Assembly: GCA_903885665.1 (NCBI GenBank)
Contig: CAISJL010000113.1
Location: 1-42,293 of the forward strand
Length of the DNA: 42,293 nucleotides
Direction of reading: 5' to 3'
Source of the DNA: an uncultured beta proteobacterium
GTDB lineage: Bacteria; Pseudomonadota; Gammaproteobacteria; Burkholderiales; SG8-41
In this document: piece by piece, positions 1 to 42,293 of the stretch
How positions within the stretch are numbered: position 1 is the stretch's first letter
How the letters are laid out: the number at the start of each line of letters is the position of its first letter
Translations under genes and position numbers: made by a program
Notes under the pieces: model-generated
Databases searched by the model: none
Seen by the model: the letters and a program-made list of their open reading frames with translations, nothing else
What the model was told of the DNA's origin: nothing

Positions 1-417
1 GATTTCAAACAAGCGCAAACCGAACTCTTCGCTATGCGTCAGCAAATGGCACGCGCAGAACAAGAAGAACCTACCACCAGCCGTGGTGGCAGTGATTACA
101 TCGCCAAATACCGCGATTACAAATACCACGAAACATTATTCGAACTCTTTGCCAAGCAATACGAAATGGCACGCATCGATGAAGCGCGCGAAGGTGCAGT
201 GATACAAGTGGTGGATGTTGCGCTGCCGCCAGAACGCAAAGCAAAACCAAAAAAAGCGTTCATAGCCATCATTGCAACGCTAGCCTCTGGTTTTGTGTTG
301 TTGCTGTTTGTGTTTATTCGTAATGCATTGCGTAATGCGCAACAATCCCCAGAGACCGCACAGAAGCTTGTGCAACTACGAGACGGCTTAAGGCGTGCCA
401 TAGGTAAAAAATCTTAA
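1..417 (+). CDS. Wzz-type polysaccharide chain-length regulator, C-terminal part (5' end outside window)
   Basis: The frame is open from base 1, so the gene begins upstream; 138 residues are visible. They comprise a charged, probably coiled-coil periplasmic stretch (KYRDYKYHETLFELFAKQYE), then a V-V-D-x-A-x-P-P-E-x-x-x-x-P-K segment, a hydrophobic helix near the C terminus (about residues 90-110, AFIAIIATLASG onward) and a short basic tail. The Pro-rich segment directly before a last membrane helix is the usual C-terminal arrangement of Wzz/GNVR-domain proteins, inner-membrane regulators of O-antigen or exopolysaccharide chain length. No tyrosine-kinase domain follows, so it is of the Wzz rather than the Wzc/BY-kinase type. 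The next gene is convergent after 19 bp. Confidence 0.8.
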   Translation, partial: DFKQAQTELFAMRQQMARAEQEEPTTSRGGSDYIAKYRDYKYHETLFELFAKQYEMARIDEAREGAVIQVVDVALPPERKAKPKKAFIAIIATLASGFVLLLFVFIRNALRNAQQSPETAQKLVQLRDGLRRAIGKKS

Positions 418-436
418 ACTATTAATTAACTCCGCG

Positions 437-1324
437 CTAAGCCACCGGGTTCTCTAAAGTCCCAATCCCCTCAATCGTAATCGCCACCCGGTCACCTGCG
501 TGTAAAAACTTTGGTGGGTTAAAACCAATTCCAACACCCGCACACGTGCCTGTAGCAATCAAATCTCCTGGTTCTAGGGTCATAATCCGCGACAAGTCGG
601 CAATCAAACGGGGTATATCAAAAATCAATTGATTCACCAAGGTGTTTTGCCGCAATTCACCATTGACTCGAGTCGTTAATCGGCGTTGCGTAACATCACC
701 GATTTCATCGGCCGTCACAATGCACGGCCCCATCGGACAAAACCCATCCAGGCTCTTACCAAAAAACCATTGCTTGTGCTGATTCTGCAAGGTGCGTGCC
801 GTCACATCATTTATGATTGTGTAGCCATAGACATGACAATAAGCATCTGCTTGACTAATATGACGACCGCCTTCGCCCATCACTACAGTCAATTCCCCTT
901 CGTAATCGACCGAGTTGGTGTAATCATTTGCACTCGGGATTGCGTCCCCCGGGCCAATCACTGAGTTTGGCCACTTGGTAAAAATAATCGGCAACTCAGG
1001 CACTGCATCGGCACCTGCACTCGAATCAAATCCACTTTGATGAAACTCTTTGGCGTGTTCAAAGTAATTTTTTCCCACACACAATATATTCTTGGCAGGT
1101 CGTGGTATTGGAGCCAACAACTGCACACTCGCTGCAGGCAAGCGACCCTGACCGCTATTAACTGCGCGGCGCGCCCGACGCAAGCCCGTAGCACCCAGCG
1201 CAATAAACGCTAGCATTGATTGCGGCAAACGTGTACCCACAGACAAGTCTACAATCTCGCGAGTCTCTACAAGTTCAACCCCAATGCGTTGCCCCTTGCT
1301 GTCTTTAAATGTCACTAAGCGCAT
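437..1324 (-). CDS. Fumarylacetoacetate hydrolase (FAA) family protein
   Basis: This is a 295-residue member of the FAH/2-keto-4-pentenoate hydratase family, metal-dependent enzymes that hydrolyse, hydrate or decarboxylate 2-keto-acid intermediates of aromatic and related catabolism. The N-terminal MRLVTFKDSKG strand is followed by the FAH core. The core shows VDYEGELTVVMG with the metal-binding acids, NDVTARTLQ, the GKSLDGFCPMGP loop and a C-terminal PGDLIATGTCAGVG motif. The frame is open for 17 more codons upstream, but ATG at 1324 is preferred because it begins the conserved strand and has TTTGGAGAC upstream. The exact reaction cannot be read from the sequence. It is divergent from the SDR/Bug pair at 1547, so the two units may share a control region. 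Confidence 0.88.
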   Translation of the reverse strand: MRLVTFKDSKGQRIGVELVETREIVDLSVGTRLPQSMLAFIALGATGLRRARRAVNSGQGRLPAASVQLLAPIPRPAKNILCVGKNYFEHAKEFHQSGFDSSAGADAVPELPIIFTKWPNSVIGPGDAIPSANDYTNSVDYEGELTVVMGEGGRHISQADAYCHVYGYTIINDVTARTLQNQHKQWFFGKSLDGFCPMGPCIVTADEIGDVTQRRLTTRVNGELRQNTLVNQLIFDIPRLIADLSRIMTLEPGDLIATGTCAGVGIGFNPPKFLHAGDRVAITIEGIGTLENPVA

Positions 1325-1546
1325 AGCGAAAATGTCTCCAAAAGTCATTACAATGGTTGGGCCTATACAGCCCATTTAAATTTATTCCATTATATAGCGA
1401 TCGTTCATACAATGATCTCAAACCCCGTTATACTATTAAAAAAGATCAAGGTTGACGCAAACAGGTTTATAAAAACTGCCACCGATCAACGTCATATGAC
1501 ATACCCGTAGGATGCTGCGTTGCACACTACAGACCGAGGAGCAGAT

Positions 1547-2326
1547 ATGGATCTCGAATTAAAAGGCTTAAGCGCACTAGTCACTGGTGCTTCCCGTGGT
1601 ATTGGTTACGCCATCGCTATGGGTTTAGCTCGTGAGGGCGTTAACCTTCACCTTGCCGCACGCTCTAGCGCAGACTTAGAAACTGCGCGCACCCAAATCC
1701 TCGCGCAATACCCAGTAAAAATCAGTACCTATCCACTCGACCTAAGCGTTAGTCAAAGCATCAATCAGCTAGCTGCACAATGTGCTGATGTGGATATTCT
1801 GATCAACAATGCTGGCAGCATCACCTCGGGTCGACTAGGCGATATTGACGAAGCACGCTGGCGTGAAGCGTGGGAACTGAAAGTATTTGGTTATATCAAT
1901 CTCACCCGTGCACTCTACAAAACCATGTGCCAAAGACGTCACGGTGTTATTGTGAATGTCATTGGTGTCGCCGGCGAACGCCTACGGCAAGACTATATTG
2001 CCGGCAGTACGGGTAACGCTGCGCTGATGGCGTTTACCCGTAATCTTGGTGGTGAAAGCGTTGATCATCAAGTGCGCGTGGTTGGCGTCAACCCGGGACA
2101 AATTGAAACTGACCGCCTGCGCCAACGCCTAGAAAAACGTGCTGCAAAAGAACTGGGCGATCCCCAGCGCTGGCGGGAGCTGATTGAAGACCCCCCTCTT
2201 GGGCGCTTAGCCAGACCTGATGAAGTGGCAGACTCCGTGCTCTATCTAGCCTCGGCACGCGCTTCATACATCAGCGGCACTATTCTCACGGTCGACGGTG
2301 GACGCGCAGTCCGCCACCATACTTAA
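1547..2326 (+). CDS. SDR-fold protein lacking the canonical catalytic residues
   Basis: A 259-residue short-chain dehydrogenase/reductase fold. TGASRGIG (residues 14-20) is the nucleotide-binding motif, NNAG (87-90) is present, and the PG.IETD and tail D-G-G motifs are recognisable. Ungapped comparison with the PhaB encoded at 22994 shows the whole catalytic tetrad changed: Asn to Lys112, Ser to Gly140, Tyr to Gly153, Lys to Asn157. The segment reads NVIGVAGE...IAGSTGNAAL where PhaB has NVSS...YSAAK. It may still bind NAD(P) but cannot use standard SDR chemistry. ATG at 1547 is chosen because GAGGAG lies about 5 bp upstream; a TTG extension to 1520 has no support. The stop is 6 bp before the Bug gene, so the two are probably co-transcribed. 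Confidence 0.88.
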   Translation: MDLELKGLSALVTGASRGIGYAIAMGLAREGVNLHLAARSSADLETARTQILAQYPVKISTYPLDLSVSQSINQLAAQCADVDILINNAGSITSGRLGDIDEARWREAWELKVFGYINLTRALYKTMCQRRHGVIVNVIGVAGERLRQDYIAGSTGNAALMAFTRNLGGESVDHQVRVVGVNPGQIETDRLRQRLEKRAAKELGDPQRWRELIEDPPLGRLARPDEVADSVLYLASARASYISGTILTVDGGRAVRHHT

Positions 2327-2332
2327 CATATC

Positions 2333-3316
2333 ATGCGTCGCCCAATAGTCTTTGGCTACGGGATTACTATAGCGCTTTGCGGTCTGTTCCTAATCAATAC
2401 CACAAACAGTCTTGCTCAGACTTATCCTAACAAGCCAATACACATTGTTGTGCCATTTCCACCCGGCGGTGGTGTTGATGTGGTGGCCCGTGTAGTCGGT
2501 CGCAAGCTCAATGAATCACTGTCGCAACCAGTAGTCATTGAAAACCGTGGTGGAGCGGCCGGCACCTTGGGCGCTGAATATGTTGCCAAGGCAAGTGCCG
2601 ATGGTCACACTATCGGTTTATTCACCAGCACCTTGTTAATGACGCCGGCATTACAAAAAGTGCCCTACGATGCCCTCAAAGACTTTGCCCCCATCATCTT
2701 ATTTGCCACAGTACCTAACATTTTGGTTGTGCATCCTTCTCTACCGGCGCGCAACCTCAACGACTTATTACAACTAGCTAGAAACCGTCCCGGACAACTC
2801 ACCCATGGCACCTCTGGCCCAGGGAGCGTGCCACACCTCATGATGGAACTATTGCGCTCGATGGTGCCGCAATTTGCCATCGTGCACGTGCCCTACAAAG
2901 GCAATGCTCAGGCCATTACCGATTTACTCGGCGGCCACATCACCATGCATATTTCATCGATGATCTCGGCCACGCCATACATTAGCAATCACAAACTACG
3001 CGCAATAGCAGTCACTAGTGGCAAACGCTCGCGCGCAGCACAACAAGTCCCCACCTTTGCCGAGTCAGGGGCAGCGGGCTATGACGTGAGCTCATTATGG
3101 GGATTTTTAGCACCCGCGCAAACCGCAGTGGACGTCACGCAAAAACTCTACAACGAGATTGGTAAAATTCTGCGCGTGCCCGAAGTCAATGATCACTTGG
3201 CGAGCCAAGGGGCAGATATCTCGGGTGCAGGCCCTAGTGAGTATCTCGCATTAATGAAAATTGAGCTGGCACGCTGGCCGAAAGTCGTAGCCAGCGCCAA
3301 GATTCAAATTCAATAA
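2333..3316 (+). CDS. Bug/TctC-family tripartite tricarboxylate receptor
   Basis: A 327-residue periplasmic solute-binding protein. A Sec signal peptide (hydrophobic residues about 8-28, cleavage near SLAQ-TYP) is followed by YPNKPIHIVVPFPPGGGVDVVAR, the family signature whose PPGGG loop contacts the ligand carboxylate. Later motifs are ENRGGAAGTLGAEYVAKA, HVPYKGNAQAITDLLGG and the S-G-A-A-G-Y-D-V segment. These receptors bind di- and tricarboxylates or other small organic acids, but ligand identity cannot be predicted from sequence. It directly follows the degenerate SDR (6 bp gap). No TctA/TctB membrane genes are in the window, so it is an orphan receptor. Confidence 0.93.
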   Translation: MRRPIVFGYGITIALCGLFLINTTNSLAQTYPNKPIHIVVPFPPGGGVDVVARVVGRKLNESLSQPVVIENRGGAAGTLGAEYVAKASADGHTIGLFTSTLLMTPALQKVPYDALKDFAPIILFATVPNILVVHPSLPARNLNDLLQLARNRPGQLTHGTSGPGSVPHLMMELLRSMVPQFAIVHVPYKGNAQAITDLLGGHITMHISSMISATPYISNHKLRAIAVTSGKRSRAAQQVPTFAESGAAGYDVSSLWGFLAPAQTAVDVTQKLYNEIGKILRVPEVNDHLASQGADISGAGPSEYLALMKIELARWPKVVASAKIQIQ

Positions 3317-3406
3317 AATTTAGTTTTACTCAGCATCAAACTCATTCCGCTACAATCTCAGCGCGTTTAAAATTCACCCCGTTTAACACTCAATCAGCTC
3401 TTCTCA

Positions 3407-3922
3407 TCAATGCCCAACATCCAGCGCCACTAAAAACCGCGATACTAAATTATACGCAGCTACTGTTGCGGTTAACTCTACCAACTCACGGGCACTAAAA
3501 ATTGCTTTAAGCGGCTCATAGATTGACTCTGGCACCACAACCTCTTTGGTCATCACATCGGTATAGGCCAAGACCGCGCGCTCTTCAGCACTAAACAGTG
3601 GCGAATCAGCCCAATGCGTCAAGGCGGTCATTTGTGCATCGCTGACTCCCGCCTCTAACGCTGGACCCCGGTGTGCATTAAATTCGTAAGGCGCATGATT
3701 GAGTAATGCCACCCGCAAAATCACTAATTCACGATACTGCCCAGGCAAGGACGATTCACGTCGCACAGCGGTTAAAAAATGTAACCACCCGGCAGCAATC
3801 GGCGGACTATTGAGCAGCGTGCCGTAGAGCGCAGATACGCGCCCTCGCTGACCTTTCACATCCGCAATCAAGGACGCTAATTCAGGGTGTGCTGCTTCAT
3901 CAATCGGATTGACTCTAGCCAT
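3407..3922 (-). CDS. Carboxymuconolactone decarboxylase (CMD/AhpD-like) family protein
   Basis: A 171-residue all-alpha protein of the CMD/AhpD superfamily. The core ELVILRVALLNHAPYEFNAHRGPALEAG carries the conserved Glu and His but has Asn where AhpD-type members have the peroxidatic CxxC cysteines. It therefore belongs to the Cys-less 'Y-E-x-x-x-H' group and is unlikely to be a peroxidase. The C-terminal ELVELTATVAAYNLVSRF helix is typical. The substrate is unknown; such genes commonly sit in aromatic or organic-acid catabolic clusters. ATG at 3922 is preceded by a purine-rich GAGAAAGG at a long spacing. The upstream 60 bp contain short direct repeats (ACAATACGAAA, AATCAAAGAT). Confidence 0.82.
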   Translation of the reverse strand: MARVNPIDEAAHPELASLIADVKGQRGRVSALYGTLLNSPPIAAGWLHFLTAVRRESSLPGQYRELVILRVALLNHAPYEFNAHRGPALEAGVSDAQMTALTHWADSPLFSAEERAVLAYTDVMTKEVVVPESIYEPLKAIFSARELVELTATVAAYNLVSRFLVALDVGH

Positions 3923-4084
3923 GATGGCGCTTACCTTTCTCTATGAACAATACGAAACGAACAATACGAAATCAAAGATACAAAATCAAAGATGCAATCT
4001 GAATCATGCTACATGTTGCCAACGCTGCATGCTTCAACTAACGCTGGCTCCATAGCTAATCTACTCAATAGTAAATAGTAAAAA

Positions 4085-5116
4085 CTAACCCTTAGCGGCC
4101 AAGGCTTCCAAAGACTCAACCACTTTACGTTCCACTAAAATACCCTCTACGCGTCGCTGTTCACGTTCACGCATCGCGCGCTCCGAAGGCACGCGAATTT
4201 CATCCACTCCAGGCTGACGTGGCGTGGCTTTAATTTGGCGCACATACTCAGACATCTGCTCTTTAAATTCACCACCAGGTAGCATCACATTCGGGTCAAC
4301 CACCCAGAATAAAAATCCGTAGTCACGAACCTCGCCTTTGGTTAAGGCAGCACCTGCCAATAAACCCAAGGCTTGAATGGCAAACGACAAGCCATAACCT
4401 TTATGACCACCAAATGGTGCAACACCGCCTTTTAACACGGCACTCGCATCGGTAGATGGCTGTCCATGCTCATCAAAGCCCACACCTGCAGGCAGGGGCT
4501 CTTGCAAGTGCGCATGTAGCATCACCTCACCCCACATAAAAGAGGCAGTACCCATATCAAAAATCACCGGGCCATCATTCGAGGGAAAACCAAAACAAAT
4601 CGGATTAGTACCTAACATGGGGCGAGCCGCACCTGGCGGCAATACGCGAGGGTGTGCACTGGAAGTATGAATCGCAACCAAACCTTCTCGCACGACCTTC
4701 TCCACAAAATAAGCGTTACGACCGCTGTAATAACTATTGTAAGCGCCCACAGAGGCCATGCCCGACGTCTTAGCCTTGGCAATGGCTAATTCAGCAGCGC
4801 GATAGGCTGCGATATAACCCACATTGTTTCCACCATCCAGTAGTGCCGACACGGGCGTCTCGTTCACCACCCGTACTGGCAGTCGCGGACCACGCGTGCG
4901 CTCATCACCGGCAATCGCTAAGATGCGAGGTAGCCCTGCAAAACGATACCCACATAAAGAGTTATCGACTAACTGATCAACAATAATATGCGCGTCTTCA
5001 CCGCTATACCCGACTGCTTTTAGGGCACGCTCACCCAACTGCGTGGCATCAGTCGCCGACATACGAACGGTATTTGTGGTATCGGCATCTAATAATTGAG
5101 AATTTTTTGTGGACAT
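4085..5116 (-). CDS. Ldh-family (malate/L-lactate dehydrogenase-like) oxidoreductase, divergent active site
   Basis: A 343-residue protein of the type-2 malate/L-lactate dehydrogenase family (NAD(P)-dependent, not Rossmann-type). Family features are the N-terminal helical segment, LLDGGNNVGYIAAYRAAELAI, GTNPICFGFPS, the FDMGTASFMWGEV region and GGHKGYGLS near residue 245. The residues normally used for catalysis are altered. The RGxxSHGxxR motif reads GYRFAG (residues 56-61), so Ser-His becomes Phe-Ala, and the NSNHFG loop reads NSYYSG (127-132). The activity may therefore differ from classical 2-oxoacid reduction. A strong AGGAGTG ribosome site lies about 8 bp before ATG 5116. It probably forms a loose minus-strand cluster with the upstream cupin-rubredoxin gene, separated from it by a terminator-like hairpin. 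Confidence 0.85.
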   Translation of the reverse strand: MSTKNSQLLDADTTNTVRMSATDATQLGERALKAVGYSGEDAHIIVDQLVDNSLCGYRFAGLPRILAIAGDERTRGPRLPVRVVNETPVSALLDGGNNVGYIAAYRAAELAIAKAKTSGMASVGAYNSYYSGRNAYFVEKVVREGLVAIHTSSAHPRVLPPGAARPMLGTNPICFGFPSNDGPVIFDMGTASFMWGEVMLHAHLQEPLPAGVGFDEHGQPSTDASAVLKGGVAPFGGHKGYGLSFAIQALGLLAGAALTKGEVRDYGFLFWVVDPNVMLPGGEFKEQMSEYVRQIKATPRQPGVDEIRVPSERAMREREQRRVEGILVERKVVESLEALAAKG

Positions 5117-5178
5117 CGTACTGCACTCCTATATAAACCTCGCGCAGAGGTTGCTGATTCAATGAAAGTCATACCTGC

Positions 5179-5215
5179 AAAACAATACGGCAACGCCAGT
5201 GACACGTTGCCGTAT
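5179..5215 (-). terminator. Probable rho-independent terminator after the cupin-rubredoxin gene
   Basis: A perfect 11-bp inverted repeat (ATACGGCAACG at 5185-5195 and its complement at 5205-5215) encloses a 9-nt loop. Read on the minus strand the hairpin is followed by TGTTTTG, a modest U-rich tract. It lies between the cupin-rubredoxin gene and the Ldh-family gene, both on the minus strand. It would separate or attenuate their transcription. Confidence 0.55.
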
Positions 5216-5256
5216 GTCTATATTAAAAACATCCTAAACACTATGTAGGTTATTGA

Positions 5257-5288
5257 GTATTACGTATTACGTATTACGTATTACGTAT
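5257..5288. repeat. Heptanucleotide tandem repeat (GTATTAC x4.5)
   Basis: Four perfect copies of GTATTAC plus GTAT stand in the intergenic region downstream of the cupin-rubredoxin gene. The tract is AT-rich and noncoding. It looks like a product of replication slippage. Confidence 0.95.
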
Positions 5289-5360
5289 CAACACCCGCAC
5301 CAAAAATAACTGACAGGCGCTACTAATAACTAATACACCTAGCTGCTATGCAATCTTGAG

Positions 5361-6305
5361 TTAATTAACCACTCGCATTTGAAACTCGCTCTTACCGGTC
5401 GAACAGTCTGGGCAAATCCAATCCTCTGGTACATCTTCCCATGGCGTGCCCGGTGCTACACCCTCGTCCGGCATGCCCTTGGCTTCGTCATACACAAATG
5501 CACACAACATGCATTCCCAAACGCGCGTGCCCGGCGCACCTTTTGCTTGAACAGTCGTTGTGGTTGTGGTCGCTGTTGATGTCGACCAAGTGCGTGGGAA
5601 ATGCAATACCAAGGCGTCCACACCATCAGCGCCGGCAACCACTTCAAAAGCACCCTCTTCTGGAGTCACAAAAGCCACTGACAACGCACAGTACTCCTTA
5701 CCCTGATAAATCAAACTACCACGGGTAATGATTAAGTATTGGCCATTGGTCAGCGCAGGGTCTGGTGCCATGGCCCGACCATTTGCAGCCACCGTCATTG
5801 CAAAACTGGCTAAACCAGCATCACCTTTAATATCAGTAAACGCATTCACTGCAGCACCATCGGTCACCGGTGTGAACTTAGGTAACTCAGTGGCTTGCCA
5901 CGGGTTACGGTTAGCGATGGACTTGAGTTTGGCTAGCTTTTCTGGCTCGTCTAAATATTGCGCACCAGGATCTTTGTGCGCACGCAAAGTTAAGAATCCC
6001 ATTTGCTGATCACCAAAAATAATCGGGCCATAAGGGGTATAGCCTTTGGTGAAATGCACAGCATTCACACTTAAATCATGTTTGCCCATGACGCCATTAC
6101 CATGCACGATCACTTGATACTGATCGTTCTCATGAAAATGCGGTTTAATCACACGCCCTTCAGTCCCCTCAACCAAAAAAGCAACTGGCGTTGCAGCATT
6201 ATGCTCATCGGCTGAAATAAAATTAGTACGCCAAGCAGTGCCAGTCGGTGTTTGCCGTTGGGTTTTTTGGGCTTTCATATCTTCGTAGGCTGCGATTTGT
6301 GGCAT
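5361..6305 (-). CDS. Cupin domain protein with C-terminal rubredoxin domain
   Basis: A 314-residue two-part protein. Residues about 1-240 form a (bi)cupin region: VIKPHFHENDQYQVIVHG contains the first cupin motif with His56 and His58, and Gln takes the usual Glu place. A second beta-rich half (GQYLIITRGSLIYQGKEY) follows. After a Thr/Ser/Ala-rich linker comes a complete rubredoxin domain with iron ligands Cys265, Cys268, Cys298 and Cys301 (CMLCAFVYDEAKG ... DWICPDC). Rubredoxins carry one electron on an Fe(SCys)4 centre, so the fusion suggests a cupin oxygenase or oxidase with built-in electron delivery; this is inference. GGAG about 8 bp before ATG 6305 supports the start. It could be read as an anthranilate-dioxygenase-like cupin, but no specific substrate can be named. 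Confidence 0.85.
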   Translation of the reverse strand: MPQIAAYEDMKAQKTQRQTPTGTAWRTNFISADEHNAATPVAFLVEGTEGRVIKPHFHENDQYQVIVHGNGVMGKHDLSVNAVHFTKGYTPYGPIIFGDQQMGFLTLRAHKDPGAQYLDEPEKLAKLKSIANRNPWQATELPKFTPVTDGAAVNAFTDIKGDAGLASFAMTVAANGRAMAPDPALTNGQYLIITRGSLIYQGKEYCALSVAFVTPEEGAFEVVAGADGVDALVLHFPRTWSTSTATTTTTTVQAKGAPGTRVWECMLCAFVYDEAKGMPDEGVAPGTPWEDVPEDWICPDCSTGKSEFQMRVVN

Positions 6306-6356
6306 GCGTCACTCCTTTTTTATTAACAATTAGATCAACATAGATCAATAAACATA

Positions 6357-6396
6357 AGATCAACAAAGATCAACAAAGATCAACATAAGTCAACAT
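6357..6396. repeat. 10-bp direct repeats (AGATCAACAA-type) upstream of the cupin-rubredoxin gene
   Basis: Two perfect and two imperfect copies of AGATCAACAA stand in tandem. Further AGATCAA copies lie at about 6332-6348. They occupy the putative 5' leader or promoter of the cupin-rubredoxin gene. No known operator is recognised. Confidence 0.85.
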
Positions 6397-6559
6397 AAAA
6401 TCCATAATTACCTCAGATGGTCACGATCAATTAGTCGCGATGAGCGCTGCCGTGGTTCGCAATATGAACCAATATAAAGCAAGCAGCTTCTAGCCAAATG
6501 GATAGTCTCTATTGTATACGGACTTCACCCCGGCGAGACAACTGACACCACTAAAACCC

Positions 6560-6739
6560 TTATTTTTTTGCAGCTTCTGTATCAGGAATCACTACATCAA
6601 CGACGGCACCCACAGTTTTAGCACCCACTTTGACCACAGTGCTGACTACCGTAACGCCAGCATCAGCTACCGCAATAACACTGCAGCCGGTTTGCATTAA
6701 TACACCGAATAGCGTCATGCAAAGCACGATATATTTCAT
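6560..6739 (-). CDS. Small lipoprotein (59 aa)
   Basis: The short protein has a lipoprotein signal peptide (MKYIVLCMTLFGVLMQTGC, lipobox with Cys19). It continues as SVIAVADAGVTVVSTVVKVG and ends in PDTEAAKK. Ala/Val-rich lipoproteins of this length starting C-S-V-I-A-V-A-D-A are widespread in Proteobacteria, but their function is unknown. The start is set at 6739 because the signal peptide begins there and GAGG precedes it by 9 bp. The frame stays open upstream through four 15-bp repeats, each supplying another in-frame ATG, so longer isoforms cannot be excluded. Confidence 0.72.
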   Translation of the reverse strand: MKYIVLCMTLFGVLMQTGCSVIAVADAGVTVVSTVVKVGAKTVGAVVDVVIPDTEAAKK

Positions 6740-6740
6740 G

Positions 6741-6810
6741 GCACACAACCTCATTGAACACAGTCTCATTGAACGCATCCTCATTGAACACAGCCTCATT
6801 AAACGCATCA
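6741..6810 (-). repeat. 15-bp tandem repeats spanning the lipoprotein ribosome-binding region
   Basis: On the + strand four consecutive 15-bp units of the form TCATTGAACRCANYC occupy 6751-6810. On the minus strand each gives an ATGAG core, that is an in-frame ATG plus a partial Shine-Dalgarno element (ATGAGG). Because 15 is a multiple of three, each unit adds an in-frame potential start and five codons (M-R-L-C-S-like). Confidence 0.9.
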
Positions 6811-6853
6811 TTGGGGCGAAGTGAATTGAATACTACCCCCATACACAGCTCAT

Positions 6854-7825
6854 CTAGTCTGCTTTCACCTTGGCATCGCGCGCCACCTGAGACCAACGCG
6901 CCACTTCAGCCTTCACAAACACTGCAAACGCCTCCGGCCTGCTGCCCACTGGTTCCGAGGCTTCTGCTTGCAAACGCTTGGTGATTTCAGCACCCTGCAA
7001 GGCTTTGGTCGCCTCAAAATAAATGCGCTCTACAATCGGTTGCGCCACTTTAATCGGCGCGAAATATCCCATCCACCCAGTAAACGCAAAACCAGGCAAA
7101 CCAGACTCAGCAATGGTTGGGACATCGGGCAATGCCGTTGATCGCTGCGGAGTAGTCACCGCCAGCAAGCGCAAACGTCCCTCTTTGACTTGTGGTAGCG
7201 TAGACAAGGGACTAGAGAACATATATTGCACACGTCCTGCCAATACATCCCCTACCGCCAAAGGGATGCCCCGATAGGGCACATGCACCGTATCAATCTT
7301 AGCCATTAATTTAAACAACTCACCGGCTAAGTGATTAGAAGTCGCGTTACCCCCTGAACCATAATTCAACTGCCCCGGTCGAGTGCGCGCTAAGGCCACT
7401 AATTCCGCTACCGTGCGCACCCCTAGCCCCATATTCGCCACCAATACATTAGACTGCGTGAGGGTCTGGGTAATCGGGCAAAAATCACGAATCAAATCAA
7501 CCGCTAAGTTCTGTTGCACGCTACCGCGAATCACCACAGTGGCTGTGGTAAACATCAGGGTATAACCATCCGCAGGCGCGCGTGCTGCCAACTCAGCGCC
7601 TAGCGGACCAATTCGGTTATCCACAATAAACTGTTGTCCCATAGCCTCATAGAATTTTTGCGAAATCGCGCGTGCGACCACGTCAGCTGCACCACCGGCT
7701 TGGGAGGGCACGATGATTCGAACGGGCTTATGCGGATAGGCGCCCAACACGAGCGTCGCATTGCTACAAACAATCAAGCACAACAAAGCCTGTATGAAGC
7801 GATTAGTAAGAGGACTATACGTCAT
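6854..7825 (-). CDS. Bug/TctC-family receptor
   Basis: A 323-residue periplasmic solute receptor. The signal peptide is RFIQALLCLIVCSNATLVLGA, then YPHKPVRIIVPSQAGGAADVVAR, DNRIGPLGAELAARAPADGYT, HVPYRGIPLAVGDVLAGR and the final K-A-E-V-A-R-W-S-Q-V helix. The usual PFPPGGG loop reads PSQAGGA, a divergent ligand loop. ATG 7825 is preferred over the 349-residue extension because a normal signal peptide starts there. The start lies inside the end of the small upstream gene (11-bp overlap), which suggests translational coupling. The ligand is unknown. Confidence 0.9.
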   Translation of the reverse strand: MTYSPLTNRFIQALLCLIVCSNATLVLGAYPHKPVRIIVPSQAGGAADVVARAISQKFYEAMGQQFIVDNRIGPLGAELAARAPADGYTLMFTTATVVIRGSVQQNLAVDLIRDFCPITQTLTQSNVLVANMGLGVRTVAELVALARTRPGQLNYGSGGNATSNHLAGELFKLMAKIDTVHVPYRGIPLAVGDVLAGRVQYMFSSPLSTLPQVKEGRLRLLAVTTPQRSTALPDVPTIAESGLPGFAFTGWMGYFAPIKVAQPIVERIYFEATKALQGAEITKRLQAEASEPVGSRPEAFAVFVKAEVARWSQVARDAKVKAD

Positions 7826-8033
7826 AACGATTCGGAATTTTAGCAAGCGTTTGTTGTGCATAACGTCCCATTTTTCCGGTTTTATCCATACGCGCAATAT
7901 CATCTAAAGCGGTCCACATCAACTCATGCTCGCTTTTTAATTCATACACACGGTTGCGTAAATTAGTGGAATCGATTAGCGATAAGAGGGCAGAGGTCAT
8001 ACGCCCAACAAGCTTTATCCAGAATTCGTTCAT
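7815..8033 (-). CDS. Small hypothetical protein (72 aa) overlapping the Bug gene
   Basis: A short ORF beginning MNEFWIKLVGRMTSALLSLID with a charged helical remainder (LRNRVYELKSEHELMWTALDD). It has no signal peptide and no recognised domain. The helical, charge-patterned sequence and the 11-bp overlap with the Bug start argue for a real, coupled gene, although no strong ribosome site precedes ATG 8033. Met12 (8000) is an alternative start. The function is unknown. Confidence 0.5.
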   Translation of the reverse strand: MNEFWIKLVGRMTSALLSLIDSTNLRNRVYELKSEHELMWTALDDIARMDKTGKMGRYAQQTLAKIPNRYDV

Positions 8034-8434
8034 GGTAATGAGATGCGCCGCCTCAATGGTTTTTCAAAAATGGTTGATAAACAAAGATTTTTAAACAAAG
8101 ATTTTTTAACCATCGCCTGTATTCAAACAATATATCCCTATGCACATCATATCACTGCGCTTAACCTCCAATCTGTGCATGAGCACTCATCGCACAAACT
8201 TGCAAATCAACATTTATAACAACCGCACCCCATACAGGCCCGGAATTAAGCTGAAAGGTCCACATTGCATTAGCCTACGGTTTGACAAACCATAGGCTCG
8301 TTATGGATACTTAGCCCTCTGTGGGTCGATTGATCTGTTCTGGCGCTGAGCGCCTCAATCACTGCAACCAATTTGCACAGATTTTGAGCTGTTTCCATCA
8401 TATAAACCTATCATTCTTCAAAAGAGATTAGCCC
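8034..8434. other. Intergenic region between the small minus-strand gene and the alpha-hydroxyacid oxidase gene
   Basis: These 401 bp contain no plausible gene on either strand. They hold a direct repeat (ACAAAGATTTTT, twice, about 8083-8105) and the palindrome at 8272-8298, listed separately. Being between divergent genes, the region should contain both promoters. No -35/-10 pair could be assigned with confidence. Confidence 0.6.
8272..8298. promoter_or_regulatory. 27-bp near-perfect palindrome upstream of the alpha-hydroxyacid oxidase gene
   Basis: The arms AGCCTACGGTTTG and CAAACCATAGGCT are inverted repeats with one mismatch around a single central base (8285). No U-tract follows, and it lies in a divergent promoter region, so a regulator operator is more likely than a terminator. 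The regulator is not identified. Confidence 0.5.
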
Positions 8435-9637
8435 ATGAGCGACGATTTAAAAGCCTACAATATTTTCGATTTAAGAGAATTAGCCCTAAAACGCGTGCCA
8501 AAAGGCTTATTTGAATTTGTCGATCGCGGCACTGAGGACGAAGTCTCTCTCCACAATAATCGTTCGGTATTTGATCGAATTCGCTTCAAAACCCGCACAT
8601 TTAAAGATGTGTCCAAGCGTCATCAGTCGACCTCTATCTTCGGCGTTCCCCACAAAATGCCTTTGGTGATTGCACCCACAGGCATTGCGGGATTGCTGTG
8701 GTATGAAGGCGAGCTCGCATTAGCTCGAGCCGCACGTAGCGCAGGCATTCCATTCACCTTGGCTACTGGTTCGATTACCGCGATGGAGCGGGTTGCTGAT
8801 GAGGCTGGTGGTGATTTATGGTTTCAACTCTATATGTGGCCCGATCGCTCACTCTCACACGAACTGGTTAACCGCGCCAAAAATGCAGGCTACAAAGCCT
8901 TGGTTGTCACTGTGGATGGCGTCTCCGCTGGTAACCGTGAATACAATATGCGCAACGGCTTTACCATTCCATTCACCTTTTCTACCCGTAACGTGATTGA
9001 CATGGTGTCACACCCACGTTGGTTGTTGGGTGTAATGTTGCGCTACTTAGCCACTACTGGTATGCCGATGTATGCCAACTACCCTGCTGCTGCCAAGGCT
9101 AAAATGACTGCAGGTCCGATGGGGCGCTCGAGCTTGCGCACAGACTCCATCAGCTGGGATGATCTGGACGCCTTGCGTAAAATCTGGCCTCATAAACTGA
9201 TTGTCAAAGGCATACTCAATGCCCAAGATGCAGCGACAGCTGTTGATCACGGTGCTGACGGCATTGATGTCTCCAATCACGGCGGACGTAATCTCGATGG
9301 CATTATCTCGCCGATCGAAGTGTTACCAGAAATCGTCGATGCAGTGGGTCATCGCGCGACTGTGTTTATGGATAGCGGTGTGCGCCGCGGCTCCGACGTC
9401 GTCAAAGCGCTCACCTTAGGTGCAGATGCAGTCATGGTAGGTCGTTCTACGCTCTATGGCGTTGCGGCTGGCGGTGAAGCGGGTGCAAGCCTCGCATTAA
9501 AAATCTACCACGACGAAATTCATCGCGTGTTGGCGCTGCTTGGCGTGAATAACCTCACAGAGCTCAGCCCAGACCACTTGCTGTTTGCCGATAATGCACA
9601 ATTACGTGCGCCACTGGCCAAACATCACAACAGTTAA
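8435..9637 (+). CDS. FMN-dependent alpha-hydroxyacid oxidase/dehydrogenase (LldD/glycolate-oxidase family)
   Basis: A 400-residue TIM-barrel flavoprotein that oxidises 2-hydroxy acids to 2-keto acids. Visible family residues are APTGIAGLL, ATGSI, QLYMWPD with the substrate Tyr, TVDGVSAGNRE, KGILNAQDA (flavin Lys), SNHGGRNLDG (catalytic His and substrate Arg), DSGVRRGSDVVKAL and GRSTLYG. One departure is that the Tyr corresponding to spinach glycolate-oxidase Tyr24 is Phe28 here (GLFEFVDRGTEDE). The substrate could be lactate, mandelate, glycolate or a larger hydroxyacid. An AAAGAGAT element precedes ATG 8435. It is followed by a perfect 39-bp hairpin and the Bug/selenoprotein unit, whose receptor might supply its substrate (inference). 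Confidence 0.92.
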   Translation: MSDDLKAYNIFDLRELALKRVPKGLFEFVDRGTEDEVSLHNNRSVFDRIRFKTRTFKDVSKRHQSTSIFGVPHKMPLVIAPTGIAGLLWYEGELALARAARSAGIPFTLATGSITAMERVADEAGGDLWFQLYMWPDRSLSHELVNRAKNAGYKALVVTVDGVSAGNREYNMRNGFTIPFTFSTRNVIDMVSHPRWLLGVMLRYLATTGMPMYANYPAAAKAKMTAGPMGRSSLRTDSISWDDLDALRKIWPHKLIVKGILNAQDAATAVDHGADGIDVSNHGGRNLDGIISPIEVLPEIVDAVGHRATVFMDSGVRRGSDVVKALTLGADAVMVGRSTLYGVAAGGEAGASLALKIYHDEIHRVLALLGVNNLTELSPDHLLFADNAQLRAPLAKHHNS

Positions 9638-9663
9638 TCCAAACACAACATCAATATGGTAGT

Positions 9664-9702
9664 CACTATCAAACGCTAGGCAATGCCTAGCGTTTGATAG
9701 TG
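9664..9702. terminator. Perfect 39-bp inverted repeat after the alpha-hydroxyacid oxidase gene
   Basis: A 19-bp arm (9664-9682) and its exact complement (9684-9702) flank one central base. RNA from either strand would form a very stable hairpin. No U-run follows on either side, so it may be an intergenic stabiliser or attenuator rather than a classical terminator. It shares the half-site GCCTANNGTTTG with the palindrome at 8272-8298, but in inverted topology. Confidence 0.6.
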
Positions 9703-9828
9703 ATGTGCAGTTCCTAAAGCATACAGATTGTATGTCACGTATACATCTCTGCGACACTTGCAGTGTTGTCATCATGTGTAGTTGTTGAGTTTCTTGTTTT
9801 CTTGTTTTCTTGTTTTAATAGGATGCTT

Positions 9829-10806
9829 ATGTTTCGATTGTTCAATTGCACGCTCACCATGCTCATGGCCTTGATGAGTCTTAGCGTTTCAATCAGCCAC
9901 GCCCAAACCTACCCCAATGGCGCAATCCGCTGGATAGTCCCCTTTCCACCCGGCGGCGGCACTGATATCCTCGCCCGCACCTTAGGTCAAAAACTGACCG
10001 AGTCTTGGGGGGTTCCCGTCATTATCGATAACCGTGGTGGCGCCAATGGCACAATTGGCGCGGCTGCCGCAGCAAAATCTCCACCCGATGGGCAAACGCT
10101 ACTCATTGTGCCCAGCGGCTTTGCAGTCAATCCCAGTATTTACAAAAACCTACCCTTTGATAGCACCAAGGATCTCGCACCAGTTAGTCAGCTCGCTGCT
10201 AGCCCACTCATTTTAGTGGTGCATCCTTCTTTCCCTACAAAAAGTGTCAAAGCGCTCATTAGCTTTCTCAAGGCCCACCCTGACAGCATTAACTACGGCA
10301 GCTCGGGCAATGGCTCACCACCTCATTTAGCCACCGAGTTATTCAAGTATTTAACCCACACCCGCATGACCCACATCCCTTACAAAGGTGCAGGACCTGC
10401 TGCAGTCGATGTCATCGCCGGCCAAATCCCCGTCTACTTCATGAATGCCTTACAAGCGGTACCGTATATTCGTGCCGGTCGGATTCGCCCGCTAGGGGTG
10501 ACCAGTGAAAACCGCTTTGGCTCCCTGCCCGACATTCCGAGTATTGCTGAGGCCGGAGTTCCGGGTTACGCCATGACCAACTGGTACGGACTACTCACTC
10601 AAGGCAACACCCCAAAGTTTGCGATCAATAAACTGCAGACCGAAATTTCTCGCCTGCTCAACCTGCCTGAAATTCGTGATCGTTTAAGCAAAGAAGGCGC
10701 AGACGTGGTTGCCAGCACACCAGAGCAATTTGGCCAATTTCTCAAAGTCGAAATGGAAAAGGCCAATCGCATTGTCAAAGCCTCTGGTATGACGGCGAGC
10801 AACTAA
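9829..10806 (+). CDS. Bug/TctC-family receptor upstream of the selenoprotein fusion
   Basis: A 325-residue periplasmic receptor. The signal peptide MFRLFNCTLTMLMALMSLSV ends near ISHAQ-TYP. The mature protein shows IRWIVPFPPGGGTDILAR, DNRGGANGTIGAAAAAKSPPDG, HIPYKGAGPAAVDVIAGQ and AGVPGYAMTNWYG, a textbook Bug signature. ATG 9829 is chosen because AATAGGA lies about 6 bp upstream; the frame is open back to 9763. It is 107 bp upstream of the UGSC selenoprotein gene on the same strand, the same order and spacing seen in the second cluster near 36.7 kb. Its ligand may be the substrate, or a relative of the substrate, of the selenoprotein pathway. Confidence 0.93.
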   Translation: MFRLFNCTLTMLMALMSLSVSISHAQTYPNGAIRWIVPFPPGGGTDILARTLGQKLTESWGVPVIIDNRGGANGTIGAAAAAKSPPDGQTLLIVPSGFAVNPSIYKNLPFDSTKDLAPVSQLAASPLILVVHPSFPTKSVKALISFLKAHPDSINYGSSGNGSPPHLATELFKYLTHTRMTHIPYKGAGPAAVDVIAGQIPVYFMNALQAVPYIRAGRIRPLGVTSENRFGSLPDIPSIAEAGVPGYAMTNWYGLLTQGNTPKFAINKLQTEISRLLNLPEIRDRLSKEGADVVASTPEQFGQFLKVEMEKANRIVKASGMTASN

Positions 10807-10913
10807 GGCCTAAGGTTAAATTTTAAATAACGTTAAATATTCAATTAAATCAGCAATTTAATGAATTTAAACAGCCATCACCTAGCAACCAGATCAACTG
10901 AGGAAGACAGACC

Positions 10914-12641
10914 ATGAGTAATCACAGCACCACCTACGCTGCCGTGTGGCCGCGCAGCCCACGTCAAAACAAAGTCAAACCACTTGCTAAACGTCTAGAC
11001 ACCCTTTCCGGCAAAACCATTGGATGGGTCTGGGATTATGTATTTCGGGGCAACGAAGTGTTTGAACAACTCGAAATCAGCTTAAGTGCGCTCTACCCTG
11101 GGGTGAAGTTTGTGCACTGGGACGAGTTCGGTAACACCCACGGCGGCGATGAGCGCCAAGTTGTTGCCACGCTACCCGAGAAAATCAAGGCGCTTGGGGT
11201 TGACGCCATCGTCTCTGGGATGGGTTGTTGAGGCAGCTGTACGCCCGCCGTGTTGCGGGCCAGTGCAGCAGCCGAAGCCGCCGGAATTCCCTCAGCTACT
11301 TTGGTTTGCGTGAGCTTCCAAACCCTAGCCAAAGCCGCCTCTTTAGGGTTGGGCATGCCCAACTTACCCACTGCACCTGTGCCTGGGCACCCTGGGCTAC
11401 AAAGTAAAGAGGTTCTACAAAAAAATGTGCGTGATGTCACTCTGCAAGGGGTGATCGATTGCCTGTTAAAACCACCAGCACTTGTCAAAACCAGTGATGA
11501 GCCCAGTGCCCGCGAGATCGTTTGCACCGGCAGTTTTGAAGAAATCAACGAATACTTCACCACCCAAGAATTATCTGATGGCTTGCCGATTGTGCCCCCG
11601 ACTATCGATAAAGTTGAGGCGTTCTTACGCTTCACCGACAAGTCTGCCGATGAAGTAATTGGCATTATGTTGCCAGACAATCGGGCCGCTACGGTGTGGA
11701 GTATTGCGGTCAATGGCGTGATGGCTGGATGTAGGCCAGAATACATGCCAGTACTAGTAGCCTTGATTGAAGCGATGGCCGATCATGCCTATGGTGTTGA
11801 ACACAGCGGCAACACACCGGGCGGTGAAACGCAAATCATTCTAAACGGCCCGATCATCAAAACCTTGGGCTTTAACTACACCCAAGGTGTAATGCGCGAT
11901 GGCTTCCAAGCCAATTCCTCGGTAGGCCGTTTCTGGCGACTGTATTTACGCAATATTGCCGGTTTCCTGCCGCACAAAAACGACAAAGCCACCTTCGGTA
12001 ATACGTGGCGTGTGGTCGTCGCCGAGAATGAAGATGTGGTATCAAATATTGGTTGGACACCAAATTCAACCGAGTTTGGATTCAAAGCCGGTAGTAACGT
12101 AGTCTCGATTGGACGCTACACTGGGGGTAATCATATCTCCTCAGTATCAGGAGCCACACCTGAGGCCTTGTTACCCTACCTCAGTGACGCTGTCATCAAA
12201 CAATACTCTTGGCAAATTATGTTCACCGTGGGTCAGGGTATGGGCACATTGCGCCCCTTAATCCTGCTCTCGCCCATTATTGCTGAAACTATTGCCGCTG
12301 GTGGCTGGTCTAAACAAGATTTAAAACAACAACTGTTTGATCACGCACGAATCCCTGCATGGATGTTTGAGAAAATCTTACGCGACTGGACACAAAAGCC
12401 GATTTGGGATCTGGCAAAAGAACACACTGCAGGTCATATCCCTAAAGTGTTTCATGAATCCGACGACCCGAACCGCATGGTGCCTATCGTGTTTACGCCG
12501 GATCACTTCATGATTGTGGTGACCGGTGACTTAGGTCGCAATAGCTGTTATGTATTTGCGCACAATGGCGTGCTCGGTTACCCAGTGGGTAAAGAAATCA
12601 CCTTGCCCAAGCAATGGGATCAGCTATTAGCTAAAGATTAA
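10914..12641 (+). CDS. UGSC-motif selenoprotein fused to the partner domain (TGA 11229-11231 read as Sec106)
   Basis: The frame from ATG 10914 meets one TGA at 11229-11231 and then stays open in the same frame to TAA at 12641. This gives 575 residues with selenocysteine at position 106 in the motif G-C-U-G-S-C. Residues 1-180 form the UGSC domain: LSGKTIGWVWDY, DAIVSGMGC-U-GSCTP, TLVCVSFQTLAKAA, LPTAPVPGHPG. Residues about 205-575 form the partner domain: LSDGLPIVPPT, NGVMAGCRPEYMPVL, NGPIIKTLG, LYLRNIAGFLP, VVAENEDVV. A SECIS-like hairpin starts 11 nt after the TGA. The post-TGA sequence is homologous to the second UGSC gene at 36.1-36.7 kb, which excludes a chance readthrough. U-x-x-C suggests a thiol/selenol redox site. 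The family name is from memory; the reaction is unknown. No signal peptide is seen, so it is probably cytoplasmic. Confidence 0.9.
11229..11269 (+). promoter_or_regulatory. Bacterial SECIS-like element in the UGSC fusion gene
   Basis: After the TGA come 11 nt (11232-11242) and then a perfect 6-bp stem, GCCCGC (11243-11248) with GCGGGC (11255-11260), closing the 6-nt loop CGUGUU. A lower stem GCTGTAC (11236-11242) with GTGCAGC (11263-11269) forms across a 2-nt CA bulge. The distance from UGA to the loop G-U is about the same as in E. coli fdhF, whose SelB-binding loop also presents G-U. SelB binding is inferred. Confidence 0.8.
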
Positions 12642-12665
12642 TAACGCTGCTCAATAGCGCTCCAC

Positions 12666-12704
12666 AATAGCGTTACCGACAATCATCGGTAACGCTATTT
12701 TTTT
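12666..12704 (+). terminator. Rho-independent terminator of the UGSC fusion gene
   Basis: A 14-bp perfect stem (AATAGCGTTACCGA and its complement) encloses a 6-nt loop and runs into a T-tract. It lies 24 bp after the stop codon. It isolates the Bug-UGSC unit from prfB. Confidence 0.92.
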
Positions 12705-12797
12705 GGATAAAGCATCCGATACAAACCCTGCCTAATTGCAAAGTGCATACGCGAGCGCTCGCTCTGCGGTACAATTGCGTTTTTTACCGGACACACC

Positions 12798-13902
12798 ATG
12801 GAAGCCGAACAAATCAACGCCATTGCGCACTGCCTACAAGATCTAGAGGCTAGAACCATCGCCTTACGGAGGTATCTTTGACTACGAGACCAAGCAACGA
12901 CGGCTCGAAGAATTAATTAAACTCAGTGAAGATCCGGCATTGTGGCAAGATGCCGCACGCGCGCAAGAAGTCGGTCGCGAGCGCAAACTCCTCGAAAGTG
13001 TAGTGATCACCTTACGCGATCTTGATCGTGATATGCGCGACGCCCAAGAACTCTTTGAAATGGCGCGTGGCGAGCAAGACGACAGCATGCTGATTGCCGT
13101 TGAGGCCGATGCCAACAAACTCGAAGGTGTAGTCGGCGATATGGAATTTAGGCGCATGTTCTCCAATCCCATGGATCCGAATAACTGCTTTTTAGATATT
13201 CAATCAGGCTCTGGCGGTACCGAAGCCCAAGACTGGGCCTCCATTTTAGAACGCATGTATCTGCGCTACTGCGAGACCAAAAAATTCAAAGTCGAAGTGC
13301 TCGAAGAGTCACAAGGTGACGTTGCAGGTATTAAAAGTGCCTCGCTCAAAGTCTCGGGGGACTATGCCTTCGGTCACCTACGCACTGAATCAGGCGTGCA
13401 TCGCTTAGTACGCAAATCACCGTTTGACTCTAATAACAGACGTCACACCTCATTCGCTAGTGTATTTGTCTACCCCGAGGTCGATGACTCGATCGAGGTC
13501 GACGTCAACCCCGCCGACCTGCGCGTCGACACCTACCGCGCCTCTGGTGCCGGTGGTCAGCACATTAATAAAACCGACTCCGCAGTGCGCATTACACATC
13601 TGCCCTCAGGCATTGTCGTGCAGTGTCAAAGCGACCGCTCCCAGCATCGCAACCGAGCCGAGGCGATGGCGATGCTCAAGTCCAGACTCTACGAACTGGA
13701 GCTACGTAAGCGCACCGAGCAAAAACAAGCGCTAGAGGATGCCAAAACTGATATTGGCTGGGGGCATCAAATTCGCTCCTATGTGCTCGACCAATCTCGC
13801 ATCAAAGATTTACGCACCAATGTAGAAGTAGGCAACACCCAAGGGGTGCTCGATGGTGACCTCGAGCCATTCATCACAGCCAGCCTTAAATCCGGGCTCT
13901 AA
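12798..13902 (+). CDS. prfB: Peptide chain release factor 2, with programmed +1 frameshift
   Basis: RF2 recognises UAA and UGA stops and triggers peptidyl-tRNA hydrolysis. Translation begins at ATG 12798, and 27 codons lead to CTT-TGA (TGA 12879-12881). The ribosome shifts +1 and continues at GAC 12880 to the stop at 13902, giving 367 residues, close to the E. coli 365. The shift site has the classical CGGAGG-TAT-CTT-TGA-C layout. The second part contains SPF ([11 protein letters not shown]), the RF2 stop-codon-recognition tripeptide, and GGQ ([13 protein letters not shown]), the catalytic motif. Low RF2 lets the frameshift occur, so the gene is autoregulated. Because UGA is also a Sec codon in this window, RF2 level should influence selenoprotein yield. 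lysS follows after 16 bp. Confidence 0.97.
12867..12882 (+). promoter_or_regulatory. prfB programmed +1 frameshift site
   Basis: An internal Shine-Dalgarno-like CGGAGG sits three bases before the slippery CTT codon, which is followed by TGA and C. This matches the conserved RF2 autoregulatory signal. The upstream frame would otherwise end as a 27-residue peptide. Confidence 0.96.
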
Positions 13903-13918
13903 TTCTGGAACGATTGCT

Positions 13919-15469
13919 ATGGAAAACACTAGTAACCACGCTAATCACGAACTTACTCAACCACCTGCTCAACCATCCACTCCAACACCCGTTGTTGATG
14001 ACAATCAAATTATCGCTGAGCGACGCTCTAAGCTCGCCGCCCTCCGTCAACAAGGGCCTGCATTCCCAAATGATTTTAAACGCACCCACTATGCCGCAGA
14101 CCTAGCACAAACCCATGGCGCACTGGAACCACAAGCCTTGATCGACGCTGCAATTGCGGTATCGGTTGCCGGTCGCATCATGCTCAAGCGCGTGATGGGC
14201 AAGGCCAGCTTTGCCACCATTCAAGACATGAGCGGTCGCATCCAAATTTTTGTCTCCACAGACGATACCGGTCAGGCTGCACTACAAGCTTTTAAGCACT
14301 ACGACATCGGTGACATTATTGGAGTCAGTGGCCATTTGTTTAAAACCCAAAAAGGTGAGCTCACGATCCGCGTGACGACTTTGCGCCTGTTAACCAAATC
14401 ACTACGCCCTCTGCCCGAGAAGTTTCACGGCCTCACCGATCAAGAACAAAAATATCGCCAGCGCTACGTCGATTTAATCATGAGCGAAGAGACTCGCCGC
14501 ACCTTCAAGTTACGCGCTCAGGCCATTCAAGCGATTCGCGAATTGTTGATTCATGATGATTTTTTCGAAGCCGAAACACCGATGATGCATCCGATCCCTG
14601 GAGGGGCAACCGCACGTCCCTTTATGACTCATCACAACGCTCTCGACATGCAACTGTATCTGCGTATCGCCCCCGAGCTCTATCTTAAACGCCTAGTGGT
14701 TGGCGGCTTTGAAAAAGTATTTGAAATCAACCGTAACTTCCGCAACGAAGGCATCTCCACTCGCCATAATCCTGAATTCACCATGATTGAATTCTATATG
14801 GCTTATGCCAATCACGAGGATTTGATGGTTTATGTGGAAAATATCCTGCGCGCCGCCGCGCGCGCCGCGCTCGGCACCGAAGTGGTCCAGTATCAAGGCC
14901 GCACTATTGATCTCTCTAAACCCTTTGCAAGACTGACTATTCCACAAGCCATTCAAACCTATTGCCCCGAAATTACCGACGAGATCCTACATAACCGCGA
15001 ACAACTCATCCAAAAACTCCACGCTCTGAAAGCACCAGTGCGCGAGCATGATGGCCTTGCCGCTTTGCAGCTCACCTTGTTCGAACATACCGCCGAATCG
15101 TTACTGTTTGAGCCTACTTACATCATCGACTATCCAGCAGAAGTCTCACCACTGGCCCGACGCAATGATCAACATCCAGAGATCACGGAACGCTTCGAAC
15201 TGTTTATCGCCGGCCGTGAAATTGCCAATGGCTTCTCGGAATTAAATGACCCTGAAGATCAAGCAGAACGCTTTATGGCCCAAGCCCGTCAAAAAGATGC
15301 TGGTGATCATGAAGCCATGCACTACGATGCCGATTACATTCGCGCCCTAGAGTACGGCCTACCCCCCTGCGGTGGCGCCGGCATTGGCATTGATCGGGTA
15401 GTGATGATGCTAACCGATAGCGCTTCGATCCGAGATGTCATTTTGTTTCCGCAAATGCGTCCTGAATAA
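13919..15469 (+). CDS. lysS: Lysyl-tRNA synthetase (class II)
   Basis: A 516-residue class II synthetase that charges tRNA-Lys. An N-terminal OB-fold anticodon-binding domain ([20 protein letters not shown], residues about 85-170) is followed by the catalytic core. The core carries motif 2 ([21 protein letters not shown]) and motif 3 ([17 protein letters not shown]) near the C terminus. The start ATG 13919 lies after the prfB stop with a GGAAC purine stretch; a GTG start inside prfB at 13853 is less likely. The first 30 residues are a low-complexity Thr/Pro/Gln extension. The prfB-lysS pairing is common in Betaproteobacteria. Confidence 0.96.
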
Positions 15470-15492
15470 CACCTGCGGTTTTTAATTTTTAG

Positions 15493-17505
15493 ATGAACGC
15501 GACACCCGCTCCAGATACACCGCTGTGGCAACCAAACCCACAGCACATAACGCAGACCCGTATTGCCGACTTCATGCGGTATATCGCGGCGCATGGTGGC
15601 CCAGAGTGTGCTGACTATGCCGCACTCTACGAGTGGTCGATCTGCGCACCGCAAGACTTCTGGGTTGCGGTTTGGGACTTCTGTGACATTATCGCTACCC
15701 AACGCGGCGAAACCGTAATCAGCGATCCCGAACAAATGCCAGGCGCACGCTGGTTTCCAGATGCACGCTTAAATTACGCTGAGAATTTACTTCGTCCCAA
15801 TCACCCCAGAATCAAAGACAGCGAACCTGCGATTATTTTTTGGGGTGAACACCAAGTCAAACAAACCCTCACCATCAAGGACCTTCGCGGCGCTGTCTCG
15901 CAATTCACCCAAGCGCTACGTGCGCGCGGCATTCAGCCTGGTGATCGCGTTGCTGGCTACTTACCCAATCTACCCGAAACTGTGATCGCCATGTTGGCTG
16001 CTACCAGCTTGGGTGCGGTGTGGTCATCTTGCTCGCCGGACTTTGGGGTGCAAGGCGTAGTCGATCGCTTCAGTCAAATCGCCCCGCGCATACTGATTGC
16101 AAGCGACGGCTACTTCTATAACCGACAAACCATTAGCAATCTCGCGCGTTTGCAACAGATCATGGCGCAACTGCCTAGCGTCGAACAACTGGTGATTGTG
16201 CCCTACATTGATACTGATCACTTGAATCAACAATCAATTCAAGAGGTATTGCCTGAGGCATTAATTTGGGCTGATGTCCTCGCACCTTTCAGCCCCCAAA
16301 CGCTGGAGTTTGCCGCACTGCCATTTGATCATCCGCTATTCATCATGTACTCCTCGGGCACCACGGGTGCGCCAAAATGCATTGTGCATAGTGCTGGCGG
16401 CACCTTGCTACAACACCTTAAAGAGCATGTGCTACACACCAATATCAGCGCGGGTGATCGTTTGTTTTATTTCACCACTTGCGGATGGATGATGTGGAAT
16501 TGGTTGGTCTCGGGACTAGCCTCTGGCGCTACACTCTTACTCTACGATGGCTCACCGTTCCTCGCTAAAGGCCAAATTTTATGGGACTTCGCAGCGCAGA
16601 CTCAATGCAATATCTTTGGCACTTCGGCCAAGTATCTAGACGCTATTGCTAAACTCAATTTACAACCACAGACCAGCCATGACTTGAGTGCATTGCGCAC
16701 CATTCTCTCAACTGGTTCACCGCTAGCACCCGAGAGCTTTGACTACGTCTACCGTGCTATTAAATCCGATCTGCAACTGGCTTCAATCTCAGGTGGCACG
16801 GACATCATCTCGTGCTTTGCACTGGGGTGTCCTATCCTGCCAGTATGGCGTGGCGAATTACAATGTCGCGGTTTAGGTATGCCTGTAGAGGTATGGGACG
16901 ATTCTGGACAGCCCATCACTAGCGGCAAAGGTGAACTGGTCTGCATCGCACCCTTCCCGTCCATGCCGATTGGTTTTTGGAACGACCCCGATCAAAGCAA
17001 ATACCGAGCCGCTTATTTCGAGCGCTTCCCTGGAGTCTGGCATCATGGGGACTATGTCGAGCCGACAGTTCACAACGGCTTAGTCATTCACGGCCGCTCC
17101 GATGCCGTTTTAAATCCAGGTGGGGTGCGTATTGGTACTGCTGAAATTTATCGTCAAGTCGAACAACTGCCAGAAGTCCTCGAAAGCATTGCGATCGGTC
17201 AGCAATGGCCAATTCAGCAGCCTAAAGATGTTCGGATTATTTTGTTTGTGCGACTTCGCGAAGGCCTAACACTAGACAAAGCCCTCTCAGACCAGATCAA
17301 AGCACAAATTAAAGACCACACCACGCCTCGTCATATACCGGAACATATCGTGCAAGTTGCCGATATTCCGCGCACCAAAAGCGGCAAGATTGTCGAATTA
17401 GCGGTACGCAATGTAGTGCATGGTGAATCAGTTAAAAATCTAGAGGCTCTAGCAAACCCCGAAGCCTTGGCCTATTTTCGCGATATCGCGCTCTTGCAGA
17501 AATAA
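15493..17505 (+). CDS. Acetoacetyl-CoA synthetase (acetoacetate-CoA ligase)
   Basis: A 670-residue ANL-superfamily enzyme that activates acetoacetate with ATP and CoA. The AMP-binding P-loop is IMYSSGTTGAPKCIVHS, preceded by GAVWSSCSPDFG. The segments FYFTTCGWMMWNWLVSGLASG and ISGGTDIISCFALG are characteristic of acetoacetyl-CoA rather than acetyl-CoA synthetases. The C-terminal domain has the adenylation Lys in PRTKSGKIVE. Length matches the family (about 650-670). It fits the PHB genes downstream by returning acetoacetate from PHB breakdown to acetoacetyl-CoA. ATG 15493 follows lysS by 23 bp with only a weak ribosome site. Confidence 0.93.
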   Translation: MNATPAPDTPLWQPNPQHITQTRIADFMRYIAAHGGPECADYAALYEWSICAPQDFWVAVWDFCDIIATQRGETVISDPEQMPGARWFPDARLNYAENLLRPNHPRIKDSEPAIIFWGEHQVKQTLTIKDLRGAVSQFTQALRARGIQPGDRVAGYLPNLPETVIAMLAATSLGAVWSSCSPDFGVQGVVDRFSQIAPRILIASDGYFYNRQTISNLARLQQIMAQLPSVEQLVIVPYIDTDHLNQQSIQEVLPEALIWADVLAPFSPQTLEFAALPFDHPLFIMYSSGTTGAPKCIVHSAGGTLLQHLKEHVLHTNISAGDRLFYFTTCGWMMWNWLVSGLASGATLLLYDGSPFLAKGQILWDFAAQTQCNIFGTSAKYLDAIAKLNLQPQTSHDLSALRTILSTGSPLAPESFDYVYRAIKSDLQLASISGGTDIISCFALGCPILPVWRGELQCRGLGMPVEVWDDSGQPITSGKGELVCIAPFPSMPIGFWNDPDQSKYRAAYFERFPGVWHHGDYVEPTVHNGLVIHGRSDAVLNPGGVRIGTAEIYRQVEQLPEVLESIAIGQQWPIQQPKDVRIILFVRLREGLTLDKALSDQIKAQIKDHTTPRHIPEHIVQVADIPRTKSGKIVELAVRNVVHGESVKNLEALANPEALAYFRDIALLQK

Positions 17506-17608
17506 AAAATTGAAATAAATTCAAATAAAATCAATGCGTTATTTAAATCTACCAAGTATGAGCCAATCCTGAGCGCTTATTTTCTAATGATATTGCCGCT
17601 TTAATTGC

Positions 17609-18445
17609 TTAGTTCCAAATCCGCCACCATGAACGCTCTTGCTGAGGACCGCCACGATAGAACTCGCTATTGGGAAAGTTTTTATCTAAAACTCGCCGCG
17701 CGTCCTCACTCAGGTCATGTAGACCGGCAGCAGCATAAGCTTGCACCATAATCCACAAGGCCTCTTCACCCGCAGGCGCTCCGGGGTATTGCTTCAAGAC
17801 AAACTGCGCACGGTTAGCAGCCGCCACAAACGCCCGCCGCTTCATGTAATAACGTGCCACATGAATCTCATTTCGGGCTAAGGTGTTGACTAAGTAATTC
17901 AACCGCGACAACGCGTCAGGTCCGTACTTACTGTCTGGGAAGCGACTCACCAAGTCTTTAAACGCAACAAATGCATCAGCTGCCGCTTTGGGGTCGCGCT
18001 CTGACAAATCTTGATTGCTAATCAATCCAGTAATGCCCAAATCATCATTAAAGTTAATGCGACCTTTCAGGTAATACATGTAATCAACACTAGGATGATT
18101 CGGATACTGCTTAATAAATCGATCAATCACTGCTAAGGCCAGCGCTGGATCATCGTTGCGCCAATGGACATAAGCTAATTCGATTTGTGATTGCTGGGCA
18201 AAACGGCCAAATGGGTAGCGCGATTCTATCCGCTCATAATGCTTGATCGCGGTCGTCCAGTTTCGCAAGCTCATCTCGTATTTGGCTTCCGCATAGAGCT
18301 TCTCAACCGTCCAAGCGCGGGTCGGGTCAATCTCTTTACCAAAAATACCGCACCCCGCCATTAAAACGATCATGGTTAGCGCTAAGAATACCGTTAAAAT
18401 GCGGCGTTGAGATAAGGGCTGAAGTAATGAAGGCTGAAGAGTCAT
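17609..18445 (-). CDS. bamD: Outer-membrane assembly lipoprotein BamD (ComL)
   Basis: A 278-residue lipoprotein component of the BAM complex, which inserts beta-barrel proteins into the outer membrane. The signal peptide ends in the lipobox LMAGC (Cys32). Five TPR-like repeats follow: LYAEAKYEMSLRNWTTAIKHYE, IELAYVHWRNDDPALALAVID, DAFVAFKDLVSRFPDSKY and others. FNDDLGITGLISNQDLSERDP is the usual insertion between repeats 2 and 3. ATG 18445 gives a normal signal peptide, although the frame is open to 18475. A TATAAT box (18457-18452 on the minus strand) ends 6 nt before this ATG. The start overlaps the divergent rluD start. Confidence 0.94.
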   Translation of the reverse strand: MTLQPSLLQPLSQRRILTVFLALTMIVLMAGCGIFGKEIDPTRAWTVEKLYAEAKYEMSLRNWTTAIKHYERIESRYPFGRFAQQSQIELAYVHWRNDDPALALAVIDRFIKQYPNHPSVDYMYYLKGRINFNDDLGITGLISNQDLSERDPKAAADAFVAFKDLVSRFPDSKYGPDALSRLNYLVNTLARNEIHVARYYMKRRAFVAAANRAQFVLKQYPGAPAGEEALWIMVQAYAAAGLHDLSEDARRVLDKNFPNSEFYRGGPQQERSWWRIWN

Positions 18446-19383
18446 TCCAAAATTATACCGAAAACGACGCACCATTGGCTGAGTTTTGCATTACCACGCC
18501 CATAGACTGCGGTGGATTACGGCTCGATCAAGCGCTGGCACGGCTCTTGCCACAGTATTCTCGCGCTCGCCTCACCTTATGGGTACGCGAGGGCCGAGTC
18601 ACCGTCGACCAAAAACCTTGTACGCCGCGCGACAAATTACACGGGGGAGAGCGACTCGTAGTCAAACCTGCGCTCACCCCGGCTGAAACCGCTTATCGAC
18701 CGGAATCGATAGACCTGAACATCGTATTTGAAGATGAGACCTTAATTGTGCTCAACAAACCTGCTGGTTTGGTGGTGCATCCAGGCACTGGCAATTGGCA
18801 TGGCACCCTACTCAATGCGCTACTCGCCCACGCGCCACAACTGCATAACGTACCGCGCGCCGGTATCGTACATCGACTCGATAAAGACACTAGTGGCTTA
18901 TTAGTCGTTGCCAAAACCTTAACCGCCCAGACTGACTTAGTGCGGCAATTGCAAGCACGCTCCGTCAGCCGAGAGTATCGCGCAGTTGCCCATGGTCATG
19001 TTCGGCGCAACGGCACCTACGAAGGCCCAATCGGGCGCGACCCGCGGAGTCGCGTACGGATGGCGGTAGTGGGTAGTGGTAAGCCAGCAATTACCCATTA
19101 CAGTATTGTCGAACTACTACCACGAGCGACCGTATTAGCCTGCAAATTAGAAACTGGGCGCACCCACCAAATCCGCGTCCACCTGCAAAAACTCGGACAT
19201 CCTATCTGGGGCGACCCCGTATACGGCCCGCGCCAAGGCCCGATTGCACCCTTATTCCCACGCCAAGCCCTCCATGCCGAACGCTTGGCCTTAAACCACC
19301 CTGAACATGGTGAACTTATGCAATGGCAAGCACCACTACCTGCCGATATGCGTGAACTGATCGCAAGTCTAAGACTGGCATGA
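18427..19383 (+). CDS. rluD: 23S rRNA pseudouridine synthase RluD family
   Basis: A 318-residue enzyme isomerising uridines of 23S rRNA helix 69. The N-terminal S4 RNA-binding domain is LRLDQALARLLPQYSRARLTLWVREGRVTVD. The catalytic domain contains HRLDKDTSGLLVVAKT with the nucleophilic Asp (residue about 153), and LETGRTHQIRVHLQKLGHPIWGD. TAAGGGC about 9 bp upstream supports ATG 18427. This start lies inside the first codons of the divergent bamD, so the two coding sequences overlap head-to-head by 19 bp. The stop overlaps the next gene by ATGA, indicating coupled translation. Confidence 0.95.
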   Translation: MKAEESFQNYTENDAPLAEFCITTPIDCGGLRLDQALARLLPQYSRARLTLWVREGRVTVDQKPCTPRDKLHGGERLVVKPALTPAETAYRPESIDLNIVFEDETLIVLNKPAGLVVHPGTGNWHGTLLNALLAHAPQLHNVPRAGIVHRLDKDTSGLLVVAKTLTAQTDLVRQLQARSVSREYRAVAHGHVRRNGTYEGPIGRDPRSRVRMAVVGSGKPAITHYSIVELLPRATVLACKLETGRTHQIRVHLQKLGHPIWGDPVYGPRQGPIAPLFPRQALHAERLALNHPEHGELMQWQAPLPADMRELIASLRLA

Positions 19384-20162
19384 ACGCGCCGCATCCAGAC
19401 TGGATACGCCCAGAGTGGCCAGCACCCGTCCATGTGCAGGCCTTGATCACTACTCGCGCTGGCGGGTTAAGCCAAGCCCCCTATGCCAGCTTAAACCTCG
19501 GCACCCATGTGGGCGATGATCCACAACAAGTTGCTGCCAATCGCGCCCGCTTAAACCAAGTCCTACCACAAGCACCCTATTGGCTACATCAAGTGCACGG
19601 CCATCAAGTAGTGGTTGCCGGCACCCCTACAGCCGAACCACCACCAGCAGATGCCAGCATCAGCACCCGTGCTAACACTGTGTGTGTGGTCATGGTTGCT
19701 GATTGCTTGCCGATTTTGCTGTGTGACCGCCGTGGCACTTGCGTGGGTATTGCGCATGCCGGATGGCGCGGCTTAGCCAGCGGCGTGGTTGCCCAGACCG
19801 TGGCGGCACTACCGGCTAGCCCGAATGAATTGCTGGCCTACTTAGGACCCTGCATAGGACCTAACGCATTTGAGGTTGGCGATGAAGTGCGCCAAGCTTA
19901 CCTCACGCTAGATCCGCAACATGCCACTGCGTTTCGCCCCCACCCCAGCGGTCGTTGGTGGTGTGATCTACCTAACCTAGCACGGCAAGTCCTGCACCAT
20001 AGTGGGGTCAGCGCTATTTATGGCGGTCAAGACTGCACGGTCAGTGACCCTGAACGCTTTTTCTCCTACCGCAGAAACGGTGTGACTGGCCGTATGGCTG
20101 CCCTGATTTGGCTGACCGACCCATCAGCCCAGCACACGATGGATAGCCCCAGCCTGACCTGA
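19380..20162 (+). CDS. YfiH/PgeF-type multicopper polyphenol oxidase/purine nucleoside phosphorylase family (DUF152)
   Basis: A 260-residue protein of the YfiH/LACC1 family. Members have been assigned purine nucleosidase/phosphorylase activity and, in E. coli, correction of misincorporated L-Ser in peptidoglycan. The hallmarks are VADCLPILL, GIAHAGWRGLASGVV and YLGPCIGPNAFEVGDEV, providing the conserved His, Cys and His residues of the metal/active site, plus DCTVSDPERFFSYRRNGVTGR at the C terminus. The start overlaps the rluD stop by 4 bp, a very common arrangement in Proteobacteria. Confidence 0.92.
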   Translation: MNAPHPDWIRPEWPAPVHVQALITTRAGGLSQAPYASLNLGTHVGDDPQQVAANRARLNQVLPQAPYWLHQVHGHQVVVAGTPTAEPPPADASISTRANTVCVVMVADCLPILLCDRRGTCVGIAHAGWRGLASGVVAQTVAALPASPNELLAYLGPCIGPNAFEVGDEVRQAYLTLDPQHATAFRPHPSGRWWCDLPNLARQVLHHSGVSAIYGGQDCTVSDPERFFSYRRNGVTGRMAALIWLTDPSAQHTMDSPSLT

Positions 20163-20200
20163 GATTTCCCGTATAATCAAGCATTTTGCGTAGGGCTATC

Positions 20201-21058
20201 GTGACCACATTGCAATGGATCTTGCTCTCTACAATTATTGGCGGCGTGCTCTCAGCCGCCGTTGCTAGCCTATTTGCAATCACCGCAAAAGCCGCCCAAA
20301 TCCCAATGTTGGTCAGCTATGCCGTAGGCGCGCTACTCGGTGCGGCATTCATAGAAGTATTACCCCATGCTTTCCATGATAGCGCGCACATCGAATCTAC
20401 AGCAGCCATCATTCTTGCTGGCATTTTAGGATTCTTTATCTTAGAAAAACTAGTCTTATGGCGGCACTGTCATGAACAAGCGTGCGAAGCGCATGATCCG
20501 CATAAATCACACACCCCTCATGACTCACAAGAATCCGATATACCTCTCCTTGCACAAGCTGGCCAGCCCATCTCCGGCCATCATCATAGCCACGCCCGCC
20601 ACGATCATGGTCGCAGTGGCTTGATGATTTTAATCGGTGATACTTTCCATAACTTCGTAGACGGCGTGCTCATTGCTGCAGCCTTCATGGCGGACACTCA
20701 ACTCGGCATTGTGACCGCTATTGCCATCGTTGCCCACGAAATACCTCAAGAGGTTGGTGATTTTCTGATTCTGCTGCATTCTGGCTATAGCAAACGCGCA
20801 GCCTTGTTCTACAACTTACTATCTAGCACAGCCATGATTGTGGGCGGTTTGCTCGCGTATTACACCTTGCAAACTGCACAAACTTTAGTCACCCCACTGC
20901 TCGCACTTGCTGCAGCGAGTATGCTCTATGTGGCTGTGGCCGATTTGATTCCTGGACTACATAAACGCACAGAGCTCGCCGCTACTGCCCAACAAGTATT
21001 GCTAATTTGTCTAGGGGTTGCCACCATCTGGTTGGTGGGTCATTGGGCACACGGCTAA
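20201..21058 (+). CDS. ZIP-family divalent metal transporter
   Basis: A 285-residue inner-membrane protein with about seven or eight hydrophobic helices. It has a long His-rich cytoplasmic loop (residues about 95-140: HCHEQACEAHDPHK, HHHSHARHDHG). The binuclear metal-site signatures GDTFHNFVDGVLIAAAF (helix IV) and VAHEIPQEVGDFLILLHSGYS (helix V) identify ZIP import of Zn or another divalent metal. GTG 20201 is chosen: TAGGG precedes it by about 6 bp and it begins the first helix, while TTG 20186 is weaker. A TATAAT hexamer lies at 20172-20177, so it may have its own promoter. Confidence 0.92.
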   Translation: MTTLQWILLSTIIGGVLSAAVASLFAITAKAAQIPMLVSYAVGALLGAAFIEVLPHAFHDSAHIESTAAIILAGILGFFILEKLVLWRHCHEQACEAHDPHKSHTPHDSQESDIPLLAQAGQPISGHHHSHARHDHGRSGLMILIGDTFHNFVDGVLIAAAFMADTQLGIVTAIAIVAHEIPQEVGDFLILLHSGYSKRAALFYNLLSSTAMIVGGLLAYYTLQTAQTLVTPLLALAAASMLYVAVADLIPGLHKRTELAATAQQVLLICLGVATIWLVGHWAHG

Positions 21059-21104
21059 GCAATGTGACTATCCAAGCCCACCACCATGAGGTCTAATCAC
21101 CATC

Positions 21105-22889
21105 ATGACTCAATCTCAGGCACCTAACCCGAACGCCCCTGACCCACAGGCCGTTGCAGCCGCATTCAGCGCCTTACAACAGCAATTACTAGCGCACTGG
21201 CGAGCCGCACACCACAGCACACCAACCCAGCCCAACTATGCCACTTGGGTGGACAGCATCACTGCAGGACTCGGGGCCCAACCTGAGCGCTGGCAAACAC
21301 TTATCCAAGACTATCAACACGAACAATTCGAGCTGTGGCAACACTATATTGGTGGCACACCCATTACGTCACCGCCTCCACCACTAGCCGATAGACGCTT
21401 TAGTGCTAGCGAATGGCAAGAGCCCTACTATTGCTATTTAGCCCAAAGCTATTTACGCACCAGCGCTTGGCTAGACGCGCTCACCAATGATTTATATACC
21501 GACCCCCAAAAGCAACGCAAACTCAAAGTCTTTACCCGCCAAATCATCGATGCCCTATGCCCAGCCAATTTTCCGTGGAGTAATCCCGAAGCAATTAAAA
21601 TCGCGATGGCCACTGAAGGCGCAAGCCTGCGCACAGGACTCAGCCATCTGCAGGCTGACCTAAACAAAGGTCTACTGTCCATGACCGATGAGCAGGCCTT
21701 TAGCGTGGGCACTAATCTTGCTGTCACCCCAGGCGCTGTGGTGTTTGAAAATGCGCTGATGCAAGTCTTACAATACCAAGCACTTACGCCACGCGTGTAT
21801 CAACGCCCGCTAGTGATTATTCCACCGTGTATTAACAAATATTACATTCTCGACCTGCAAGCGCATAACTCATTTGTGCGCTATGCCGTGGCGGCTGGTC
21901 ACACGGTATTCATGGTGTCCTGGCGAAACACGCCCGCTGAGCTCGGTACACAATCCTGGGATGACTACGTCGCCAACGGCGTAATCAACGCACTGCAAGT
22001 TGCGCAAAGCATTAGTGGTGTGGCACAGGTGAATGCCTTGGGCTTTTGCATTGGTGGCACACTCCTGAGCTGTGCCCTAGCGGTGCTACGGGCGCGCGGC
22101 GATCTTCCAGTGGCGAGTCTCACCCTACTCACTACGATGCTCGACTTTTGCGACACCGGCGAGCTCGGGCTCTTTATCGATGAGGCATTTGTCGCGCAGC
22201 GGGAAGCACGATTTACCGAGGGCGGCGTGCTTGACGGTCGCGAGTTAGCGATGGCTTTTGCAAGCCTACGCGCCAATGATTTAATCTGGCCCAACGTGAT
22301 CACCCATTATCTTAAAGGTCGCGCACTCCCGGCCTTTGACTTGCTCTATTGGAATAGTGATAGCACTAATTTACCTGGACGCTTCTACGCCCAATATCTG
22401 CGCCATACCTATTTAGAAAACAAATTACCCAAAGCAGGGGCATGGACAGTATGTGACACGCCCATCGACTTAAGTCAGATTGACATACCCAGCTATGTGA
22501 TGGCGGCCAAAGACGATCATATTGTGCCTTGGCGCAGCGCTTACGCCAGCGCCCAACATTTAGGCGGCAAGGTGCAATTTACCCTCGCTGCAAGCGGTCA
22601 TATCGCCGGCGTGATCAACCCCGAGGCTCAACATAAACGCCACTTCTGGCGCAAGCCCAAACTGTCGCGGCAGTCCGAGGACTGGCTAGCCCGCGCCAAA
22701 ACCATACCTGGCAGCTGGTGGCCAGACTGGTTGGCTTGGCTCAAGCCCCACGCCGGCCCGCGCCGAGCTGCCCCCGCAGCCCTAGGCCATACGGATTATC
22801 CGGTCATTGAGGCTGCTCCCGGCACTTATGTGAAAGCGCGCCTACAACCAAACGCCGCAGCCAGCCAAAAAACACCGACAAATTCCTAG
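21105..22889 (+). CDS. phaC: Class I poly(3-hydroxyalkanoate) synthase
   Basis: A 594-residue enzyme polymerising 3-hydroxybutyryl-CoA to PHB on granules. It has the N-terminal PhaC domain (about 60-290) with NLAVTPGAVVFEN and IIPPCINKYYILDL. The alpha/beta-hydrolase core carries the lipase-like box LGFCIGG with catalytic Cys315. The Asp is in AAKDDHIVPW and the His in ASGHIAGVINP. Length is normal for class I. It stands upstream of phaB and phaR, but no phaA thiolase gene lies between phaC and phaB as in many Burkholderiales. Confidence 0.97.
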   Translation: MTQSQAPNPNAPDPQAVAAAFSALQQQLLAHWRAAHHSTPTQPNYATWVDSITAGLGAQPERWQTLIQDYQHEQFELWQHYIGGTPITSPPPPLADRRFSASEWQEPYYCYLAQSYLRTSAWLDALTNDLYTDPQKQRKLKVFTRQIIDALCPANFPWSNPEAIKIAMATEGASLRTGLSHLQADLNKGLLSMTDEQAFSVGTNLAVTPGAVVFENALMQVLQYQALTPRVYQRPLVIIPPCINKYYILDLQAHNSFVRYAVAAGHTVFMVSWRNTPAELGTQSWDDYVANGVINALQVAQSISGVAQVNALGFCIGGTLLSCALAVLRARGDLPVASLTLLTTMLDFCDTGELGLFIDEAFVAQREARFTEGGVLDGRELAMAFASLRANDLIWPNVITHYLKGRALPAFDLLYWNSDSTNLPGRFYAQYLRHTYLENKLPKAGAWTVCDTPIDLSQIDIPSYVMAAKDDHIVPWRSAYASAQHLGGKVQFTLAASGHIAGVINPEAQHKRHFWRKPKLSRQSEDWLARAKTIPGSWWPDWLAWLKPHAGPRRAAPAALGHTDYPVIEAAPGTYVKARLQPNAAASQKTPTNS

Positions 22890-22993
22890 AATACTGGTAA
22901 ATTTGCGCTTGCTTGAGCTTGTTTTTGCAGACTTAAGCAGCGCTCATTTTACAAATTTTTTACATCAAACCATGTGCCCTTAAGGAGATCACG

Positions 22994-23734
22994 ATGTCTC
23001 GAGTTGCAGTAGTTACTGGCGGAATGGGTGGCTTAGGTGAGGCCATCTGTATTAAATTGTCCAACATGGGTTATCGTGTCGTTGCTACTTATTCACCAGG
23101 CAACACCAAGCATGCCCAATGGTTAAGCGACATGCAAAAACAAGGGCACAACTTTCAAGCGGTGGCTGTGGATGTCAGTGATTACTCATCGTGCCAACAA
23201 GCAGTCGCGCAAATTACCACTCAAGTCGGCGCTGTCGATGTATTGGTAAATAACGCCGGTATCACTCGCGACACCACCTTCCGCAAAATGGATTTAGAGG
23301 CTTGGAATACAGTTATCAATACCAACCTTGATAGCGTATTTAATATGACTAAACAAGTCATCGAAGGCATGGCTGAGCGTAATTGGGGGCGCGTGATTAA
23401 TGTGTCCTCGGTCAATGGTCAAAAGGGCGCATTTGGCCAAACCAACTACTCGGCTGCTAAGGCCGGTATGCATGGCTTTACCAAAGCTGCCGCACTCGAA
23501 TATGCTCGAAAGGGGGTTACGGTGAACACCATCTCCCCGGGCTATATCGGCACCCAAATGGTGATGGCGATTCCGAAAGAAGTTCTAGACTCCAAAATCA
23601 TTCCGCAAATCCCCATTGGGCGACTCGGCAAACCAGAGGAAGTCGCTGGCTTAGTCGCCTATCTCTGCTCTGAAGAGGCCGCTTTTGTGACGGGTGCCAA
23701 CATCGCTATTAACGGCGGTCAGCACATGCAATAG
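22994..23734 (+). CDS. phaB: Acetoacetyl-CoA reductase
   Basis: A 246-residue SDR that reduces acetoacetyl-CoA to (R)-3-hydroxybutyryl-CoA with NADPH. TGGMGGLGEAI is the cofactor motif. NNAG, NTNLDSVFN, NVSSVNGQ and TNYSAAKAGM supply the complete Asn-Ser-Tyr-Lys tetrad. SRVAVVTGGMGGLGE and AINGGQHMQ at the ends match PhaB proteins. AAGGAGATCACG precedes ATG 22994, a strong ribosome site. It provides the monomer for PhaC upstream. Confidence 0.96.
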   Translation: MSRVAVVTGGMGGLGEAICIKLSNMGYRVVATYSPGNTKHAQWLSDMQKQGHNFQAVAVDVSDYSSCQQAVAQITTQVGAVDVLVNNAGITRDTTFRKMDLEAWNTVINTNLDSVFNMTKQVIEGMAERNWGRVINVSSVNGQKGAFGQTNYSAAKAGMHGFTKAAALEYARKGVTVNTISPGYIGTQMVMAIPKEVLDSKIIPQIPIGRLGKPEEVAGLVAYLCSEEAAFVTGANIAINGGQHMQ

Positions 23735-23772
23735 CGTAATCTGGCACGCTACCCAAACAACGACCGACGCAC

Positions 23773-23798
23773 CATGTGGCCTCATTCGAGGCCACATG
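23773..23798 (+). terminator. Hairpin after phaB
   Basis: An 11-bp perfect stem (CATGTGGCCTC and its complement) closes the 4-nt loop ATTC, 39 bp after the phaB stop. It lacks a clear U-tract on either strand. It may be a weak terminator or an mRNA 3'-end stabiliser. Confidence 0.5.
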
Positions 23799-24106
23799 TA
23801 CCGACCGCAAAAAAACGGTTTAAATATAACGTCAAGTCGTGTTAAGGTAGCGTCCAACGACTACATATAAAATAAGCCTCTGGGCAAAAAACACCAGACA
23901 TCAAACATACACTGAGCCGCAACACATTCACTAGAAAGCATAATGGCCGTTCGAGGAACATTGATGATATTTGCCATATTCGCCGCATCTATTAGACCGA
24001 CCTTTAAAAAAATATAACTTATTGATTTTATTGATATTTTAATAAATTCTTGCGTGAACTCCTGGCGTTACATCACACTGCCCAACCTCATCCATTTGGA
24101 AGCCCT
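23799..24106. other. phaB-phaR intergenic region
   Basis: About 300 bp, becoming very AT-rich towards phaR (24000-24050). No further gene is seen. It presumably holds the phaR promoter. PhaR-type proteins bind TGC-containing sites near phasin and phaR promoters, but no convincing pair of sites could be assigned by eye. Confidence 0.5.
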
Positions 24107-24682
24107 ATGAGCACACCGGTCAGAACTATCAAGAAATATCCAAATCGTCGTCTCTACGATACCGAAACCAGCACCTACATTACCCTCACGGATATCAAGA
24201 AACTCGTTCTTGATAACGTCAGCTTTAAGGTCGAAGATGCCAAAACTAAAGACGACTTAACGCGCAGCATCCTCATGCAAATTATTCTCGAGGAAGAAGC
24301 TGCTGGCACGCCCATGTTTACCTCAGAAGTACTCTCCCAAATCATCCGCTTCTATGGCAACGCGCTCCAAGGCATGATGGGCAGCTATATCGAAAAGAAC
24401 ATCCACACATTTATGCAAATTCAAAATCAGCTACAGGATCAATCGCGCCAAATCTATGGCCAAAATCCGATTTTGAATAGTGACACTTGGAACGAATTTA
24501 TTCGCAACCAAGGCCCCTCTATGCAAGGGTTTATGAGTAGCTATCTAGAACAAAGTGCACGCACCTTTCTCGATATGCAAAACCAACTGCAATCCCAAAC
24601 TCGCAATCTGTGGGGTAATTTTCCATACCCAGGATTCACCCCCAATGGCACTAAACCTGACGACGGCGAAACTAAGTCTTAG
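24107..24682 (+). CDS. phaR: PHB synthesis repressor PhaR
   Basis: A 191-residue DNA-binding regulator of PHB granule-associated proteins. Residues 1-65 are the PHB_acc_N DNA-binding domain (RTIKKYPNRRLYDTETSTYI, then LTDIKKLVLDN). Two PHB_acc repeats follow, QIIRFYGNALQGMMGSYIEKNIHTF and a related GPSMQGFMSSYLEQSARTF, which bind PHB. GGAAG about 6 bp before ATG 24107 sets the start; the open frame back to 24050 is not used. It releases DNA when nascent PHB sequesters it. rimO follows, as in many Betaproteobacteria. Confidence 0.95.
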   Translation: MSTPVRTIKKYPNRRLYDTETSTYITLTDIKKLVLDNVSFKVEDAKTKDDLTRSILMQIILEEEAAGTPMFTSEVLSQIIRFYGNALQGMMGSYIEKNIHTFMQIQNQLQDQSRQIYGQNPILNSDTWNEFIRNQGPSMQGFMSSYLEQSARTFLDMQNQLQSQTRNLWGNFPYPGFTPNGTKPDDGETKS

Positions 24683-24804
24683 CCCACCGGACTTTGACTC
24701 TTGGGGCTGAGGTGGCCTTTAGCGCCTGCGTGAACAGCCATTGACTACGCAGCACTAGCATCTGATCACACTCTAGGATAGGATGCTCGCCGGCGCGACC
24801 TCAA

Positions 24805-26184
24805 GTGGCGCGCGCACCGCCCCCTCCCAACCTTCTCGAGCAACCGACCTTCGTGCCTAAACACTCTGACCACCCCAATAAAATTGGCTTTATCTCACTA
24901 GGCTGCCCGAAGGCTACTGTAGATTCTGAATTAATCCTCACCCGACTGCGGGCTGAGGGCTATTTGATCGCGCCGTCCTATGCCGATGCCGACTTGGTAG
25001 TAGTCAACACCTGTGGCTTTATCGACGCTGCAGTGACCGAATCGCTTGACGCAATCGGCGAGGCGATTGCAGAAAATGGTCGAGTCATTGTCACCGGTTG
25101 CCTGGGCGCCAAAGGCGATATCGTGCGCCAGACTCACCCCAAAGTATTAGCAGTCACTGGTCCGCACGCCACCGATCAGGTGATGCAGGCCATCCACGAC
25201 CACTTACCACAACCTCACGACCCTCATCTAGACCTCATCCCACCACAAGGCATACGCCTGACCCCGCGTCATTTTGCCTACTTAAAAATCTCCGAGGGCT
25301 GTAACCATCGGTGCACGTTCTGCATCATCCCCTCGATGCGTGGCGACTTGGTGAGCCGTCCGATTGGCGATGTAATGCGCGAAGCCCAAACTTTGGTGCA
25401 ATCCGGTGTGCGCGAACTCTTGGTCATCTCCCAAGATACCAGCGCCTATGGCGTTGATGTGAAATACCGCACTGGGTTTTGGAGTGGTCGCCCGATCCGC
25501 ACCCGCTTCACTGAACTGGTGAGTGCGCTCACCGAACTGGGCGTATGGGTACGACTGCATTACGTCTACCCTTATCCGCATGTCGATGAAGTGCTGCCCT
25601 TGATGCAATCCGGGCAACTACTGCCTTACCTCGATGTACCATTCCAACATGCTAGCCCACGTATTCTCAAACTCATGAAACGCCCGGCAAATGCCGAGGG
25701 AACACTACAACGGATTCGCGACTGGCGCGCCATTTGTCCTGACATTACTTTGCGCAGCACCTTTGTGGTGGGCTTCCCAGGTGAGACCGAGGCAGAGTTC
25801 TCGGACTTATTAGCATTTTTACAAGAGGCACAACTCGACCGAGTAGGTTGCTTTGCCTATTCGCCGGTTGCGGGTGCTGCCGCCAACGCGCTACCCAACC
25901 CTGTAGCTGACGAAGTTAAAGAAGAGCGGCGTGCCCGATTTATGGCAGTGCAAGAAGAAATCTCCAGAGCGCGTCTTAAACGCAAACTGGGACAAACCCT
26001 CACGGTATTGGTCGATGCCGTTGATCGTCATGGTGCACTCGCGCGTTCTAGCGCCGATGCGCCCGAAATTGACGGCCAAGTCATTATCCGCCAAGGCCGC
26101 CATCTCAAAGTGGGCGAGTTTGCCCAAGTCACGGTAACCCGTGCCGACGCCCACGATTTATGGGCTAAGCCAAGCGCCACTTAA
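24805..26184 (+). CDS. rimO: Ribosomal protein S12 methylthiotransferase RimO
   Basis: A radical-SAM enzyme that methylthiolates Asp88 of S12. The N-terminal UPF0004 domain ([31 protein letters not shown]) holds three Cys of the auxiliary cluster. The radical-SAM core has [15 protein letters not shown], and a C-terminal TRAM domain runs to about the last 65 residues. The start is uncertain. GTG 24805 gives 459 residues but has no ribosome site. GTG 24853 gives 443 residues, nearer the E. coli length. No in-frame ATG exists before the conserved domain. Confidence 0.93.
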
Positions 26185-26228
26185 ACTCAACTCGAACGCA
26201 TTACTATTGATTATTTTTATTTTTATTT

Positions 26229-28169
26229 TTATTTTTGAATCGCATCGGGCTTATTAAAAAACTGCAACGCATCCGCAAGTAATCGACTCCGTGCCATCGG
26301 TGGCAGACTACGCCAAATGCGCTTGCCATAAGCCTTGCTAATGAGTCGCGGGTCACACAACATCAATACCCCACGATCAGATTCATCCCGAATCAAACGA
26401 CCAGCCCCTTGCTTGAGCGCGATCACCGCACGGGGCAACTGATAATCCATAAACGCATTTCGTCCCTCGGCATTAATCTTATCCAAGCGTGCCGCTAACA
26501 CTGGATCATCGGGTGGCGAAAACGGCAAGCGATCGATTAAGACCAAGGACAAGGCATCACCACGCACATCTACCCCTTCCCAAAACGACTGACTGGCCAC
26601 CAACACCGCATTACCTAAATCCCGAAAGCGCTGTAACAACTCGCTACGCGAACCCTCTCCTTGCACCAACAAGGGATAGGACCAGCCACGCTGCCTAAAG
26701 GCATCCGCCAACAGACCGTGCGCCTCGCGCATTGCTCGTAGACTTGTAAACAATAAAAAGGCTCGACCCGCACTCGCCTCTAACACTGGCAAAGCAGCAG
26801 CAACCACAGCCCGCGTGTAATCGGGGGTATTGGGGTCTGGCAGATCCTGCGGCACATAGAGCAGACCTTGGCGTTCAAAATCAAATGGGCTAGGCCAACT
26901 CGCCGTCTGCGCATCCGGAATCCCTAGCTCTCCTAGGTAATGCTTAAAGTCACCATTCACAGAAAGCGTTGCCGAAGTAAAAATCCAGGCGCGCGCTTGA
27001 GCGTCAATATGACGTCGAAAAATCTCGGCAATCGATAAGGGCGTGGCATTAAACTGCACCGATTGATTGAATACCTCGGCCCAGTGAACCCATGCCGCAT
27101 CGCTATCAGCGCGCCAACTCAACCACTGGGCGGTCAGCGTTTTCGCCCGCTCTGCGCAATGGGTAAGTCCTTCGCTGCGGGCAGCTTGTGAATCTAAGGC
27201 TGCGGTCAACTGCTGCAATTCAGTGGCAGCTATGGTCATGGTCTCTACCACTTGAGAGCGTCCGCGTAACGCCACTGCGGGCAGCCTTGCCCCGGGGTCG
27301 GTAAACGCCAATCGCACATCACGGGCTGCTTTTTCTACCGCACTAGCCGCTGCGGGCAGGGCGGCAAAATCGTTAGCGCTAACCGCAGCTTCTAGCCGCA
27401 CATCACGGGCTAAATCCAACAATTGGGCGGTAGACACCGATTGCCCAAAGAACAGACTGGCAGTCTCTGGCAACTGATGGGCTTCATCAAAAATCACCGT
27501 ATTACAAGCCGGCAACAACTCAGCCACGCCTTCATCGCGCAACATGACATCGGCAAAAAATAAATGGTGATTTACCACAACCACGTCGGCATCGAGTGCC
27601 TGCTTGCGCGCCTTCATCACAAAGCATTGGTCAATATACTCACAATTTGCGCCCAAACAATTATCACGCGTCGAAGTCACATACGGCCACACACTGGCTT
27701 GCTCCGGCACTTCGGCTAATTCAGCCCTATCCCCAGAGGTCGAGGTCCGCGCGAATCGCGCAATTCGCGTCAAATGCGTCACATCCTCACGCGTAGGCAG
27801 GCGACCATCGGCCTGGGTGAGCTCTAAGTGGTGATGACAGACATAATTCGCCCGCCCCTTGAGTAAGGCTACCGTCACCGGCACCCGCAACGCTTGGCGC
27901 ACTGTGGGTAAATCACGCCGGAACAACTGATCTTGTAGCGTTTTAGTCCCCGTAGAAATAATCACTTTGCCACCAGAGAGTAGCGCTGGCACTAAATAGG
28001 CAAAGGTTTTACCTGTACCTGTGCCCGCCTCTGCAACCATAACCTTTTGATTTATAATAACTTTCTCAATTTCTTCAGCCATAGCCGACTGCCCGGGACG
28101 AGCACGGAATTCGGGCACCACTTGCGCCAATGCGCCGTGGTCAGAAAATACGGTAGTGAGTTCAGACAC
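26229..28169 (-). CDS. DinG/YoaA-family ATP-dependent DNA helicase
   Basis: A 646-residue superfamily-2, XPD-like helicase. Walker A is EAGTGTGKTFAYLVPAL (residues about 45-60). The Fe-S cluster ligands are one Cys in ANYVCHHH and three in DNCLGANCEYIDQC. The Walker B DEAH box is VIFDEAHQLP, and the C-terminal motifs include SQSFWEGVDVRGDALSLVLIDRLPF and QGAGRLIRDESDRG (arginine finger). Such helicases act on damage-associated or R-loop structures. GTG 28169 is preferred over TTG 28190 because it begins the N-terminal region seen in relatives (SELTTVFSDHGALAQ). It is divergent from the iron-transport gene at 28495. Confidence 0.92.
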   Translation of the reverse strand: MSELTTVFSDHGALAQVVPEFRARPGQSAMAEEIEKVIINQKVMVAEAGTGTGKTFAYLVPALLSGGKVIISTGTKTLQDQLFRRDLPTVRQALRVPVTVALLKGRANYVCHHHLELTQADGRLPTREDVTHLTRIARFARTSTSGDRAELAEVPEQASVWPYVTSTRDNCLGANCEYIDQCFVMKARKQALDADVVVVNHHLFFADVMLRDEGVAELLPACNTVIFDEAHQLPETASLFFGQSVSTAQLLDLARDVRLEAAVSANDFAALPAAASAVEKAARDVRLAFTDPGARLPAVALRGRSQVVETMTIAATELQQLTAALDSQAARSEGLTHCAERAKTLTAQWLSWRADSDAAWVHWAEVFNQSVQFNATPLSIAEIFRRHIDAQARAWIFTSATLSVNGDFKHYLGELGIPDAQTASWPSPFDFERQGLLYVPQDLPDPNTPDYTRAVVAAALPVLEASAGRAFLLFTSLRAMREAHGLLADAFRQRGWSYPLLVQGEGSRSELLQRFRDLGNAVLVASQSFWEGVDVRGDALSLVLIDRLPFSPPDDPVLAARLDKINAEGRNAFMDYQLPRAVIALKQGAGRLIRDESDRGVLMLCDPRLISKAYGKRIWRSLPPMARSRLLADALQFFNKPDAIQK

Positions 28170-28494
28170 CCTGCGAGTGTAGCAGGACAAGCCCCTATTC
28201 GATATCCCTCAACTGACCGCACTACCGCGCCGACCACCCGATACGCAAACTATCAACCACACTAATATCGTTTGCTACATGGCTGACGCAACCTGTCATT
28301 ATTTTTAAAGAATCAATCTAAAGAATTATCCTAAAAAATTATTCTAAATAATAATGATTCTCATTACGTTGCAAATGAGAATGTTTCTTGTTATCATTTG
28401 TTCATGGCGAGTATTTGTACGTCCTGCAAAGTTCAGCAACACCACCGAGCATCCCGAATATCAGATTATTGACAACATTTTCTGAAAGACAATC
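28170..28494. other. Intergenic region between the helicase and fbpA-like genes
   Basis: About 325 bp without a gene. From 28300 it becomes AT-rich with repeated TAAAGAATTAT/TAAAAAATTAT-like segments and leads into the Fur box. The fbpA-like promoter must lie around 28340-28450. No clear -35/-10 pair was fixed. Confidence 0.55.
28350..28387 (+). promoter_or_regulatory. Fur box upstream of the iron-transport substrate-binding gene
   Basis: Positions 28350-28368 match the 19-bp Fur consensus (GATAATGAT-A-ATCATTATC) at 14 of 19 positions. The core ATTCTCATT (28357-28365) is repeated in inverted form as AATGAGAAT (28374-28382), giving two overlapping Fur units. This predicts repression of the downstream gene by Fe-loaded Fur. 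Confidence 0.8.
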
Positions 28495-29517
28495 ATGCGT
28501 ATCTTCTCTGTAGCACCTGCACTGTTGTGCGCACTAATTAGTAGTTCGCTGTGGGCACAGTCCAACATTCTCAACCTCTATTCTTCACGTCACTATCAAA
28601 CTGACGAGGCGCTCTACGAGAACTTCAGTAAAACCACAGGTATCAAACTCAACCGCATTGAGGCAGGTGAGGACCCCTTGATTGAGCGTATTAAAAACGA
28701 AGGCGCTGCCTCCCCTGCAGATGTTTTAATCACAGTCGATGCAGGTCGACTCTGGCGCGCCGAACAACTCGGGCTGTTCCAACCCATACAATCAAGCGTG
28801 CTCGAGTCACGATTACCCGCCCATATGCGCACACCAGACCATCAATGGTTTGGATTCTCAGCCCGCGCACGAGTCATTATTTACAACAAAGCTAGCATCA
28901 ACCCCCAAGACGCGCAAACCTACGAATCCTTAGCCCAAGCCAAACTCAAAGGTAAGGTATGCAGTCGCTCTGGCAGTCACGTCTACAACTTATCACTGAT
29001 GAGCGCCTTAATTACACATTGGGGCGAAGCGGGTGCCGAGGAGTGGGCTCGCGGTGTAGTGGCTAATTTTGCGCGCGCGCCCAAGGGCGGCGACACCGAC
29101 CAAATCCTCGCAGTCGCCGCTGGCGAATGTGGTGTAGCACTGGTCAACACCTACTATTACGCACGCTTGTTGGCCTCAGATAAACCCGAGGACCGCAAAA
29201 TTATCGCCAACACCGGTTTAGTTTGGCCCAATCAAAAAACCTTTGGCACGCACATGAACATCTCCGGTGCTGGCGTCATTAAAACAGCACGCAATAAAGC
29301 GCAAGCTATTGCCTACCTCGAATACCTCACCACCAACGACGCCCAACGCTATTTTGCGAGCGGCAACAACGAATGGCCCGTTGTACAAGGTGTGCCGCTA
29401 GATAACAAAGCCTTAACGTCACTGGGCACGTTCAAAATGGACACTTTAAACATTGCGACCCTGGGCAAGAACCAAGCACTTGCTCAAAAAATATTTGATC
29501 GCGTAGGCTTTAAATAA
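28495..29517 (+). CDS. Ferric-iron ABC transporter periplasmic binding protein (FbpA/FutA type)
   Basis: A 340-residue protein. The signal peptide MRIFSVAPALLCALISSSLW ends at A-Q. The mature start LNLYSSRHYQTDEALYENFSKTTGI is characteristic of Fe(III)-binding FbpA/FutA1 proteins. The paired tyrosines in NTYYYARLL provide the iron-binding phenolates, and ISGAGVIKTARNKAQAIAYLEYL is the C-terminal family segment. It captures ferric iron in the periplasm for the permease and ATPase encoded nearby. The Fur box 130 bp upstream supports iron-dependent control. The permease gene is convergent rather than following in the same direction. Confidence 0.94.
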   Translation: MRIFSVAPALLCALISSSLWAQSNILNLYSSRHYQTDEALYENFSKTTGIKLNRIEAGEDPLIERIKNEGAASPADVLITVDAGRLWRAEQLGLFQPIQSSVLESRLPAHMRTPDHQWFGFSARARVIIYNKASINPQDAQTYESLAQAKLKGKVCSRSGSHVYNLSLMSALITHWGEAGAEEWARGVVANFARAPKGGDTDQILAVAAGECGVALVNTYYYARLLASDKPEDRKIIANTGLVWPNQKTFGTHMNISGAGVIKTARNKAQAIAYLEYLTTNDAQRYFASGNNEWPVVQGVPLDNKALTSLGTFKMDTLNIATLGKNQALAQKIFDRVGFK

Positions 29518-29562
29518 ACCGATTTAAATAAAATTTTTGAAATACAATCATCTAAATAAAAC

Positions 29563-29586
29563 CATTTTAATCAACTGATTAAAATG
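29563..29586. terminator. AT-rich hairpin between convergent iron-transport genes
   Basis: A 10-bp perfect stem (CATTTTAATC and complement) with the 4-nt loop AACT lies in the 72-bp gap between the fbpA-like and fbpB-like stops. It may serve as a weak bidirectional terminator. The stem is nearly all A-T. Confidence 0.4.
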
Positions 29587-29589
29587 ATG

Positions 29590-31272
29590 CTAATGCGGCT
29601 CAGCCCGCCCGGGCTGAGGTCGCAGAATCATCCGCGACAATATAAACAACGGGATTAAACCCACCACCACAATAGTGAGTGCAGCAGTCGAGGCCTCGGC
29701 CAAACGCTCATCAGAGGCAAGGTTATACGCTTGCACCGCGAGTGTATCGAAGTTAAATGGCCGCATGACAAACGTTGCGGGCAACTCCTTCATCACATCG
29801 ACAAACACCAATAGTCCTGCGGTGCAAGCACTACGCCACAACAATGGCGCATGCACCCGCGCCAGTGTTGCCAGCGGATCACAACCCAGAGCGCGCGCCG
29901 CATCACTCATTGAGGGCGTAATTTTGGCTAAACCCGCATCTACCGTCTGCAAGGCCACAGCAAAGAAGCGCGCCAAATACGCATAGACCAAAGCCGTAAT
30001 ACCACCAGTCAGCAACAATCCAGGATTAGCGCCAGTTAGCCACTCGATAAAGTTAGCCAAGACATGGTCTAGCCGAGTCACTGGGATTAACACCCCCACC
30101 GCAATCACCGCCCCTGGCACCGCATAACCCAGACCAGCCACACGATTCGCAGCCTGCACCAAGAGCGAGGGCGATATCCGCCCTGCATAACCCACAATCA
30201 AGGCCAAGCACACGGCTAAACTTGCAGTGACTGCAGCCAATATCATGGTGTTACTGGTGAGCGTGAGATAGCGTGCACCAAATTGTCCGTCACCAGCGAT
30301 CCAAGCCATCCGTGCCATCACGGCGACAGGCACACAAAAACCAAAAATCAAAGGCATTCCACAAAAACCCAAGGCACCAACAGCACGCCAACCCTGTAAG
30401 TGGTAGACATGACGCAAGCGTTTGCGGTGCGAGCTCGAATGAAAAGCAGCGCCTCGCCGACTATAGCGCTCGAGAACTAACAGTAAAAATACAAAGCCTA
30501 ATAAAATCGCTGACAGTTGAGCAGCTGCAGTGTGATCGCCCAACGAGAACCACGCTCGAAAAATTCCCGTAGTAAAAGTTGAGACGCCGAAATAAGCCAC
30601 CGTGCCGTAATCTGCAAGCACCTCCATCAAGGCCAAGGCTGTACCAGCAACAATACCGGGGCGCGCCAGCGGCAAAGCCACCAGTCTAAAGGTATGCCAA
30701 GGACCAAAGCCCGAAACGCGCGCCACCTCCAGCATGCTATCGGATTGCTCGAGAAAAGCTGCGCGCGCCAGCAAATACACATAGGGGTATAGCACCAAAG
30801 AAAACATCACCATCGCCCCACCTACAGAGCGCACATCGGGAAACCAATAATCCTGCGGCCCCCAAGCCATCGCCTCGCGCACAGCCGTTTGCACCGGACC
30901 GGCAAACTGCAACAAATCGGTATAGGCATAAGCCATCACATAGGCGGGCATCGCCATCGGTAACAATAAGGCCCAATCAAAAATGCGGCTACCGGGAAAT
31001 CGACACATAGTGGTGAGCCAAGCAGTAGAGACACCACCAATGATCACTCCTAGCGCCACCCCACTCATCAAGAGTAGCGAATTGCTAATGTAGTCCGAGA
31101 GCACAGTGGTCGCCAGATGATGCCAAGTCTCGGTTGCGGGAGCTGTCAGATTGAACAACACCACAACTACCGGCAAGGCGAGAATCAATGCTAATCCCAC
31201 AGCAAACACGGTTAAAAAGCGCGGCCAACCCAGGCTTGGGGCGGCCGGTGTCGCTATCAACTCCGCTGACAT
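29590..31272 (-). CDS. Ferric-iron ABC transporter permease (FbpB type)
   Basis: A 560-residue inner-membrane permease made of two homologous six-helix halves, typical of FbpB/AfuB/SfuB. Each half contains an EAA-type loop: EVARVSGFGPWHTFRLVALPLARPGI in the first, and DAARALGCDPLATLARVHAPLLWRSA in the second. The second half also has GYAVPGAVIAVGVLIP and KELPATFVMRPFNFDTLAVQAYNLASDERL, characteristic of iron permeases. AGGG precedes ATG 31272 by about 8 bp. It forms the channel for the binding protein (28495) and ATPase (31741), but is encoded on the opposite strand from both. Confidence 0.94.
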   Translation of the reverse strand: MSAELIATPAAPSLGWPRFLTVFAVGLALILALPVVVVLFNLTAPATETWHHLATTVLSDYISNSLLLMSGVALGVIIGGVSTAWLTTMCRFPGSRIFDWALLLPMAMPAYVMAYAYTDLLQFAGPVQTAVREAMAWGPQDYWFPDVRSVGGAMVMFSLVLYPYVYLLARAAFLEQSDSMLEVARVSGFGPWHTFRLVALPLARPGIVAGTALALMEVLADYGTVAYFGVSTFTTGIFRAWFSLGDHTAAAQLSAILLGFVFLLLVLERYSRRGAAFHSSSHRKRLRHVYHLQGWRAVGALGFCGMPLIFGFCVPVAVMARMAWIAGDGQFGARYLTLTSNTMILAAVTASLAVCLALIVGYAGRISPSLLVQAANRVAGLGYAVPGAVIAVGVLIPVTRLDHVLANFIEWLTGANPGLLLTGGITALVYAYLARFFAVALQTVDAGLAKITPSMSDAARALGCDPLATLARVHAPLLWRSACTAGLLVFVDVMKELPATFVMRPFNFDTLAVQAYNLASDERLAEASTAALTIVVVGLIPLFILSRMILRPQPGRAEPH

Positions 31273-31740
31273 ACAGAAGCCCTATTATGAAGTCCCATCC
31301 GTACGGGTTTCACAAGCAGTAACCGCAAGAGTGAACATGACACATCAAATAAACCATGTATACCTTAGATTGGTCGAGCACAGAATGAAATAGCAACTGC
31401 GTGAAGCGTAGCGAGCAGTGCTACACGCAACGATCACAGCGCAGCTGATGCACGACGGGCACGCCTGATGGATGCACCTGAAAGCGCCCCCCGCGTTGCC
31501 AGTCAATGCCAGTCAATGCCAGTCAATTACAGAAAAACAGCGGAAAACGATCAAAAGGGAAATACAATTAAACATACAATTAAACATACAATCAAAAATA
31601 CAATTTAAAACCAAAAATAACCACAAACAATCAAAAACAATCAAAAACAAAAATAATTAAAATAATCAAAATAATCAAAATAATCAAAAATTCATTCTAG
31701 CAAGAATCAAGTTGCGCTGCAAAACCGCTATAATTTGGAA
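31273..31740. other. Repeat-rich intergenic region between permease and ATPase genes
   Basis: These 468 bp separate divergent genes and hold no credible gene. They contain three 10-bp copies of GCCAGTCAAT (31498-31527), four 12-bp units of ATACAATTAAAC type (31562-31609) and a run of AATCAAAACAA/ATAATCAAA repeats (about 31628-31690). A TATAAT box at 31729-31734 ends 6 nt before the ATPase ATG. No clear Fur box was recognised here. Confidence 0.7.
31498..31690. repeat. Cluster of short tandem repeats upstream of the iron ATPase gene
   Basis: Three different repeat families stand side by side: a 10-mer x3, a 12-mer x4 and 9-11-mers of ATAATCAAA type. The strand is strongly purine/A-biased. They are probably slippage products, possibly curved DNA. 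Confidence 0.85.
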
Positions 31741-32802
31741 ATGACTGCCCGCCTCGATTTTTCTCAAGTGAATTACGCTTACACCGACACCCCAGTATTG
31801 ACTGGGGTGAGCTTTCACATTGAACCTGGCATGATTGCCTGCTTATTGGGAGCTAGCGGTTGCGGCAAAACCACGATCCTGCGGTGCTTAGCCGGTTTTG
31901 AACCCATTCATAGCGGCCAGATCACGCTAGACACCCGCATTGTCAGCGCGAGAGGCGTGCTAGTACCACCCGAACAACGTCGCATCGGTGTGGTGTTTCA
32001 AGACTACGCCCTATTCCCACATCTCAACGTCGCCGGCAACATCGCTTTCGGCTTACGCGGTTTGACTACGAATGAACGCGCCCATCGTGTCAATGAACTA
32101 CTAGAGATTGTAGGCCTTGCCAACTTAGGCAATCAATACACCCAAGAGCTCTCTGGCGGTCAACAACAACGGGTAGCACTCGCCCGCGCGCTTGCACCTA
32201 AGCCTGAGCTCTTATTACTCGATGAACCCTTCTCTAACCTTGATGTTGAAATGCGCGAGCGCCTGAGTGTTGAGGTGCGCGACATCCTCAAACGCGAACA
32301 TATAACCGCCTTGATGGTGACTCACGATCAAAACGAGGCATTTAATATCGCAGACGTTGTAGGCTTAATGAAAGACGGTTGTATTGAACAGTGGGACACG
32401 CCCTATCAACTCTATCACGAGCCGCGCACCCGCTATGCCGCCGAGTTTATTGGTCAGGGTTTATTTTTACCGGGGATCGTATTACCGAACGGCCGTATTC
32501 AACTCGAACTCGGCGAGTTTCAAGCGGATACCACACCGCGCTGGCCAGCCGGCACTGCAGTCGATGTCTTGCTACGTCCCGATGATGTCTTACATGATGA
32601 CGCTAGCCCATTGCAAGCGCGTGTATTACATCGTGCGTTTCGCGGCGCTGCATTTTTATACACCTTAGCGCTGCCCGCTGGCGGCTTAATCTACTCGCTA
32701 GTGCCCAGTCATCACAATCACGCCGATGGTGAAATGATTGGGATACGCTTAGAGATCGACCACTTAGTTGCCTTTGAGCGCAATCCAGAAGCTCATCATT
32801 AA
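31741..32802 (+). CDS. Ferric-iron ABC transporter ATP-binding protein (FbpC type)
   Basis: A 353-residue ABC ATPase. Walker A is GASGCGKTT, the Q-loop is VFQDYALFPHL, the signature LSGGQQQRVALARALA, Walker B LLLLDEPFSNLD, and the switch His is in MVTHDQNEAF. The C-terminal third (after EFIGQGLFLPGIV) is the TOBE-like regulatory domain of iron and molybdate importers. FQDYALFPHLNVAGNIAFGL matches FbpC. ATG 31741 is chosen over TTG 31735. GGAA abuts the start and TATAAT ends 6 nt before it, so the mRNA could be leaderless. It energises uptake by the permease encoded divergently upstream. Confidence 0.94.
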   Translation: MTARLDFSQVNYAYTDTPVLTGVSFHIEPGMIACLLGASGCGKTTILRCLAGFEPIHSGQITLDTRIVSARGVLVPPEQRRIGVVFQDYALFPHLNVAGNIAFGLRGLTTNERAHRVNELLEIVGLANLGNQYTQELSGGQQQRVALARALAPKPELLLLDEPFSNLDVEMRERLSVEVRDILKREHITALMVTHDQNEAFNIADVVGLMKDGCIEQWDTPYQLYHEPRTRYAAEFIGQGLFLPGIVLPNGRIQLELGEFQADTTPRWPAGTAVDVLLRPDDVLHDDASPLQARVLHRAFRGAAFLYTLALPAGGLIYSLVPSHHNHADGEMIGIRLEIDHLVAFERNPEAHH

Positions 32803-32825
32803 AACGGTCCGCGCTACAGCCTGCT

Positions 32826-32884
32826 TTTGAATTAAGGCGTGATTTAATTAAGGTCTTTTTTAATTAAGGTATTTTTTAATTAAT
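32826..32884. repeat. Imperfect TTAATTAAGG direct repeats
   Basis: Four near-copies of TTTAATTAAGGT / GAATTAAGGCG stand in the short gap after the iron ATPase gene. They include three TTAATTAA octamers. Noncoding; no terminator-grade hairpin is evident. Confidence 0.75.
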
Positions 32885-32910
32885 GCGCGATTGAATGAAT
32901 GCGTGACTGA

Positions 32911-34116
32911 TTAATGTCCTCTAGACTGCGCTTTCTGTGTTGCATTGGGCTTACGCTTGAGCTCGCTATGGTTACGACTCTTGTAGTGACGCTTCGCCTT
33001 GCGCTGCGTGTCCGAGTCACTGACACTTTGCACTGAACCTAGACTAAATTGTTGACGCAATTGGGTCGCAAATTCATATACTGCTAATGCGTAATTCACG
33101 CTACGGTTATAACGGGTAATGACATAAAAATTTTTTAGAATTAAGTAATACTGCAAACCCTCTGCCGCCTCGACCCCAACCAATGCCGCGAGTTGCTCAT
33201 CATCAATCGGCACACTAGGCATCACTCCGATTTGCTTATATTGTGCAATAGCAGTGTGCGGCAAAATCCCCGCTTTGAGAAAGGGCTCAGCCACCATCGC
33301 CTCTGCACTCGCTGGCACCACGACCGGCGCTTCGAGCTGCCAACCATGCTGCTGATAATAGTGTGCAATACTGCCGATCGCATCGCTGAGTTGACGTAAA
33401 TCGCGTTGCCCATCGCCATCAAAATCTACTGCATACTGGCGATAACTACTAGGCATAAACTGCGGCATCCCTATGGCACCGGCAAAAGAGCCTTGCACCC
33501 CCCGCAGTGGCCAGCGATTGTCTCGCATCAACAGCAAATAATGCATCAACTCATCTTGAAAGAATGCAGCACGCCTAGGGTAGGCAAACGCTAAGGTCAC
33601 TAACGCATCAAATGTCATATAGCGTCCCACCCGCTGACCAAAATCCGACTCTATCCCCAAAGTCGATACAATTATCTCGACCGGTACGCGATACTGTAGC
33701 GCTGCGCGCTCTAGCAATACGCGATGACGTTGCCAGAACTGCACTCCTGTGCGTATCCGCTTGCTAGTGATGTGTTGCTGCCGAAACACCCGCCAAGGTA
33801 ATGCCGTACCCGGGGCATCCATTGCGCGAATGATTGACAACTGATAGCGCGCACTGCTAATGAGCGCACTTAACTCTGCGCCATCAAAGCCATGACGCGT
33901 CACCATCTCGTCAACAAAAGCGGTAGTCGACACCGTCCATGGCACTATGTCTGGGGTGATTGCAGTGGCAGTGCCGCCAGGTGCTTGGGCATAACTCGGC
34001 ACAGCCAGCACCCACAACAGCACACAGATTAGCAGCGCAACAAAACCCAATACCGAGGTTCGTGCGTAGACCCGCTCCTGATAGCCACGCTGAACGCGCG
34101 TATACATACGTATCAT
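32911..34116 (-). CDS. mltB: Membrane-bound lytic murein transglycosylase B family
   Basis: A 401-residue peptidoglycan-cleaving enzyme. An N-terminal hydrophobic helix (SVLGFVALLICVLLWVLAV, ending P-S-Y-A-Q) acts as signal or anchor. The SLT domain follows with IIVSTLGIESDFGQRVGRY, where Glu is the catalytic acid. GVQGSFAGAIGMPQFMPSSYRQYAVDFDGDG is the MltB hallmark, including an EF-hand-like Asp cluster. The C-terminal 60 residues are a basic, low-complexity tail (RKAKRHYKSRNHSE), longer than usual. No lipobox is visible, so it is probably SltB/MltB2-like and soluble or signal-anchored. ATG 34116 is preferred over TTG 34122. Confidence 0.92.
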   Translation of the reverse strand: MIRMYTRVQRGYQERVYARTSVLGFVALLICVLLWVLAVPSYAQAPGGTATAITPDIVPWTVSTTAFVDEMVTRHGFDGAELSALISSARYQLSIIRAMDAPGTALPWRVFRQQHITSKRIRTGVQFWQRHRVLLERAALQYRVPVEIIVSTLGIESDFGQRVGRYMTFDALVTLAFAYPRRAAFFQDELMHYLLLMRDNRWPLRGVQGSFAGAIGMPQFMPSSYRQYAVDFDGDGQRDLRQLSDAIGSIAHYYQQHGWQLEAPVVVPASAEAMVAEPFLKAGILPHTAIAQYKQIGVMPSVPIDDEQLAALVGVEAAEGLQYYLILKNFYVITRYNRSVNYALAVYEFATQLRQQFSLGSVQSVSDSDTQRKAKRHYKSRNHSELKRKPNATQKAQSRGH

Positions 34117-34175
34117 TACCAATTATCCGTCAATCAATATTGACCGTATTGTAATGCAGGGGGATTGGCTGCAGC

Positions 34176-34207
34176 ATAAAAAAATCAGCGCCCCACAGGC
34201 GCTGATT
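34176..34207 (-). terminator. Rho-independent terminator of the XRE regulator gene
   Basis: A 10-bp stem (AATCAGCGCC and complement) with a 5-nt loop is followed, on the minus strand, by a run of seven T. It lies between the regulator gene and mltB, both on the minus strand. Confidence 0.9.
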
Positions 34208-34291
34208 GACATCCGCATCGAAAGAATTAAATATGTTTAAAATCAAGTATTTATAAATAAATTTAAAATAGCTGTGGTCAGCGCAGCAGAC

Positions 34292-34714
34292 TTAAATCGC
34301 ACCGCTCATTAATTGCTCGACCGCCGCATCGGTATTCGCTACTGCCGGCATGTTTTGCAAAGTCCGACCAATTGCCATCCATTGCTCACGAGCGCTTGCG
34401 GGTAGCGTCTGAAAAACCTGGACTAGGCCACGAATATCACCATCTGCCCAATCCACATGATCGGTCACGCTATCGCCCAACACCAACCAACGCGCACGCA
34501 CTTGTAACACATCGGCTAATTTATACAAATTGGTATGAGTCATATTTTTGGTGTCACCATTGAGCCAACGGTGCACGGTCTGACGCGGCAAATCGAGGCG
34601 ACGACCCAGCTCAGCTACCGATCGAATCCCTCCGTTGGTCATTGCTTGACGAATCCGCGACGCAATTGAATGATCCGGATCTTCAGTGATTTCTTTGATA
34701 CGCCCTCTAGCCAT
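34292..34714 (-). CDS. XRE-family (Cro/CI-type HTH) transcriptional regulator
   Basis: A 140-residue protein. Residues about 17-75 form a lambda-repressor-like helix-turn-helix: IRSVAELGRRLDLPRQTVHRWLNGDTKNM, then LYKLADVLQVRARWLVLGD. The C-terminal part is helical (GLVQVFQTLPASAREQWMAIGR) and lacks a peptidase or ligand domain. This layout resembles small phage-repressor-type or housekeeping regulators. The targets are unknown. It has its own terminator and no operon partner. Confidence 0.85.
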   Translation of the reverse strand: MARGRIKEITEDPDHSIASRIRQAMTNGGIRSVAELGRRLDLPRQTVHRWLNGDTKNMTHTNLYKLADVLQVRARWLVLGDSVTDHVDWADGDIRGLVQVFQTLPASAREQWMAIGRTLQNMPAVANTDAAVEQLMSGAI

Positions 34715-35070
34715 GATTGGTATGCTCCTTATTGCGCTCAGTCATTAACCTAGTGATTAAACCGGTCAGAAATGTCACGTTGAATGGACATCCTAGCGCG
34801 CATGGCTTACAAAATACTTACAAAATTCAGAAATCTTACAAAATAATGAATATCGCCCCAGCCTAAACGCACGAAGTCTGACACTAAACTTGAACGTTTA
34901 GCCTAAAATTAGGGCCTACACTCAAACCTAGGACAAAAGCAGAACAAGGGCAGGACAAGGGCAGGACAAGGGCCAAGCCATTCATTGCCCATTGCTCTCC
35001 CGAGCGCCCTAAGCTTCACTTACCTAAGCTGCAATTTTCCTAATTTCAATTTCTTAAAATTTAAACCCAC
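34715..35070. other. Intergenic region upstream of the XRE regulator
   Basis: These 356 bp hold no gene. Repeats of TTACAAAATA/CTTACAAAATTC type occur around 34810-34845 and the 11-bp tandem repeat at 34930-34973. The regulator promoter should lie near its end. Nothing else is recognised. Confidence 0.6.
34930..34973. repeat. 11-bp tandem repeat (AGGACAAGGGC x4)
   Basis: Two perfect copies of AGGACAAGGGC and two variants (AGGACAAAAGC, AGAACAAGGGC) lie head to tail in noncoding DNA downstream of the UGSC partner gene. Slippage-type expansion. Confidence 0.95.
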
Positions 35071-36126
35071 CTAGGTCTCAATACGTCGCGTGACCGCTCG
35101 GCTATTGCCAAAACACGGTACATACACCGAATGCGTGCCCGCACCGCCAGCCACAATCAACTGGATATCATCCGGCGTTGTCGCTATCGGCAACAAGGTA
35201 TCCGGACTGAGCGGGCCAAGCTCAACCGTGCGTGAGGCACGGGCCCGCTCAATCTCATGTACGCTTAAATCGCGCACCGGCATTTTCGACTGTTCCCACA
35301 AGGCCTGCTTGACTTGCGCTTTGTCCATTCCCGCTTGCTTCAGAATTTCTGCATGTTCGGTGCCAACAATAAACCACGGCTCACCGCCATGTACATACTC
35401 ATTACTGGTAGGATGAATCATGGTCTGAGCAATCACCCGCAACAACTCAGATGCCGATTTGGCATGGGTATTCATATTGAGTGTGCCCTCAGCGCCCACC
35501 ACCGTCACCGTGCTCTCGGTTGCACTAAAACCGCGCTCAACATGCAACGGCTGCCAGGGGTGATTAACCTCATTCTCGGCACAACAAAACGTATACTTTG
35601 CCGGCTGGCCGTGGGTGGCGCGATCCATCTCACCCGGCAAAGCCCCACCAATATTTTGTAAGATCAAATGCAAAGCACGCCCCAGTGTGGCGTTAGCCCA
35701 AGCGCCTTGTCCAATGCAATTAAATCCCGCATTAATCTCCAGCTGTTGGGCAATCGGACCGTTCACAATCAACCATACCGCCACTGGATTGGTGGTGGCT
35801 TGAATCGCTTGCAGATTAAAACTGGATTCCGCCATGGCCGCAGTCGCAGCAATCAACACTGGCAGATACGCCGGCTCGCACCCGGCCATGACTGCATTAA
35901 TCGCAATACGCTCGACAGTGGCCGCACCAAAGCCTGGGGCAACTCGCGCAATAACAGTTTGCGGGGGAATACGCACTGCAGCCAACATGCGCGCCACACG
36001 TTCTGCAGTCGGCGGAATAATCGGCAGACCGTCGCTCCAGCGACGCTCACGATACAGGCGATTAATCGCCTCTACATCATCGGCGCATTCAAAATGTGCA
36101 GCACGGTCTAAGCTATTAGCGCTCAT
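35071..36126 (-). CDS. UGSC-partner protein (stand-alone homologue of the fusion's C-terminal domain)
   Basis: A 351-residue protein homologous to residues about 205-575 of the selenoprotein fusion at 10914. Shared segments are SDGLPIIPPT, AINAVMAGCEPAYLPVLIAA, NGPI, NATLGRALHLILQNIGGALPGEMDRATHG and CAENEVNHP. The conserved Cys in VMAGC and the acids in the AENE motif are candidate functional residues. The C-terminal LIVAGGAGTHSVYVP parallels IVVTGDLGRNSCYVF in the fusion. No signal peptide. The start ATG 36126 overlaps the stop of the selenoprotein gene in ATGA, so the two are translationally coupled and their products probably interact, as the fused version also implies. The function is unknown. 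Confidence 0.88.
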   Translation of the reverse strand: MSANSLDRAAHFECADDVEAINRLYRERRWSDGLPIIPPTAERVARMLAAVRIPPQTVIARVAPGFGAATVERIAINAVMAGCEPAYLPVLIAATAAMAESSFNLQAIQATTNPVAVWLIVNGPIAQQLEINAGFNCIGQGAWANATLGRALHLILQNIGGALPGEMDRATHGQPAKYTFCCAENEVNHPWQPLHVERGFSATESTVTVVGAEGTLNMNTHAKSASELLRVIAQTMIHPTSNEYVHGGEPWFIVGTEHAEILKQAGMDKAQVKQALWEQSKMPVRDLSVHEIERARASRTVELGPLSPDTLLPIATTPDDIQLIVAGGAGTHSVYVPCFGNSRAVTRRIET

Positions 36127-36674
36127 GCTGATGCTCCTGCCTGCGCGTGCACACATTGACGCACAATATCGGCTGCGCATTGCTCAGCAATCGCGCGCAC
36201 TTGGATGCGGTCACGCGAACCAAACGGATGAGGAATCACTGCAATCGGTAACTCAGGATTGCCCAAAGCGCGCGCTTGCGCCCGCCCAAGTGTCTGAAAA
36301 GCAGTCGAACACACCGTCAAAGCCTGAGTTCCTTGCTTACTCACTTCCACGCTGTCGTGGACACTCCACGACGAACATGAGCCTCAGTCACCCGAGCCGG
36401 TAATCACCAAATCGCAAGCCTTCGCCATCTCGGCAATCACAGCAGGATCTGCCGGAATCGAGGCGGAGGATTTGCGCTGCTTAATCACCCGGGACACGCC
36501 GTAGCGCTGAGTGAAGATGTCCGCTAAATCATCAACAAGATGATGAAAGTTAGGCTTGGCATTATCAATGAATCCAATCACTGCACCGGCCAAGCTGGTT
36601 AACTGCACCGACCCGGTTGCGGTTGCTGCAACCTGCGGCGCCGTTGGATCAAATAACATCACAGTGGCTGACAT
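36123..36674 (-). CDS. Stand-alone UGSC-motif selenoprotein (TGA 36386-36384 read as Sec97)
   Basis: The frame from ATG 36674 (GGAGG about 8 bp upstream) runs 96 codons to TGA at 36386-36384. It then stays open in the same frame to a second TGA at 36125-36123, giving 183 residues with Sec97 in ITGSGD-U-GSCSSW. The downstream part contains ALTVCSTAFQTLGRAQARAL and LPIAVIPHPFG, homologous to TLVCVSFQTLAKAASLGL and LPTAPVPGHPG after the TGA of the fusion gene. The upstream part shares LxGxxIGF and DLVITG. A SECIS-like hairpin begins 11 nt after the first TGA. U-x-x-C suggests a redox site. The gene lies between a Bug receptor (116 bp upstream) and the partner gene (4-bp overlap). The family is recognised from its motif; the reaction is unknown. 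Confidence 0.88.
36354..36386 (-). promoter_or_regulatory. Bacterial SECIS-like element in the stand-alone UGSC gene
   Basis: On the minus strand, after TGA and an 11-nt spacer, a perfect 7-bp stem GTCGTGG (36372-36366) with CCACGAC (36360-36354) closes the loop AGUGU. The spacing equals that in the first UGSC gene, and both loops contain GUGU although the stems differ completely in sequence. This stem covariation argues for selection on structure. Confidence 0.8.
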
Positions 36675-36790
36675 CTGGCTTACCCTCCACAAAAATCAAT
36701 TAAAAAATCAATTAAAAAATAAAAAGCGAATGATCAATAAAGAAAATAAAGAAAATCAATTGCTTGGTAAAAACGCTCTGATGACCAGCC

Positions 36791-37774
36791 TCACGGATCA
36801 AGGCGAATGTTGGCGGTCTTCACCAATTGCGTCCACATCTGAATCTCGCTACGCAACAAGGTCTGTAACGCCTGCGGTGTATTGCCAACGACCACCGCGC
36901 CCATCGCCAACGCCTGCTCACGCATCTGTGGTTGCGCCAATACCTTAATCGTCTCGTTATAAATTTTACGCACGATCGGTTGCGGGGTGTTTAGTGGTGC
37001 TAACAAGGCATACCACAATGTTGATTGATATCCTGGAATAGTCTCTGCCACTGCCGGTACATCGGGGTAGGCGGGTGAGCGCTCTAGGCTGGTCATCCCT
37101 AGGGCGCGTAAACGTCCCGACTTCACATGTGGCATCGCAGGCAAGGGACTGGTACAAATCATTTGCACCTGACCACTCACCACATCAACCAGTGCCGGGC
37201 CTGCACCCTTGTAAGGGATATGCGTCAACTGCACACCCGCCAAAGCACTCAACAACTCCACTGACATATGACCACCCGTACCGGGGCCTGAGGAGGCATA
37301 GTTAATGCGTCCTGGCTGAATCTTGACCGCTGCAATTAACTCTTTGATATTATTGACTTTTAAGTTTGGGTGCGCGACAAACACCAAGGGCGATTGCGCC
37401 ACTAAAGTGATGGGTATAAAGGCTTTCAACGTATCGTAGGGCAAGTCTTTGCGCAATGCGGGATTAATCGAATGCGTGGCACTCGCCAAAAACAAGGTAT
37501 AGCCATCGGGCGGGGCGTTCGCGGCAATTTGAGTGGCAATAATCTGACCGCCACCACCCCGGTTATCGTTCACCATCTGCTGCCCTAAGGCAGGCCCTAG
37601 CCGACTACTCAACATGCGGCCCACAATATCCCCAGCACCACCCGGCGGATAGGGAATCAATAAGCGAATCGGGCGTTGCGGATAATCATCAACACTCGCA
37701 GCGACCGCCCGGTCCAGCCCAAAACCAAATGTACTCGCCGCCAGAAGCAGCCAAACTGAGAACTTTTTTAGCAT
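36791..37774 (-). CDS. Bug/TctC-family receptor upstream of the stand-alone selenoprotein
   Basis: A 327-residue periplasmic receptor. The signal peptide MLKKFSVWLLLAASTFGFGL ends near AVAA. Then come YPQRPIRLLIPYPPGGAGDIVGR, DNRGGGGQIIATQIAANAPPDGYT, HIPYKGAGPALVDVVSGQ and SPAYPDVPAVAET. It heads a minus-strand unit Bug - UGSC - partner, the same order as at 9829-12641. It is divergent from D(-)-tartrate dehydratase, which hints at a tartrate-like dicarboxylate ligand; this is inference. Confidence 0.93.
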   Translation of the reverse strand: MLKKFSVWLLLAASTFGFGLDRAVAASVDDYPQRPIRLLIPYPPGGAGDIVGRMLSSRLGPALGQQMVNDNRGGGGQIIATQIAANAPPDGYTLFLASATHSINPALRKDLPYDTLKAFIPITLVAQSPLVFVAHPNLKVNNIKELIAAVKIQPGRINYASSGPGTGGHMSVELLSALAGVQLTHIPYKGAGPALVDVVSGQVQMICTSPLPAMPHVKSGRLRALGMTSLERSPAYPDVPAVAETIPGYQSTLWYALLAPLNTPQPIVRKIYNETIKVLAQPQMREQALAMGAVVVGNTPQALQTLLRSEIQMWTQLVKTANIRLDP

Positions 37775-37818
37775 AATTTACCGAATCATGATTAATTAAA
37801 AATTAATTCAAACGAATA

Positions 37819-37834
37819 GTTCAAAACAGTGAAC
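37819..37834. promoter_or_regulatory. Candidate operator between Bug and tartrate dehydratase genes
   Basis: An inverted repeat GTTCA-N6-TGAAC lies in the divergent 220-bp control region. It contains a T-N11-A core like LysR-family sites. No LysR gene is in the window, so the regulator is unknown. Confidence 0.3.
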
Positions 37835-37994
37835 AAGTAATACAGTAAAGCTTTATATATAGCCGGAGCATTCTACCTTGTCAGGCGTGTTCAGATGCCG
37901 CACAAACTATGATATGGACTACACAAAGAGCAATTTTGTTTTACTATCCATACTGCTGAACACCCCCCATGACCACAGGACTGGAACACCATAC

Positions 37995-39161
37995 ATGATT
38001 CGAATTACTGATGTTCGCGAAATCACCCAAGCGATCGCCTCCCCCATCCGTAACGCCTATATCGACTTTAGCAAAATGACCACCAGTTTGGTGGCTGTGG
38101 TCACCGACCACTACATTGATGGCCGCCCAGTGGTGGGCTATGGTTTTAATTCCAATGGCCGCTACGGCCAAGGCGGTCTGATTCGCGAACGCTTCGCACC
38201 CCGCCTAATGGCTGCAGAGCCCGCAAGCCTGATGAACGATGCGGGCGACAATATCGACCCACACCGTGCGTGGTCAGCGCTGATGCAAAACGAAAAACCT
38301 GGTGGCCATGGGGAGCGCTCAGTTGCGGTCGGCACACTAGACATGGCAATCTGGGATGCAGTGGCTAAGATTGCTGAAAAACCGTTGTTTCGACTTCTAG
38401 CTGAACGTCATGGCGTAACCCCCAAGCCCAAAGTTTTTGTGTATGCGGCAGGTGGCTACTACTATCCTGGCAAAGACGACAGCGCCTTGCAACGCGAGAT
38501 GCGCAGCTATTTAGATCGTGGTTATCGTGTCGTTAAAATGAAAATTGGCGGCGCCGAAATCCATGAAGACCAACGCCGCATCGAAGCGGTATTGAGTGAG
38601 ATAGGCTCAAGCGCGCAATTAGCAGTCGATGCAAACGGTCGCTTCGACCTCGAGACCGCCATTGCCTATGCCAAAATGCTGCGTGAATATCCACTGTTCT
38701 GGTATGAAGAAGCCGGTGATCCGCTCGATTATGCCTTGCAAGCCGCGCTCGCCGATTACTACCCTGGCGCCATGGCCACAGGAGAGAATTTATTTAGTCA
38801 TCAAGATGCACGTAACTTGCTGCGCTATGGCGGCATGCGTCCCGATCGTGACTGGCTGCAGTTTGACTGCGCGCTCTCCTATGGCCTGTGCGAATACGAG
38901 CGCACCCTACGCGCCCTTGCTAATGCTGGCTGGTCAGCGTCGCGTTGCATCCCACATGGCGGCCACCAAATGTCACTTAACATTGCTGCAGGCTTAGGTT
39001 TGGGAGGTAACGAAAGCTACCCCGATCTATTCCAACCCTATGGCGGCTTCCCCGATGGCGTCGCAGTTCAAGAAAGCTTTATCACCATGCCCGACCTACC
39101 GGGTATAGGATTTGAAGGCAAGAGCGACTTAATCCAAGTCATGCGCACACTGGCAAGTTAA
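37995..39161 (+). CDS. D(-)-tartrate dehydratase (enolase superfamily)
   Basis: A 388-residue mandelate-racemase/muconate-lactonizing-type enzyme, converting D(-)-tartrate to oxaloacetate with Mg2+. The sequence closely follows the Bradyrhizobium D(-)-tartrate dehydratase as I recall it: SPIRNAYIDFSKMTTSLVAV, NEKPGGHGERSVAVGT, FVYAAGGYYYPGK, the catalytic KMKIGG lysine near residue 184, metal ligands in AVDANGRFDLET, WYEEAGDPLD and ATGENLFSHQDARN, and the His in CIPHGGHQMSLN. ATG 37995 gives the family length; the open frame to 37878 is not supported. It is divergent from the Bug-selenoprotein unit and upstream of an amidase gene. Confidence 0.93.
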   Translation: MIRITDVREITQAIASPIRNAYIDFSKMTTSLVAVVTDHYIDGRPVVGYGFNSNGRYGQGGLIRERFAPRLMAAEPASLMNDAGDNIDPHRAWSALMQNEKPGGHGERSVAVGTLDMAIWDAVAKIAEKPLFRLLAERHGVTPKPKVFVYAAGGYYYPGKDDSALQREMRSYLDRGYRVVKMKIGGAEIHEDQRRIEAVLSEIGSSAQLAVDANGRFDLETAIAYAKMLREYPLFWYEEAGDPLDYALQAALADYYPGAMATGENLFSHQDARNLLRYGGMRPDRDWLQFDCALSYGLCEYERTLRALANAGWSASRCIPHGGHQMSLNIAAGLGLGGNESYPDLFQPYGGFPDGVAVQESFITMPDLPGIGFEGKSDLIQVMRTLAS

Positions 39162-39334
39162 GCACTCTACTTTTAGTATCACCTCACCTTTACTTTTATC
39201 CTTACTCTACCTTTAATCTACCTTTACTCTCACCCCACATTCAACATCAGAACAAAACAATTACTGCGCTCAAACAACCTTGTACAGACTCTTCCACCTA
39301 CTTTATTTCCGTATCGCTACCGGAGAACGCCTCA

Positions 39335-40828
39335 ATGACCCTGCCAAGAGAACTACTCACCGAATCAGCAATCGAACTGCGCCGTCTTATTGGTAGCAAA
39401 CAAATCTCACCCGTGGAGTTACTCGAGACCTGTATCGAACGCATCAGCGCTATCAACCCCGCCGTCAATGCCGTGACAGCGACTTGCTATACGCGGGCGC
39501 GCCAAGAGGCCAAGGCGGCAGAACAGGCCGTACTGCGCGGCGACCCTCTGGGCGCCTTACATGGACTGCCCACTGGCATCAAAGATCTTGAAGAAACCGC
39601 TGGCCTGCTCACCACCTATGGCTCCCCCCTACATCGCGACTTTATCCCAAACAAAGATAATGCCATGGTGGCACGCGTACGCGCTGCCGGTGCTATTGTG
39701 GTTGGCAAAACCAATGTGCCAGAATTTGGCGCCGGTGCGAACAGCCGGAACGTGGTGTGGGGTGCCACCGGCAACCCCTTTAACCCTACACTCAATGCGG
39801 GCGGCTCCTCCGGCGGCTCTGCGGTGGCCTTAGCGTGCGATATGTTGCCGGTATGCACAGGTTCGGATACGGGTGGTTCACTACGTATCCCTGCCGCGAT
39901 TTGTGGGGTGGTTGGTTTTCGACCATCCCCAGGACTGGTCGCGATTGAGCGCCGCGGTCTGGGTTGGACACCGATCTCGGTCGTCGGCCCCATGGGACGC
40001 ACAGTAGCTGATACATGCCAATTAATGGCAGTACAAGCGGCTATGGATGATTGTGATCCACTATCCTATCCCATAGACGCTCGTCAATTCGCGACACCGC
40101 TAAACTGCGATTTAAGCCAAATGCGCATTGCCTACACAGAGGACTTCAACATCTGTCCAGTTGACCAACCGATTCGCGCCGTATTTCGCCAAAAAATTGC
40201 AGCCATGCGACATCTGTTTAAATCATGCACACCGATCACCCTAGACTTTAGCGAAGCCGATCGCTGTTTCGATGTGATTCGCGCCACCAATTACGCTGCG
40301 CGCTACCGCGCTGCCTATGAAAAAGATCCAAAATCTTTAGGCCCTAACGTACGGGCTAATTACGAACTCAGCGCTCGCATGTCACTGGCCGAAATGGCAT
40401 GGGCCCATACCGAGCAGACCAATATCTTTAGACGATTCCAACAGACGTTTAAAGATTATGATTTGGTGCTGGCACCCACTACGCCAGTCTCACCTTTCCC
40501 ATGGTCGCAACTGTATTTGAGCGAGATGGACGGCCAACCCTTACGTAATTACTACCATTGGTTGGGCTTAACCTATGTCATCACCCTAACCACCAATCCC
40601 GCACTTTCAATGCCCTGTGGTAACGACCACCAAGGCATGCCGTTTGGACTGCAAGTCGTGGGTCGATTCCGGGGGGATCATGCCGTGTTAAGCGCTGGAC
40701 ATGCACTAGAGCAAGCCTTTGCAGCCATTCCCGAACTACGCCGGCCACGCCCAGACTTAAGCCAACTACAACAGCCTACACCCGCGCTCACATCGATCGT
40801 GACCCATCCGCCGATTGCTACTGACTAG
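39335..40828 (+). CDS. Amidase-signature family amidase
   Basis: A 497-residue Ser-cisSer-Lys hydrolase. Lys83 in LPTGIKD, cis-Ser158 in NAGGSSGGSAVALA and nucleophile Ser182 in GSDTGGSLRIPA form the triad. The C-terminal ALSMPCGNDHQGMPFGLQVVG is typical of aryl/alkyl amidases rather than GatA. It would hydrolyse an amide to acid plus ammonia; the substrate is unknown. It lies 173 bp after the tartrate dehydratase gene on the same strand and converges with a Bug receptor. TACCGGAG before ATG 39335 supplies the ribosome site at a slightly long spacing. Confidence 0.92.
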   Translation: MTLPRELLTESAIELRRLIGSKQISPVELLETCIERISAINPAVNAVTATCYTRARQEAKAAEQAVLRGDPLGALHGLPTGIKDLEETAGLLTTYGSPLHRDFIPNKDNAMVARVRAAGAIVVGKTNVPEFGAGANSRNVVWGATGNPFNPTLNAGGSSGGSAVALACDMLPVCTGSDTGGSLRIPAAICGVVGFRPSPGLVAIERRGLGWTPISVVGPMGRTVADTCQLMAVQAAMDDCDPLSYPIDARQFATPLNCDLSQMRIAYTEDFNICPVDQPIRAVFRQKIAAMRHLFKSCTPITLDFSEADRCFDVIRATNYAARYRAAYEKDPKSLGPNVRANYELSARMSLAEMAWAHTEQTNIFRRFQQTFKDYDLVLAPTTPVSPFPWSQLYLSEMDGQPLRNYYHWLGLTYVITLTTNPALSMPCGNDHQGMPFGLQVVGRFRGDHAVLSAGHALEQAFAAIPELRRPRPDLSQLQQPTPALTSIVTHPPIATD

Positions 40829-40882
40829 AACCAATACAAAAATCTATTAAATATTAGACAGTTGAAATAGTACCCGTCCTTG

Positions 40883-41854
40883 TTATTCGATCTTAGCACC
40901 CGATACGCGCACCACCCGCGACCACTTATCGTTATCAGCCTTCAGAAAGGTCGCAAATACTGCTGGAGTACTACCAATCACATCTGCACCCATTTGGGTG
41001 AAGCGCTCACGCACTTCCACGGTGTGTACAGTTTGCAATACATCATGCTGTAAGCGTGCCAAGCGCTGTGGTGGCACTCGTGCCGGCGCGAACATGCCAA
41101 ACCACAGATCAGCGTCATAACCAGCGATTCCGGCCTCAACAATCGTGGGCACATCGGGTAGCACTGCAATCCGCCTCTGGCCTGATACGCCCAAGGCTCG
41201 GACGCGCCCTTGCTTTAAAAATGGTAAAGCTACTGGAGGCACGTCGAATAAGATTTGAATCGCCCCACTATACATTTCAGGGTAAACCAAAGCCGTGCCT
41301 TTATACGGAACATGCACGATATCAATACCTGCCAACTGCTTGAGTAATTCACCCGAGAGATGAAATTGAGTACCAGTACCAGAAGAACCAAAGTTCAATT
41401 TACCGGGCTGCGATTTAGCCAACGCAACTAATTCTTTCAGAGATTTTGCCGGGACTTGCGCAGCCACCATCAAGACATTGGGCGATGAGGCAACTTGCGT
41501 AATCGGCGAAAAATCGGCAATCGGATCATACGGCGGTTTAGTATATAAATGCGGGCCAATCGCATGAGTACTGGTAGTACCCATTAAAATGGTATAGCAA
41601 TCAGGGGTGCTAGTCACCACCAGACGCGAACCTAAAGTGCCGCCTGCACCAGGACGATTATCCACTACCACGACTTGCCCTAAGTATTCGCTCGCTTTCT
41701 GCGCCACCACACGAGCCAAAATATCCGTTGCACCACCAACCGGAAACGGCACAACCATCCGCACCGCACGTTGTGGAAATTGATCAGCAGACTGCACACT
41801 AAGCGCCATCAACAGCGCCGCAGTCATTATTACCACATTCAATACAGACTTCAT
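40883..41854 (-). CDS. Bug/TctC-family receptor
   Basis: A 323-residue periplasmic receptor. The signal peptide MKSVLNVVIMTAALLMALSV ends at QSA. Then come FPQRAVRMVVPFPVGGATDILAR, DNRPGAGGTLGSRLVVTSTPD, HVPYKGTALVYPEMYSGAIQ and VLPDVPTIVEAGIAGYDADLWFG. The ligand loop reads PFPVGGA, one residue off the usual PPGG. ATG 41854 is set by AGGAGTG about 8 bp upstream; the frame is open to 41911. It is convergent with the amidase gene. The ligand is unknown. Confidence 0.92.
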   Translation of the reverse strand: MKSVLNVVIMTAALLMALSVQSADQFPQRAVRMVVPFPVGGATDILARVVAQKASEYLGQVVVVDNRPGAGGTLGSRLVVTSTPDCYTILMGTTSTHAIGPHLYTKPPYDPIADFSPITQVASSPNVLMVAAQVPAKSLKELVALAKSQPGKLNFGSSGTGTQFHLSGELLKQLAGIDIVHVPYKGTALVYPEMYSGAIQILFDVPPVALPFLKQGRVRALGVSGQRRIAVLPDVPTIVEAGIAGYDADLWFGMFAPARVPPQRLARLQHDVLQTVHTVEVRERFTQMGADVIGSTPAVFATFLKADNDKWSRVVRVSGAKIE

Positions 41855-41918
41855 TTTAGCCACTCCTATAAGAAACAGAATCAATAACAATTTTAAAAAA
41901 CTATAAACCAATATAGAG

Positions 41919-41945
41919 TGGATTCAATTTCGAAGTGCAACATTT
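41919..41945. mobile_element. Insertion-sequence terminal-repeat-like sequence, copy 1 (probable remnant)
   Basis: The 27-mer with core CGAAGTGCAAC preceded by GTGGATTCAATT resembles the termini of IS30-family elements as I recall them. It matches the second copy at 42219 at 23 of 27 positions. No transposase gene is adjacent, so it is probably a solo end. Confidence 0.45.
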
Positions 41946-42218
41946 AATGTTGATTCACGATAGGACGCCCCCTACTCATTCAAATAATATTTTTTATATT
42001 GTATAAATGCAAGCGCTTTTTTTGGTGATCAGTAAATCGCTACAATGCTTTTTAGTCTCGTAGATTTTTTTGATATTTTTTGGGGCACACTAGGTTTCAG
42101 AAGATTTCATAAAAAATAAAAAATTCTATGTGCATTAAAAATATCTAGTTGAAATTCAGGAAAAATCTATTATTTATATTTCAATTATGATTAAAAAAAT
42201 TTAAACATTCTTAAATAG

Positions 42219-42245
42219 GTGAATTCTATTACGAAGTGCAACTTT
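42219..42245. mobile_element. Insertion-sequence terminal-repeat-like sequence, copy 2
   Basis: Same 27-mer in the same orientation, with core CGAAGTGCAAC preceded by GTGAATTCTATT. It lies 49 bp from the window edge. It could be the end of an intact element continuing to the right. Confidence 0.45.
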
Positions 42246-42293
42246 GAACAATGAGAAGAGGCTAAGGATGCTTTAGTATCCAAGGCTTCTAGA

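Follow-up and report, generated by a model that had tools for sequence, protein, structure and literature searches.

Selenoproteins of the UGSC family have been in print since 2008. The available passages of the GOS study of Zhang and Gladyshev (PMC2398784) place UGSC among the commonest selenoproteins of aquatic metagenomes (255 in GOS), guess a thioredoxin (Trx)-like fold for it and describe a fusion of UGSC to a domain named Unknown_1. The part available of a 2016 survey contains the row 'UGSC-containing protein 26 33' (PMC5029168), which we read as 33 UGSC proteins in 26 organisms. The passages available of a 2026 review (PMC13188914) list UGSC among the predicted families, name it together with Prx/Trx/Grx-like proteins, state that aerobic bacteria rarely keep selenoproteins, and give 57 and 63 as the sizes of the largest bacterial selenoprotein sets. 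No function or biochemistry of any UGSC protein was found in the literature searched. The other systems relevant here are the selenoproteins B of glycine/sarcosine/betaine reductase (GrdB) and D-proline reductase (PrdB), enzymes with which anaerobes reduce glycine and proline, and the fluoroacetate reductase farB/farE of Cloacibacillus; the available passages of the farB/farE paper (PMC10838667) do not mention UGSC.

The window, i.e. the whole stretch of 42,293 nucleotides that was analysed, contains a gene of this known family. Its product has the UGSC motif in common with the family and the same kind of architecture as the UGSC/Unknown_1 fusion in the available text of the 2008 study, and its C-terminal domain (C-domain) probably corresponds to Unknown_1. 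Since both the family and a UGSC fusion had already been printed in 2008, as the available passages of PMC2398784 show, the gene is no new selenoprotein. The features of the window to which the text refers are these.

9763..10806, + strand, gene for a TctC (Bug) solute-binding protein, directly upstream of the fusion gene (PF03401, 228.5 bits)
10900..10906, + strand, Shine-Dalgarno-like sequence GAGGAAG ahead of the ATG
10914..12641, + strand, gene for the predicted UGSC/C-domain fusion selenoprotein (575 residues, selenocysteine (Sec) at residue 106)
10944..11444, + strand, UGSC domain (PF24696, residues 11-177, E 5.4e-25), homologous to the Sec-bearing C-terminal part of GrdB and to PrdB
11229..11231, + strand, UGA codon read as selenocysteine (residue 106, motif G-M-G-C-U-G-S-C-T-P)
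11232..11273, + strand, predicted bacterial SECIS-type hairpin (MFE -29.2; synonymous-codon z -2.26, p 0.010)
11499..12638, + strand, C-terminal domain (Cys273, Arg339, Asn347 and Glu371 invariant in 62 aligned proteins, alignment A2)
12798-13902, + strand, prfB (release factor 2; PCRF and RF-1 domains), following the UGSC gene
35071..36126, - strand, separate C-domain gene (31% identity to the C-domain of the fusion; its start overlaps the stop of the UGSC gene, ATGA)
36123..36674, - strand, second UGSC gene, a predicted selenoprotein with a separate UGSC domain (TGA 36386-36384; PF24696, 8.3e-47)
36791..37774, - strand, TctC gene directly upstream of the split pair (PF03401, 209.5 bits)

The earlier note had claimed that a single TGA (11229-11231) interrupts an otherwise continuous frame (10914-12641) within a UGSC motif, and translation bore this out, giving 575 codons and the reading GMGC-U-GSCTPAV around the TGA. 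Its statement that automated calling splits the gene was also correct: with translation table 11 the frame yields a protein of 105 residues (10914-11231) and a GTG-started protein of 463 residues (11250-12641). The note had further held that the sequence after the TGA is homologous to the post-TGA sequence of another gene in the window. A homologue does exist; however, it is split into two genes, and its resemblance to the fusion extends to either side of the TGA (25% and 31% identity) and is not confined to the part behind it. In the second UGSC gene the TGA is also inside the UGSC motif and a separate C-domain gene comes next, while in the fusion gene the UGSC domain and the C-domain form one chain. 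Among the best 80 of 582 confirmed homologous places, the closest named homologues are 76-78% identical to the whole fusion frame, across the TGA. Other UGxC-like motifs in the window were rejected as candidates, their frames having 3 to 8 TGA codons and no match to the fusion gene.

The adjoining prfB gene has an in-frame TGA of its own at 12879-12881 in the context AGGTAT CTT TGA C, which we take to be the classical programmed +1 frameshift motif. The in-frame TGAs of the window would therefore carry two different meanings, frameshift and Sec. Because prfB is absent beside the UGSC genes in the 80 named loci, we did not count it as part of the system.

The fusion scored 88.9 bits against PF24696 (gathering cut-off 25), and this family matches all 62 proteins of alignment A2. 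Against the UGSC_fam equivalog NF041046 it reached 41.2 bits, below the cut-off of 125, which makes the fusion a diverged branch of the UGSC family. It has TPAVLR after the motif, where SW or SG occurs in six of nine other copies of the same genome.

That the gene encodes a selenoprotein had been the main claim of the earlier note, to be checked by alignment with UGSC-family proteins, some with Cys at the site, and by a search for selA, selB, selD and tRNA-Sec in the genome. All four components are present in the genome of the window (3.03 Mb, 187 contigs, estimated contamination 3.09%): tRNA-Sec at 75.6 bits (gathering score 47), selA (PF03841, 510.4 bits) directly before selB (433.6 bits), and selD (410.7 bits), which has a single TGA of its own. 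A thioredoxin reductase (TrxR)-like gene (Pyr_redox_2) stands in a row with selA and selB. A point against is that the machinery is on contigs C163 and C50 and the window on C113 of this assembly; in three other loci (L108, L109 and L112) selA and selB adjoin a UGSC fusion. As control genomes match the Sec-machinery families below the cut-off, only matches over the cut-off were relied on.

The alignment gave a similar picture. In 143 homologous stretches, taken from loci including the best 80 of the 582 confirmed places and leaving out L001-L024, the position of the TGA is U in 133, C in 8, G in one and a gap in one. The Cys forms that the note had anticipated come from Novosphingobium, Nocardioides, a Lachnospiraceae MAG, two Bacillota MAGs, a Bacteroidia MAG and two Prevotellaceae MAGs. 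One TGA occurs in each of the 12 UGSC matches from the genome of the window, 11 of which are over the cut-off. Twelve pairwise comparisons gave dN values of 0.12-0.41 before the TGA and 0.16-0.31 after it, with 0.69-0.84 silent differences per site, i.e. near or past saturation; dN is thus far lower than dS before and after the TGA alike, the mark of purifying selection on these coding sequences.

A bacterial SECIS element is a hairpin just 3' of the UGA, with a G within the first two positions of the loop. In the fusion gene the predicted apical loop CGUGUU starts 17 nt after the UGA, and in the second UGSC gene of the window, whose hairpin also has p 0.010 against synonymous shuffles, the loop starts 19 nt after it. 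We applied the rule to 124 distinct sequences reduced to 92 less than 90% identical, of which 88 conformed; in 100 synonymous-codon shuffles the number conforming averaged 42.3 and never exceeded 56. A stricter form of the rule was satisfied by 51 of the 92, where the shuffles averaged 23.9 and reached 34 at most. This shuffle test is a strict one because the codons are drawn from the same set. Of nine homologues in which Cys or Gly occupies the site, one conforms to the rule. For the other paralogues read in the genome of the window, hairpin p values ranged from 0.050 to 0.300 (six at 0.055-0.300), and one paralogue on contig C4 (L034), with p 0.955, is no better than its synonymous shuffles and counts against the element. 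Among 68 distinct homologues that have the PAV sequence, a set not filtered by identity, the five inner stem pairs are preserved in 67-68 and the silent positions there hardly vary, in contrast to silent sites gene-wide, which are near saturation. The outer pairs are less well kept (26-62 of 68), and pair 12-29 is G-C in 55 and A-T in five. An Rfam search near the TGA gave just two sub-threshold lncRNA matches. The hairpin, the machinery, the aligned site and selection agree, so that by every sequence test run the UGA encodes Sec; the selenoprotein claim came through each of the named checks that was carried out, and the split-looking gene very probably makes one selenium-containing protein.

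The UGSC domain is homologous to the Sec domain of the glycine/D-proline reductase selenoprotein B. In an hhalign comparison with GrdB plus PrdB (24 GrdB and 2 PrdB rows from other genomes, the GrdB rows L166 and L175 being one gene) the probability was 97.5% (E 5.5e-12, as calculated for one comparison) over 103 columns, with Sec opposite Sec, and with the motif (residues 104-111) masked it was still 95.6% (1.2e-8). By comparison, 30 column shuffles gave at most 7.2%, and TctC, TrxR-like, SDR and C-domain controls 0.1-1.9%. The Sec region reads KELKADGVDAVILTST-UGTC-TRCGATMVKEIERAGI in GrdB (L163), LKEIKVDAVVLTAG-UGTC-HRSAV in PrdB (L176) and IKALGVDAIVSGMGC-UGSC-TPAV in the window protein. 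The PrdB model is matched at E<=0.1 by 40 of the 62 A2 proteins (best 3.4e-5), and matches to other models were found for 15 (GrdF), 13 (GrdB), 12 (GrdH) and 10 (mixed selenoprotein B). The window protein, the one protein for which the PrdB cut-off comparison was made, scored 13.3 bits against the PrdB model (TIGR04483), whose cut-off is 300. PF07355 (GrdB) had no match in the genome of the window and weak matches in five of 299 genomes across the phylum; a further five genomes, in which the UGSC genes are diverged, gave no match to it, nor to any control. The low PrdB score and the lack of PF07355 in this genome make the window protein a distant homologue of GrdB/PrdB and not a member. The UGSC domain also matches residues 260-344 of GrdE (L180:7440-8732) in hhalign (49%, E 1.7e-4), weakly although far above the other controls, which may reflect a shared or related fold without the motif.

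The genome of the window has about ten UGSC Sec genes. This number was merged from the 12 matches: C19 and C82, which share an end stretch, are counted as a single gene, and C40 is presumed to be the margin of the gene on C175. When at most eight candidates per genome were scored, 41 of 399 genomes of the same order, taken to be Burkholderiales, had a UGSC match above the cut-off, and each match listed has one TGA. Ten relatives, chosen for many candidates or for belonging to the same genus, were scored in full and have 9 to 58 UGSC matches each; among the matches listed for them, one full-length match (G140) has no stop and one (G293) has an extra TAG. The largest set is that of G293 (5.7 Mb, 330 contigs, completeness 98, contamination 2), with 58 matches. 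Of these, 57 are over the cut-off and 51, some of them partial, have exactly one TGA; three of the remainder have a TGA plus another stop and four have no TGA. In the best 30 of the 58 loci, 32 UGSC domains were read, all with U at the site. Their median identity to the nearest other domain is 66% and none exceeds 77.4% over 60 or more residues, so that they are paralogues rather than strain copies.

Some further observations concern individual loci. In the Lachnospiraceae MAG locus L105 (653-11605) three UGSC/C-domain genes lie on the same strand, one with Cys at the site, one with GGGASG, i.e. neither Sec nor Cys, and one with Sec. The GGGASG form, like the matches without a TGA in G293 and G140, counts against the explanation given below. 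A TGA in L105 that had been taken as lying within a C-domain is the normal stop of the gene. A TctC gene at G000:C142:17662-18480, in the genome of the window, has a single in-frame TGA; this gene, one of the 150 scored, may be broken or may encode another selenoprotein. L065 and other environmental MAG loci with UGSC genes are titled Bordetella parapertussis, and we suspect misnaming.

We compared the neighbours of UGSC genes in 90 loci (the window, nine others from its own genome and 80 named loci), using non-redundant sets of 142 immediate neighbours (156 scanned) and 148 genes at least four genes away (200 scanned). TctC accounts for 29 of 142 immediate neighbours and 17 of 148 further away (p 0.027). 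This enrichment is modest evidence, as the genome of the window already has at least 150 TctC (Bug) genes in 3.0 Mb. In another locus (L076) a TctC gene 72% identical to that of the window lies two called genes upstream of the fusion homologue. The family SBP_bac_5 accounts for 13 of 142 against at most one of 148 (p 0.0006) and Pyr_redox_2 for six against at most one (p 0.054), where the far count of one is an assumed upper bound, 25 families being listed. Genes akin to the TrxR-like gene after selB make up 12 of 407 genes within three of UGSC/C-domain genes and one of 266 further away (p 0.013), in a count from which ten loci without a called UGSC gene were dropped, among them L113 with its TrxR-like gene; the loci are not independent, the far control is small, and three of the 12 near genes (in L108, L109 and L112) belong to one conserved selAB cluster. 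A TrxR-like gene directly adjoins a UGSC/C-domain gene on the same strand in L069, L137, L077, L088, L089 and L080, and is not adjacent to the UGSC genes of the window itself. In nine of ten glycine-reductase regions fetched there is also a TrxR-like gene, 29-34% identical to that of the genome of the window. The gene order shows a modest linkage of UGSC genes to a TrxR-like gene, and a linkage to binding proteins.

The best explanation of these results, to which we would give about an even chance, is that the locus encodes one 575-residue selenoprotein acting as a Sec-dependent organic-acid reductase, fed by NAD(P)H through a TrxR-like protein and built on a Sec domain related to that of GrdB/PrdB. 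SelB and tRNA-Sec would insert Sec106, whose selenol, placed by prediction between a beta strand and a helix, would attack a small organic-acid substrate. The substrate would be held by the fused C-domain, in place of GrdE in glycine reductase or PrdA in proline reductase, and the second Cys, Cys109, would resolve the resulting intermediate. Electrons from NAD(P)H would then restore the site by way of the TrxR-like flavoprotein whose gene adjoins selB, and overall a small organic acid would be reduced by NAD(P)H in a Sec-dependent manner. Substrates would differ between the paralogues and would be supplied by TctC or ABC binding proteins. We count the TctC and SBP_bac_5 neighbours as support for the organic-acid substrate class, and the TrxR-like neighbours of both UGSC and glycine-reductase genes as support for the reductant.

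The C-domain accompanies all ten UGSC genes of the genome, fused in six and separate in four. In the C4 paralogue, which is outside A2, Gly replaces the invariant Cys. Behind the fusion, nine named loci (L080, L081, L082, L085, L086, L088, L089, L090 and L093) have a second, standalone C-domain gene, and in three of them (L080, L088 and L089) a TrxR-like gene follows directly behind it. No Pfam family matched the separate C-domain protein at E<=0.01, and neither Foldseek nor a profile search of PDB sequences gave a usable match for the fold. A candidate assignment to GrdE/PrdA, from a lone one-member PF09338 match (0.04), failed in profile comparison: hhalign gave 0.6% against GrdE (10 sequences) and 0.1% against PrdA (two sequences only). 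As the C-domain shows no relation to these GrdE and PrdA sequences, it cannot be assumed to bind its substrate by a pyruvoyl group as they do.

It is conceivable, although we consider it unlikely, that Sec is instead a ligand or nucleophile in a non-redox reaction, e.g. a lyase or transfer reaction on a carboxylate, and that the C-domain is the main catalyst. Such a role would suit the domain's own invariant Cys, Arg, Asn and Glu, its standalone second copies behind the fusion and the persistence of a paralogue with neither Sec nor Cys. The best Foldseek matches of the C-domain, to class I fumarate hydratases (E 3e-4), would also agree with it; however, their TM-scores of ~0.2 are too low to be relied on, and the retention of U or C in 141 of the 143 UGSC stretches fits a redox or strongly nucleophilic role.

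The predicted structure bears on a further reading, the one in print, according to which UGSC proteins are general thiol-disulphide or peroxide oxidoreductases with a Trx-like fold and the fused domain merely recruits partners. It is in line with the grouping of UGSC with Prx/Trx/Grx-like proteins in the available passages of PMC13188914, and a UxxC motif with a TrxR-like neighbour would suit it. However, the AF2 model of the fusion (pLDDT 95.4, pTM 0.93) predicts a UGSC domain of five strands (35-40, 65-67, 98-104, 127-132 and 153-156) alternating with helices, with Sec106 after the third strand (98-104) and before helix 109-122, which we read as Rossmann-like and not Trx-like. The 50 PDB matches listed for the whole-protein model include no thioredoxin, and a profile search of PDB sequences found no solved relative. 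Furthermore, the profile match of the domain is to GrdB/PrdB, and tens of diverged copies beside substrate-binding proteins fit substrate-specific enzymes better than a housekeeping role. We regard a general Trx-like oxidoreductase as rather unlikely. That the TGA is a real stop, through pseudogene formation, sequencing error or a restart at GTG 11250 giving two proteins, follows mechanical ORF calling with its two ORFs and is scarcely credible: the same TGA recurs in 133 of 143 homologous stretches, in ten paralogues of the genome and in many other genomes, selection is purifying on both sides of it, a SECIS element is present, and the split would cut one compact predicted domain, so the pseudogene and two-protein readings were rejected.

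The reductase proposal can be extended to the family as a whole. The UGSC/C-domain proteins may be selenoenzymes of the glycine/proline-reductase type, forming a branch so far overlooked that works in bacteria respiring oxygen. A new domain would bind the substrate instead of the pyruvoyl subunit, a TrxR-like reductase encoded beside selAB would be dedicated to the branch, and some Burkholderiales would have about fifty diverged Sec copies per genome, each for another organic acid delivered by TctC or ABC proteins. We hold this joint reading to be possible while leaning slightly against it as a whole; if true, a single family would rival the largest whole selenoproteomes on record. A COX1 gene (haem-copper oxidase, 541.9 bits) in the genome of the window suggests that the organism lives aerobically. 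A genome with such an oxidase and about ten UGSC genes, and a relative with 51 single-TGA matches, bear on the question of selenoproteins in aerobes, and annotation that stops at the UGA would truncate the UGSC proteins. The relation to GrdB/PrdB also provides UGSC proteins with a testable mechanism and a list of assays. Neither this relation nor the expansion was found in the literature searched, and other papers may contain either; the TrxR-like linkage was not found there either.

Compared with the known systems, the window protein shares with GrdB/PrdB a Sec domain of ~105 residues, with GVDAIV...UGSC in the window protein corresponding to GVDAVI...UGTC. GrdB has the motif UxxCxxC, whose second Cys is absent from the window protein and likewise from the two PrdB sequences read. 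A TrxR-like gene occurs in the neighbourhood of both GrdB/PrdB regions and UGSC loci, whereas the fused domain of the window protein shows no relation to the sequences compared of the pyruvoyl subunits (10 GrdE, two PrdA), and the protein differs from the GrdB/PrdB systems in its setting, a genome with a haem-copper oxidase. The likeness to farB/farE (PMC10838667) is of another kind: there, too, a selenoprotein family, of GrdB type, has diversified into substrate-specific paralogues, although it belongs to an anaerobe with a GrdB/GrdE-type pair.
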